Assembly: GCA_950295325.1 (NCBI GenBank) | Contig: OX485803.1 | Span: 15,748,001-15,812,000 of the forward strand | DNA: 64,000 nt | Origin: Polytrichum commune | Lineage: Eukaryota > Streptophyta > Polytrichopsida > Polytrichales > Polytrichaceae | Direction of reading: 5' to 3' | Part shown: positions 1 through 64,000 of the stretch, one piece after another | Position numbering within the stretch: the first letter of the stretch is position 1 | Layout of the letters: every line of letters begins with the position of its first letter | Program-made: the position numbers and the translations under genes | Notes under the pieces: generated by a model | Databases searched by the model: none | What the model saw: only the letters and a program-made list of their open reading frames with translations | What the model was told of the DNA's origin: nothing

Positions 1-905
1 CTTTGTTAATTCGAGGTATATTCCATAGATTCCTCTAAAACAATGGCTGATTTTCCCTGACACCGTGACCTTCAACTGGTTGTTTCGCACACTCAACCGG
101 TTCATCTACAACTAAACAGTCGGTTCATGGAACTGTTCCTCTCTCACCTTACAAAAACCGTTTTCTAGTTGGCACAACAAAGAGTATGATAGTGCCGTAC
201 AAGATTATGATATTCTTTTAAACACCTCCCCATGCCCGTAATATTTAAGGAGATGTGTGTCTCCACTCATTCTGAATGATAGACAATGATAACCTTGATC
301 GCGGCAGCAGCAAGCAGGCGCGTGTCGGAGGAGGGGGGGAAATCCCACGCACTCCCAAGTTATATTTATAAAGAAGAAGCGGAGTACGAGGACCACCACC
401 ACCACTACTACTAAGCTCGTGTAGGCTGGCTTCTGATGAGTGGCCCCAGATACATGATAGTAGTGGACACCACTTGTGAGGGGAGGATGCGAAAATTAAG
501 TCATCATGTGATGCAGGGTAATATTAAGCTATAATGAACTGGCCGACACCAATGCCTTCTTCTTCTTCTTCTTCTTCTCCTTCTCCTTCTTCTTCTTCAC
601 CACCATCCTCATCATCATCAGATTTCAGTCGCCGCTCTCATCTTGGTGTGCGTGCGAGCGAGTGAGAGCCATGTACGTACGTGCGTGCATGCAGATGGAG
701 ATCTATTAAACTACGAGCTTGCATCTTTGCCTTGTTGTTAACTTACCCGTGTCTTGTGTCTGAACGGGAAGCCAGTGAACAGGGAGAACTGGCTGCTGGG
801 TACAGATGAACTGGGTGAGTTTGAGAAGTCACCGCTTGAAGATGTTGGAGAATGCAGGAAAATTACCCATCGTTTTAGAGGAATCTGTGGAATATGCCAC
901 AAAGC
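1..905. repeat. AACCGGTT foldback repeat, two inverted arms
   Basis: The stretch at about 10-150 reappears as its reverse complement at about 770-905. Both arms carry a shared block around TTCCTCTAAAAC and several diverged AACCGGTT palindromes, with perfect copies at 95-102 and 939-946. The arms enclose about 620 bp that include CTT microsatellites. A compact relative lies at 54,241-54,640, and the right arm alone is repeated at 6,471-6,605. Long inverted arms without any coding sequence suggest a foldback or MITE-like non-autonomous element. The true left end may lie outside the window. Confidence 0.6.
558..600. repeat. CTT-rich microsatellite
   Basis: A run of CTT triplets interrupted by CTCCTT, followed by CAC, CAT and ATC triplets to about 621. 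It immediately precedes the start of the 5,700-bp-spaced duplication at 609. Confidence 0.9.
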
Positions 906-1564
906 GATATAGAAAACCCCACAAGATGTCAAGATGTTAACCGGTTGGATTTAACAACACTAGGATCTTCACCGATTATGCCCAAAAATCTCCCCAACTC
1001 GAAAATATAATTGCAAGATGATTAACAAATTCAAATCGTGCATGTAGCCTTTTGCCTTGGTAATGTTCGAAGCTTGTATGAATATCTCAATCATTATGAA
1101 AGTGACGATTTATTTTTTCCCTCATTAAATGGTCATATGTGGTCGACAAGTAACCTTTTCCTTGTGATTTTAGAAGTTCATATGAATATGTGCTTCATTA
1201 TTGTTTAGTGAAGGTTTTTGTTAGACTCATTAAATGGATTGTATATGTTCAACAAGCAGGACCTCCACTAAGAGTAAGTGGATCTTAATACAACACAAGG
1301 TGATTAGCAAATCCAACTCATGCATGTAGCCTTTTTCATTGTGATTTTTGAATCTCACATGAGTATCTTATTTATTATCAAAGTGAAGATTTTCTTACTC
1401 ATTACCCCCTCCTTCCTCCCCATCTTAGGTTGTCTTTGAGGTTAGGGTGGATAACAAATTTTGAGCACATAGTCCAAACGGGGTCCGATGTTTTTTTTAA
1501 AATGGTTTTTCAATATATGTTCTTAGTTCCACACCTAACCACACAACTTTGAAACATAGGTGTC
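609..1564. repeat. Duplicated segment, copy A (interrupted by hAT insertion)
   Basis: Positions 609-1097 are identical base for base to 6309-6797, a run of 489 bp. From 1098 on, the two copies differ by frequent substitutions and small indels, at roughly 90% identity by eye. Copy A continues after the inserted element, from 2891 to about 2932. Inside the unit is a looser internal repeat: blocks beginning GATTAGCAAAT and GATTAACAAAT, followed by GCATGTAGCC and TATGAATATCT, at about 1020-1125 and 1301-1400. No protein is recognisable. Confidence 0.92.
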
Positions 1565-2882
1565 CAGGGTTGTCTATCGCGACGTCATGACGGTGTCGTG
1601 CCGTCATGTCGTGTCGTGTCGTGACGGACCCCTCCGTCATGACACAATAGGGTCCACGTAGGGTCAACATAGGGGGAACGGACTAGGGTGGGTAAAATAC
1701 TTACCTTCTTGCCAAGGTGGCGTCCTATGTGGCAGAAAACGCCGACGTGGTCGTGGATATGCCTAGCGCCAGGTAAATCATTTTGCCATTTTGTTTACCA
1801 TTTTGTTAAAATCAAAGTAGTAAAAAACGACTAAGGAGGGTGTGGGGCGGACGGGGGACGAGGGTGGGGGGGGGGAACGGAGCGGACGGGGTAGGGAACG
1901 GGGGCGGGAACAGAGCGGACGGGGGGGGGGGGGGGGGGGAACGGAGCGGACGGGGGGGGGGAACGGGGCGGACGGGGTTGGGAACGGGGCGGACGGGGGG
2001 GAACGGGAGCGGACGGAGGGGGGGGAAATTTTTTTTTAAAAAATGGGGCGGACGGGGAAGCGGGAAAAAAAAAAAAAAAAAAAAAAAACTGGGGCGGACG
2101 GGGGAGCGGACGGGGGGGGGGGGGGGGAACGGGGCGCGGACGGGGGGGAACGGGAGCGGACGGAGGGGGGGGGGGAATTTTTTTTTTTTTAAATGGGGCG
2201 GACGGGGAAGGGGGGGGGGGGGGGGAAATAAACTGGGGCGGACGGAGGGGCGGACGGGGGGGGAACGGGGCGCGGACGGGGGGGAACGGGAGCGGACGGA
2301 GGGGGGGGAATTTTTTTTTTTTTTAAATGGGGCGGACGGGGAAGGGGGGGGGGAAAACTGGGGCGGACGGGGGAGCGGACGGGGGGGAACGGGGCGCGGA
2401 TGGGGGGGGAACGGGGCGCGGACGGGGGGGAACTGGGCGGACGGGGTTGGGAACGGGGCGGACGGGGTCGGGAACGGGGGCGGACGGGGGGGAACGGGAG
2501 CGGACGGAGGGGGGGGAAATTTTAAAAAAAAAAATGGGGCGGACGGGGGAGCGGACGGAGGGGCGGACGGGGGGGGAACGGGGTGCGGACGGGGGGGGGG
2601 AACGGGGCGTATGGGGTCAGGAACAGGGGCGGACGGGGGGGCGGACGGGCTCTAGTAAATTTTTCCCCACTTTACCTTTACTTTGCTGACATGTCATCAC
2701 ACGTGGACATTGTAAATCCTACGTGTCTGAATTGGGTTAATGTAATTACACAAAAAAATCGGTAAAATTCAAGTCCGTCAGGATAAAGACAGCATCCGGC
2801 ATAATGTCGTGACGGATACGTGTCGTGACGGCACGACATTATGCCGGGATTACCCTCCGTCACGACACAATAGACAACCCTG
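1565..2882. mobile_element. Non-autonomous hAT-type element, 1,318 bp
   Basis: The element starts CAGGGTTGTCTAT and ends with the exact reverse complement ATAGACAACCCTG. It is flanked by an 8-bp direct repeat, TAGGTGTC, at 1557-1564 and 2883-2890. The paralogous segment at 7259-7266 has a single TAGGTGTC and no insertion, so the boundaries are proven by an empty site. An 8-bp target duplication and termini beginning CAGGG are hallmarks of the hAT superfamily. Subterminal zones at both ends repeat motifs around GTCGTGACGG and CGTCATGAC, as expected for transposase binding sites. There is no transposase gene; the interior is the G-rich array described separately. Confidence 0.9.
1832..2655 (+). 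repeat. Extremely G-rich tandem array inside the hAT element
   Basis: About 820 bp in which the plus strand is built from GGGGCGGACGGGG-like units and long G runs, with short A and T homopolymers between them. A larger unit of roughly 135-140 bp recurs: GGGAGCGGACGGAGG, then a T tract, AAATGGGGCGGACGGGG and a G run. It is seen near 2005, 2150, 2290 and 2495. The strand asymmetry is nearly total, giving many possible G-quadruplexes. Reading frames across it give only Gly/Arg/Thr low-complexity strings, so it is not a protein gene. Homopolymer lengths may be unreliable. Confidence 0.9.
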
Positions 2883-2939
2883 TAGGTGTCCATTTTAAGA
2901 TAAGTAACCAAATTAGGTCCACTTAGCTTACGGTTGTGT

Positions 2940-4224
2940 GGTGTGTGGTCTTGTTATGGGCACTCCAAACTCCACATGATTTTTGGCCATTGGTTTTGAT
3001 CCAAACTTCTTTCATTCAGTTAGCAATTGCAAATAGTAACACTATATTCGTTAATTTGGGACTTTTTGGGCATTTTGAGACATTTACAAACATAAGAACA
3101 TGGATAAAATCACATAGATATTGGAGAATGTTGGAAGATGCAAATACTTTGAAGCGGGTGTTCATATCAAGAACCCAAATAAGAACTCACATCAAGATGG
3201 TTTAGGTAGGACAATCCAAACATTAGATCATATTGGAGGGGAAATCGTATGACACCCATATTATTGCAAATAGAATATACAACATATGGCATGTAAACTG
3301 AATAGCATGCTAACACCTCACATCCATTAGATAATGCAACCCAAAATCATCTTGCCTATGGCCCAAACCCCTACGCCTACGATGGCCTATCTAGCCTTGG
3401 AGACTGTATTTTTTCCTTTTGACGCTGATTCTTTTGCTCGCATTGCTTCAACATTCTTGAAAATCTCCGCCCCGCAACTATAGCCAAGGTTGGGACGTGG
3501 GCCCTGCATAAAACATTTTGAATTCCGTCAACCGCCCGAATTATAAGACGAAGAATTTGAACACGATGAAGTAGACTGTCTTGCAATTATGGTCATGGCG
3601 TACAAACGCTCCAACTCGATAGGAGCACTAGACCACAGAGGTTTAGGGTTGGACACAACCTGTAACACATCAGACCAAGAAACATGTGGTGGTTTGAAAA
3701 GAAAGACCCAAACATGTTACACGCTCCTTTTAAGATAGAAGGATTGTAATGTGTGGTTTAGCCATGGACGGGGGGTCACCTTGGCACGAAGGGCGCTCAT
3801 GTCCGAGTTGGCGAGGAAGGGCAATGTGTCCTGCAAAGGAATAGTGAAGGTCCCACTCTTTGCAGGCCGAGCGTCCATCCGCAGCCGCCGTTGAGGTGTA
3901 ATATTGCCGCGGGGCCGAGAGTGGGATGCTTGGACGCAATTGCACTCTATGCCCTTGAGTGGTGATGGAGACGGAGATTGTCGGAAGATTTGCTTGGGTG
4001 GGGGCTATCGACGACGCTGGCATCAAGAGGCTCCTTGGAGTAGTCGATGCTGGACACGACATCGTGAACGGTCTTATAGAAGAAGCTTCCCAAGTTTGAG
4101 TCACTGACGACCTCAAGCGAGGGCTCCAAACGATGATGCCAAAATGGGAAGGGGGAGAGGGAGCATGTGAAAATCGATACACATTTGAGGCATATTTTAT
4201 ACAAATGGCACACCATGTACTATC
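2940..4224. other. No recognisable gene
   Basis: Only short open frames of unsupported composition. A minus-strand stretch at 3947-4216 lies directly downstream of the FCP1-like fragment and could belong to the same decayed gene, but I recognise no domain in it. Confidence 0.5.
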
Positions 4225-4527
4225 TCAAATGAGTTTATTATAATTTTTGTGAGCGTACAACTCTTTGTACATATAGTCCCACAGATCCACGTATCTCTTG
4301 CCTATTGGATTACAACTTAGGAACTGGGGCACATGTAGTCCACTCCCCACAAGCGTTTGAAGGTATCTAATGAGGTCTAACAAAAAGCGGTCTTGGACCT
4401 TCCCGACCATCCACGTAGGGCGAACTATAAAGTTGGAGGTCAGGTTCAAAATGTTTTTGGAAGCGTTGTCGTCCACCATTAGCATGTTGTCACGGGTGGG
4501 GCGAACGTCATAGGGACAACCGACCAT
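4225..4527 (-). pseudogene. FCP1/HAD-phosphatase-like C-terminal fragment
   Basis: The minus strand encodes about 100 residues containing NMLMVDDNASKNIL, a block ending RYLQTLVGSGLHV, and then FLSCNPIG. A VDD...K..LN block followed by a 'YL..L...' helix is the layout of the C-terminal half of FCP1/NLI-interacting-factor phosphatases of the HAD superfamily, where the Asp pair binds Mg. The N-terminal DxDxT half was not found upstream. The frame just before the first Met (near 4537) has a stop codon, so this is a fragment or decayed gene. Assignment rests on pattern similarity only; a transposon-captured gene piece is equally possible. Confidence 0.35.
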
Positions 4528-4529
4528 AG

Positions 4530-6308
4530 TGGGACGCTAGTCCCATACAATTGGCTTCAACACCTTAAGATATTGATTTATGACGGGAGGGGGGGGGAAT
4601 CACTCTATCCTACACACTTCTTGGAGAGGATTGGTGGGGAGCCGCAACGCTATGCTCCGATCCCTGCAGAAACGAGCAAGAGAAGGTGGTAATGGCTATA
4701 ACCTGCTATGTCCATTTCAAGCATAACAATTTTTTTGTGCAAACACAAGAACAATTGAACCATTGGTGGCAACAAAAATACATGAGGGGAATAACTCACA
4801 AGATACATTTCAACACAAAAACAAACATATAGGCACCAAAAAGAATAATTTTATTTTTACAATTCTCTATGTACAATTTGCCTGGGGGGACCACGTTGAA
4901 CAAGCCATTCACACTATTCTAATTGTACATCTACAAAACTGTTTGTGCGCCGCCAGGATTGAGTGTAGTCGAATGCAGGGAGATTGAGAGATTACGGGGG
5001 GATGAAGGGCACGAGTGACGGGCATGGGGTAGCTATAGAGGTGGGGGAGCAGTTCCTCCTAGCATGGGGGACACGACCACACCAACAAGACAATGACCCA
5101 AGAAGTTTGAGTCGATCGACCCAAACTGGGAGGTCTCGGTATATTACCTCGCCCTGGTCATGTTTGGATGCCATGGAAGCCTCCACAGTCTTCGTGGCCC
5201 CTCCTCTGTCACCACCCCCTTCTCCGACAATGTCATCAACCTTCTCCTACAAAGGCTCAATATCAGGGCCCTTGTCCTAAACCAACCTCCCCATGTGCAT
5301 CATGCATGGGTTCATCGATTTGGTTAGGAGTAGAAGTATCACCAAGCCCTTGCAACCCTTCAATATCTAACATGGTTGTGTCTCTTTGACACCCATGTTG
5401 GTCAAAGGAAGACTGAGTTGCAACGGGATTTGGGTCGCCCAACATGTGATGGACAGAAAATCAATATGGCATGAGGAAACATTAATGCTATGATCTGAGC
5501 TTTCAACTATAGTTTGACTTGTTGGGCAAACACAAGCAAATGATATTACACACTTATTTAGATGAGTAATATTTCCTTTCACGCATGGTTGAAAATCAGG
5601 TATAGAAACTTGGCAATGTGATATATGGATGGATTGATCAACATGATCATGATCACAAATACTAAGGATATAAAGTCCATAGAAAATTAATAAATGCATG
5701 TACAAAATTAGTTTCTTGCAGCTTAGTGAGGGGGAGGGAGAGACAGAGACATAACCACAAGGGGAAAGGACCATCTCCCTTATATTTTAATACATATGTG
5801 AGTTAACCATGTATTATTATGTGGGTTTGGTTATGACATTTTGCCATCACAACCAAGAATCTCATGTCCATGTCCATCACGTGACAACAACATGACACTG
5901 AACCTAAAAATGCCATGTCAATTTGGGGGGGAGGGGGTAAGGCCAACAATTTACCTAGGGGTAAACTGACACAATCAACACCTTGGTGAATGGTTTAGTC
6001 GCCTGCAAAAGGAAAAGAAAAAAAATTCAAAAATTCAAAAGATTTAGACTATTATAGCTTGTTAGTTACACAATCTAACGTTCCACATTTTTTTAAGATT
6101 TTTGCTTTTTTGTTTGTTTAGTAATCGACTACTTAGTAGACTGCTCCAAATTGACTACTATAGTTGATTAGAAGCAATCGACTAGTTGTTCGACTTCTAG
6201 CAAAACCAAAAAAAAATCAGAGTTTAAAAAAAATGGAAGGTTACATCATTCATCCAACAAGATCTAATGGTTTGAATTTGAATTTTTTTTTTTTGGAACT
6301 TCTAAAAT
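4530..6308. other. No recognisable gene
   Basis: AT-rich spacer with short unsupported frames on both strands. It ends at the left boundary of duplicated copy B, which follows an A/T-rich stretch at about 6200-6308. Confidence 0.5.
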
Positions 6309-7310
6309 TCATCATCATCAGATTTCAGTCGCCGCTCTCATCTTGGTGTGCGTGCGAGCGAGTGAGAGCCATGTACGTACGTGCGTGCATGCAGATGGAG
6401 ATCTATTAAACTACGAGCTTGCATCTTTGCCTTGTTGTTAACTTACCCGTGTCTTGTGTCTGAACGGGAAGCCAGTGAACAGGGAGAACTGGCTGCTGGG
6501 TACAGATGAACTGGGTGAGTTTGAGAAGTCACCGCTTGAAGATGTTGGAGAATGCAGGAAAATTACCCATCGTTTTAGAGGAATCTGTGGAATATGCCAC
6601 AAAGCGATATAGAAAACCCCACAAGATGTCAAGATGTTAACCGGTTGGATTTAACAACACTAGGATCTTCACCGATTATGCCCAAAAATCTCCCCAACTC
6701 GAAAATATAATTGCAAGATGATTAACAAATTCAAATCGTGCATGTAGCCTTTTGCCTTGGTAATGTTCGAAGCTTGTATGAATATCTCAATCATTATCAA
6801 AGTGATGATTTATTTTTCCCTCATTAAATGGTCATATGTGGTCAACAAGCAACTTTTTCCTTGTGATTTTAGAAGTTTATATGAATATGTCATTCATTAT
6901 TGTTTAGTGAAGGTTTCTGTTAGACTCATTAAATGGATTGTATATGTCCAACAAGCAGGACCTTCACTAAGAGTAAGTGGGTCTTAATACAACACAAGGT
7001 GATTAGCAAATCCAAATCATGCATGTAGCCTTTTTCATTGTGATTTTTGAATCTGGTATGAATATCTTATTTATTATCAAAGCAAAGATTTTCTTACTCA
7101 TTAGCTCCTCCTCCTCCCCCCCCTCTTAGGTTGCTTTTGAGGTTAGAGTAGTTAACAAATTTTGAGCACATAGTCCAAATGGGGTCTAATCTATTTTTTG
7201 AACATGTTTTTTGGGTATATGTTCTTATATCTACACCTAACCACACAACTCAGAAACATAGGTGTCCATTTTAAGTTAAGTAACCAAGTTAGGCCCACTT
7301 GGCTTAAAAT
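6309..7310. repeat. Duplicated segment, copy B (empty site)
   Basis: This is the second copy of 609-1564 plus 2891-2932. It is identical over 6309-6797 and then diverged. It retains a single TAGGTGTC at 7259-7266, where copy A carries the hAT element. Similarity fades near 7310, after GGCCCACTTGGCTT. The left boundary is sharp: the base before TCATCATCATC differs between the copies. Confidence 0.92.
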
Positions 7311-9037
7311 GGTTGTAATAGTTGTAATAGAGAGAACTTGGAAACCCCAGGATACAATGAGAGATGGGAAAGGCATTGGCTACTAGACCCTCATCATCCA
7401 CCCTCTGTAGGTCCAAATGGACAAAAGTTCAATGTTTTAACTCATTCCTATCATCCCAACTCATTCGCATTTTCACAGTTAATTGTTTGACACTCATTAT
7501 TGGAGAACCTATGACACTTCTAGGGAAAAGATAACTTCCCCACATACACACACCCCTATCTTAATTATAATTCTTTTTCCCATTTTGAAGTACCCTTTAT
7601 TCTTCTAAATAATTTTTGAATTTGTATTCACATGTAATATGTGCCACCCTATATTTGTTTCCACGTTCTTTCCTACATTTTCAAAGTGGACTCCTTGGGA
7701 TTTAATGAAAGGTGCACCCCTAGGGATTTGCCAAATCTCCTAGAATGAGAAGATGGTGACTAATATTTTTAAATCCCTTTTGAAGGCTTGCATTATGTTT
7801 GTAAGTTGATTAAACGGACTTGATTGTGAGATTATTGCAAAGCACAATTCATGACATTTCAAGACTATGCAATACTCGTATAAAATTGCCAAATGTTTTT
7901 ATCTAGACTATGAGCCAATGACAAATTGCCAAGCTTTTGAGCTTCACAAGTGAATTAGAGCATGATATTAATGTGATAGGAGTTCATGTATAGGACCCAA
8001 ACACACATGACAGAAGAAACACAACCAAACCATTAAAGATTGTGATTTAACTTGATAAAGTGGAATGAGGGAGTAAAGAACCATAGATTATTATTAACAC
8101 CTTAACTCAATATGGCGTCAATCCTTATAGACACTGGATCAATCTTCCATGAGACTTCCAACACCCTAGATTTCGATGGTTTTAAGTGATAACAAAAATT
8201 TAACTACAAATAACAAAAATTATCATTTGAAATTTCAGGCGAGTTAGTCTTTAGCATTGGAGTACAAATGCAAAACTCCTTGGAAGTCTAAATAAAAATC
8301 TCTTTCTAGTAAAATGATCGCATGGGGATCACACAGACCCTCCTACTATTGAACTATTGAACTATTGAACCTAGGAAGATGTTTGTTGTTTGATGTCTGG
8401 ACCATTCATCCCATTGGCTACCATATTGTCTTTAATCCCCTTTGATCCGCCACTCTCACATGGAGCTAGCTTTAATATCCATTTTTAGAAAAGATATTCA
8501 CAATTTTGTGTTGTCATTCAAATTTGAGATGATAGAATAATTACAAAACTTGAATAAATTTACATGTGGGGCAACTTAGGGAGCAACTAGCTCATGAAAT
8601 TAACACTTCTGCTAATTTTGGATGATGAAAGGGAATATTATTAAGTCTAAAAATTTAAAAAAAATTATGATTAAAATCAGAGCTCACATATATGAAAAAT
8701 TGAATTCAAACTTTGGAGTTCATAGGCCTATTCTAGGGGGGGTTGAAATTCATTGATTGGGTGGTGAGTGTCTTTTATATTGGACTAGAGTGTCATGATA
8801 GGGCATGTTTGCTTTAGGGTGTTGCCCAAAGTGCTAAAGATAAATGGTTTTTTTATGATGGCAAGGACCACGAGGAAGCAAGCTTGCCTCCACCCTAAAG
8901 CCTCGGTGACTGCCCAATGTGAGCTCCATTCACACATTGAAGTATCGCTAGATCTTTATATTCAAAGTCTTTTTACATGAACGTTTTCATGAATCTATTA
9001 TTGGAACTCAAAGCATTTGTATATGAGTGTCACTACC
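7311..9037. other. No recognisable gene
   Basis: AT-rich spacer. I see no domain, no clear exon series and no strong repeat apart from short homopolymers. Confidence 0.5.
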
Positions 9038-9040
9038 TTA

Positions 9041-9536
9041 GGGCCACTTCACACACAAGACTGAGAGCCCGTGACCATTACACTTCAAGCACTCTCATTA
9101 ATGGGAAAGGTGGAGCTGGTCCAAGTTTGCTTCACACTACGCTTGAGGGACCAATGGAGTATGTGAATGCAAGAAAGATGTAAAGTCTACATGGATTCCT
9201 ACATGGCATCACATGGATCATGTTTCATGGTCACTTGGACTATTTTCAAAAACCACCTCTTGGAGGTAGGCCTAACACAAAACCGAGAGACCATGGCATT
9301 CCGAATGCTCTCAATTGTTCATTTATTCTATTTTATACATGAGGATCCGCATGAATAAAAATTCATTGAAATAGCATTTGGTTAAGGGCCCAGTCACATA
9401 TGACTTCACACTACACTTGAGGATCCGTGACCACATTACATGATTCTGGAGGTGTCTCGGGACGGCCTTTTAATACCTTCTTATGGGCTTTCACAATTTC
9501 ATGGTCACAGCTCTTGGCTTATGTGTGAAGTGGCCC
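9041..9536. mobile_element. PIF/Harbinger-type MITE, 496 bp
   Basis: The termini are inverted repeats: GGGCCACTTCACACA on the left and TGTGTGAAGTGGCCC on the right. The element is flanked by TTA on both sides (9038-9040, 9537-9539), the target duplication typical of PIF/Harbinger elements. A second copy of the family with the same ends and TTA flanks lies at 54,872-55,313, and the interiors are alignable over most of their length. There is no transposase sequence. Confidence 0.85.
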
Positions 9537-9539
9537 TTA

Positions 9540-11440
9540 GCTGCATGATGAGGTCATGACCTGGGTTAACTCGGGAAGAGAAGGTGTCTTGGGTCTTAGT
9601 AGAAGAAAAGAAATGTTAAAAGGCATCAGGGGTAAAGTGTTCTCTAGATATGCTTTAAAGTAACACCTCCAAGAGCTCCTTGCCAGAGTTATTGAATAGA
9701 GAAAGTTGTGAAGTACCATCAAAGGATCACATTTATATACTTAGATGTAAATAAATAATAAAAATAAAAATAAAAATGTTATTTTTGGTCTTAGAGTGCA
9801 AGCATGGGCTAGTATCTATCACTTTGTATGATTGTTAGAAAAATTTGTAAAGTGGCCGTGATTAGTGGCTTAAATGCTTTACAAATTTTTCCATGCATAT
9901 AGCTCATGTTGTGAACACACTAGCTTGTTTCCGTGTTGTCCCGGCATGTTGCACCTGTGCACACGAATTAATATCCTGACAACCATATGTTCATCCCACC
10001 CTATTGCAACTATGCATGTGACACCTCTTTTTGACGTGATCCTCCACCTTTCTGAAATGGTAGGGAATGACTACAACCACAACCATTCATGTTAATCAGG
10101 AATATGCATGAAGATGTATATTAGTTAAAAAAATTAGTTCGGAAACCCCCCCCCCCCTTATAAATCAAGTTGTAATCCAACCCCTACAAACCCTTACTCT
10201 ACCTACATTGTGGACGCCTACAAAATTCGAGTAGTGTTTGGGCCCATGCCGTCCCGGCCCATAGCACCGTGTTAATGAATTATGAATTACAAAGAATGCA
10301 TCGTTATTAAAAATAAAATAAAATAAAATAAAAACACTCCTCCCCCCCCCCTCAAGTTTTTAAACCCTTATTTCAATCCCTATCATTGTAACCCTACTCT
10401 CCGCTTATTTTTCCTAGGTTGAAAGACAACTTCATTTTATTATAATCAAACATAATTATGATTATTTGCATTGAATATGCACTAGCTATGGCATCCCGTG
10501 GTTATATTCTCAAGACCCACATGAACGAACGCATACTACTTAATAATATTATGAAGTTTCTCGGATATTAGAAATGATAGACCATTCTCCCCTCTTGGAA
10601 TGACAACAACAACCTGCACCGACATCGTTGTTTTGGCTCATAATCCCAATTGATTAGCGAATTCAAAATTGAGGCCAAGCCAACCAATTTCCTCATGATT
10701 TTTAGAGTTAATATTGAATTTATTATTCATGAATCAAAGCAAAGGTTCTCTTCTTTTTAAATGATCATATAGGTCTCCCAATTATGTTGAAAATTGAGCC
10801 TAGATTGGTTCATGAATTTCCAACATGTAGTCCAATTTTAGAAACATCTCAATTGGCAAATATCAATATCAAATGGAAACGGTGGGAAACACTTGGTTGT
10901 TTTTTGCCAAGTGTCATGATTTCCCCCACCACCACCACCGTTGTCACCACCTTCTCCATTGTGCATATTTATATAGAGAGAAAAATATTTGTTTCATGTA
11001 CAAATATATGTATTTCTAAGAGATACATATCTAGATTCTAGAGCGATTTTGTCTATTTTCAAGCATATTGCTTCCCAAAGTCTATAAAATCACAATTCCC
11101 ATTGTACGCTCATAATTCTCTTCCTCCAAAAAAATTATACTTTACAATTTGCACGTATTGATGACACAACTTACGGTGTCTTACGGTGTCCTTTCATGTG
11201 TATTGATACTTTTGGACAAATAGTTTGTCCATATTTACCTGGATCCTAGTTACGCTTTGCAACAATTCTCTTTCGCAATGATGGATACACATAGTCGCTA
11301 AGCCTTTACATTATAAATGTCGTCATTCTTTCAAGCAATGTCAGCTAAAAAAATAAAGCTCTTCAATTGCAAACCAATTGGCGGCACACGTACGACGTGC
11401 TTGATGGTGGAGATTACTACATGTCGAATGTTATGAAGCT
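9540..11440. other. No recognisable gene
   Basis: Spacer with poly-C and poly-A tracts (10,148-10,158; 10,338-10,350) and a diverged copy of the 609-1400 repeat family (separate entry). Confidence 0.5.
10655..10790. repeat. Diverged member of the 609-1400 repeat family
   Basis: Contains GATTAGCGAATTC, then TTTCCTCATGATTTTTAGAG, then TTTATTATTCATGAATCAAAG and AATGATCATATAGG. These come in the same order as the block at 1301-1400 and at 50,735-50,870. Clearly related but strongly diverged. Confidence 0.5.
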
Positions 11441-11460
11441 CTTGCTCTTTTGCCTTTAAA

Positions 11461-11859
11461 TGTTGTTGTTGTTGTTGTTGTTGTTGTTATTCTTCTTCTT
11501 CATGGGCATGGACACAAGCCATGTCTAAGTAAGTGAGAGATTCGATGAGCTCTTGTGACAGCCAAGCATGAAGACATGTAGAATATATATTTACTTCTAC
11601 CTTTCCATCATGGCTCTTTTACTGCCACAATGGTCACAAATACTTGATGCCCTATTTTTTTCCTTTTGTCCTTTTGGGAAAGGCTCAAATATACATTTTT
11701 GGGACATTTTAAAGCCTTCCTTATCTAGTAGTATTGTAGCCTTTCGTGACTACATGCCACCCTATCACAAGTTGATTGATTGATTGATTGATTGGTTGGT
11801 TGGTTGTTGTTGTTGTTGTTGATGAGACCAAAAAATAATTATATGTATATATAGACACA

Positions 11860-11897
<38 letters not shown>
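11461..11897. repeat. Cluster of microsatellites (GTT, GATT/GGTT, GT)
   Basis: A GTT run at 11,461-11,489. ATTG/GGTT/GTT runs at 11,772-11,820. A CA-then-GT run at 11,855-11,897 that is self-complementary around ACACACACGTGTGTGT. No gene between them. Confidence 0.9.
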
Positions 11898-11898
<1 letters not shown>

Positions 11899-11960
11899 AT
11901 ATATCATTGTAAAAATAATACAAGGTTGCAATGCTAGGGTCTGAAACAAAGAGGGAAGAA

Positions 11961-12390
11961 ACTTTCTTGGGTGAGCTTGGTGAAACCACAAAACCCAAAC
12001 AAGGGTGAACAAACTTGAGCATGATTGATTACGTGTGCTTGGAAACATGTGTATGGAATACATAAATCATAACTAAGATTCAAGTGAGAAGTTGCATATT
12101 AATTCACAGTGTATGGCACCATTGGCTTCAAAAGTAAATGACATCTCAAAAGTTGTCACACATTAATGCGGAGAAACTCTCTTGGGTGAAATTGGTGACA
12201 CCACAAAACCCCAAGAAAGGTGAACAAACGTAAGCATGAACAAGTATATGTGCTTGGAAACATGTGTATGGAACATATCATTACTAAGATTCAAGTGTAA
12301 ATTTGTACATTAAATCACAATGTATGGCACCATGGCTTTAAAAGTCAATGACATTGCAAAAGTTTTCACACGTTAATTTCTATCATTGCG
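11961..12390. repeat. Tandem duplication, unit about 215 bp
   Basis: The block beginning ACTTTCTTGGGTGAG at 11,961 recurs at 12,176 as ACTCTCTTGGGTGAA. Both copies run through GTGCTTGGAAACATGTGTAT, GTATGGCACCAT and a closing TCACACATTAAT or TCACACGTTAAT. The copies are diverged by substitutions and short indels. No coding potential is evident. Confidence 0.85.
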
Positions 12391-15118
12391 CATTAGGATA
12401 CATCATCTAGTAGGATAGGTGGACGCATTTGATCTCATGAACATTTTGGTATTTCAGTCACCTCTCTAATTTTTTTGGAAGATTTGGTTGCTCAAATTTA
12501 CTTAAATGTTGCATACATCTCTTTGTTGCACGTGGTTCAAATCCCTACAAAGGAGTTACCTTCTGTGCATAATATACCACAATAATACATTTATTCTAGA
12601 GCATATCCATCAATTTGAGCTTATTGGAAGGGATTTGAGTCCTTGAGACGATTGTCACAACTTTGTTCTCTCTCATTCATTTGATCGTTAACACCGCCAA
12701 TTCCCACGCATCCCTTTCAATTCTCTCAAAACTAAGGCAATATATTATGGCCCTTGGGGGCTTTGTGTTTATTCATTTCTTTAGATTAGAAGGTATGCTT
12801 TATATGATTATAGCATATTTGTAAAAGCTTTATAATGGTATGCTACACACCGCATTTGATGGAGAATTGAACTTGCTATTGCTCGCAAACTTTTGGAGCT
12901 GCTAAGATCTACCCAAGGGGTGGACTCTTCATATGAAACGTAAATGACGTGCGTGGGGCACTATGCAATTAAACCCCTATATTCGAAAAATGTATAGCAA
13001 AACTCCCGCTGTTTCGGCTCGAAAAGACCGAGTTTGGTTCAAATAGGCAAAGCGGAGTATTCAGCATGCCATAGAACTGAGCCGAGCATGCAATTACTAC
13101 GAAATTTAATATTATCAAGATGACTGTAAGCAATTTTTGCTTACTTTCTACTCAATTTGTCACTACGCGAACTTTGTTCCCAAGGACTAGCAAAATCAAA
13201 ATTACGAAATTCTTGAGTCATCTCAATAGGTTCAGAAACCACACGTTTCTGTGAATCATCATAACGTACTTCCACATATCCACATTGTAATTAGAAAAGT
13301 CAGAAGAAATGTAGCAAAACAAAATACCAAAAAAAGAAATAGTTTAAAAAAAAATGAAACAACCACAGGTCTTTTGTTGTAAGTTAACGCAACGAAAATA
13401 CTCAGTACTAAAAAATAATGGCCTAATTCATTATACATTTCGGTAAAATTTGCTTATAATTGACAAAAAAAATTTAAAAAAATTGCGTTTTCTAACGCGG
13501 GGCGGCTTCAAATATTTGAAATAAAAATCTTAAAAAAAAAATTAATCATTTGAATGTATACATACTAACTGCAGGCTAGAAAATGAACTTATATATTTAT
13601 ACTAATATTTTCAACTTAATGTGATATATGCATCTAGAATTTAGTATCACTCGGTCAAAATTTCGACCCTCGGCAACTTTGAGATTTGGCTAAATAGTGC
13701 ATGGTGCGGGAATTAGTTCCACCCTCACTAATTGGGATAATCAATGTAGCTCGGAACTCGTGGTCCCCATGTATGACCCAAATCTCGGAAGCTAAAGCAT
13801 TTTAATAACCCGACAAATGTTGCTGCAGTGCGAACGACATTTTTTTCCAGGCTCATTTGTTAGAACATATTTTTGAGAAATAAATACCAAAACAGGGTCA
13901 TGCTGATATTCGGCACAAATTCCATACTGGAGTCGTAATATAAGCACGCATATCATACAAATAATTTGTATCAATGGATATATTGATGCAAGTGGCTTAT
14001 GCTATGACTCCAACCTTACAATAACCGACTATGTTTATGAGCAACTTATAAGTTCACTTGATTGAAGCAATATCGTCATTAGGACATTTTGTGTAGAGTG
14101 CACCTCTCACCCACCATATTAAAAACATGCCCTGTGGGTTTGTGGTAAACTCATGTCAAACACGTCTTGCTAGATTCATTTGGGTCTTTGAAGCTAATTT
14201 CGATGTTAAATCAACAAGAATATCTACCAAGTAGAGTAGATCTCACATTACTGTGGGAAGTTCTACCTTCAACAACAAGGATATTCATCAGCTAGCTAGC
14301 AAACCACTATTTGCAAGGGTATAATTTGCACGAGAATTGTGGTCTATTTCACCATGCTGAAAACTCACTTGGATGCCACCAGCATTTTCTCTTCGACTTA
14401 AAATATAGCAACCTATCTTTGAATTTTACAAATAGGATCCAAGCTAAGAAGAGCTCATCCAAACTTAGTCTAGATATATATTTCTTTCAAGAGACAACTC
14501 ATCTGTGTAAAACAGAACCTTCAACCACTTCAGAATTCCGACAGCGATGGCCAGGAATAAACTCATATTCTGACATAAATTGATACTTTTGGTGTCACTG
14601 TGACACTTCACCTTCAACGACCAAGTTTTGACATTCAAACATTGATACTTTGTGATGATGCAGGGGCTTGACATGTATTGTTGTTGGAGGCTAGACAATC
14701 AGTGAAGTACTATAAAATTGACCACTGCAGGAAATTGCAAGTCTAAGAGTGATTCAACATCAGACTCGCTGTTCGGGAGACACCCTCCTCTCAATATGTC
14801 ACAGTGACACTCTATAAACGCTCAGGATGAGGACATCGGACGGCATTTGTTCATCCAAGAATAAATCATGGTTGAACTAAGAAATTCGAATTGAAAATCT
14901 GTTGTAGGGAATATAAGCTCCTACCTCAAACTCCAAATTTAACATTATGCTGACAAAGTAGAGTGGCAGGCTCCAAATCGTTCTAGGAAATTGGAAGGTT
15001 TTTGAGGGGGAATCTGCAAGTCCTTCAGAGTTCATAGAACGGTTTGTAGGTCCCCTGAACATCCTCAACAGGGTAATTGGACATTGAAGATCTGTACATA
15101 GCACAGATGATGGGTATG
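12391..15118. other. No recognisable gene
   Basis: AT-rich spacer. A palindromic TGTCACnGTGACA motif occurs near 14,593 and 14,800. I see no domain or supported exon. Confidence 0.45.
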
Positions 15119-15506
15119 TAGGCTTTATGTGGTCACTCTTCGTAATCAGACACCTATATTTGAGTGGTACTATTAAGTCAATATTAATCTATTAATCTTT
15201 AGAGGCAAGGCTTGTAGTTAAGAATGGACACTATAAGACACCTGTTATGATGGGACTATGAGCTCAAAAATAATGGTTCAATAATTAAGACAATGGAGAG
15301 GGTCTACGTGATCACTTAACAAGAAAAAGAGAATTTTCAATCTGACCTCTTATAACTATTGCATTTAACTCTAATTCTGAAACTTGAAATGAAATTCTTT
15401 GTAATTTGCAGTTGCTAATTGGATGAGACAAATCCTGGTCCGATCCAATGGGCCGAAAATTGTCTATGGAGTTGGAAGTGCCCACAACCAGGGCCACCTA
15501 TTCCAG
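15119..15506. repeat. Direct repeat, copy 1
   Basis: Begins near TATGTGGTCACTCTTCGTAA and runs through GACCTCTTATAACTATTGCA and TTGCTAATTGGATGAGACAA to GGGCCACCTATTC. The same order of blocks recurs at 16,068-16,433, about 950 bp downstream in the same orientation. Identity is moderate. No open frame is shared, so this is more likely an interspersed repeat than duplicated exons. Confidence 0.75.
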
Positions 15507-16067
15507 GCATATTCTTATTTCACCTTCCAGACATGCAAAGAGAATGCAGGATGTCTTTACCTTACAGGATTTTTGGGCCCTCTTGAATGTGATTGCTTCT
15601 CCAGCCAATCTACACATATATTTGCAGTATTTTGTAATTAATTTGTGTAAAACCTTATACGCTAAAGCAATTGGCAGAATGGCAACAGTCCTCCTCTATT
15701 GTCGTTTGTTTTTACTTCTTTCATTTCTGCAATGAAACACTTTTGTGTGTCTGTTCTTACATCATGCCTTTTGTTGCAACTAAACATCACTGATATTAAG
15801 AGGTAGAAATATATCCATCCTTACCTGTATGAGCATCCACAACGGAAACTTCATAGCAAGAGTGCCAAGTATTCAGTCTTTGGTTCTGCCCCAGCTACCC
15901 AAAGATCTTCCACTCTGTTCACCCTGTGATGGCTCTGAACTTTCCTTGGAGTTTATACAGTAAGGTAACACCTTCCATAAGAACTGAAGAGTACTGTGAT
16001 ATGAGTAGACTGGAACACTGGCAACATGGTGTTGTCTTCTGGATGCTTCATCTAGTTCATTAAGGTG
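15507..16067. other. Spacer between the two direct repeats
   Basis: 560 bp with no recognised domain or tract. Confidence 0.4.
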
Positions 16068-16433
16068 TGTGGGCCTTGATATGTGGTCACTCTTCTTAAT
16101 TGAACACCTATGTTTGAGTGGTACATGGCACGGCTTGCAGTCGTGAATGTACATCAAAAAAGACACGTGTTATGATGAAGATTACACTATGTGCTCCATT
16201 CTAGGTTCAATAGTTAACACAATTGAGAGGGCCTATGTGATCATTTAAAGAAAAAGAGCTTCTTCACTTTGACCTCTTATAACTTTTCCACCTCAACTCC
16301 AATTATGGACCTTGGATTGACAGTTTTTGTATTTAACAATTGCTAACTGGATATGACAATTCCGGATCCAACCCAACAGCCAAAAATGTCTTTGCACCTG
16401 GAAGTGCCCCCAATAAGGCCACCTACCTTGAGT
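16068..16433. repeat. Direct repeat, copy 2
   Basis: Partner of 15,119-15,506. Shared landmarks are GATATGTGGTCACTCTTC, TGACCTCTTATAACTTTTCC, CAATTGCTAACTGGATATGA and GGAAGTGCCC. Diverged by substitutions and indels. Confidence 0.75.
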
Positions 16434-17683
16434 CACACCAACTAATCTTCTCCAGCAACATGAATTTCAGCAGCTTCAAGATGTAGAATAATCTTGCTAT
16501 AACCAATACCTGTTGCATTATCAATTGTTAGATTTTTCTGTGTCATTCTTGGCAAGTCTAATCTCATGTAAGTATTCATACCTGCCAACTGTTCAAATAT
16601 ACCCTGTCTAAATACTTGATTGTAATAGCATATATGGAGTATGCATATATGGAGAAATGAAAGGGAGTGTGGGACAGTAGCATTTTGTTGACGAGGTGCA
16701 GTTAAATAGCACGTAAGTAAAGAGAAGATGAATTGCAGCAATTGAAAGCTCAATATCATGCCACAAAACTCATATCCAAATCTACTAGGAAGCTATGGTC
16801 AGCGAAACAAGTACCTTGTGCTAATATATGACGTCAACACTTTCATTCATGGCTTTCTACTTTCTTTACAATCTCCAGCAAGGTTCATCTTTGCTCACAG
16901 TTGCCAAAATGTCTGCAAATTGTTCAAACCCTGGGGTGCATGTTCTTAAAACAGAAACCCTACTGGAAACCACAGTGGTGCGTGATACAACCTCGTGTTA
17001 CGTCTGATGCGAGTTCGATAATGCTTCCGAGAGGAGGCCAAGGTGTACAAAAACTCGTACTAAAAATTATGTTTAAGTGCATAGCGGGGATTTTTTCGCA
17101 ATAATTATTTGAGCTGTTATGCAAAAGATTGGCTTGATAGTGGATGAGCCAGGTCTCAATCACTTCATTGGTGTAACATTCAATGCAACATAAAGAGAAG
17201 GAAACACTGTAAAGTAGTTCGACATGGATAAATTGCTCTTAAGTTGGACATGGTGAATGTACTAGAAATTTGTGACATTGATACAGTCTTTATAAATAAA
17301 GACTAACAACATTCGTTATGACGTGGGAGGTATTAATAGAGAAATATGGCATTGCCAAAAAACATCCACGTCAAATTGCAAATGTAGGTAAGATACTCTA
17401 GTTTCAAAGTAGCAGATGCTCTCATTTCTCTCGGTTGCGGATACACAGTTGAACTCCAGACATGTCATGGTTTTGTAATCTACAAGTTCTGGGTCTTATG
17501 TAGAAATTTTTGGTTCACGTGTTGGTTCATTCCTTTTCTTCTGCAAACACGAAGGGAAATTTCTACAACAAGGGAGCCTTCATTGCTGACTAATGGACCC
17601 ATCATTCCATTTAATAGCTTTCTTCCATAGCTGATAAAAGGACGTAAGACTCAAAATTCGGCTTGAATGTTTTCTTTCTGCAG
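16434..17683. other. No recognisable gene
   Basis: Short unsupported frames only. A possible terminal exon follows at 17,684. Confidence 0.4.
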
Positions 17684-17769
17684 ACCCAAACGAGTGGAAT
17701 GGGAAAACTCACTATGTTGCGGTGGATGGGGATTGTGCTATTGAGCAATTTGTATCCGTAAAACGCTGA
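17684..17769 (+). CDS. Possible terminal exon, product unknown
   Basis: A good acceptor (TTTCTTTCTGCAG, ending 17,683) is followed by an open stretch reading PNEWNGKTHYVAVDGD, then CAIEQFVSVKR and TGA. The composition is protein-like rather than AT-rich drift. I could not connect it to upstream exons or to a known family, so it may be a real last exon of an unmodelled gene, or chance. Confidence 0.2.
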
Positions 17770-18155
17770 ATCGTTCTGTCACAGCCACATGAAAGAAAGA
17801 GAAACAATTCAGAAGTAAATATGTTTAAGTAATTTTTATTATTAGTCTGGTCTCAAATGTACATTAACTCCCGCATATACACACAAAAACCTTCTCTCAT
17901 TTTCACCAAACTCTTAGATCGCACCTTCTAACAGCGATTTCAGATACCTACTCTGGTGAGTCTGCTCAATGGCAGATACAATTTCATCGTTGTGCATGTA
18001 TCATGTACCTCAAAACGAACATTTTGAGGAACGGATTGCCCCAGGTTATCTGTACTTCAGATCTCAACACCAATATATAGAACATAAACTGGCTTTGAGG
18101 AGCTGCTGCATTGTCCTGAATAGATTTACGTCATCCGTGTCATGTCCCCTCCAAT

Positions 18156-18677
18156 TTATGACGACCCATCCTCTAACGATGCTGGAGCTTGACCAGTACC
18201 TCCCTGTTCCTCTCCGACCTCAATGTTCCGGGGCTGGAAAGCTTTGGCCTCGACTTTGGGCACTGTAATGGTAAGAACTCCGTCGTCCACCTTCGCCTTC
18301 ACGTGATCCAGGTTGGCATTGTCGGGGAGCTTGAACCTGCGCATGAATTGGCCGCGACTGCGTTCCACGCGGTGCCACGTGTCCGTCTTCTGCACTTCCT
18401 CCTTGCTTCGCTGACCGCTGATGCTCAGAATCCTCCCATCCTCCACCTGCACCTTAATCTCCTCCTTCTTCAAGCCCGGCAGGTCGGCTTTGAAGATATG
18501 CTCCGTCGCAGTTTCCTTCCAGTCCACGTTGGTGCTGGCCACCGCACGGGCGTCCCGCGCGAAAGAGCTCGCAGGGCTGGATTCGTCGAAGAAGATCGCC
18601 ATTGTCTGCACGGGGTCGGGAATCATGTCCCACAGGCTGTTGCTCCGGCTGCTGCCAAAGAACGGCGCAAGTGCCAT
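18156..18677 (-). CDS. Small heat shock protein, class-I-like (173 aa)
   Basis: ATP-independent holdase chaperone that binds unfolding proteins under heat stress. The 173-residue product has a short variable N-terminus (MALAPFFGSS). An alpha-crystallin domain spans about residues 50-140: it begins VDWKETATEHIFKADLPG, includes EDGRILSISGQR, and ends DDGVLTITVPK. A C-terminal I-x-I/V motif (IEV, residues 152-154) mediates oligomer assembly. There is no signal or transit peptide and no KDEL, so a cytosolic, class-I-like location is inferred. The first in-frame ATG is at 18,677; codons further upstream lack ATG. The length is close to the family norm and the gene is intronless in its coding part. 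Heat shock elements and a TATA box lie upstream. The tail after IEV is longer and more acidic than in typical class I members. Confidence 0.93.
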   Translation of the reverse strand: MALAPFFGSSRSNSLWDMIPDPVQTMAIFFDESSPASSFARDARAVASTNVDWKETATEHIFKADLPGLKKEEIKVQVEDGRILSISGQRSKEEVQKTDTWHRVERSRGQFMRRFKLPDNANLDHVKAKVDDGVLTITVPKVEAKAFQPRNIEVGEEQGGTGQAPASLEDGSS

Positions 18678-18702
18678 CGATGACTTGACCAATAACAAGA
18701 AC

Positions 18703-18763
18703 CTGACTGATTGAAATATCTAATCCGGTGCAAGACAACTAAATAGAACTCTAGACTACTTAC
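18703..18763 (-). other. Candidate 5'-UTR intron of the small HSP gene
   Basis: On the minus strand a consensus donor GTAAGT begins at 18,763 and an acceptor TCAG ends at 18,703, just 25 bp before the ATG. Removing 61 bp would be short for a plant intron, so the call is tentative. Confidence 0.25.
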
Positions 18764-19065
18764 GCACAGAGCACAATCACACTCGGGAAGCTGCGGTGAT
18801 TGAGAGTGCAAATGGATGCAAATGCGAACCAGGACTTAGACCTAATTTCGATGTCAACGCTTTCTGCCAACGTACAGGGAACAACTAAAGATTGGGATAA
18901 CAGTAATCGAGCTTTCAGACCTTGAGGAGCGCGATCTGCTATTAACCTAGTAAGCACGATCTCTATCGAGAAGCACTAAATTGAGGTAGAAAGAGTAGAT
19001 GCAATTCAGAATGATGCGTACAAGAAGATTGATTTTCGAATGAACAAGGCTGAGGCCATGAACGC

Positions 19066-19073
19066 ATTATATA
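19066..19073 (-). promoter_or_regulatory. TATA box of the small HSP gene
   Basis: The minus strand reads TATATAAT. It sits about 33-60 bp downstream of two heat shock elements, the spacing seen in plant heat-shock promoters. It implies a start near 19,035-19,040 and a leader of about 360 nt. Confidence 0.6.
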
Positions 19074-19105
19074 GGATTAGGAGAAGCGAGGCGAAAACGA
19101 ATGCA

Positions 19106-19118
19106 GAATTCTCTGGAA
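19106..19118 (-). promoter_or_regulatory. Heat shock element, proximal
   Basis: The minus strand reads TTCCAGAGAATTC: three alternating units TTC-nn-GAg-nn-TTC with one mismatch, which fits HSF trimer binding. It is 33 bp upstream of the TATA box. Confidence 0.5.
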
Positions 19119-19140
19119 ACCGAGAGATTGTTCGTGTCGG

Positions 19141-19153
19141 TTCTCGGAGCTTC
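19141..19153 (-). promoter_or_regulatory. Heat shock element, middle
   Basis: The minus strand reads GAAGCTCCGAGAA: units GAA-nn-TcC-nn-GAA, one mismatch. Confidence 0.45.
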
Positions 19154-19206
19154 GGTACATTGCTTGTATTCAAGAAGAGTGGAGAACAGTGTGGAATGAT
19201 GGACAA

Positions 19207-19226
19207 GGAAGACTCTGGAAGGTTCT
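19207..19226 (-). promoter_or_regulatory. Heat shock element, distal, four units
   Basis: The minus strand reads GAACCTTCCAGAGTCTTC: four alternating 5-bp units GAA-TTC-GAg-TTC with a single mismatch. It lies about 530 bp upstream of the ATG and 135 bp upstream of the TATA box. Confidence 0.55.
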
Positions 19227-19259
19227 AGGGAAGCAGCGTCTGGCATATAACATATCATC

Positions 19260-19984
19260 TATACATTCATAGTCATTCATCACTTCATCCGGCCTTCATC
19301 CTACCAAGTGTGCACCAAGCATTCATCCAAGTTTTGATTTTCTTTTACTTTACTAGGATCACAAGCCTAGGGTGCCCTCCTGAAGTGTTGGCCGGTGATG
19401 ATAATATGAGCATTCGGATCAGGTTTTTCATTAACTTATGAACTATATCATTTCATCTATACATACATAGCCAAATTCATCACGTCACCCGGCATTCATC
19501 CTACTAAATGTGCGCCACAAGTTATAATTTTGTTTTGATTTAAAGGATCACCTTCCAAACTAGAGGCACAAAACATAACATGCGTGTTCTCCTTCCCCCA
19601 AGCCATGTCTACCGTAACACCATAGCAAGTTCATCACCTGCCGCACGAATATTTAATTTTTTTGAAAAAATAAGGTTTGCATTCCAAAAATAGATTTTTT
19701 TGAAATTCGTCTTCTCATTTATTGGATTAAAAATCATTTGTGTGTAGGGTGGGAAAGATGTGCAGAAATTTCATCCTAATTGCGTTTTTCATTCATTTAT
19801 GGCGGCCCAACTTGTTTAAACCTAAGTCATTACCCTAATCTTGCTTAAGTGCTTTCCTTTAAGTTGTTGTAGAGTGTATTTTTCTGCCCTTTCCACTCTT
19901 GTATGTATTTCTATCTTCTTGTGCTTGTGTATGAGAGAAGGTTTAACAATGGCACCTAAACAACAAATAATAGATTTTGCATTT
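19260..19984. other. No recognisable gene
   Basis: Two short related blocks (CATCACTTCATCCGGC near 19,277 and CATCACGTCACCCGGC near 19,476) form a diverged tandem pair of about 200 bp. Nothing else is supported. Confidence 0.4.
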
Positions 19985-21758
19985 GTTTCCATTACAAGAG
20001 AGGAGAGGGGGGTCGAAATTGAGAAGGAGCTTTCTACTTGGACCAGAGGTTGGAGAGGGAGCAATCGAGGCCAATCAAAGAGATTTTCAAGCGGCCAGTG
20101 GGTAGACCAAGACAAACGGAGAGAGTGTTGTTGAAGCCAAAGGTGGAGAAGATGAAGAGATCAGTGGGCACAAAGAAGGTTAGAGGTTCTTATACAAACT
20201 GGTTTACTCCTATTCTTTGGCCTCCTATTTTCAATGCAATGAAACAACATAGAAGTATAGGAGGGGCATGGAATTTCTTAAGGTCAGCCTATAGGAAACC
20301 TGGAGATTTCTCTTGTGTGTATGACAATTTGTCTAAAAGCTCCATGAGATAATGGTTTCATCCAAATGGAGACTTGAAAGATACATACAAGCGATGTGTG
20401 AAATTTGACACTTAGTTTTCCAAATCCGCCCAACATTGCCCGATTTTAGACTTTCATCCTCTCTTGAAAAAAGAGATTTGTGCAATTTTAAAGAAGATGA
20501 GAAAGGCAGGGCAACCTCTCTATGCGGTTTGTATCTAGCCATTGATCAAGGCTATCATCCTTGACAAAGCTCCGCATATCCTTGAGGGTACACATTCTAC
20601 TGCCTTCAAAATATCTTATGAATGGACAAAATATTTTGTGAAAGCTGAGCTGAACTGGAGTTACATGGCTGCAACTACTGCAGTTGGTAAACTGCCAAAA
20701 GATTTCGAAAAGCAAGGCAAGACAATGGCACAACATTGTGCTTACTTAGTCAAAGTCCACAACATACCCAAGGAGTTGGTTGTGAATACTGACCAAATAT
20801 GCATTCATTTAGTTCCTATATGAGGATCAAGGACATGGGAGACTAAAGGAAAAAAACACATTAAAGTACATGAGATAGAAGACAAACGTCAAGTTACAGT
20901 TACTGTATCTTATACAGCAAACATGTATTACCTTTCCAAGTCATTTTCCAAGGTACCACCACAAAAACTTTACCTAAGCTTGAAGGGGGTAGAAAAGAGT
21001 GTGAATTGTCTGGATGGAACATTTCCTACAGTTACAATCACTGGTCTACACTAGAGACATGCAAAGAGTTTGTTGAGAAGATCCTACGACCTTACCTAGA
21101 TGCACAAATCCAGCAAATGACACTCCCATCAAATCAAGAGATGATATGGCTTATTGACTGCTGGAGTGTACACATTTGTAAAGAATTTCGAGATTGGATG
21201 AAGACACATCATCCTGAAATTTTTGTGCTCTACATACCAGCAAACTGCACAAGTATCTATCAACCAACAGATGTAGTCATTCAACGTCCTTTCAAACATG
21301 CATTGCGCCAAGAATTTAACAAGTTTACTATGGACACTATTTCAAGCCAATTGAAAGGAGGGGAAGATGTGCAAATGGATTTCAAGATGAACAAGTTAAA
21401 GCCTTACTTATGTCATTGGTTTTACAAGGCTTAGATCAATGTCTCAAGCATGACTGACATGATTAGCAAAAGATGGACACAAACATGTTTATTAAGAACA
21501 TTTGATAATGACTTTAAAAAATAAGCTATGTTAGATAATATGGTAAGACCATTGTTTAATAGCAATGAAGTTGAAGTAGAGGCATGTAATACAGAGTGTA
21601 ATGAGGACATCGACGTTGAAGTCTCTTTAGAGACTGTGATGGAGGAAAATCTTACAAGGGTGGTTGAATTGTCCAAAACAGTCAACTCAAACAAGATGGT
21701 ATCAATAAGCTTGCAAGGAGGAAGACTTGACAGCTCTACTAAAGTAAGTAGTTCTTAA
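19985..21758 (+). pseudogene. Broken pogo/Tigger-type DDE transposase
   Basis: A decayed reading frame of a DDE_1-superfamily transposase. A basic segment KRPVGRPRQTERV (near 20,090) is followed by GSYTNWFTPILWPP and HRSIGGAWNFLR. The middle contains AAELNWSY-like sequence and VVNTDQICIHLVPI, the block with the first catalytic Asp. After a frameshift near 21,010 come WLIDCWSVH (second Asp), HPEIFVLYIPANCTSIYQPTD, RPFKHALRQEFNKFT and an acidic tail to 21,758. At least four in-frame stops (about 20,350, 20,413, 20,536 and 20,821) plus the frameshift show it is dead. I could not identify terminal inverted repeats around it. Confidence 0.8.
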
Positions 21759-24030
21759 AAGTATTTATAAATGTAATTTTATATTAGTTTGAGCATATTT
21801 ACACTACCATCAAATGCTAACTTCATTAACTTGCATTACATGTAAATTGTCAAATCTGTGAATACATTCAATTACTTACAAGTTGTCAAATCTGTAAACA
21901 GATTTAACTTTTGTGCAAGTGTACATATAATACCTGCAAGGCACATCAGACATGCTAGTGACCAGCAACAGCCAAATCCAAGAAAAAATTCAACTCAACA
22001 TATTTTTTTCAACAGTGTAAAATTTTGTTCAAGACTCATAGACAAACAATCAAATATGAGCCTAGTTTTCTTGTAGAGTGTTTTGCCTACATATGATAGT
22101 TTATTCAATTACAACTACATACTGAAGCTACTCATGCATTGCAACACATGCTTCAAGATGCATCACATATCAAATACAAATCAAGCAACAAACATGCATT
22201 GTGGAATGTTTGCACTTATATCCAAGCAATAATCCTTACTTCTGCACACATGCTACATGTTACTCCACACAAATTCTATGCAACTTGCACATATTTATGT
22301 TTATAAGGGATATGTTCTGATCAAACTAAATGAAATCTTGGGGCTGGTCGAGCAGACTTCGGAAGCATCTGACCCTTCTTTTCAAACCATTATGGAGTAA
22401 GTACTAAGTGTATTGTTTCACACTTCCTCCTGCAGCTTCAACTACTGCTCTTGCACGCTCAGACATCCTGCTCACCTGATACCATGCACCAGATTACATC
22501 AATACCTGGAAGAGGCATATGTATCAAAATAAGTGAAACAATGATGGAAGTGAGGCTCACTTTGCCAAAGATGGCATGATTCCCAAAATTTCTTTTGAGT
22601 GAAATGTTCCTGGTCATCTGCAAGCACCACCTCTAACATCATTATTTCACTGCAATGCTTCACAAAGAACAGGGTAAGTAAGTCTCGCTTGCTGCTTCCA
22701 AATTATTAACATTTTACACTTAGTAACAAACTTCTACCAAAGGTGGATATCATATCCAAACATCACTGCTTGAGTTTGGATGCAGCCCCACATCTAAGAC
22801 AACCACCAGAGTTAATATAAATTTGGTAGCACATGGGACTCTATTGACAATGAAATGAGGTGTATCTAGAAAGGATATGCATTTGTCCTAATCTGTGGCA
22901 ATACAATTTCTACATCTGAGAAAGATCCACTTCAACATGCAAATTGATCACTTGCCAAATCTGAACACAATGCCATACCAATAAGGACGCAAACCGCACA
23001 AGCTCCCAATAAACTGCAACACGAGAAGTCCTGTCTGTTTGGCTTTGATTTCTAGAACAACCATTTTCACCACCAAAAGAACTGAGCCAAGAATCACACT
23101 GCCAAAAGCACACAAAAATTCTTAAAGATTCCACACAATCTGTGCAACTAGGAAATGCCGCCAATTATATCACCTTTATATCTCACATATAGTAATCCAC
23201 CCAGTAACAGTACCCTTAACCATATCAAGACACTAAATACAATATGTGGTGTAGGTTTTTTGCAGTTCAAGATTAATCAAGACAAGAGTTGTTGGTCTTG
23301 CTTGATGCACTCATGAGGCCTTCATCATATCCTTTATCCTAAATTCCACCATTAATCATGTACATCTTGAGCTCTTGATTTGTTCTCCAGGCTACACATG
23401 GTTTCTTGAATGAAAGTAGAGAGTGCCTCTCTCCGTGTGAGAATCTAAGACTAAAGGAAACACACAAGACTGAGGTTTGCGTGGTCGTAAGCAACATTGC
23501 TTATACCTAAGATGCATTGCTTCATAGTCAAAATTCCTGAATTATGTCCAATTCATTTGCCTCAAGTCTTTTTTCATCATAATCCTAAACTCTTGTTCCA
23601 GTACCCCAGGTGTTAGTATAAAACTCTAACCTTCTCTACAATTCTAGTCTGCCGTATTTGATGGCTGACATCAGATTCCGAGCCGATTGCAGGCTCCATG
23701 CAGCCTGTCCATGCCCTTCGAGTATGCTATAACAACATTTGAGTCGTATGAGTGATTCCAGTTTGAGGCATAATGTTGAGGATGTTGCTGAGTAACGGAT
23801 TCCTCAAATCTCCACGATCTCTGCTGCTCCTACACAGAGTAAGGCTCCTCTGCACTGATTTGCCCATAGCCACAGCAACAACACTTACCACACCTTCTCA
23901 CTAGAAATAATACTCTCATCACAAGGTTAAGCTCCGCAAGCTTAACCCTGACACCGAGACAAGGACAATTTCGAGTCTGAAGATGTATCACCTGCACACT
24001 GGTATTTAAATCGCTCAGAACTTACTCAAC
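21759..24030. other. No recognisable gene
   Basis: AT-rich spacer. Only short frames with no recognisable domain; no strong repeat noted. Confidence 0.4.
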
Positions 24031-24039
24031 CTTTATCAA

Positions 24040-25135
24040 AATTAATGCAGAGTCATTGCACGAAAATCTAGCTCCCATTGCCTTGAAGCTCAAAAAAAAC
24101 AATCAATCGCTGAAAACATCCACATGGAACCACAAGGAACATCATACTTCCTCAAATCACAACATTGACTCGTTGCAACAAGATCTAGAGAAAAACTCGT
24201 CACATTTAATTCAAAGCCATTGCATGAATACCTAGCTCCCATTGCCCTCAAGCTAAAATAACAACCAATCACTTCAAAGATCCACATGAAACCATAAGAC
24301 ACACGCCACTCAAATCACACCAGACTCATTGCAGAATTTTTAATTTAAAAAAAACTCTAATTCGACGACATTGCACCAAAACCTAGCTACCATCCATTGC
24401 CTTAAAGCTAAGAAAAAACATCAATCACTTAAAGTAACCGCAAGAAACTCGCACAAATCACACCATTGGCTCACTGCAACAGAGATGTAGAAACCTCCTC
24501 ACATCTAAATCAAAGCCATTGCACCAAAGCCTAGATCCAATTGCCCCGAAGCTAAAACAACAAACAATCACTTAAAATATCTACACGGAACCACAAGAAA
24601 CACGACACTTGCTCAAATCACATGATTGGTTCATTGCAACAAGATGTACAAAAACCCTTATTACACCTAATTCAAAGCCATTGCACCAGAACCTAGCTCC
24701 AATTGCATTGAAACTAAAACAACAAGTAATCGCTTTCAAAATCCACAGGAGACCACAGGAACACGACATTTTCTCACATCGTGCCATTGAATCATTGCAA
24801 AAAAAATTTGGAAAACGCCTCATCATATCTAATTCAAAGCCATTGCAAGAAAATCCACCTCCCATCCGTTACCTTGAAGCTTAATAAACAATCAATTCCT
24901 TGAAATAATCACAAAAAACACATCACTCGCTCAAACCGCACCGTTGGCTCATTCTGAAAAGAACTAGAAATTACCTCCTCGCATCTTCCCCGGAGCCATT
25001 GCACCAAAACCTGCCTCCATTTGCCTTAAAGCTAAAAACTAACAAACAATCACTTCAAAATGTCCACAGAGAACCACGAGAAACACGAAACTTTCTCGAA
25101 ATCGTGTCGCCGACTCATTGCAACAAGAATGAGTA
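24040..25135. repeat. Tandem array, about 7 units of 150-163 bp
   Basis: A unit marked by CAAAGCCATTGCA, CCTAGCTCCCATTGCC, an AACAA(C)AATCACTT block, CCACA(T)GGAACCACAAG and CTCATTGCAACA recurs. Landmarks fall near 24,050, 24,213, 24,362, 24,512, 24,673, 24,834 and 24,992. Units are diverged but collinear. On the minus strand several units stay open and encode similar 50-residue blocks (for example GARFWCNGFEL), probably a by-product of the repeat rather than a protein. Confidence 0.85.
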
Positions 25136-25516
25136 CCTCCGAGATGAGAGATGGAGAGTGTTGTGCGAGAGAGGGTCATTTGCGACACAAGGCTTGGCGT
25201 TCAACACCGAAAGTTGAGGGAGTGGAACATGTTGCCAGGTTGTAGACATAGTGGTGGCCCTGATTTTCTATCTTTTCGTTTTTATCACAGTATAATTTGA
25301 AAGTTATTCGTTTCTCTTTGCCTGTAATTTTTGTTTTTTTACGTTTTTTTGGGGGGAATTATTTATGAACGAACCTGCTATGGTGTTACGGTAATGTAGT
25401 TCTTAAAACACCAAGCCTAACTACCTCGCAATCTACAAGGAATGTCAAAGGTTCGAACTTGCACCATCACTCATGCTCCTACTGATAGCATGACACTACC
25501 CTACACCAACATCATC

Positions 25517-26622
25517 CTAAGCAACTACATTAATGCCAAGCTGATCCTTCACATGTTGGTTCACAAGCCCAACATCGTTCCTTGGTGTACTCCCCTCACT
25601 ACCATGCCCCCAAAACTCTACCAGTGAAACCTTGCAACCAACCTTCCTTGTCCTTTGCCTTAACCTCAGGTCTGCCCGCTTTGACATGCACAACCGCTTC
25701 GGGCACAACCCCAATCCATAGCTGGCGGTGTTGACAAGACCTGCAGCCAGGGTGGCAACTTCTCCACTCACACACGGAGGCACCCACCTCCCTCATGGTG
25801 CTCATCACCATGGCACCCACTGAACGTCCTTGTACTGCTCTAGCACCTAGGAACTTGTTGCACAACACGCACCAAGACACATCCAACCACTTTCAAGGAT
25901 TAGACCACTTGCAGTTGTTCGGCTAGATTACTTGGCAGGGATGAGGTGTGGGATCTGCTTCCCCACCGCAATGTAGAAAGACGACTTTTCAACTGCTCGG
26001 CAACATTTGTGCAAACTCAACGAACTTGAGGAAATTCAAATCGAAGTAATTAATGCTTCCATGCAGCTCTTTTCCCAAAACTTACATCCCAACACATCAG
26101 TGAGCGCCATTGACTTTTGCGCTTGGAATGCCCATTACAACACTCTAGAGTAGAATGGCATCCAATGAGTAGCATCCTAGTGATGCAATATCAAATCCCT
26201 CCATCTTTCGCCCTTCAAATTCATTTAGCCTGCAACAACCTCATAACAACCATCGCTCTTAACTTATCCCAAGTGCAAACCATTGCCAAGACTGTTAAAG
26301 ATTCAATTCGGCCTCTGCGGCTCGCAAATTTGAGCACGCAACACTTGTTAGTGGCTTTGCTCACAGTGAGGCAGATCCCCTTCTTCCGTAGAAAATATGG
26401 TGCAAGTCCGTTTACGCACTCCAATTTCTTGTGCATACGCTGCTTTTCTTCGGTGTCCCAAAAATCAAAAGGCCATTCCAATGTATCAATGGTTTCCAAC
26501 GCAATATGAGGTGCTTGCAGCGTCGACGTGCCTCCAATGTCCATCTTTCCAAAGTACTTCGGAGGTGCACCCTCCCCCTCCAACAAATACAACGTGATCC
26601 TATGGGGTGGAATCACAGCCAT
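25517..26622 (-). other. Unidentified coding-like stretch, possible gene remnant
   Basis: Minus-strand frames at 26,221-26,622 (133 codons, with HRITLYLLEGEGAPPKYFGK and DTLEWPFDFWDTEEK) and at 25,517-25,886 have protein-like composition, but I do not recognise a family. They are not joined by an obvious intron, and the second is in two overlapping frames, so a decayed gene is most likely. No function is proposed. Confidence 0.25.
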
Positions 26623-26639
26623 ACTTGAACCCTAAACCA

Positions 26640-27570
26640 CAAACTCTACATGCTTTTAAAAGGTAAGAGAGGCTACACCCAAACCCTAGGACGATTTGCA
26701 AAGCCCCACCTAACCACAAACACTGGAAATGAACACGAAACAACAAGTGTTGTTGAAAACACAAAACTCTACATACAAACTCGAGTGTGCATTAGCATGG
26801 ACAAGGTCGTTAGCAATGTTGGTTTGAAAAACACACAAAACAACAAGTGTTGTTGAAAACATAGAATTCTACATACAAACTCGAGTGTGCATTATCATGG
26901 ACAAGGTCGTCAACAATGTTGGTTTGAAAAACACACAAAACAACAAGTGTCGTTGAAAACATAGAATTCTACATACAAACTCGAGTGTGCATTAGCATGG
27001 ACAAGGCCATTAGCAATGTTGGTTCGAAAAAAACACGAAACAATAAGTGTTGTTGAGAACACAAAACTGTACACCCAAACCTTAGGACAATTTGCAATGG
27101 CCCATTAAAACAAGAACACCAAAAATGAAATAGAAACCCCATCTATTGTTGAAAACACTGAATTGTACAAACACACCCAAGGACGATTTGCAATGGTCCA
27201 CCCAAACAATAACACCGGAAAATAACCATAAAAACTAGGTGTTGTTGAAAACATTGAACTCTACACCCAAAGCCCGGGACGATTCCCAACTGCCCACCCG
27301 AACAATAACGCCAAAAAGGAACTAAACCAAAACCTCAGCTGTTGTTGAAAACATTGAACTCTACACCCAAACCCCAAGACAATTTGCAATGGCCCATCCA
27401 AACAATAACATAGCAATTAAACTAAAGCCTAACCCTAGGTGTTGTTGAAAACGCTGAACTCTACACCCAAACCTAGGACGATTTGCAACGGCCCACCCAA
27501 ACAATAACATCATAAAAGAACTAGAGACCCCAATTGTTGTTGAAAATAGTGAACTCTACACCCAAACCCC
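26640..27570. repeat. Tandem array, about 100-bp unit, two subtypes
   Basis: The core (C)AACAAGTGTTGTTGAAAAC recurs at 26,741, 26,841, 26,941 and 27,041, spaced exactly 100 bp. Three units of one subtype contain AACTCGAGTGTGCATTA and ATGGACAAGGTCGT. They are flanked on both sides by a second subtype (ACTCTACACCCAAACC, GGACGATTTGCAA, GGCCCACCCAAACAATAAC), with cores near 27,145, 27,240, 27,340, 27,440 and 27,537. Roughly nine units in total. Confidence 0.9.
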
Positions 27571-27813
27571 ATTTTGATCCCAATCCGACTAGCCTAATTT
27601 ACTTCTAAAAAATTTGAAATCCATTTTTTTTTTGTCAAGCCTATTGTAGATATGAAATTCAACTAAAGTTTAATATATTCACCTACCCTTCAGTATTTAT
27701 AATGATTCAAATACCCATTTTGGTGAGATTAATTTACTTTGAAGCCCTTTTTACATTTAAGGACCAAGGCAATTATAATACCCCTTCATTTGATTGCACG
27801 CTAACAACAAAAA

Positions 27814-28243
27814 ATGGGGGAGTGCTCCCCCCGGGTTGAAATGATATTGTTGAAATTCCAATACCTTGAAGAAGAAAGTGACATATGTGACGGAGAACTC
27901 CTGGAATTTATGGAAACACTTCGACATGAGTGTGAGAACGAAACAATATTTGAGGCTTGGCGCATACGTGGTAGCAATTTGGAATGGCACACAAATCGGC
28001 CTAAACTTATGCAACTTTGGCAAAAAGTTACACTCATTCCATCAAGTATAGTTATTTGTGAGAGAGGATTTTCCAAACAAAATGCAATCAAAAGCCACTT
28101 GTGCTCATGAGTTGAACTTGAAGGCCCTTGATGCTCTTATGCGGGTCTCTCTTTGTGGGCATGAAGTGGATGCAATGGATTGGGCTACCATCTTCAACAT
28201 TTGGAGAAACATGCGAGACCGAAGGATACATATGCTTGATTGA
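27814..28243 (+). pseudogene. hAT transposase C-terminal fragment
   Basis: The translation includes LMQLWQKVTLIPSS, VICERGFSKQNAIKSHL, then (one frame over) ELNLKALDALMRVSLCGHEV and IFNIWRNMRDRRI. This is the C-terminal dimerisation region of hAT-family transposases (CERGFS and WRNMRDRRI blocks). A single extra base near 28,107 shifts the frame, and the BED finger and DDE core are absent. It lies about 550 bp upstream of the polymerase-delta-like gene. Confidence 0.8.
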
Positions 28244-28498
28244 TAGGTTTTTTTGTTACAAATCAAGATTGTATTTTGACTATTCAAAACATTAGAATCC
28301 TCTAAAATATTGTGTAACCCAAAACTGAGGTGACATTTTAGAATAAAATGTATATGCCAATGGACATTATTTTTGTTTTTGAAAACGTCACGTGACACTT
28401 TGGATTTGAAGTCGAACGTCAAATGAAATTTGTCAAACATACACACTTAGCCCTTAGAGACAAGGCCAGCCCTAGGGAGAGGACAATGACTTATATGC

Positions 28499-28504
28499 CA
28501 CGTG
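28499..28504. promoter_or_regulatory. G-box (CACGTG) upstream of polymerase-like gene
   Basis: CCACGTGTCA lies about 300 bp before the ATG of the polymerase-like gene. G-boxes bind plant bZIP and bHLH factors. Function here is unproven. Confidence 0.3.
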
Positions 28505-28799
28505 TCATCACTCCGCTGGCTATGGAGAAGGCTCACGACGAAGCCTCCCCATGCATGGTTATGGCCATGGCCATGGCCAAGCAGGGTTTTGGCCATGGCG
28601 AGGTTTAATGGCGATGGCGTCAATTGGTCGCCCAGCTCTCGGCTTCCATCAAAACCTCGATGGTAGAAACTTGTTACTGGGATCATCGGCTTTCAGTCGA
28701 CGTTTCTTAATTGCAACGCCGATCCTCATTTGCAAAAGATTGATGAATTTAACTAAGGAAGGACAGTAATTCGAGGCTATTGAGGTTAAGTTTGAGAAG

Positions 28800-31700
28800 A
28801 TGGAAGACCAGAATGTACCAATGCAAATGATGCTGCTGGATGCCATCTTTACGGATGCCCCAGCCTCGAAAAGTTCCACTCCTCCCTCGGTATGGATTTT
28901 CTTAATACTTTTCGATGCAGAAAGGATTCTCTAAGTGAAAATTCTGTACTGTGAATTGCATATGAGGATTTTGTTGATTGCGATCATCCTGCATTGTCAA
29001 ATGTTATTTAATGTAATTTGAAGTACGCCTCCTCTCTTTTCTTTGAAGATCAAGATTTCTGCATCCGAAGTTACTCAATCTCATTCTTATCTGAGAGCAA
29101 TTGGAACTGTTAGCTGATTTAGTAATTTTTGTACTTGAGTGCATGTGGCGTTGTTGGATACATTCATGTCAGTGTATCATGGATTTGCGTAGACTTGGAT
29201 TGCTTATTTCAAAAATCCTTGCTGTGTGTTGGTTGAAATGACTCTTCTGCGGATTTGCTCTTTGATATTGACTTTGGATAGGTCACATTCAGGACAACTT
29301 CTTGTGTCCATGATCACATTTATGCAAATTGGACTATTCTTTGCCAAAATGATGAGCTATTAATGCATCTGGTTTACAGGCAGTTTCTCTCTGGATTGCA
29401 CATTTCTGATTTGGAATCCCAAGCACAGTGATGCAATTTTTTACTGGATCAGAGTGTGTGTTTTGATGTCTATTTGAGAAGCCATGTCTTTGGATGTCAT
29501 GAGCACATGCATGGATCTGATCGAGGTCTATGTGGATTGTGGGGCAGGTGCTTTTGTATGGGCTGAATATGAAAGGTGAAAGCATTGCGGTTCATGTGAA
29601 CGGTGAGTTCAATTCTCTTCTGTTTGGAGGTTGAATCGGTTAAAATATCCATTTCTTCATTGACTACAAGAGCTTATACAATTGATTGCAGGAGAGAACA
29701 AATAAAATCAAGTTGGTTTTTTGGAGGCGTATGATATATGAAGGTTCCAACAAATTGTGCTCTGGATCTTCTTGCCACCACTGATCCTTTTCGAAAGTAC
29801 ATGGAATGTTGACAGTTCATATTTGGGCTTGTAGATGTTTTATGGTTTTTTTGGAAATATTACTGAGACGTAAATGGACGATGATGCAGATTTCCTGCCT
29901 TACTTCTGGTTCCCAGCTCCAATCTGCAAGGAGGATGGAAAAGAAGTGCCTTTGGAGGAAGATAGTTTGGAAATTGTCAAAGAGCACCTCATCCGTAGCA
30001 TGCAAACCATTCGCAAGAGAAGTGGTGGCTCATCAGACAATTTTGTAAGCTCGACCCTGAGTGCCCAAGTCTGATGTGGATGCCCTGGGTCTACAGATTC
30101 CTTAATGAGTCAGGGGATCCATTCCTTATGTTTATTGAAAGGAGATAGAATCCAGAAAGGTACAGGGAGAAAGCATTTGTGGATCATTTTGAATTTCGTC
30201 AGATATTGCATCCATTTCTGTTGAGCTGTCATGGAGATTTACACTTGAAAATCTGCAACATCTCATTGGCAAATGACTCTATTTTATATCCTTGTAGTCA
30301 TCCTTTGGCTGCTTTGTTTCAAATTTCTTTTAGAGCACTCATACTTGTGCCGTTGGAAATGAGAGGCTCTTTCATGAAATTGTCTCAATAATGGAGACCC
30401 CAACCTCTCTATGTAACAAGGGGCTCACTTCAGAAAGGGGGGGGGGGAAATGTTCATGTGCGTTTTGTACTGCCTGCAGGTTGCTGGACTATCATTGGGA
30501 AAAAGGACTCCACTTATGTATTACCGTCAAGGAGGCCCTTTCCTTTTTTTAAAGGTGCAAAACTTTCACTTAAGGGTATCCTCGATATTGAAAGGTTGAT
30601 CAATTTTGAGAATGTGAGCAGGGTATTTCCTACTGATCACTTTTGATTCTATAGTCTTTCTAACTACTAATTTTGTGATGAAGGTAGAAGTCTGGAGAGG
30701 TAAAGATGTAGCTGCAGTGGCAAAGGAGCTAACAGTTCTAGCTGAAAATAATGACTTGCGTGGCCACGGTCTCATTTGGAAGGATCACACCTCCCATGAA
30801 GATGGCATCAAGGTGAGCATATTTCCGCATACTTCAAATTTTTTTCCAGATATGGAGTTAAAAGGTGAGATTGCTAGTGTCGGAGCATGGCTGCAACTTT
30901 CAAATTATATTTGCCTATTTCTTTGTATTGGTCTTGATTTGTAGATGATTTGTTTATGATTAAAATTATTTAGGATTGAGTTCTTCCTTGATCGTCCCAT
31001 GCTTGAATTAAGGAAAACATCTGTATAGTATGCCTTTGATCGAAGTTATCCTGCCCCTTCCAATCTTGGATTGGAAATGAGTATGTATGTCCTGCTCTAG
31101 ACATGTATCTGTTGACAAGATTTTTTTCATTGGAAAATGTCTCAGTGATCAAGAATAGATGGTACTGATGATTATTGGAGGTACCTTATTAGTGCTATGT
31201 GTTGTTGAATGGTTTGTACTCTCTCAAGAGTTGTAATGGCCTTTATTCTAACTCTTAAACGATCATATTATCCTCCACATTGTACTTTCATCACCTTATG
31301 ACTTGTGCAAGTCAATTGGTATTACTGGACTTTGAACCTTTTTTTTTATGTTAAGGTCTGTGAGAATGTTGATTCATACTATAAAATCCTATTGTTTCTG
31401 ATCCTGCTGTATAGTTTGTAGTTTTGGTTTGTTAATGTTTCCATGTCAGCACATTTTTATACATAACACATATTTCTTGGGCAGTTGGGTATGCGTTTCT
31501 TTTGTGACACAGCTCTGGCAGGGGGCTCTTGGGTGGAAATCAAGCACTCAAACCAAGTTCCACACAGTGAACAAACAACAAGGTGTTCCAAAGAGCTTGA
31601 AGCATCCTGGCGCAATCTGACTGGGTTGACCCCTGATGCCACACATCATATGGAGTTCACAGAAGCAGTTGAAGGTGTACCAGCTATCCCTTTCAACAAT

Positions 31701-34700
31701 TCTGGTATAACTTCTCAACAAAGTAGGGAGATCATCTTGGGTATGGATGACAAAACTGACCTTTCACTTGGGGATGAGGAAGGGGTCATTGACTTCTCAG
31801 AGGTACAAAGTAAGTTGAGCACACAGGAACAATCTGTGTCAAGAAAGCAGAAGCCTGTAGACAGCTCTGTTATTGAGCCCTCAACCTCAACTTCAACCTC
31901 TGAAGAGTCTACTTGGAGCCTTATTGCCCCTCTGCGAATTGTTTCACTGCATGTACAGTGTTCAGGTGGTGGAAAAGTATCATCAAGTGAGACCAAAGCA
32001 AGCAGTAGTATTAGTACACTGAAGTCTTCGGGAAGGGGGAGGGGCAGAGGAAGAGGAAGAGCTACCCCTCCAGTTAGCGCCAATCCAAAAGGTAGGACTA
32101 TGGGGGGAGTGACATTGGAATCCTCAAGTGTAGATGAATCTAAGGTTGGTGACATTGAAGCTCTTGGCAATCTTGTCGGTGGAGGGTCGCCAATTCCATC
32201 ACGGGATCCGGTGCTTCTTATATCAAATATACTTTGTTTTAGGGGTCATGAAGATGGGACAAGGCAGGTTGTTTTCACCCATGGTAAATCCATCCAAGAG
32301 GGAAATATACCAGGGGTTGAGGTACGAGAATTCACGTCAGAGAATACCATGCTACTAGCATGGCGGGATTTTTTCTTCTGGGAGGCAGATCCCGATGTTG
32401 TGTGTGTGTATCAGATGAAGGAAAGCTTGCGTTATATGGCGGAGCGGTTCAAAGTGCTGAAGCTGGGCACCTTTGATATTGGTCGTCGTAAGGGTCAATC
32501 AACAGAGGTGAGCTGTCCCCAGGTTACGTGTGTCATACTATCTGTTTAAACAAGTATACTGATTTTAACTTCCAAGGAGTTGTTCTAGTTGTATTGGCCA
32601 CTCAAAAGGTTGTAGTTCGTGTGCACTTAGCACTACAGTTGTGTTCTCTGCTAGTGTGGTAAATCCTGCTGTGTATGTGGATGCAATTGCAGGTAAAGTC
32701 GGTTGTTACTTATGGAAAGCACTGGGTGAGGCAACAGGCTCGTATGACATCAACTTCCAATCAGGAGGTCTTCCGGGCTTATGTGGAGGGGAGAATGGTT
32801 ATAGATATGCTTCGAGTGATATTGGTGTCGTTTAATTTGTCCACGTTCACTCTTGGTGAATGTTGCCAGGTGAATATTAATGAAACATATTAGGATATTA
32901 TTTCCTTCTGACCAAGTTTGCTTGGAACACCAATTCTATGGCCACCATGTTGGCTCCTAGTCAGAGCTGCAGTAGTGGCTACCTGGTTTAATTGGAAGTA
33001 TTTCAGTTATTTTTTTTCAACTGAAGTAGGTGGGGGCAGCTTTTTTTAGGAACTCCGAAAGAGGTCATTTCAACTGCTGTAGTGTCAGAGCTTTGGATTG
33101 GAAAGCATGGCGGTCTGCAGCGTCTCATGCACTACTCACTTAATGAAGCCGAGGTGGGCAATTGGCTATTTATCTTGTAGTTTTGTTGTGCAGATAATCC
33201 TGTGGTTGCTCTGAGGATGCAGGTTTGCTATAGTTGAGTGCTATATCCCAATCAGGAGTATAAGTTCATTGAATTTCTTTGTAGTATGTGCAGTATAAAT
33301 CTCCTTTGGGTAATGAATTGAAGATAATGACAGGTTGCTCTTAAGTTGATGGAGAAGCTACAAACAGTTCCAGAGACAGTAGAGATGGCAAGGGTCACTG
33401 GGTTAACTCTTTCTGAAGTCCTTTACAAAGCTCAGATGGTGCGTGTGCAAGTAAGTGGATCTCACTGATGATGCCCTTTGTTCTGTCACATTCTGCACAA
33501 TTACCTGCCTTTGTTAAACAAAAGATTTAGTTGCTGGTTGACTTAGAGGATCTGATTACCTCATGAGCATTGGAAATATGCTTCTAATGTCAGGTCATCA
33601 TGTAAGTACTTTTAAAGTACTCTTGGTCCTCATAATTGGAGAATGTTATATCTTAGTTTTGATGCGACTATTTATTTGTCTTTATGGTATGGGTGAAGAG
33701 CCTGCTCTTACGGAGTGCAAGGAGAGAAGGTTGGCTGCTTGGTGGCACGACTCTGAATGGTAGGTTTTGTTCATTTTAATGCTCTGGAGCATCCAACTAA
33801 GTGGGAAAGATTGGCTAAAAGATGCAGCTGTGCATCTATAATCATATTGATTTGAAAAGTGTCTCACTTGAATCCTCATAGACTTTGCTGATGTGGTCTG
33901 AATTCTCTGAAGATCTCCTGAATTTCATAATCCATGTTGTGTAAAGAAATTGTTTTTTTATTGTATATGTCACTTGCTGTTGAACAAAAAGTCAAAGAGG
34001 ACTTTGTGGCATTGTTACAGATGAACATGCCAATTTGTCTGTTTATTGTCATCTGGCTCAAAAGGAAAACTATTTTGAGAGGAATACTGGTTTTTGGAAG
34101 CAGGACAGTTATCAGAAAGCCCTTTTCTTCTACATCCAAAAGATAATCACACTGCTGGAATTTATCAGGTATCATAATTTGAACTGAAGCTGGAAATTTT
34201 AAGTTGCTAGATTTTGAATCACATAATAATACGACTGAAATATTTCAAAGCTTTTACTATTTCCTGTCTTAACGATGCTGAAAAGGCTGAGGAGTGATAG
34301 GTGTGATATCATGGAAATGCTAATTGGGAGGTTCTTCCTAAAGCCGATCTGTGCATGCAGGACCCTATTGCAATTTTGGATTTTGCTTCACTGTACCCAT
34401 CATTATTCATGGCTCATAACTTGTGAGTGTCTTAGTAGCTCTTTCCAACAGTCTTAGTACCTCAAGGATGCTCTTTCTGTCAGTTTGTTGTATTTATTTG
34501 ATCTGTTCTTTGATTCATGAAGTTCCCTTTATGCAGAGTCTCAGTGATTTCTTCATATTATTCATACATTCTGATAGAGTGCTGGGTGACCAGATGCTAC
34601 ACAACCTTGGTGCATCCAGAGGATGTAAGCTCACTACCTGCTGACCAGCTAATGACTAGGTAGGCTCTTACAACCTCATGCTCACAAGCTTAGGTTTTTT

Positions 34701-37700
34701 TATTGTGGTGACTGAACTGAATGATACAGAAACAATATATGTACGTAAAATCTGAAAAAAAAAACAAATGATTCTGGGAAATTAGGATCTTTTAGAGTAA
34801 TAGACTGTCTCATGTCATATACTGGGTATCACACACATACTTGGAAATTGATACTCCCTGCTCCCTGCTCCCTCAGTTGGTGTATGTCCAAACAAATTGG
34901 GCATGCTCCTTCTTGACCTATTTGATCAAGGATGGCTTTGTGGGTGGGTGTTGTGCAAGCCCAACTGGTGCAAAATTTGTGGTTTCATCACTGCGACGAG
35001 GTGTATTACCACGAATATGCGGTAAGTTTTTTAATTCACGTCAAGTGTTCCATCTACTCAAACTGAAATTTCTGTGTCTCGTTTCCCTTCAAATAAATGT
35101 TGGAGGCAATCAACAACCGCATTCATTTTGGTTGGATGAATGTGCACACTCCAGTTTTACTTACAGTGCCAAAGTGGAAGTCTGGTAGTTTTGTGTTGTG
35201 ATTTTTGCTGATGCACTTTCACTACAATTAGTATGTCACAGGAGCCTTGATCACAGCACGTAAGCAAGCTAGAGACCGGATTGCCAGTGATTATATTGGC
35301 CCCGAGGAGCGTGTTGTGCTTGATGGGAGGCAAAAGGCTTTAAAGGTAACAAGCTCAAAATAATTTTGTAGAATGATGGATTCTGTTTGATAATCACAAG
35401 GATCCCATCATCACACCTTGAATAAGACTGTCTGCATTAATAAAATGTAGTACTCAGAATCTGATAAACACGTCTGATCTATATTACCTTCTTCTGTTTG
35501 CAGCTCTGTTCAAACGCTTTGTATGGATTCACAGGGGCAAGTGCATCACCTCAACAAGCTCTGCCCTTGGCAGACACTTGCCTGAGGTATTATGTGTACT
35601 GCAACTTCCCAAGGATCTAAATATCAACCATTGAGAAATTATGTTCTGCTTTACCAACTCCAAAATATACAGCATGCACATGCTGCTGCAGAATAGCTGT
35701 TAATAAGTCACTTCTAGGCTTTTATCAATTGGATAAAGATGGGGGTGGTGGTATTGGATGGGGAAATTAGTCTGGGCTTGTGTTAATAGCAACAAAACTT
35801 TGAAGATATTGATTTATCACAGTATAGCATTTACATTGGGTCATTGGTTTATTTCTATCTATGCTTTTAAACTATAAGCAATCATTATATGGCAGACATG
35901 CGAATTGAAGATCTGATTACAATCTTAATCCTACATCAAACCAACAGTATATATAATGGGTGCAGCATGGGAGCAGCTTCATGCCACCAGGCTGTACAAC
36001 TTGTTGGAAATATGTTTGAGACAGCCAAGGTCATCTACGCACAGACAGACAGTGTCTTTGTTCATTTCCAAGGTGCCAGCATTGATGAAGCCATTAAACT
36101 GGGTACGCAAGCTGCTGAGATTGTGTCCCAAGCCTTTCCTTCTCCTATGGCCCTCAAATTTGAAAGGGTGAGAATCACGTATCTCTCATAAAAACTATTG
36201 TATGTAGCACCATGATTTCTACGTTACCTTGGTGTACCTGATGGTGAATTCCAGAAGTTTCCTGTGGTGGTATATTACAAGCAACAAATGTAATATGATT
36301 ATGCTAGTATTGGACTTACTGTGAACTTATTCTCAGTGGTAGTTTGAGGAAATACTTTGTGTAGTTCCTTTTCCTGGGTAAAATTCACTGCATTATGCTC
36401 ATCATAGTGATTGCTGTTGTGTTTGTCATGCACATGGTTTTTCACAAGTGTTTTTCACAAGTGATGTCAGAGTGTAAGCAGACAATCACCCTTGCTATTG
36501 CTTACAGGAAAGCACCTTCTTGTGTGTTTTGTAGGTACTCTGTCCATTTCTCCTCCTTCAGGTCAGTTATTTTAGTCCCACTGTGCTCATCAATAATATC
36601 CAAATTCTTCTAGATCTACACTTGCAAATAAGGAGAAGATGAATGCTCTTTTTGTATTTGGGACATTCTCTGGGATGTGAAGAGCTTTGCAGTCTGAAGG
36701 TGCACATGTATCCATTCTCCATCTTTCTTTGACTGGAGAAATATCTTTTTGAACCCTGTCTCAGGTGAACAGGTATGCAGGAAAGCAATATACTAGCAGC
36801 CAGGCACTTGGGCCGGGGACTTTGTTTGTAAAAGGTATTGAAGCTGAGCGTAGAGATGTTCCTGGATTTGTGCGACACGTATGCAAACAGGCACTGTATG
36901 ACATCCTTGTCGACAACGATGTTGCTCGAGCTCTAGAGAATTGCAAGAATTTCATACGACGACTAGTAGCGGGCAAGTGGAGCCTATCAGAGATGGTGAT
37001 GACTGGGGTAAGACTTACACTGACCCTTAAGTATCTTAAGAACGGCCTTGAATATCACTCAGTATGAATTGTGGTATTTTGCATGGTGTTGCCATTTACT
37101 TATTGCTACTAAAGCCCTTTTGGCTATCTTATAGTTGGGATGCCTTCAAATGCTTTAAAACAACGATAGGCAATGCCTAAAACTTTATTACACATGGATT
37201 TGCAGTGAATTCTCGAGACAATTATACAAAGATATTAGTCACCGCACTTTGACCATTTTCTATTCCTCTTTACTCATATGTATGTAGGACCTTCCTGACA
37301 ATAGGGAAGGTGTTTAATGGCAGTGTCCTTGTGCAAATCCTAACATTAATAATTCCAAGTTTGATGCAGGGCCTTTGGAGGGTTGATGACCATGACATTG
37401 CAAAGCTTGCTGCTGTGACGAGGAGCCCCCGAAAGCAGACTGGGGCATCAACTGCAGAGGAAGGGCGAGGCCCACATGTAGCCCTGTCTGTGAGATTGAA
37501 GCGCAAAGATCCTGATCGGCAGTTTCACATTGGAGAAAGAATTTCTTATATTCTTATGGCTAACTCAAGCAAGCTGCAGGTAAATTATGTGAAATTTGAT
37601 CAGTTCAGAAATGATATTATTAATGGGATTCCTAGATTAGCCCGTAAGGAGAAGAGTTCACAAAAATTACCAGTGCTGCTCTGCAATCAATTATGTAACA

Positions 37701-38804
37701 TATTCATTGTGTTCGTTTAGGGACATAAGATAACAGTACAAAAGCCAGGATTTTTGGACCAACAAATCTTTCTTTTTGGGGGCTTGGTAGGATGACATGG
37801 CAGAAGATCCTCTTGATGCCTTGATGGGGGGCGTTCCTGTAAACACGCATGTCTACCTTGAGAACAAGCTCCGCAAGCCTCTTGAATCTGTGAGCACAAT
37901 ATGTCCAACTTTTCTAAGCAGAAGTGCATGGCAACCTTGTAATAGTTTCTCCCAGCTGTGCATCATTAATTGTCAACAAAGTTTCAACTTGGCACCGTAT
38001 CTTTCCATGACTTCTGTTAATTTCTACAAGCTAGCACGACAACATGAATGCATGCCATGATCTGTGCAGAACATGACGGGAACTTTTGCAGAATGTATTA
38101 GCAGGTGCTTGAGTAAAGAATTGTATTTGTTGAAGTTTTCCTGTTTGTCTCTCTGGTGGGATAGATACTGGAGCATGTCATAGATTCTGCAACTCTTCGA
38201 GAACTGTTCACTGGTAGTCACATAGTTCCTCCTCCATCAACATCCCTAGGTGCCTCTAATCGCACTCAGGCATTAGTGAGCAACTTTTTTCGACCAAAGG
38301 CGAGCTGTCTAAATTGCCGGTAAGGAACTGAGTTCTCATAAGGGTTGTCAAATTGCAGGATATCATAATCACATGTTGCTTGATTGCTATATCCAAACCT
38401 CATATAAAGGTTCAAGTGCACTTATAATCTTCCTGTATCAATTGTAAATTCTTGCTGGATTTTCATGCCTTTCAAGACAGCATGCCCACAATAATACCCT
38501 CCTCACATCACTTTAATTTGTTCACAGAAAACCAATGGAAGTTGATACTGCAGCACTTTGTCAAGACTGCACCCAAGGAGGCTATTCTCAAAGTGCAGTT
38601 ACAGAGGTTTTTCTTGAGATAAGTGAGCAAGAGAGAAAGCTTGCGGGTGCAACCGCTCAGTGTATGAGGTGCCACTCAGGAGGACATTTTGAACCTGTAC
38701 TCTGCACGAACTCCGACTGCCATGTATTGTACATGCGCTACGAATGCCCTCAGAACCTTAGGCACATGGAGTCCGCTCTTACCAAGCTCGACAACCAGTT
38801 CTGA
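28800..38804 (+). CDS. Catalytically altered DNA polymerase delta catalytic-subunit paralogue (1,169 aa, 21 exons)
   Basis: Exons: 28800-28889, 29548-29602, 29890-30044, 30684-30812, 31485-32507, 32693-32869, 33040-33153, 33334-33450, 33699-33759, 34143-34168, 34361-34422, 34594-34659, 34960-35021, 35242-35345, 35504-35586, 35966-36167, 36765-37007, 37370-37579, 37791-37889, 38165-38319, 38528-38804. Phases agree at every junction, totalling 3,510 nt without a stop. The product follows POLD1 end to end: FLPYFWFPAPI, GMRFFCDTALAGGSWVEI, APLRIVSL, VEMARVTGLTLSEVL, DFASLYPSLFMAHNLCYTTL, LDGRQKALKLCSNALYGFTG, then two Cys modules. The roughly 90-residue N-terminal region of POLD1 is missing; an upstream in-frame TAA at 28,767 supports the chosen ATG. 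Exonuclease and polymerase catalytic residues are replaced (separate entries). A nuclear, PCNA-linked, non-catalytic role is inferred; a recent pseudogene is unlikely given the intact frame. Confidence 0.85.
31950..33147 (+). other. Degenerate 3'-5' exonuclease motifs of the POLD1 paralogue
   Basis: ExoI: in POLD1 the block is SFDIECAG; here it reads SLHVQCSG (residues 298-305, H and Q at 31,950-31,958), so both acidic residues are gone. ExoII: GYN..KFDLPYL is replaced by VYQMKESLRYM, with Ser (32,424-32,426) in place of Asp. ExoIII: Y..xD (YCLKDA in POLD1) reads YSLNEA, Asp to Glu (33,145-33,147). All four metal-binding positions are altered, so proofreading should be abolished. Confidence 0.85.
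32031..32060 (+). other. RG repeat within an inserted loop of the exonuclease domain
   Basis: Codes for five consecutive Gly-Arg pairs (residues 326-335). It sits inside an insertion of roughly 90 residues between ExoI and the SRDPVLLISNIL strand, rich in Ser, Gly and Thr. POLD1 has only a short linker here. RG repeats commonly bind nucleic acid and are methylated on Arg; a role here is inference. Confidence 0.7.
34143..34168 (+). other. 26-bp microexon of the POLD1 paralogue
   Basis: Flanked by CCAAAAG and GTATCA. Together with the preceding exon's final G it codes DNHTAGIYQ, which replaces the POLD1 ..ARTGFYE.. segment just before motif A. It is needed to keep phase between exons 33,699-33,759 and 34,361-34,422. 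Confidence 0.7.
34379..34402 (+). other. Polymerase motif A, intact (DFASLYPS)
   Basis: Residues 656-663 match the family-B motif DxxSLYPS, including the catalytic Asp. The next residues, LFMAHNLCYTTL, also match POLD1. Confidence 0.9.
36036..36053 (+). other. Polymerase motif C altered (YAQTDS)
   Basis: The near-invariant family-B YGDTDS is YAQTDS at residues 799-804: codons GCA CAG replace Gly and the first Asp. The second Asp is retained. Motif B just upstream is also changed (NSVYG to NALYG, residues 751-755). The YFPYLLINKK segment before RYAG is absent, leaving ERVNRYAG. Confidence 0.9.
38267..38290 (+). other. Canonical PIP box (QALVSNFF)
   Basis: Residues 1061-1068 fit the PCNA-interacting consensus Q-x-x-[ILMV]-x-x-[FY]-[FY] exactly. 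They sit a few residues before the first Cys module, where POLD1 proteins carry a weaker PIP-like segment. Confidence 0.75.
38306..38720 (+). other. C-terminal CysA and CysB modules, both complete
   Basis: CysA: CLNC and CQDC (Cys 1074, 1077, 1089, 1092), split by an intron. CysB: CMRC and CTNSDC (Cys 1123, 1126, 1137, 1142), followed by HVLYMRYE like POLD1's IFYMR. In POLD1, CysB carries an iron-sulphur cluster and binds the B-subunit POLD2, and CysA contributes to PCNA contact. Confidence 0.85.
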
Positions 38805-38927
38805 TGCTATTGTAAATTTTCTTCCTGTGTATCTCTATGTTGATTGACCATTCTGTCAAGCAGTAGTTTGTATTCATAGCCTCTTTAGGTTTCAAGGCAC
38901 TGAATCCTACATATAATCAGCATATAA

Positions 38928-39005
38928 GCTCTAGTTGGAATAATCATAGCGATAATGAGCACAAATGCTCTAGTTGGAATAATCATAGCCATAATCAGCA
39001 CAAAC
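38928..39005. repeat. Short tandem duplication, unit 39 bp
   Basis: GCTCTAGTTGGAATAATCAT occurs at 38,928 and 38,967, in the 3' flank of the polymerase-like gene. Confidence 0.8.
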
Positions 39006-40003
39006 TCTAAAAATGGTTATCTAAGTTAGCATTTACTTGATATAGCAGGATCTGACCTTCAACCATCATTGTTGAACTTCTAAGCAAGACTAAATTACAA
39101 TTTGCTTCCAACTTTTGTGAACAATCATTTGTGAGGGTTGTAACTTAATCTGAGAAGAAAATTTCTCATACTCAGGCTTGAAGAGTTATTCCTTGTCTTG
39201 AAGTATGACCTCAAGAACAACAATCTAATAAAAGCTGAAGCAAGAAGCAAGGAAGTGTATTTCAACTGAGTGGATTCATTGTTTGCTCTATAAAATGGGC
39301 AGGGTAGGATGGATTAGGAGGTAGGATTTTGTTTTTGGTATTATGTTTCCCTTGGGTGGTTGTGGTGCTTTAAGCAAATTAAACAACAAAATTCAAAGTT
39401 GTGCACTTGGATAAGGCGTTAGTCTATATCGTGAAACTAAATTGAATGTTGCAGTAGACAATCAATGTGCCTTCGATGTGGTATTTCTTGTGTTAATTAG
39501 TGGTTGCATCTTTCATTTTCCTTGGTGTCTTCCATGTCTTGTTCAATATCTCTACCCTTTCTTTGCAGCACAAAGTCATAATCTTGTAACTTACTAGAAC
39601 TTTAATGAATAGAATGTATACGAGGGCAAGGGGAAACCCCAAGGAATGACCAAGGTGGGAAGGAAGAGAGATGGGAGAGAACTGCAAGGAGAGGAAGAAG
39701 GGAGGATGTGCGGTAGATTTGTTTTTTTGTTTTTATTAGATTATTTATAAGGTGCTTCCAAGTTCATCTTTTTGGATGCCAAACTATGATTTCATGTGGA
39801 TTTAGATAGGGTCTAAAAGTGATTTAATGCAGTTATGTGGCAAAATTTCAAGGAAAACCATTGATCAAAAGTCAAACAAGAATTTAGGTAAAGTCAAAAA
39901 ATAATACTGGTTCATGGTATTAGTATGCGATTATTATCCAATTAAGTGGCATCTCTATAAAATTTGCCTTCTCTAAATATTTATGGAATATTGTTAAGGG
40001 GGT
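39006..40003. other. No recognisable gene
   Basis: 3' flank and spacer; nothing supported. Confidence 0.5.
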
Positions 40004-40013
40004 CCACTATTGG

Positions 40014-40291
40014 GGATCTGTCTAAATACCCCCATCGAGCGTGGCTCGGAGGCCAGGTTCGGGAGGGGGTGGCATGGGTGGTGTAAAACTTGCCCCCTAT
40101 TTTTTTAATTGGGTGGGGCCTTACTTGATCTCATAGGGAGCTTCCTAGAGTAATTTGGGGCCGCAGGACCCAAATTTAGCAAAAAAAAACCAAAAAAAGT
40201 CCCCAAGGGGCCAAAACGGGGAGGGCCAGAAAAATGAACCCCACCGAACCTGGCCTCAGAGCCACGCTCAATGGGGGTATTTAGACCCACC
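40014..40291. mobile_element. Mutator-like MITE, 278 bp
   Basis: The ends form inverted repeats of about 48 bp sharing TCTAAATACCCCCAT and GAGCGTGGCTC followed by GAGGCCAGGTTCGG. CCACTATTGG flanks it on both sides (40,004-40,013 and 40,292-40,301), a 9-10 bp target duplication typical of Mutator-like elements. There is no coding sequence inside. Confidence 0.8.
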
Positions 40292-40301
40292 CCACTATTG
40301 G

Positions 40302-43300
40302 AAGCATAGAGATGAAATAAGTATACTTCATTAGCATATTTGCCATTACAGACAACTCTAACCTCATGCCATTGATTAAAAGGTGAAATCTAACAAAGGA
40401 GTTGCCCATGCATTCTTATTATTACTAAATTAGAGTAGAGTCACCTATTCCAGATTAGGATTCCATTGGAAACCTATAAGGTGCCATAATTTCAATCATA
40501 TCGGGGATTGAATTTTGATCAAGCTGGAACCTGACACATGTCCCTACATTGAGTGCTAAAATGAGTGGTTAAGTTCCCTCTACTTTCAACTCTTTCACAT
40601 TTTCAAATATGTAACATACTAGGTAAATAAGGTTGAGGCATCCATGGTCGACCAAGTTCATTTAACCGCTCATTAGGGTACATGTAATGTTGACATGAAT
40701 GAGATCTATGTTTTTAAGGCAAATGGAGTTAAGGTCTATGTGGTGGTGGTTTGTGATTGATTACCCTCATATGAGTTTTGGCAATTATCATAGCCAAGCA
40801 TTAGCATTTTGATGAGTGGTTATGAGTTAACCTATACATTGATTGTGTGTTCCAGTATACTCTACTGTTTCAATATTTGTACCAATCTCCATGTTCATGA
40901 AAAATAAATTAAAAATTAAAAAATTGCATTCTACTTAGAATTTGTTTCTCTTTGCAACAAAATTAATTACTTGTTTTTTTTCTCGTTAAAAAAATGAAAA
41001 CTCTTTTATTCTATTGATAAATAATATCATTGCCTTCTTAAAGATGTTGACAATTTGAATAGTAAAAGTAGGGGAAAAACTCAGCAAAGACGGCCCACCA
41101 AAAAACATGTCAAAAGATTAGACCCTTTATTTAGCTATATACAAAGGTACATATAAAAAAAACTACCAAGGCTACATACTAGGCTAGAAATCCCAGAAGG
41201 CTCCTTTAGGTTGGTGGACCTAAGGCTGCGGACCGAGACATAGAGGGGGACCATCCTTGACCACATATGAAGCAATGTGCCCGGAAGGCTAACCCCCAAA
41301 TATTTTCTCATATGAAATCAAGCCCATTGATGCGCCGTTTGCAATATGTTGATAAAATAAAGACTCACACGCTTGTTTCAAACCAACCTTCCCGAATTTT
41401 GTGTACTCCAACTTCCCTTCATTCATGTCCTCCGAGGACACAATACGATGCACAAACTCAAAATGAAACCTTCATATAGTACCGACCATCCCAAGGAAGA
41501 TACGCAAACCTTCATTTTCAACCTCTTCCAGAATCAACATGACTCACCGGAGGGCTCTCATCCCATGCCAAATATATTTGGACTATGTTTGTAGAAATTG
41601 AGTCAATATGAAAAGTCATATCAATTCCCTATTCTAGACAATAAGTAGGTGATAGTAAATACTCTAGAAATATAGCAAAAAACTTGGAGTTGAAACCTTC
41701 CATTTCTCAAGCATTTAAACTACTTGAATGAAATGACTTAATACATGTATTTTTATGTCTTCTTCAAATAATATTCTTGACAGTCACCTTCGTTTCTTAA
41801 GCATATGAGTGTTCTAGTGACAAAACCAATATACAACAATTGTAAGTTGGTCTCAAATCAACAGAACAAACACAACTAACATCCAAACTTACTGTGGCTC
41901 TTGTACAAGACCATAGCAAGCAATATTATGTTTTGCCCACAATGAACTACATTTAACTTAATATGATAATTTGCAAATTTCATATGCCTGCAAGGAAGGA
42001 GAAGAATTAATAGACAAGTATTTGTTGAGATGGAAAAATCAATTACAATCTATTATCATTTGGGTATCTTCTTTGTACACAATAAATATTATTAACACAA
42101 TAGGGGTTTTGTTTGGTTGTTATCAAATTTAATAGATTTTTTTATCATAAAAGATATTGTGGTGAGTCTATCAACTATACCACACTACACGTTGTGTAGA
42201 TTAAGAAAGCTTTTGCTTCCCATATTCACTAGAGCAAAACTATTCTATCATTCATGATTCTATTTTGGGATCTATCTTGGCTAGTATAGTTGCACTACAA
42301 ATCCTGAATAGTCTTGTCATTTTGTTCCATAATCTATCAATGGTTATAGTAGCTTCACTTGCATATTTTTGGTATAATTTAAATACATGATAATGTTGTG
42401 GTGGGTGATTCCAAGTGAGCATTTTAGCATCAATGCGTTGTGCTTTTTCCATCTGAAATCTATTATAGATTAGCTCATGAGGGGATGATTTTATTATATT
42501 AATCTTGTATGTTTCAATTAGAAGATTCATTGATAAGTCGTTTTGTGTATGTGATGCTAAAGATCACTTCTTTCCCAGAGGTGTTTTTGAATGACTAGTT
42601 ATTTGAAGTTGTATCAAGGTGGATCAGTGTTGAGGTAAGAGTTGTGTCTTTAGATTTTTTTTATTACTCTATTATTGCATGTGGCTCATCTTGAGTTGGT
42701 TCGGTTTTTGGTGAGAACCATGACTACCATAGCCCTATGTTTGACCATTAAAAAGCAAGAAACAATCCTCTTAAAGCTAGGTATGACCCTTATTGTCATC
42801 ATAATCATAATTATTCTCCTCATCAATCCCAATATTTTTATTATTTCAAATCATTACCAAGTTACTTGAATGCTCACACATCTTGATTTTATGAGTGATC
42901 CTCCAATTAGCTAGTGATATTCGAAATCAATTTTCTTCAATAATAGTGTTATGTTCATTTTCTTTGTCATGATGTGTAAGTTAATAAGATAGCTTCTATT
43001 TCTTCTTTTAGAAGGTGTGTGGCTTTAACTATAGTGAACCATACTTAATTTTTCCAAGATAGAGGCATGGTTTTACTTAACTTAAAGTATGGCTTTTACC
43101 TTAGTGAATTATGCTTCAACTTCTTGAAGAGAGAGGCATCGAGGTTAGCTTGGAATAGAATAGTTTCTCTATACTAGCTCTTAGGAGGGGTGGTTCATGC
43201 TCTCTTGTTATGTTGTTTTCTTGACCTCAAAAGCTCTCCAAGCAAGATCATTTGAAAGAGCCTTAAATTTTGTCTTTTTTTTTGGGTCATTTTTTGAGCA

Positions 43301-43403
43301 AATTTTGAGTTCATGTATGAGGAGCCACGTGAAAACCAAAAGACGAGTCACATAGAAAGGTAAAACAATTTGTGTTAACATATTTTATAAACATACAACA
43401 TTG
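40302..43403. other. No recognisable gene
   Basis: AT-rich spacer. A minus-strand frame at 42,252-42,530 (92 codons) is protein-like in places but matches no family I know. Confidence 0.45.
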
Positions 43404-44390
43404 ATGAAATCAAAGTTATGGAGGAAGTTGCCTAAGGAAGTTGTTGAGCTTGTGTTTTCGCATTTGATTGCACTTGATATCACTACTCTTCAATTGGTGT
43501 CAAAGGAATGAAAATTTGTAGTCTCCACAGATTTCAATTTTCAAAAGCTTTGTCAACAAGCCTCCAATAACAATATGTTTGCAATAATGAGTTGGAATGA
43601 TAGCATGGAGAATTTTACATATTACATGTTTGATGACACTTCAAACATATGGCATTCCTCAATGTGTTGTAAATTTACATCCATGATAGCCGCGGGTTAT
43701 CAAAATTCAACCATTGTTCATGCTAGAGGGTTAGTATGTTTTGTGCACGAATACAATGCAAAGGTGCGGAGATATGAATTGCCTATTGTTGTCTACAATC
43801 CGCTCACAAGTGTTTGGAGAGAGCTACCATTGCAATCTCTTCACGGAAAAGAAATTGTGATGGCACAACTGTTAACAAATCATGAAAACACCACGTCGTA
43901 GTATAAGTTGATGGTCGTGTGGTCTCTACAAAAAACGCTTGAAGCTTAATGTTACGACTCAAGCACTAGCACATGGAACAAAATGCATGAAAGCTTCATT
44001 TGTGGCCTTTCTCATCCACTACAATTCATGGAGGATTTGTGCACTTTCAACTGTGCTCAAAGAACAATCACTAATATGACTTCCCATGGACCACAACTAC
44101 ATTCTAAATTTGATGTATCTTGTTCTTACCTAATTCGAGATTGTATGTTTCTAATGAAACAAAACCAAGAACTAGGGTAATCAGTGCAGCTATTGAATGA
44201 AAGAGGAGAAGTGGATGACAGAGTTGTCGATGTTAATTGTGGTTCCAAGTATGAACTGATAAAGCTTCAAATGGGTACTAATATGTTGGAGTTGAAAAAG
44301 CGAAAGTCTTATGTGTTTCTCCCATATCCTTTCAAAGATGAGATTTGTAATTTGGATTTCTTTGTTTGTGGCAATTTAATTTTATCATAG
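43404..44390 (+). pseudogene. F-box-type gene, disrupted
   Basis: From the ATG at 43,404 the product begins MKSKLWRKLPKEVVELVFSH and continues to LQLVSKE, the N-terminal F-box pattern (LP.E....I...L....L....VSK.W). Where the conserved Trp is expected (43,509) the codon is TGA. Downstream the frame resumes with a kelch/FBA-like body (VVYNPLTSVWRELPLQSL). Stops near 43,899, 43,948 and 44,178 separate its later parts, which end at 44,390. It is a single unspliced, decayed gene or retrocopy. The substrate is unknown. Confidence 0.6.
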
Positions 44391-46237
44391 CTGCCATTAT
44401 CATGGACATGCATCCTCATGACCTAAATTGATTGTATGACACGCCTAAATATGTGTAGAGAGTTCTACTAAGGTTACCTAGTGTTTTTAGGGATTGTAAT
44501 GAACACATTTGTGAGCTACGATGGGACATCATCCCATGATCTACAAATATCTATTATTCTATCTAGTAATGTTGGTTTCATTTGGAGAAACATTCACAAT
44601 GTAAACTTGGTTGTTTTCATTGTATGTACACTTTGTTAAAGCTCATGCTCTATGTGATTATTAAAATCATAAAATCATAAAATCATAATTATTTACGATG
44701 CCTTGAGGGATGAAGATGGAAAATCAAGTACAAGTTATTAACCTTCATTACTAATTGCTTTTTCAAAAGTAGAGAAGTTATTAAAGCTCATCACATTTTT
44801 TCATCCATGGAGGTGCAAATCAATCCATAATTTTAAGATTTTGTTCATGAGCTGCTTGGTTATAACAGGTAACCAACTCAAGTAGGTGGATGGCTCATCT
44901 CATTAATTGTTTAATTCATGATAATATATTGCCTTGCAACATCAAAAGGAGACTTTAGAATTTGTGAACATGTAGGGACATGCTGAGTACAATCTTACAA
45001 TCTAAAATTTCCAAATCATAGCTTTATTGATTGTATCAAGTATTGCTCTTAATATTGTGGAACTTATTTGCAAAGCTCTAAATTGGGATTCTTAACCATT
45101 TCCAAGTCAATGGTTGGATCTATATTAATGGTTTTTGCATCCTTTAATGACCATTGGTAAGTTTGGGCATCATATACCACCCAAATTTCATGTGCTATTA
45201 AAACTTGATCTGATGTCTTTCTTATATAATTGCATGACTCTACCGTAGAGTGTTTCAAAAATCTATATGGTTGTAACTTGTGTACATGCAATGTAGATTC
45301 CCTATTTAAGTTTCGGGTGAGGATTTGGGGTTGAAGCTACATTGCATAAACTCTAATCTTTGAATCTCTTAAAACCATGGTTGTAATTTGTGTGCATGCA
45401 ATGTGGATGAGGATTGAATGCATTCTTACAGAAGTTAGAGACACTAACTCATTAAATCTTGAACACCAAGTCGTACTATAGCTTTATGCCACATCAACAT
45501 TTTCAATGGTAAGTTCCAATAAATATTTCTTGATAAGGGTCACATCAGCTGTCATCGGTTCGGTGTTTAATTTAGGGTGAGCCACTACATGCGGGTTCTG
45601 CATTCGTTATCAGTCTGATATTGAGACCTTAGCTTCAAATTTAAGCAATTTCCTGGTTGAACTGAAGAGCACCTTCTTTATTGTTGATACAAAATTCAAT
45701 GTCTGTCACTTCATACAGCTTAGCATCTGCAGTGAATCAGATGCGGTCATGATGCTGAATACAATGGTTAGTCCGACTGTGTCCCCTACTGGAGGACCCC
45801 AGAGATAGAAATCCAGAGCCAAAAGATTGGCCCTTCAAAGTTGGTGATCTAAAGCATCATCACGAGACTTAACAACTAAATGATCATCCTATCCAAACCT
45901 AGGTACATTACTAAGTAGCCTCTCTCGGTACCAAAAACGAAAAGAAAACATGTTCAACAAGTGCGTACACCAGCATTTCCTTCACCTCATTCCACCCCCC
46001 GCCTAGCTGGTTGCAACTAGATCTAACTGCCATAAATGGGCAACATAATTGCCTGTATTAGTTCTCTACAGTTCACCACATGTCCCCTGTGTACACGTGA
46101 AGCTCAAATGAACGCCCACTCATGCTGGCTTCGTCAATAGGACGGACCTGAGTAGAGCCTCTAACCTCCTGGAAGCAAAATAAAATAAAATAAGTGCACT
46201 ATGTACTCGATGCCAGAGGCCGAAAGGCAATCTGAAA
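44391..46237. other. No recognisable gene; 3' flank of the ACBP gene
   Basis: AT-rich spacer with a small AAAATCAT repeat (44,665-44,690). The last few hundred bases would contain the 3'-UTR of the minus-strand ACBP gene. Confidence 0.5.
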
Positions 46238-49200
46238 CTACTCTAACCTGGGAGCAGGTGGAGCACCTGCCAGCCATCCCCAAACACCAGTACTTTCCTT
46301 CTGGGAAGCTTCAGAGGCTGCTTTCTCAAAGATGACCTTCTGGCGCTGAAGTAGGTCAAGCTCCTTTTGAATCTGCTCCATGGAACTCAACTTCTGTCTC
46401 AATTCTGCAACCTCTACCTCCAGCCGGAACGACCGATGTTGTTCTCCTTGCAGCTGGCTGCGAACCGATAGGAGCTCCTGTTCCACATCAGCCAAAGAAG
46501 ACAAGGCAGTAGCATTCTCCACCTTAAGCTCCTCAACCTGTTTAGCCAAGGCTGCTATTCGTAGTTGGTCAACTTCATCATTTGTGAAGGCCTGCATTTT
46601 TCTTGTAGCTGGAGCCTCATCTTCCAGGATCATCTTGGTCTCTGAAGGAGATTTATCAAGCTCTTGGTCCAGAAATCTTAACTCAGCTAAATCTTGGGAA
46701 ACAGCCCCAATCTCTTCCATTTCCTGGGAGTCTGCTGTGTCCACTGTGTCCACTACTGGTAAGTCCACATCCACCATCAGTGGCTTCTTCAGAGGACCCA
46801 ACTTGAACACATGGACGTCACTGCTGAACTTACCGTTGTAACCACCAAAGGTCAGGAGAGACTCTCCAGAAACTACAACACTCAATCCCTCACTGGCTAC
46901 AGAAGAATTTCCCTCAACAGTTGCTACTGTGGACCACATTAAAGTGGCCATGTCCAGGACGTGCGTCTCGGAAATGGCACCCTTGTTATCACCGCCTCCG
47001 AATACATACCAACTGTCACCAATAGTGGCACCAGCATGTCCTGCCCTTGGAGTGGGTATGGAGCCTTGTGTTTGCACTGGCGACCACTCCATATTCACGA
47101 TGTCAAGCACATGCAGATCACCGTAGCAAGTAGAATGGGAGCCACCCCCGAAGAAAAAAATGTACTTGTCATTGTAAGCTGCTGCTATATGGTCTGATCG
47201 TGGAGACGGAGGAACACCGGATGGTATTACAACATCCCACGTCATTGTTTCCAGGTCTAGAACATGGAGATCATTCAACAAACGCCTCTTCAGATCTTCT
47301 CCTCCAAACATATATATCTGTGCGCCGATAAGAGTGATAGTCTGCCCCCCACGAGCTGGAGGCGCTTTACCAAAGACGTCCATACTGGTCCAAGATGAAG
47401 TGTGTGTATCGAAAGAGTAAAGCGTGACGTTTTCTTGGCCGTATTTAAAGTGGCCTGCCACCGAAATGAGCTTCCTTCCCCACCTCACTACACTGTGTCC
47501 AGCACATTGAGGGAACCAAGGTTGAAGAGGCTCCGGCTGAGATGAAAGTGGAGACTGAGGGACCTTCGTGTCAGCCTTTGTCCATTCAAGTGTTTTCAGA
47601 TCAAGCACCTGCACATCATTCAAGAAGCGACCGTTGTGATTGCCACCAATGACATAAAGCTTACCCTCCACAACTGCAGCTGCATGCTTGTAGCGAGCAA
47701 GTGGCTTCCTGCCAGTCACTGTGACTGGCACCCATTCCTGGTAGGTTGTGATTGCGTCGATGCCCTCCATCTCAGGCTTACTCTCGACTTCAGACTTGAT
47801 CTCAATCTCAATTTCAGACTCGTTCTCACTGCTTTTCTTGACTTCTGGGTCCAGTTCCTTTGGGGTCAGCAAGTCGTCAGATGTGTGCTGCCCATTTGAA
47901 ACACATGGTACATCCTCCTCTCTTGGTGAGCTGGGAACATCTTTTTCCAATAGTAACTTGGTGAGTTCCCTTGAAGCAGACTCTACTGAAGCTGTATCCG
48001 AAGCTGTGTCTGGAACCTCTTCATTTCGTGGCTGAGCTTTCGTCAACCAATTAGGGTCTGAATCTTCTAGCGTCCGAACAAAGAGCCTCATGGCCTCCAT
48101 AGAGTTCATATTCCCCAGATGATTCCAGCTGTTCCATTTTGCTGTCTCCACCACGTGCCAAGTCCATGGCTTCGGTGTAGTGCAAGGTCCCAAGGTTGCC
48201 TGTTTGTAGAGAGCATAGAGGAGAAGCACTGTATCGTCCGACAACCCTTGCGCCAACCCCTTCCTAGACCTATTTCACATGCACACACACACCAATATCA
48301 CATTCGGCTGTTTAGTGCAATTACAAGAATCGGAAAAATGAAAGGCCACGAGGATAAAGAGATTACTCAACTTCACAAAATCTCAAGCCATTGCCCAACC
48401 ATAGGTTCTAAGCTTGACAAATAATGGATAAGAGTCCCACGACAATGAATTCATACTTTCCTAAAGCAGATTACATCTTGAATAGACATGAGCATTGGTA
48501 CGAATATTACCAAGAGGGCAATGGAACTCTAATTCATCAAAGTGGAAATCTTGTGCACAAGTGTAATCACACCGTACTCGATAGCATACAGGACACGTGA
48601 CAGCTTTCGTGAGACTTCCAACACACTCTCGCGCTCAAAATGCATGATCTACGATTGAGAGTGATTGCAGAATATAATAAACGAGCAAAATGGTAATCAT
48701 GCATTGGCCTTACAAGAGGATCTCAACCCAATTTCCGCACATTTGAACGGAAAACCTGACACCTCGTAGTCTAGACTTCACACTCAACACAAACGAGCAA
48801 ACGGATCTCACGATCACCAGATTCACATCACATGCCATTAAAAGACAATCAATACCACACATTGCCCTCACGATCAGAGCTTCACCCAAATTTATCGATA
48901 CAACCGAAGCTCGACACAAAACCTCAGACACGTACAAAGAAACAAAATGCCACACCAATCGATCGCGACCTCGAGAATGTTGATGCGATCACGAGCCACC
49001 GACAAGAAAAATGCTCGATCGCATGACCAAAACAGAGCAAATAATCAGGGGAGTGACCAGCTGACCCAATCGCGGTGACTTGGACTCCAGAAGACGGGCA
49101 AGGAGGATCCGAGACAACGGCAGAACAAGAGAAAGTGGAGAGGCAGAAGGATTTGGTGCAAGAGAGACAAGCATTTGTTGTGAGAGGGGGTAGTAAGGGA

Positions 49201-49349
49201 CGGATCGAGACCTACAACGAGCGGCCCGAGGCAGAAGAAGGCGAGGAAGGGGCGGAAGCGGAAGCGGAGGGGAAGCCTGCGTAGGCAACGGCTGCGTAGA
49301 AACGGTCGGGGTAGGGCAATTGCACCATGGGAGGAGTGCGATTGTCCAT
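46238..49349 (-). CDS. Kelch acyl-CoA-binding protein, class IV type (719 aa, 2 exons)
   Basis: Binds acyl-CoA esters and, through kelch blades, protein partners; plant members are cytosolic. Exon 1 is 49,216-49,349 (MDNRTPPMVQ, then YPDRFYAAVAYAGF). Exon 2 is 46,238-48,263. The intron of 952 bp has GT-AG ends and the split Leu codon restores frame. The acyl-CoA-binding domain spans about residues 12-116, with LLLYALYKQATLGPC and AKWNSWNHLG. An acidic linker follows. Six kelch repeats at about 220-535 show GG doublets (VIGG, FGGED, FGGGSH, FGGGDN, FGGYN), and one is weakened to VAGH. A coiled coil spans about 608-700, and the C-terminus is WGWLAGAPPAPRLE. Domain order and length match Arabidopsis ACBP4/ACBP5. 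Confidence 0.93.
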
Positions 49350-49359
49350 CGCCTCTCCA

Positions 49360-49465
49360 CTCTTCCTTTCTTTCTCTCTCTCTCTCCCCCCCTCTCTCTC
49401 TCTCTCGCTCCTCTTCTGTTTTCTTCTGTTTTCTTCTCTTCCTCTTTCTCTGCTACTCTCCCTCC
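49360..49465 (-). other. GA-rich leader of the ACBP gene
   Basis: Immediately upstream of the ATG, the coding strand is a GA-rich tract (GAGAGAGAGAAAG and similar). GA-rich leaders and promoters are common near plant gene starts. The transcription start was not located. Confidence 0.5.
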
Positions 49466-49469
49466 TAGG

Positions 49470-50589
49470 GTTTGGGAAGTACCCTTGGGCCCAAAAGGAG
49501 GGAGACGAAGTTCCCCTCGCGTTCCCTTCGAGTTCCCTTCATGTTCCCCATACTTGCTTGAGTTACGCTCTATCTCGCGAACGAAAGCGTCCATTAAGGT
49601 ATGGGGGTCTTGACCCTTAACTTCCCAAGCCTATGAAAGGGGTTGTGTTGAGTGCGTTCCACTCCGTATTGGTTGTGGAATTTTCATGGACAAGTTTTGA
49701 GGTCAAAATTGGATTTATATGTGGGATCTTGAAACATGGGAGATCAGTTATAAGGAGAAAAAAAAAGGGCACAAATAGTTCTTGGTATTTGAAGATTTTA
49801 AGGATTGAAGGAAGTAATGCACATGAAAATGTAATGTTTTATCCCCTTGGGGGAAAAAAAAAACTTTTACCAATCAAGTTCACCTAGAAAATGAGATAAA
49901 TGCTTGTGTGATCCACTGCAAGAGAGCAACTCAACATTTGAGCATCTACACAAATTCTCGTGACAAACTGTGCAAACCAAAACAAGCTAGCCACCTTACA
50001 TTTGGAGTATGCAAAGTATTCCGTGTTTCTAACGACGTATGATGTATAAAAAAAAATCCCTACAAATTAGAATCTACAAATGATAAACTAAACGGTCTAT
50101 GTGAGCACATAGGTCGTTTTTATATAACATTTTTAAGAAACACTTTGATGTTTATAGTTACTTTGATTGGGGATGAATGAGCTAGGTGGGGTTAATGTAG
50201 GGAGAAAATCATCCATGAACCCAAATTGTGTTGCTTGGAAAGTTAGGGGTTAATAAATGATTGTTCATTCAAGCATGGTTGTTTTTCATATAATTCGTCA
50301 TAAAAACTATGGTTGTTAAACAATTGCTAGAGTTATGTTCTATCTATTAATAAGTCATTAAGGTATGTGGGTGTTATTTGGTGTGCTTTTCATGTCTCCA
50401 ATTTCTATTGATTAGGTTTATGCAACATAAATTGTGTTGCATTAGAAAATTTATGATGAAGCATTTGCAAAAATTGGGTTCTTTAAATGAATACCCCCCC
50501 CCCCTTATTGTGTTGACTATATGAGTCTATAGTGTTGACTACTAAATCTAGAGTGGTTCACATGTAGATTGTTATGGTTTGAAACACAT
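49470..50589. other. No recognisable gene
   Basis: Spacer upstream of the ACBP gene. Poly-C tract at 50,496-50,505. Confidence 0.45.
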
Positions 50590-50880
50590 GTTTTGTTGGG
50601 ATTATGTTCTTAGATCTAACCTAACCACACACTACTCAATATATAGGTGTTTGAGTAAGATAAAATAACCAACTAAAGCCCTCGCACCTTAAGATATGTA
50701 GACACATCTAACCCTTCTCATATAATGTGAAGCATTGAATTAGTGCAAGGCGATTGGCAAATCTAAACGATTGTGCCCGCAACCACTTTCCTCATCATTC
50801 TTGGAGCTCATATGAATATCTTATTCAAAGTGAAGACACTCTTTTTTGTTTAATGATCATGTAGCTCACCCCCCCCCCTC
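50590..50880. repeat. Diverged member of the 609-1560 repeat family
   Basis: GATTATGTTCTTAGATCTAA, CCTAACCACACACTAC and TATAGGTGTTTGAGTAAGAT correspond to 1515-1564 plus 2891-2905. GCGATTGGCAAATC and ATATGAATATCTTATTCAAA correspond to 1305-1385. The sub-blocks come in a different order from copy A. Confidence 0.55.
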
Positions 50881-51871
50881 CAATAATGGTGACTATTATA
50901 ACCTCTTTGGTGTCCATGTCTTTTGGACGCCCTTTCTTAGATCCGCGTCTAATCACGACTACTCAATTATGGGTTTACATCTATAATGTGCAATTGAATT
51001 GCACCTGCTAACTTTAAGTTTAAAGAAAAATCTCTACTTAGTCACTCATAACATTAACTCTCCGTGGCCTTAAAATGGGACTTTCAACTTCAAATAGTCG
51101 CATCTTGCTCAAGAAAAACTTAGTTCTAGCAATTGGTCTTCTCCATATGTAGTGGACGAACTTTGTCATTGAACTCCAAAAGCTTGATCTTGAAGCCCTT
51201 GTAAAGTTAACTTAATGCATGGTTCAATGTGTCCATGATCTTCTTCTTATATGAGACCTTTGAAGGCAGATGTGTCTTTCATGTGATAGATCAATTGCTA
51301 CGTGGATATCTTTAGCCTCTTTTGACTTGATTAGAAGAACGACGAAGCCCGAGAACTGAACAAGTTACAGATAGCACGCCTTCATACCTTTCCTATATAG
51401 TCTTAGAAGATCATGAGATGAGTCTCTTTAGCTAGATTAGGTTTTTAAATTACAAGAAGGAAAAAAACTAACCAACGCGTGTTCGTCTCGGGTATCAAAC
51501 TATGATATAATCAATGCTTAAAGATGATTGTTTTAGCATCTTCTACCCTAACCCAACAACAACAAAAAGAAGAAGAAGAAGAAGAAGAAGAAGAAGAAGA
51601 AAGGATTTCCCAACATTGACTAATTAGAAGCAACGAAGCAATGAAGAAAAAGGTGGGTGAGCTCACCAGTGTAGCACAGAAAAATAGGCGGAGTCTAAAT
51701 TCGCAATTCCTTGTTACCAATGTACAAATCAAACAAGATTTGATCTCCTCCTTTGAAATTTTCCATCATAAACATCACAAAATAGTCCCAAAAAAAAACA
51801 CGCAATAGAGTATGAGGATCTTTCATCGCAGCAATACAATTGAGAGGGATGGACAAAACCTTCTTCGGAAT

Positions 51872-51910
<39 letters not shown>

Positions 51911-54240
51911 ATGACTAGATCCAGCTAGGAGACACATGCCAAGCTACTTTCAAAAAGCACCCACCGAGCTACTTCCGCATTATTGGACTTGGCGGGGTAA
52001 GGTTGAGGCATCTTTAATCAAGAAAATAAGAGAGTTTGCATTTGTTTGTGAGGAGTAATAGCCAGGAATTGTTTATCTTGTGAAGGGAAACAAATTCTAA
52101 GGAGAATGCGATTTTGATTTTCAAAAAAATCATGGATATGGAAATTGCTACAAATTTTGAAATGTAAATTCTAGGGTTACACATAGTCGATCTATAGGTC
52201 AACTCATACCTGCTCATCTCAATGCTATGCCTTGGCTACAACAATTGTCAAAACTCTTGTGAGGGTAATCAATCACAAGCCCCCAACACATAATTTTTAG
52301 CTTTGTTTGCCTAAAAAATATATAATTTTCATCTATGTTGGCATTACATGACCCTAGTGAACGGTTGAATGGACCTAGTCAACTATGGATGCCTCGAACT
52401 TAGGTGGAAATTTGGGCAACACATAGAGTGACTTGTTGGGAAACCTACCATAGGCATCATGATGGATGGTGGCAGGCCTCACCCAAACCCATTCCCCTCA
52501 AGTGAACACGCATCATCAGCCAAGTAATGTTATGTTATCTAGTATGCCTCGTGAAGTGATAAAATATCAATAGACATTTGGGCAATCTATTACAATTGAC
52601 TAAGAAGCTTGAGGGACATCAAGAGTTGTACAACCTAGCACTTTGAAAGTTGAAACTCTAAATCCTTCAAATGAAATGGTATACCTACCCATGTCCTAAT
52701 CCACAAATAATCCATCATCCAAATGCCGAAACCAATAGTAGGGTTCTTCAAAAGCATGAACAACATGCCACTTAATAAAAATAAATTAATGCACTATAAA
52801 GTTAAGTTTGTGTGGTTTTCATCTAACAAATCAATATCATTGGATCCCCAACCCCCCCATGTGACATCAAAAAATTCAACGATGCAGTGCACTTTGACAA
52901 TTTAAACCGTCCATCATTTTAATGGACCTGTTTTTAATGATTGAGTAACCCAAGTTAATCTTGAAGAAATCACCAAATTTGTTGGGAGCGTCACCTTAAG
53001 GACCGCTCACCATTATCAATGTTTTACCCTTCCCTTGGTAGGTGCTATAAAACATCACCCACCTTTGACGAGAGCAACCCAACAATGCACTGAACAACAA
53101 CAACACTCAAATGAGGTTGTGAGTCAGTATATGGGTATAGAGCTAATTAGGTGTCCTTGTAAGGTAGCCGACCCATTTCCGACCACCACCTTATTTTTGC
53201 AGCTGAGGCCAACCTATTTCCGTGCAACACAATATCAAATTTTGATTAGCACTAACATGTCATGATGGAAATCCAACCTATCCATGAGTCAGTGGCTAAG
53301 GTGACAACTAGGTTTAGATTGCAAGCACATTTAGGCACCGCATATTATCAATTATGGGAATCAAACATCAGTTCTCTAACCAATTGGTGATAAAAAAAAA
53401 AAAAAAAAGGTATCTATATCACAAATATGGGTCGCACAAAATATCCACATAGAAAATTCATAGTAATTTGGTTGTTGCAAAAAATTTATGAAAATAATGA
53501 GTTGCTTCTTATTTCTATTTCTCTACATGCAAAAGTTTTTTTTTACTCTTACCTACTAAACCGCATATATTCTAGATTGCTTAACTAGTTGGGAATGGGT
53601 TGGCTAGGTACCTTAACCCTTAAAGACATGGGGGAGTTAGCTTGAATCAAAGATGTACTTTAAAGTATCAATTAGAAACTTTATATTTTGTGTTGGCATA
53701 CAAGAGAAAGTTTTGGAGAGTTAAATTTGATTCAAATATGTGTGATTGGCTTATGGATCTTTATCCTTGGTCTTCACCAAATCATTTTACAAGCATCTTC
53801 CTTCACGAAATAATAAAAATTCCAAGATGTATCAAAACCACTTGATTCTTTGATATATCTGGCTATAATTATGAATTGCATAATTTGGTGGGAAAAACCA
53901 AAAATATAATCATGTCACTAACATTACTACTTTCCAAAAAAGTAAATGTTGTCACAAAGAAATATCTAAAGGTTCCAACCACTTCAAGGTCCATACCTTA
54001 GAGTCATTCTTATAAAAATTCAATCAGTTTTGTCTAGATGGAGCAAAACTTTATTATGCCAAGGTGCAAGAAAATCAACAAGAAAAAATAAATAAAAAAA
54101 AAAAATTGCCCATGAAATATATCTTTGAAAAATGCTCACAACCACTTTTTGGCTTCTTGGACATTTAGGGGTCAGTGACTCGGCACCAGTGCCCATGAAG
54201 TTAGTGTTTGGGCATAGTCAATGAAGATCCTAGTGATTCT
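50881..54240. other. No recognisable gene; two microsatellites
   Basis: GAA repeats at 51,567-51,602 and GA repeats at 51,877-51,908. A poly-A tract at 53,393-53,408. Other frames are short and unsupported. Confidence 0.5.
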
Positions 54241-54640
54241 AAATCCAACCGGTTACATGTTGACGTAATCTTCCAGTTTTCCTTCATTCATTTGAGGTAT
54301 ATTCCATGGATTCCTCTAGAATGATAGCTAATTCTCCTGAAGTTTCCAACTTCAACCGGTTCAATGATCAGGGAGAACCGGCAGTTAGTTACAAATGAAC
54401 CGGTTGAGTTTGAGAAATAACCGGTTGAAGTTCAAGACTGCAAGAAAATCACCGATCATTGTAGAGGGATTTATAGAATACACCCCAATTCAATAAAAGA
54501 AAAACCGGAGGATGTCAACATGTAACCGGTTGGAGTTGCAAACACTAGGATCTCAACCGGTTATGCCCAAAATCTCCCCGACCACTGAACCGGTTATTCC
54601 TCAAACTCAACCGGTTCATCTGCAACTAACCACCGGTTGT
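54241..54640. repeat. AACCGGTT cluster in an inverted-repeat element
   Basis: Eight perfect AACCGGTT palindromes start at 54,247, 54,354, 54,398, 54,419, 54,524, 54,555, 54,588 and 54,609, with a near match (CACCGGTT) at 54,632. The interval 54,292-54,361 is a diverged reverse complement of 54,419-54,489, so part of the unit can fold back. Its right half is collinear with 770-1000 and 6,470-6,700. Confidence 0.85.
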
Positions 54641-54871
54641 CCTCGAGCAGTGCTCGGAACATTATTGAGTTGTTGACCTTGAAATATGAGAGAACCCGAA
54701 AGTCAACAAGACCGGTACTTAAGATAACTTACATGGAAATTGGTTGGTCCTATACACGAGGTTCGAGAAGGTGGCCAAATCAAGCACGTGCCAGTCTAAA
54801 AGTTATCCGAGACTCATTTTGTATTGCTCGTGGTCAATGATCGGAACTTCATTACAAGCAATGACTTATTA

Positions 54872-55313
54872 GGGCCACTTCACACACGAGACTGAGAGCC
54901 CGTGACCATTACACTTCAAGCACTCTCATTGGTGGAAAAGGCGGAGCCGGTCCAAGTTCACTTCTTCACACTACGCTTGAGGGACCAACGGAGTATGTGA
55001 ATGCACGATGGATGTAAAGTCTACGTGGATTCCTAGATGGCATCCAATGGAACATGTTTCATGGTCACTCTGACTATTTTCAAAAACCACCCCTTGGAGG
55101 TAAGGTCTAACACAAAACTGGGAGACCATGGCACTCCGAACGCTCACAACCGTTGATTCATTCCATTTTATCATGCTTGACGACCCGCATGAATAGAAAC
55201 TCGTTGAAATAGCATTTGGTTGAGGGCCCGGTCACATATGGCTTCACACTACACTTGAGGGTCCGTGACCGGACTACATGATTTTGGAGGTGTGCTTTTG
55301 TGTGAAGTGGCCC
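54872..55313. mobile_element. PIF/Harbinger-type MITE, second copy of the 9-kb family
   Basis: Begins GGGCCACTTCACACACGAGA and ends TTTGTGTGAAGTGGCCC, with TTA on both sides (54,869-54,871 and 55,314-55,316). It is alignable with 9041-9536 but about 50 bp shorter, having lost a segment near its right end. Confidence 0.85.
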
Positions 55314-55316
55314 TTA

Positions 55317-55884
55317 GGCCTGCTTCACACTATGGCCGTCCAAGTCGAGAGGCCGTGGGATTGAGTGGCCAAACTTTGTTGAGAGTCCAAAGAAATGGGC
55401 TGCAAATACATAGCCAATAAAATATAGTAAGTGAAGCCTTCGGCCGGGCATAGTGTGAAGCCTCCAAAGGCCAAGCCGAAAGTCCAAACCTTGGCCATGA
55501 ACTCCCACGGCCTCTTGACTTGGACGGTCATAGTGTGAAGCCTCCAAAGGCCGAGCCCAAAGTCCAAACCCGAAGGCGCATCCAATTTTATTCCTTGCTC
55601 AAAATAACCCCTCCAATCTAACGGCCAAGATCTTGTCAATGATTGATTTTTTAATGAAAAAAAGCGACAGCCTCTCGACCATAGTTTGGGTTTCCATTCC
55701 CGTCCGACCCAAACTTCCTTCAAGAGTCCGTCGCCTTCTTCAAAAAGTAATCATTTTAAATTGCGACGGCCTTTGGACTTTGGCCATAGTGTGAAGGGTC
55801 GAGAGGCCGAACTCTTGGTTTCTTGCAATATGATTGGTGGAGATCGGTGGCCTCTCGACCTTCGGCCATAGTGTGAAACTCCCC
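55317..55884. mobile_element. PIF/Harbinger-type MITE, different family, abutting the previous one
   Basis: Begins GGCCTGCTTCACACTATGGC and ends GCCATAGTGTGAAACTCCCC. TTA flanks it at 55,314-55,316 (shared with the neighbour) and 55,885-55,887. Inside, the block CATAGTGTGAAGCCTCCAAA occurs twice (55,449 and 55,531), so the interior is itself partly duplicated. Confidence 0.75.
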
Positions 55885-56137
55885 TTAGTACACTCTATAG
55901 TCTGTAGTATCACACCTATGGCAACCAAAGTGCACGTGATATTATGGAGTTTTGTAGTGTTAGCATGGATGCGTGATACTAGTGAATTAGTGTAGCATGT
56001 GTCACTGTGGAATAACACAAAGAAGATGTGAGGATAGTTTGAATTCGTTCTCCCGTCACCTACGCTAGTGTGGTCCACTCCACTTGGCCGTCCAGGGTGA
56101 TGTGGTGGATGCATGCACCAATATTCAACAAGTGACA

Positions 56138-56140
<3 letters not shown>

Positions 56141-56168
<28 letters not shown>

Positions 56169-56174
56169 AAGAAG
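56141..56174. repeat. GAA microsatellite
   Basis: About eleven GAA units. Confidence 0.95.
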
Positions 56175-56588
56175 ACATCCATATGTTGATACATGGCGTA
56201 ATGCGAGGGTGTGGGCTGACTTCTTGGTTGGTTTGCATTAATGACAAATTTCATGATATCAGGGAGAGAAATGTGACAATAAGGAGTGAGATTTGAGCTA
56301 CGAACATTTGTTCCCTAGAATTTTGGGATATTGGAGAGTGTGTGATATTGTGAAGGTTGATATTACAGAGTTTAGGGTGTACCCCTCTCCCATGCTAACC
56401 AAGGTTTAGCAAAAGGAGAAAAAACAAGGGATTCATGTGGAGAAAGAGGAAATTATCGCATACGAGCGGACCTTTTAAACATCCCACATAGAAGCCTTCA
56501 AATAGTATGCCCGAAGGTCAATTATTTTTAGTTGATTTGACGTCAAAATCAGCTTTAAAAACCCCAAGTTAGTCTAGTCCAAATTATT

Positions 56589-56652
56589 TGTGATGAGTTG
56601 ACAACAAACCTATACGGCATACTATTTGAAGGTTTGTTGTCAACTCATCACA
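56589..56652. repeat. Perfect 23-bp hairpin
   Basis: 56,589-56,611 is the exact reverse complement of 56,630-56,652 (core GATGAGTTGACAACAAACC), with an 18-nt loop. A second inverted pair, CCTTCAAATAGTATGC near 56,502 and its complement in the loop and right arm near 56,619, overlaps it. Confidence 0.9.
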
Positions 56653-56969
56653 ACTCATCAGGTTTTGATGTTGGATGGATGAGAGATACGCTTTGTACGT
56701 GGGCATTCCCTCTCCTTGATCCATGTTAAGAAAAGAGTCATGTGGTTCAAGTGCAATTTTGTGACTGCAATGGTAGTCCCCCGATGATGCAAAGGATATT
56801 CAAGTGAAATGCCCTCTTGACATGAAACAACAAAAATTGGAGCATAAAAACGGAAAGCGGAGAAAGCATGCTTTCCAAGCTCAAACCAAGACCACTTCCG
56901 ACATGGTGATGTGCTTGATAAGCGAGCGTAAAAGGGGAAATTGTAGGAGTTGGAGTTACCCCATGTCAT

Positions 56970-58344
56970 TACAATTTTAAAAACATAGGAAAATAAAGGC
57001 GAGGAAAAAGAAGAATAAGATGGAATCTAAGATTGAGTGTATTGAGATGACACCATCTGCTAATCCTTTTGAACTCATCCGAGACTTTAATGAGGAAATG
57101 GTAATTGGAGATCCGAAGAGCAATAATGAAGATGAACTAGGAATAAGTGCGGTAGTATTAGGCCCTTCAAGAAGCCTATTGCCAAAAGGAAGTAAGAAAA
57201 CGAGTCTCGCAAGAAGCATGTTTATGTTACTTCACACATTGTGGAAGAGAGGTTGGGTGGGATGAAGGAAAACGAGGAAGCATGGACTGCTCATATTGAT
57301 CCTAACATGGGGAGTCCTTCAGTCACATTGGAGGCACCAATGCTGGAGGTTGCAAAAGAATCCACAGTTGCTTGTGTGGAATCGAGGTCTAGTGAGTTGA
57401 CAGAACCTATTAGTTCAGATTCCCCGACAAGAGGTGGGGGGATTGATTGTAAGTTGGAGAAGGTAGGCTCTGTCAAGTCTATTAGAAATGTGGTTCCCCT
57501 ATATTAAGTGAAGGAGTATGCTCAGTTGAGGCATTGAACCATGTTTTTGATGTTAAGAAATTTTTGGAGAAGTCTTTGGATGACATTGTTTATCACAATA
57601 AGCCACGATTAGAGGAAGTTATCATCATACACATGAGAAATAGGCATAAGGATAGTAAGGACCTTGCATCATATCAAGGGGAGTTGCATCGGTTTATCAA
57701 TAATATGAACCCAATGGTGTGAAATATTGTGGTTGACATTTTTTCACAATGGATGCACAAGGAGAGACGGAGAGTGTGAATGAAACTAAACAAATTTTGG
57801 AGTGTGAAAATTGATCCCCGATCAAGGAGGGGACTCGTTGTCTTAGGTGGGAGGTATGTATTCGGGTAATTGACATACGGGAAATCTTAGGACAAGATGA
57901 ACCAAGAAATGGTAACTTTAGAACGTAGATTTTGAATGAATGTGGGGACACGGGCCTACATCTCCTAACAATGAAAACCAACAAATAAATATTGAAGGAG
58001 GGGATATATCATCTCGATTGAATGATGAAGTCTTGAAAACTACGTTGGATATTGTTTAGGGTTTAGATTCCCTTATGACTCATATCTCTCCCATTACGAG
58101 TGAAATGGGGTACAAGTATGGGGACCGATCTCGTGAATTCATGATTGCGTTAGGCTTTACATGTCCGTGTGATGTTGGAACTATTAGGTTGAAGGTGTGG
58201 ACGGTTTTAATGAAGGAGGGAAGTAATGAACAAATGGCCTTCTTAGGGGTTGCTTACATCATGGACTATGAAGTTGTCCCTTGCTCCTCTGAAATATGTG
58301 ACTGGTCATTGAACTTGTCTCGGGACCACTTTGGTTTACATTAA
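56970..58344 (+). other. Three unidentified short frames
   Basis: Plus-strand frames at 57,020-57,265 (begins MESKIECIEMTPSANPFELI), 57,534-57,722 (with HMRNRHKDSKDLASY) and 58,075-58,344 (with EMGYKYGDRSREFMIALGF) have somewhat protein-like composition. I find no domain, and stops separate them. This may be a decayed transposon-associated gene. Confidence 0.25.
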
Positions 58345-59195
58345 GAAAAGAATGTAAGAGTGACCATGAAACTTGAGGTTCCCAAAAAGCCTAATTTCAT
58401 GCCTACGTTATCCACTGTCATGGTCCAACATGTTTTACAGTGGGAGAGCAAAAGTAGTTATCTTGCTGCAATTGTTAGAGGACCATGATAAAGAAATCTT
58501 TTTTTAATTTGGTTTTTTTCCAAACGTTTTTCACATTTACGAGGAAGAAATGAAGAAGGTCAAACATGAAGAAAATTCTCAAAACTACCTTTTTTGAACA
58601 TGTGTTTAAAAAAAACCAACACATCCACTTTTTGGTGCATGGTCACTTCTCTTGGTCCATGTTCAATTTACACCTAGTTAGGGACCCAAAGCCCTGAAGA
58701 GTGCATTTTTTTAAGAAATTGGACCATGCAAGTATTACCATGAAGTGTGAAATGAAAGAAATGTCCCCTGACATGGGATAACTTCATGGCCCATGATGTA
58801 AACAACCCCTTAGACTCTAAAACGGGAATACCATGATTGAGAACATTTATGAATATTGCAATTATTTTAGGAGATGATTGGACAACAAAAAGTGCACAAG
58901 ACTAGGTGTTGAAAGATTTATTCCATGTCATGAGATCTTCAATACAAAGGAATCTTAAGCTACTTTTGGGATGGAATGAGGTTAAAATGGGATGTCACAT
59001 AGTTTAGCATGATTGCGCAAGTGTAGGAGGATGTATTTGCACAGCAAAAATTATGTTTAACATTGAGTGTATCCGGGACAATAGGGGCTTTAGATAGTAG
59101 CAGTGGCTTGTGAAGGCCAACAAGCATATGGATTTGACCTCTTCTTGTTACAAGATGGCTCAATAATTGCTCGATAATTGCTCGAGGTTGGAAGC
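58345..59195. other. No recognisable gene
   Basis: AT-rich spacer. Confidence 0.5.
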
Positions 59196-59198
59196 TTA

Positions 59199-60393
59199 GG
59201 GCCGGTTTACACTACGGTGGAGAAGGCCTCCGGTCGGTCAAGAATGCTTGGCCAAGACATGGTTATATGAGGCAAATGGTGGATGTGCCGGAGAAGAATT
59301 AAAGGCAATAAAATATTTCTTAAGGAGTCTTGACCAGTTGAAGTCTAAACACCTAGAGGAGAAGTTTAGCGGAGAAGTCCACCGGTGAAGAGAAGTTCAC
59401 CTAATGGTGAAGATTTTTTGTGATTAAAAACCATAATTCTCTACATTCACATTGTATCAAAAGATTTCAATAAGAATTGTGTTCATAAGAATTGTGTAAT
59501 ATAATGTTCAATTTTATTCAAAAGATAATGAAAATTGCCAAATTGCCAATTGTCAAGTTTGGCCCATGTAGGAAATAAATGTCTCCTTGGGTGTTTAAGA
59601 ATGAAGAGGGGAAAATCCATACACATTGGACAAAGCACTACTCTTTGGTATTATTTAAGACATGCTCTCCTCTTAATCATCCTCATCAATTTCTCTCTTC
59701 TTATCTTTGATTTTCAATCATGGATAATTGAAGATGAGAGATTTTGTGCTCTCTTATGATCTTTATGGTTTTGAAGTATTTTATCGTTTCAACTATGGCG
59801 ATACAAAAAACCATCTTGTATCACCATAATGCTTCAATTATGATGATGACATATTTTTTGTTTGGGAGCAAGGAGAGGGTGGTGTGGAAATATGACCGGC
59901 CAAGTGGATATGTGTCACAATTTCTTCTTGGATCATATAATGCAAAAATGTTCAAAGATCGTGTACGGGTGAGTAAGCCTACTTTTTATTTATTTATGTC
60001 ATTTGCTTGGACCCATGTTGAGCAAGAAAGATACAAAATTAAGACTTTGTATTCTAATAGAGTGTAGAATTTCTTTGACATTGCATCGATTGGCAACCGG
60101 TGATACTTTGCATACACTTGCCGATTTGTATGGTATTTTTTATTGAGTTGGGCTTCTCCGGCCTCTTGAGGCCGGACAAGAAACTCCTCCTCCGGAGAAG
60201 CCCAACTCCAAAAAGTGCCGCCATGTAGGCGGCCATGTCATTTTATCATCCATGAGGAAAGTTCACCACCATTGTTTTCTTCACCTAGTGTAAACACCCA
60301 CCGGTCAAGAGTTGCATTTTCGACCAATCACAATTGAGAAACGCCCTTTTTTTCATAACCGGTGGACTTCTCCACCGTAGTGTAAACCGGCCC
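59199..60393. mobile_element. PIF/Harbinger element, 1,195 bp, with transposase remnant
   Basis: Perfect terminal inverted repeats of about 27 bp start GGGCCGGTTTACACTACGGT. TTA target duplications lie at 59,196-59,198 and 60,394-60,396. The interior carries a PIF/Harbinger transposase remnant (next entry) and a GC-rich inverted pair (CTTCTCCGG / CCGGAGAAG) near 60,154-60,200. Related, more decayed elements lie at 61,068-61,320 and 62,730-63,000. Confidence 0.9.
59744..60148 (+). pseudogene. PIF/Harbinger transposase N-terminal remnant
   Basis: The frame to 60,067 contains FKDRVRVSKPTFYLF, the usual segment before the helix-turn-helix of Harbinger (ALP1-like) transposases. In the next frame, around 60,069-60,148, it reads LTLHRLATGDTLHTLADLYG. 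This corresponds to the conserved 'LYRLATG..L..LADLFG' block. The DDE nuclease half is missing and a stop plus frameshift separate the two parts. Confidence 0.7.
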
Positions 60394-60705
60394 TTAGTTG
60401 TGTTCTTTTGAGATCATAGAACTCTGAAGCTCCATTGTCACCACACAAGTCGGTTGAGAAGAAAGGAAGAGTGTCCCAAAAAACAATTTGACCTCTCCAT
60501 TTTTTCACACTTATGAATTAAAAAAAAAAAAAAAAAAAAAAAAACTCTCGAATATGTTGGTGAATTTTCAAAGGATGGGACATGGGTCATCATGCCTTTT
60601 TAAGCAACGACTTTTGGTTGACCATGTGGTTTTGGAATTTGTTCTTGAGAAAAATAATTTGGGGGTTGAAGGTGTCCTACTACTAGGTGGTCAAAGTTTA
60701 ATAGA

Positions 60706-60731
60706 TTATTATTATTATTATTATTATTATT
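60706..60731. repeat. ATT microsatellite
   Basis: About nine ATT units. A 24-base poly-A tract lies nearby at about 60,520-60,543. Confidence 0.9.
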
Positions 60732-61067
60732 TGTCAAAGGCCCATATGAAATCTTGATAAAAACAAAAATGGCTACTAGGTGGATTCCGGAGGAGGTGGC
60801 TTCGTCCAAATACTTGGAAACTTTATTGGGATATACCTTTTCGAGATATGTATTGGGATATATAATATCATAAATTTCTGCTAACCAAGAATAAGAAGTT
60901 ATTTTTTTAGTTTGGAGCATGTGAAATTTATTGTTGGCGGAAAGAATTAATTTTGTGAATAAATTTACGTGTGAGCCACCCAAACTACTTGCATTTTGAG
61001 TTAAGGCTCATTGCCTAGTTAAGGAAGGAATGTAATTATTAGGAGTTAGATTAACACCAATTACTTA

Positions 61068-61320
61068 GGGCTGCTTTACACTACGGTGGAGAAGTGCACC
61101 GGTCGGTCAAGAATTTCCGCCCAAGACATGGTTGTTTGAGGCGAGGGATGGTATGCCGGAGAAGATGAAAAGACAATAAAATAATGCCTTGAGAAGTCTT
61201 GACCGGCTGTAGTGTAACCACCTAAAGGAGAAGTGTATTGGAAAACTTCACCAAGAGGAGAAGTCCACTAGACTACTTCACAAAACGGTCAAAGCCAGCC
61301 ATAGTAGAAACCTTACCCCC
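61068..61320. mobile_element. Decayed relative of the 59.2-kb Harbinger element
   Basis: The left end GGGCTGCTTTACACTACGGT is preceded by TTA. The interior matches the left part of 59,199-60,393 (CGGTCGGTCAAGAAT, CCAAGACATGGTT). The right end near CATAGTAGAAACC is degenerate, so the exact boundary is uncertain. Confidence 0.6.
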
Positions 61321-61511
61321 TAAATGACCATTGTATTGATATTTAAAAAAATTATATTGATAAAAAAAATTAAATGTATATGGCAATGTTTTAGAACTTC
61401 TTTCATGACAATAGTTTATTTGAAAATGTTCCACCTTTATAATACATCTAAATTAAGGTAAATAAGTAGGTAACATTATTTTCTTATTGATTTTTAAAGA
61501 AATTACATGTT

Positions 61512-62275
61512 GGTATAGTCCAACCTTGTTTATACGACACCCTCGATATTACGACACATTTTTACGAGAACAAAAAAATTTAGTTCAAAACTCCCTCTTT
61601 TATACGACTACAACACTCGATAATGCAACATATAGAAGCTCCGTTTTGTGATATTAAAGAGGTAGTTAATGCTAGAGTTCCTTTCATCTATACAATGTAT
61701 ATCTAAAATACATCCATTCCCACTTGGAATCCACTTGGAAACTTCACTTATTGTTGGGAACTTAATGGTAATTAGGGTTACTAGTGTAGAATGGACATAG
61801 TTAGGGTGAGAGTGGCCTCCTGCATAGTATGTTGCCTTGTACACGGGTGATATAGTATCACCAATGTCTTGATGCTAGATATCATGCATCATTGTTGTCT
61901 AGTTTCTTATTAGAGAACTCTTTATATTTTGGTGTTAATGAAATTATTAGTTTCCAAAAGTTAGATGGGAATTTAGATAAGATGACAATTGTTAACTTGG
62001 GTAGGCAACACCAAAGATCTTTGGACTCTTATTTTAAGAGTTCTTGAGAATATTTGTACTTGTTTGGAGTTATAAGTTATTATTTCATACCATCTATATT
62101 GCTTAAACTCGTTGTATATATATTTTAAGCTCGTATTACTTATGTTTTCATATTCCCTCAATGATATGACAACCTTACGTCATTTGTCATATTAATGAGA
62201 AGACGACAACTCGCTAATATGACTTTTTTGTATTTCCCAAAAATGTCATACTAAAGAGGGAGAAAAATAATGCAA
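61512..62275. mobile_element. Possible pogo/Tc1-like non-autonomous element
   Basis: TATAGTCCAACCTTGTTTAT followed by ACGACACCCTCGATATTACG resembles the ends of pogo/Tigger-type elements. The far block (TAATATGACTTTTTTG, ATGTCATACTAAAGAGGGAG) reads as a partial inverse. No clean matching right terminus was found. Confidence 0.3.
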
Positions 62276-62729
62276 AGATTTCTCTCAGGCCATCACAGCC
62301 CCTTAAACCACGTGCAATAAAAATTTGCTACCCTATATTATATGTCATGTATAATTTTAAAATTTATGATATTTTTTCTACATATTCAGAACCATTGATA
62401 ATAATTTTTGAAAATTTTAAGCATCTTAATTTTTGTAGTAATTGTTTCAATTCAATTTTGTGTCATTCTAGTTAGAAACATTATGTTTATTTTTATTTTA
62501 AAAAATCATAATGATAACATTATGTTTTTATTTTGGTTACCATTTTTACTATGTAATAGATACCGTGTATATCTACTCATGAAAAAAAATTGATTAAATT
62601 TTGACCCATTTTGGTGATGCTATATGTAAAAAGTAGATTTGTTTTATCGCACGTGGTGTTCAACTTGACAATGGAGTGCACCCCCCCCCCCCCCCCCCGA
62701 GAGATTTCTCTAAGGAGAAATATTTAATT

Positions 62730-63000
62730 GAAGTTGGAGTTGTCTAGAGGCTAAGTTTCTTATCCGAGGCTTTGAGGTTGCCCAAGAAACTTCACCTTCA
62801 GAGAACTCCCCTTGGAAAAAGTGTAGCCACGTTGCCAACCATGTCATTATTTCATCCATGTACAAAGTTCTCCACCAAAGGACTCTTGGCCGTAGTGTAA
62901 ACCACCACCGGACAAGAGTGTCACTCTCTGCCAATCAAATTTCATAATTCCCCTGGAATTCTTGACTGGAGGACTTCTCCACCGTAGTGTAAAGCGGCCC
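62730..63000. mobile_element. 5'-truncated Harbinger element of the 59.2-kb family
   Basis: The right end ACTTCTCCACCGTAGTGTAA, then AGCGGCCC and TTA (63,001-63,003), matches the right terminus at 60,393. The interior GGCCGTAGTGTAAACCACC and ATGTCATTATTTCATCCATG is also shared. The left terminus is missing; an 18-base poly-C run lies at 62,681-62,698. Confidence 0.65.
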
Positions 63001-63003
63001 TTA

Positions 63004-64000
63004 GCATTGCTAGATGGTTAGGTAATACTTGAAGATTCGAAAAGCGTATGCGGATGACGGCATATGCAAACGTAAAGGTGTACGGATGAAGGCATGTGCG
63101 GATAGAAGCAGAGGCCATTGGATCAAGAGGATGGTGAATGAAGACCATTGGATTTAGGGGTTTAGAAGAAGGATAGGTAGGATGGAGCCAACTATAGATG
63201 CTAACCGTTAGATTTAGGTACAGCTAGATCTATGATTGGTAAGGCCTTGTGATTGGAAGGGAGTGGTCCACGAAGGTTAGCGACATACTCACTCTCATTC
63301 TCTCTCTCGATTATGACATACACACTCTCTCTCCCTCCATGTAGGTAGCGGTGCAAGGTTTCTAGAATGCTAGCAAACTTAATGTTCAATAAAAATATTT
63401 GTAAACCCTATTAATGTTGAAGAAAATGGTTTATAAACCACATTGGAGAACTGTTATACTGATATGCGGTTGCTAAAGTAAAATGTTGTTAGATATATGG
63501 TTGTTGGAGTGAAGACCACAACCGGTTGTCGTTCCAAATTCTACTGGTTGTATTGTTTTTGGTTGCATTGTTGGTTGTTGATGGTTTTACGGTGTTTGAG
63601 GCTTAGAAACAAGATAGAGTTAATACTTAGAGATAGAGTTACTAGTTAGTGACAAAGTTAGGACAATATTAGTGACTAAAGCTAAATCTCTAGCTTTAGT
63701 CTTTATTAGAGTATTGGCTTGGAGGGTGACAAAAAATCACCCATCCAAGTACTATACCATGGAAGGGTGGCTTAACCCTCCATCCCTCAATTATTGGGCC
63801 GACCCAACTAAAGATGGCCGGTGTGAAAATTGTTAGAAGTTAGGTACCTTGAGTTTAAACCCCCCCCCCCCCTCTTTTGCAATAGCAAATACTAGGTATG
63901 ATGGATGAATTTTAAATGAAGTTAGGATGATTTAAGTTGGATGAAAATGATTTTTGTAAGGGATGGAAAATAAACTTAGGTTGGTTTGTATGGTAGAATG
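63004..64000. other. No recognisable gene; one AACCGGTT
   Basis: Spacer with a poly-C tract (63,861-63,872) and a perfect AACCGGTT at 63,530-63,537. Confidence 0.5.

Follow-up and report, generated by a model that had tools for sequence, protein, structure and literature searches.

Does the gene at positions 28800..38804 of a 64,000-nucleotide stretch of the Polytrichum commune genome (contig OX485803.1, positions 15,748,001 to 15,812,000; hereafter the window) encode a working polymerase, a decayed copy of one, or a protein that has kept the fold of the DNA polymerase delta (Pol delta) catalytic subunit for some other use? An earlier note, made from the letters alone, took it to be an intact paralogue of that subunit, POLD1, and a pseudo-polymerase. 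As we describe below, the first of these statements holds well and the second is not supported.

Structure of the gene

The gene is carried on the forward (+) strand and comprises 23 exons and 1,216 codons from start codon to stop codon, giving a product of 1,216 residues. The earlier note was right about the GT-AG borders and the matching phases (these hold for all 22 introns) and about a frame that follows the Pol delta catalytic subunit throughout, but it counted only 21 exons and 1,169 codons. The sole stop is the terminal one, and there are no internal stops, frameshifts, or lost splice sites. The model was cross-checked by splice alignment with a fern orthologue (P0001) as guide. Twenty of the 23 exons were identical, and for the other three the differences were limited to both ends and to a low-complexity insert in exon 6. 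Further, 22 of 22 junctions fall where two fern proteins, P0001 and P0003, align without gaps, and the closest relative is 71%–78% identical to the window protein, varying with the part compared. Given the 1,216 stop-free codons, the conservation of the junctions, and this level of identity, a chance frame is excluded by far.

Exon 1 (28800..28889) begins with the ATG at 28800, and the relatives P0002 and P0001 run straight from it into exon 2 (29548..29602). Gene model and splice alignment are the sources for exon 2 and for exons 3 (29890..30044), 4 (30480..30554), 5 (30684..30812), 6 (31485..32507, containing the ExoI region and an insert that is RG-rich), 7 (32693..32869), 8 (33040..33153, where the ExoIII region starts), 9 (33334..33450, where it continues), 10 (33699..33759), and 11 (34104..34168, which uses the second of two tandem AG acceptors; relatives have NGQ here). 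The same two sources place exons 13 (34594..34659), 14 (34960..35021), 17 (35966..36167, with motif C), 20 (37370..37579, thumb), and 21 (37791..37889). Exon 12 (34361..34422, with motif A) comes from the gene model; this was combined with column comparison for exon 15 (35242..35345, with the fingers Arg and the start of motif B, both kept), exon 16 (35504..35586, with the remainder of motif B, its Asn, Tyr, and Gly kept), and exon 19 (36765..37007). Exon 18 is a microexon of 27 nt (36535..36561, VLCPFLLLQ) hidden in an apparent single intron, and is supported by the gene model, the splice alignment, and a pattern search of this region, which gave matches in 41 of the 62 relatives from the database. 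The last two are exons 22 (38165..38319) and 23 (38528..38804, with the remainder of CysA, CysB, and the stop). The Pfam domains DNA_pol_B, exo1, and zf-C4pol are found in order in the window protein (270.5, 63.5, and 44.4 bits, respectively, each above its cut-off).

An old family in green plants

Together with the window protein, 62 database proteins were assigned to one family, whose named carriers are mosses, ferns, a lycophyte, streptophyte algae, and chlorophytes. The family was delimited by a bit-score gap together with motif C (P0139 lies under the gap, and P0020 and P0050 come from a separate search). Public annotation labels its members POLD1 or hypothetical protein, including in Physcomitrium. 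No seed plant occurs among the best 120 matches. The match lists are also without Marchantia, hornworts, and Selaginella, which were not queried by name; being based on the best 120 matches and on capped candidate lists, the absence from seed plants is strong, not exhaustive.

For nine species a family protein was found alongside canonical POLD1, and the separate canonical gene that the earlier note had suggested looking for is present and intact elsewhere in the P. commune genome. The window protein is only about 31%–36% identical to canonical POLD1 proteins across most aligned parts. Two of its 22 introns match those of its own canonical POLD1 exactly in place and phase, and four more lie within three columns. 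The genome also contains partial POLD1 copies (on C4, C6, C3, and C1) that are ∼46%–90% identical to canonical POLD1 per aligned stretch; in some of them, the exon-matching parts are interrupted by in-frame stops.

Two quick trees, with 26 and 14 family rows and without bootstrap, recovered the group without using the motif C label, and the 26 rows fell into one clade. The family lies on one side of a branch and canonical POLD1 on one side of another (support 100 and 91), with the window protein outside the canonical POLD1 clade. The trees gave no decision on a sister relation to green POLD1 (p-AU 0.351), and the family stem is long (2.2 to 3.0 changes per site), with a long-branch warning when Pol alpha is the outgroup. 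Its rate of evolution exceeds that of canonical POLD1 (identity for a moss pair of 73% vs. 89%). From the tree and the carrier species it follows that, if inheritance has been vertical, the family would have originated before the chlorophyte–streptophyte split. It is apparently an old second Pol delta line that has gone undescribed; no Pol delta paralogue of this kind was among the matches listed in the literature searched (subscription papers were outside its scope).

Changes at the exonuclease and polymerase sites

The window gene does not have the four-carboxylate exonuclease site of canonical POLD1. By motif comparison, the Asp and Glu of the ExoI region (LRIVSLHVQCSG, 31932..31967) are His and Gln, the Asn and Asp of the ExoII region (VYQMKESLRYMAER, 32406..32447) are Gln and Ser, and the Asp of the ExoIII region (HYSLNEAEV, at the exon 8/exon 9 border) is Glu, so that yeast D321, E323, D407, and D520 correspond to His, Gln, Ser, and Glu. 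The statement that all exonuclease acidic positions are replaced is thus correct for D321, E323, and D407, but the change at D520 is a conservative D-to-E. Three of the four carboxylates are missing from nearly all of the 33 family rows compared, and a protein that has lost them would probably not proofread. At three sites, most rows share much the same replacement (Asn to Gln in 26/33, Asp to Ser or Thr in 29/33, and Asp to Arg in 25/33). Retention tests were modest overall, and the one that set exonuclease sites against other alignment columns was not significant (p 0.25).

In the polymerase domain, motif A (DFASLYPS, 34379-34402) is kept, as is the second Asp of motif C (YAQTDS, 36036..36053), both by column comparison. 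The one polymerase Asp reported as replaced corresponds to yeast D762, the first of the two in motif C, and has become Gln. This residue is one of the three conserved palm carboxylates, and its substitution abolishes Mg-dependent synthesis in some B-family enzymes. All 60 family members that reach motif C have Gln or His at this position (family pattern Y[AGC][QH]TDS), a count that is partly built in because motif C helped delimit the family; the 190 other polymerases compared all have Asp. This count and the tree bear out the expectation that the altered residues define a clade, and a one-off degeneration in a moss is rejected, since the motif C class is common to all 60 relatives. As evidence of function, the narrow choice of Gln or His is weakened by the similarly uniform replacements at the exonuclease sites.

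Equivalents of the metal-contacting yeast Asps D608 and D764 and of the third-metal Glu802 (roles as given in the available part of PMC4142720) are retained in the window gene. Column counts were made on 33 of 63 family rows and 28 of 199 canonical rows, chosen by length and spread, with truncated proteins omitted; across these 33 family rows, from chlorophytes to ferns, the metal-binding Asps and the dNTP contacts are invariant. The family is without both KKRY lysines (exon 19 of the window gene opens with VNRYAG instead of KKRYAG) and without an Arg following motif B, and it has lost the counterpart of Glu800, with Lys there in 30 of 33 rows. These losses could weaken DNA or metal binding. 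Seven columns carry new conserved acids in the family, located in the alignment only and not in space.

C-terminal modules

The C-terminal interaction modules are kept, as the earlier note maintained: the CysA and CysB cysteines of canonical POLD1 are present in the window protein, the latter (CMRC...CTNSDC, 38661-38720, exon 23) by its cysteine pattern. All four CysB cysteines occur in 48 of 63 family rows (a 50-row CysB count used rows selected by a pattern itself demanding part of CysB). In addition, exon 22 encodes a consensus PIP box (QALVSNFF, 38267-38290; consensus QxxPhixx[FY][FY]). Such a box upstream of CysA is found in 42 of 55 family members versus 0 of 183 others; it appears to be a gain in the family, and PCNA binding is predicted.

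What the protein may do

We propose that the gene encodes an anciently separated second catalytic-type Pol delta subunit (a “POLD1-like Q/H polymerase”) that would extend primer ends at PCNA, a reading that leans on analogy and has, in our judgment, just short of an even chance of being correct. The protein would bind PCNA by its own PIP box and POLD2 by CysB, and would take primer ends over from Pol delta at PCNA. Nucleotides would be added by the modified site, where the retained Asp of motif A, the second one of motif C, and the third-metal Glu would hold the metals. With Gln or His at the first motif C Asp and VN for the duplex-gripping KK, the site may be suited to extending primer ends that are mismatched or damaged, by analogy with archaeal PolB2. 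Instead of being a dead copy, the product may thus serve as a polymerase specialised in repair.

The main rival, which is the view of the earlier note, is a dead scaffold, that is, a catalytically dead Pol delta paralogue in which the fold and the DNA/dNTP, PCNA, and POLD2 contacts are kept so that it serves as placeholder, competitor, or scaffold. We regard this as a serious possibility, though somewhat less than evenly likely: the exonuclease carboxylates, the first motif C Asp, and the KKRY lysines are lost, interaction motifs are retained or strengthened, and evolution is faster than in POLD1, but no substitution occurs at the metal-binding Asps or the dNTP contacts in any of the 33 rows compared, despite the loss of exonuclease carboxylates. 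In addition, PolB2 and primer-independent PolBs are described, in the portions available of PMC7544198 and PMC8764526, as active despite missing the first motif C Asp, and PolB2, once called inactivated, as a working translesion extender. The step from one replaced polymerase Asp to a pseudo-polymerase is therefore unsupported; moreover, the replaced Asp is not a metal-contacting one.

An ordinary replicase of one stage or tissue, i.e., a subfunctional Pol delta form sharing the second subunits, would account for a fold and C-terminal modules that are the same as in POLD1, but is improbable given the proofreading carboxylates lost from the rows compared and the changed primer grip. That the gene is a variant of Pol zeta (REV3), or a viral B-family polymerase captured by green plants, we consider slightly less probable still. 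Pol zeta is also exonuclease-dead (PMC7544198, available part), viral Pol delta-like enzymes exist, and of 45 viral loci in which a word resembling motif C occurs, three have His at the position of the first Asp. However, a separate B-family gene with YGDTDS and KKRY, taken for REV3 from its motifs, is present in the genome, the motif C of the window gene is changed, and its protein is nearest to Pol delta in sequence and fold; among 70 viral loci, identity peaks at 32% for a segment of about 100 residues, and longer matches reach 28%–29% at best, so both identities were rejected. A young pseudogene or decaying POLD1 copy was also rejected and is very improbable indeed: decaying partial copies do occur in this genome, but they resemble canonical POLD1, whereas the window gene is undisrupted, has diverged from canonical POLD1 in sequence and in nearly all exact intron positions, and is preserved over a long time, with orthologues from chlorophytes to ferns.

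More broadly, and with a somewhat less than even chance, the POLD1-like Q/H polymerase might represent a fifth green nuclear B-family lineage, free of proofreading, tethered to PCNA, older than the chlorophyte–streptophyte split, a PolB2-like extender by convergence, and lost toward seed plants. It looks like a second, independent case in the B family in which proofreading was lost along with the first motif C Asp, so the need for that Asp could be tested in a eukaryotic enzyme. Physcomitrium is a moss model for gene replacement. Loss in seed plants, if confirmed, would bear on change in DNA damage tolerance among land plants. A 2009 analysis counted four paralogous B-family polymerases in all eukaryotes (PMC2669801, available part), and a further conserved green-plant lineage, if true, would alter that count.

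Comparison with known polymerases

Canonical POLD1/Pol3 and the window protein share the order of exonuclease, palm-fingers-thumb, CysA, and CysB, as well as motif A, motif B, the second motif C Asp, and the fold over the whole length. The window protein differs in its lost exonuclease carboxylates, Q/H motif C, VNRY, PIP box before CysA, and clade of its own. REV3 is likewise an exonuclease-dead relative of Pol delta, but the REV3-like gene of this genome retains YGDTDS and KKRY and the window protein does not. The PolB_SITDG group of cyanobacteria and algae (PMC7544198) is partly algal and also has the first motif C Asp replaced; as described in the available part of that source, it is set apart by a hydrophobic replacement (SITDG vs. 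Y[AGC][QH]TDS). The C-terminal half of Pol epsilon is another B-family module described as inactivated, whereas the green family has one of three palm carboxylates replaced and the remaining pocket invariant in the rows compared.

The likeness to archaeal PolB2 (Sulfolobus Dpo2) is of another kind. Both have lost the exonuclease site and the first motif C Asp while keeping the remaining polymerase domain, and both occur together with a canonical replicase. At motif C, PolB2 has a conserved His vs. Gln or His in the green family. The D(K/R) motif of PolB2 has been proposed to substitute for the lost Asp; the green family has its seven new acid columns, which are alignment positions only. Sequence searches do not place the two close together, and the green family has a Pol delta-type C-terminal domain and a PIP box.

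Gene structure and neighborhood

The POLD1 paralogue at 28800-38804 (forward strand) consists of 23 exons, with GT-AG borders at every intron. It starts with the ATG at 28800 and closes with a TGA whose last base is 38804, the sole stop codon in a frame of 1,216 codons. The model was rebuilt exon by exon, then corrected by relatives. The gene proposed in the earlier note is real, although its 21 exons and 1,169 codons were too few. A 27-nt microexon (36535-36561, encoding VLCPFLLLQ) is easy to overlook. When our own splice alignment program was guided by a related fern protein (P0001), 20 of the 23 exons were returned with identical ends, and mismatches were limited to both gene ends and a low-complexity insert in exon 6. 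With the truncated Physcomitrium protein (P0002) or the lycophyte protein (P0005) as guide, 18 and 19 exons, respectively, were recovered.

Elsewhere in the window, there is an HSP20 small heat shock protein gene in a single open frame (18156-18698, reverse strand; Pfam 104 bits), a DDE_1 transposase remnant (20874-21431, forward; Pfam 53 bits), and, just upstream of the paralogue (28060-28243, forward), a likeness by eye to the C-terminus of a hAT transposase. An acyl-CoA-binding kelch protein (46238-48256, reverse; ACBP, kelch, and ACBP4_C domains) lies in a long open frame, apparently as one exon. The stretch 1810-2686 is repetitive and G-rich, with several open frames on both strands.

A family from chlorophytes to ferns

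A first database search with the window protein returned 67 proteins. The top matches share its motif C class and rank ahead of canonical POLD1; they come from Physcomitrium (78% identity where the two align), ferns, Diphasiastrum, Klebsormidium, Chlorokybus (genus deduced from the Chlat1 source prefix), and many chlorophytes. A second search used an alignment of the polymerase part as query, and among the best 120 of 1,959 matches a bit-score gap separates this family (at least 555) from canonical POLD1 (at most 496). A 420-residue Volvox fragment (P0139) scores below the gap, yet has the family motif. The family comprises at least 62 database proteins plus the window gene, labeled at NCBI as Pol delta catalytic subunit, POLD1, or hypothetical protein. 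No seed plant occurs among its named members, and the seed-plant proteins among the matches listed are canonical. A young pseudogene or moss-only oddity was rejected, given the lack of disruption and this range of relatives. Our search of the open-access literature for such a POLD1 paralogue found none, and the words plant and paralog are absent from the main text of a B-family polymerase survey (PMC7544198).

In a quick tree of 58 proteins (26 family, 28 canonical, and four Pol alpha as outgroup), a branch with support 100 sets the family apart, as one with support 91 does canonical POLD1, so that the altered residues do define a clade, a point that the earlier note had left to a tree. Within the family, 18 rows group together (support 100; all named ones are chlorophytes), followed in the expected order by Klebsormidium, the two mosses, and the lycophyte with ferns; Chlorokybus is placed without resolution. 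Provided that inheritance was vertical, this tree would make the family older than the divergence of chlorophytes and streptophytes. The family stem, at 2.2 to 3.0 changes per column, is very long, and the method warns of meeting long branches. With the outgroup left out, the unconstrained tree joins the family to a dinoflagellate and one other row (support 83), and a union with green canonical POLD1 is not rejected (p-AU 0.351). A duplication in an early green ancestor is therefore probable, though short of proof.

Canonical POLD1 in the same genome

The P. commune genome (407.8 Mb, 64 contigs; window at C1:15748001-15812000) also holds the separate canonical POLD1 whose presence the earlier note wished checked. 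It is intact, at C6:30898340-30909978, with 30 exons, 1,083 residues, and the catalytic residues present, and in the quick tree its protein branches next to Physcomitrium and Ceratodon. Two of the 22 window-gene introns match introns of this gene exactly in place and phase, and four more lie within three columns. Both genes were found in nine species: P. commune, Physcomitrium, Chlorokybus, Myrmecia, Bryopsis, Coccomyxa subellipsoidea, Volvox reticuliferus, Haematococcus, and Tetradesmus obliquus.

Canonical POLD1 has been duplicated repeatedly in P. commune. Partial copies occur at C4:33.987-33.992 Mb, C6:11.80 Mb, C3:57.704 Mb, C6:31.265 Mb, and C1:28.978 Mb (loci L011-L015 and L019); most span more than one exon, and some have stops within exon-matching parts. 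A B-family gene at C3:9.776-9.780 Mb, with YGDTDS and KKRY, we take for REV3.

Exonuclease and polymerase sites

Columns were counted in 33 family rows (of 63) and 28 canonical rows (of 199 other proteins). In the family, the ExoI Glu is retained in 1/31 rows, with eight different residues at the position, and the ExoI Asp in 22/31. Neither the ExoII Asn nor Asp is retained in any of the 33 (Asn to Gln in 26, Asp to Ser or Thr in 29), nor is the ExoIII Asp (Arg in 25), and the ExoIII Tyr persists in 32. On these counts, the predicted loss of proofreading is clear. The pattern suggests free drift at the ExoI Glu only; replacements at the remaining lost sites vary less.

At the polymerase site, the 60 family proteins that extend as far as motif C have Gln (44) or His (16) in place of its first Asp, versus Asp in 190/190 other proteins with the motif. 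Invariant in the 33 rows are the motif A Asp, Tyr, and Pro; the fingers Arg; the motif B Lys, Asn, Tyr, and Gly; and the motif C Tyr, Thr, second Asp, and Ser. For yeast Pol3, contacts to the two metals are made by Asp608 and Asp764, and to a third metal by Glu802; Glu800 lies close by, and Asp762 is the third conserved carboxylate (PMC4142720); in RB69, D411 and D623 bind metals and KKRY stabilizes the primer duplex (PMC3564110). Comparison of these positions with the family columns indicates that metal ligands are kept (the Glu802 equivalent in 31/33) and other residues changed: Asp762 to Gln/His, Glu800 to Lys (30/33), and both KKRY lysines to VN (32/32). Over the whole alignment, at 94% or more in each group, 18 columns are fixed differently and 84 alike. 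We read this site as rewired, not decayed. Retention tests (threshold at least 90%; K486 of RB69, the twelfth published site, was dropped as not canonical-invariant) agree modestly: 8/11 published functional polymerase sites are retained versus 95/243 other canonical-invariant columns (one-sided p 0.029) and 1/6 exonuclease sites (p 0.043), the latter versus other canonical-invariant columns giving p 0.25.

As side observations, the Klebsormidium (P0004) and Diphasiastrum (P0005) proteins lack CysB cysteines that are kept in 48 of 50 rows, which were chosen by a pattern itself asking for part of CysB; and His stands at the same motif C position, with motif A intact, in viral B-family polymerases L064, L070, and L071 (YGHTDS, YAHTDS). 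Of 70 viral loci examined, 45 have a motif-C-like word, and these three are among them the ones with His.

Possible function and comparison with known polymerases

We give just short of an even chance to the family protein being a proofreading-free polymerase that would extend primer ends at PCNA. The rival, a dead placeholder, close to the non-catalytic pseudo-polymerase of the earlier note, is somewhat less probable, if a serious contender. Foremost in its favor are the lost KKRY lysines and Glu800 equivalent, as well as faster evolution (73% identity between the two mosses, versus 89% for canonical POLD1); against it are the retained metal ligands and the activity of polymerases that lack the same motif C Asp, so that the earlier proposal stands only in part. 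According to the survey, absence of the first motif C Asp is part of why archaeal PolB2, whose exonuclease motifs are also gone and whose motif C carries a conserved His, was filed as inactivated; primer-independent PolBs that lack the same Asp are highly active (PMC7544198). Purified Sulfolobus Dpo2 is reported to incorporate nucleotides robustly, without exonuclease, and to extend mismatched and lesion-paired primer ends (PMC8764526). Because enzymes with this pattern are active, we hold extension of primer ends to be somewhat likelier.

The green family shares with archaeal PolB2 the loss of the exonuclease residues and of the first motif C Asp, apparently by convergence, but differs in its Pol delta CTD and in a PIP box of its own. 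It differs also from PolB_SITDG, another group and the single mention of algae in the survey text, in which a hydrophobic residue, instead of Gln or His, takes the place of that Asp (PMC7544198).
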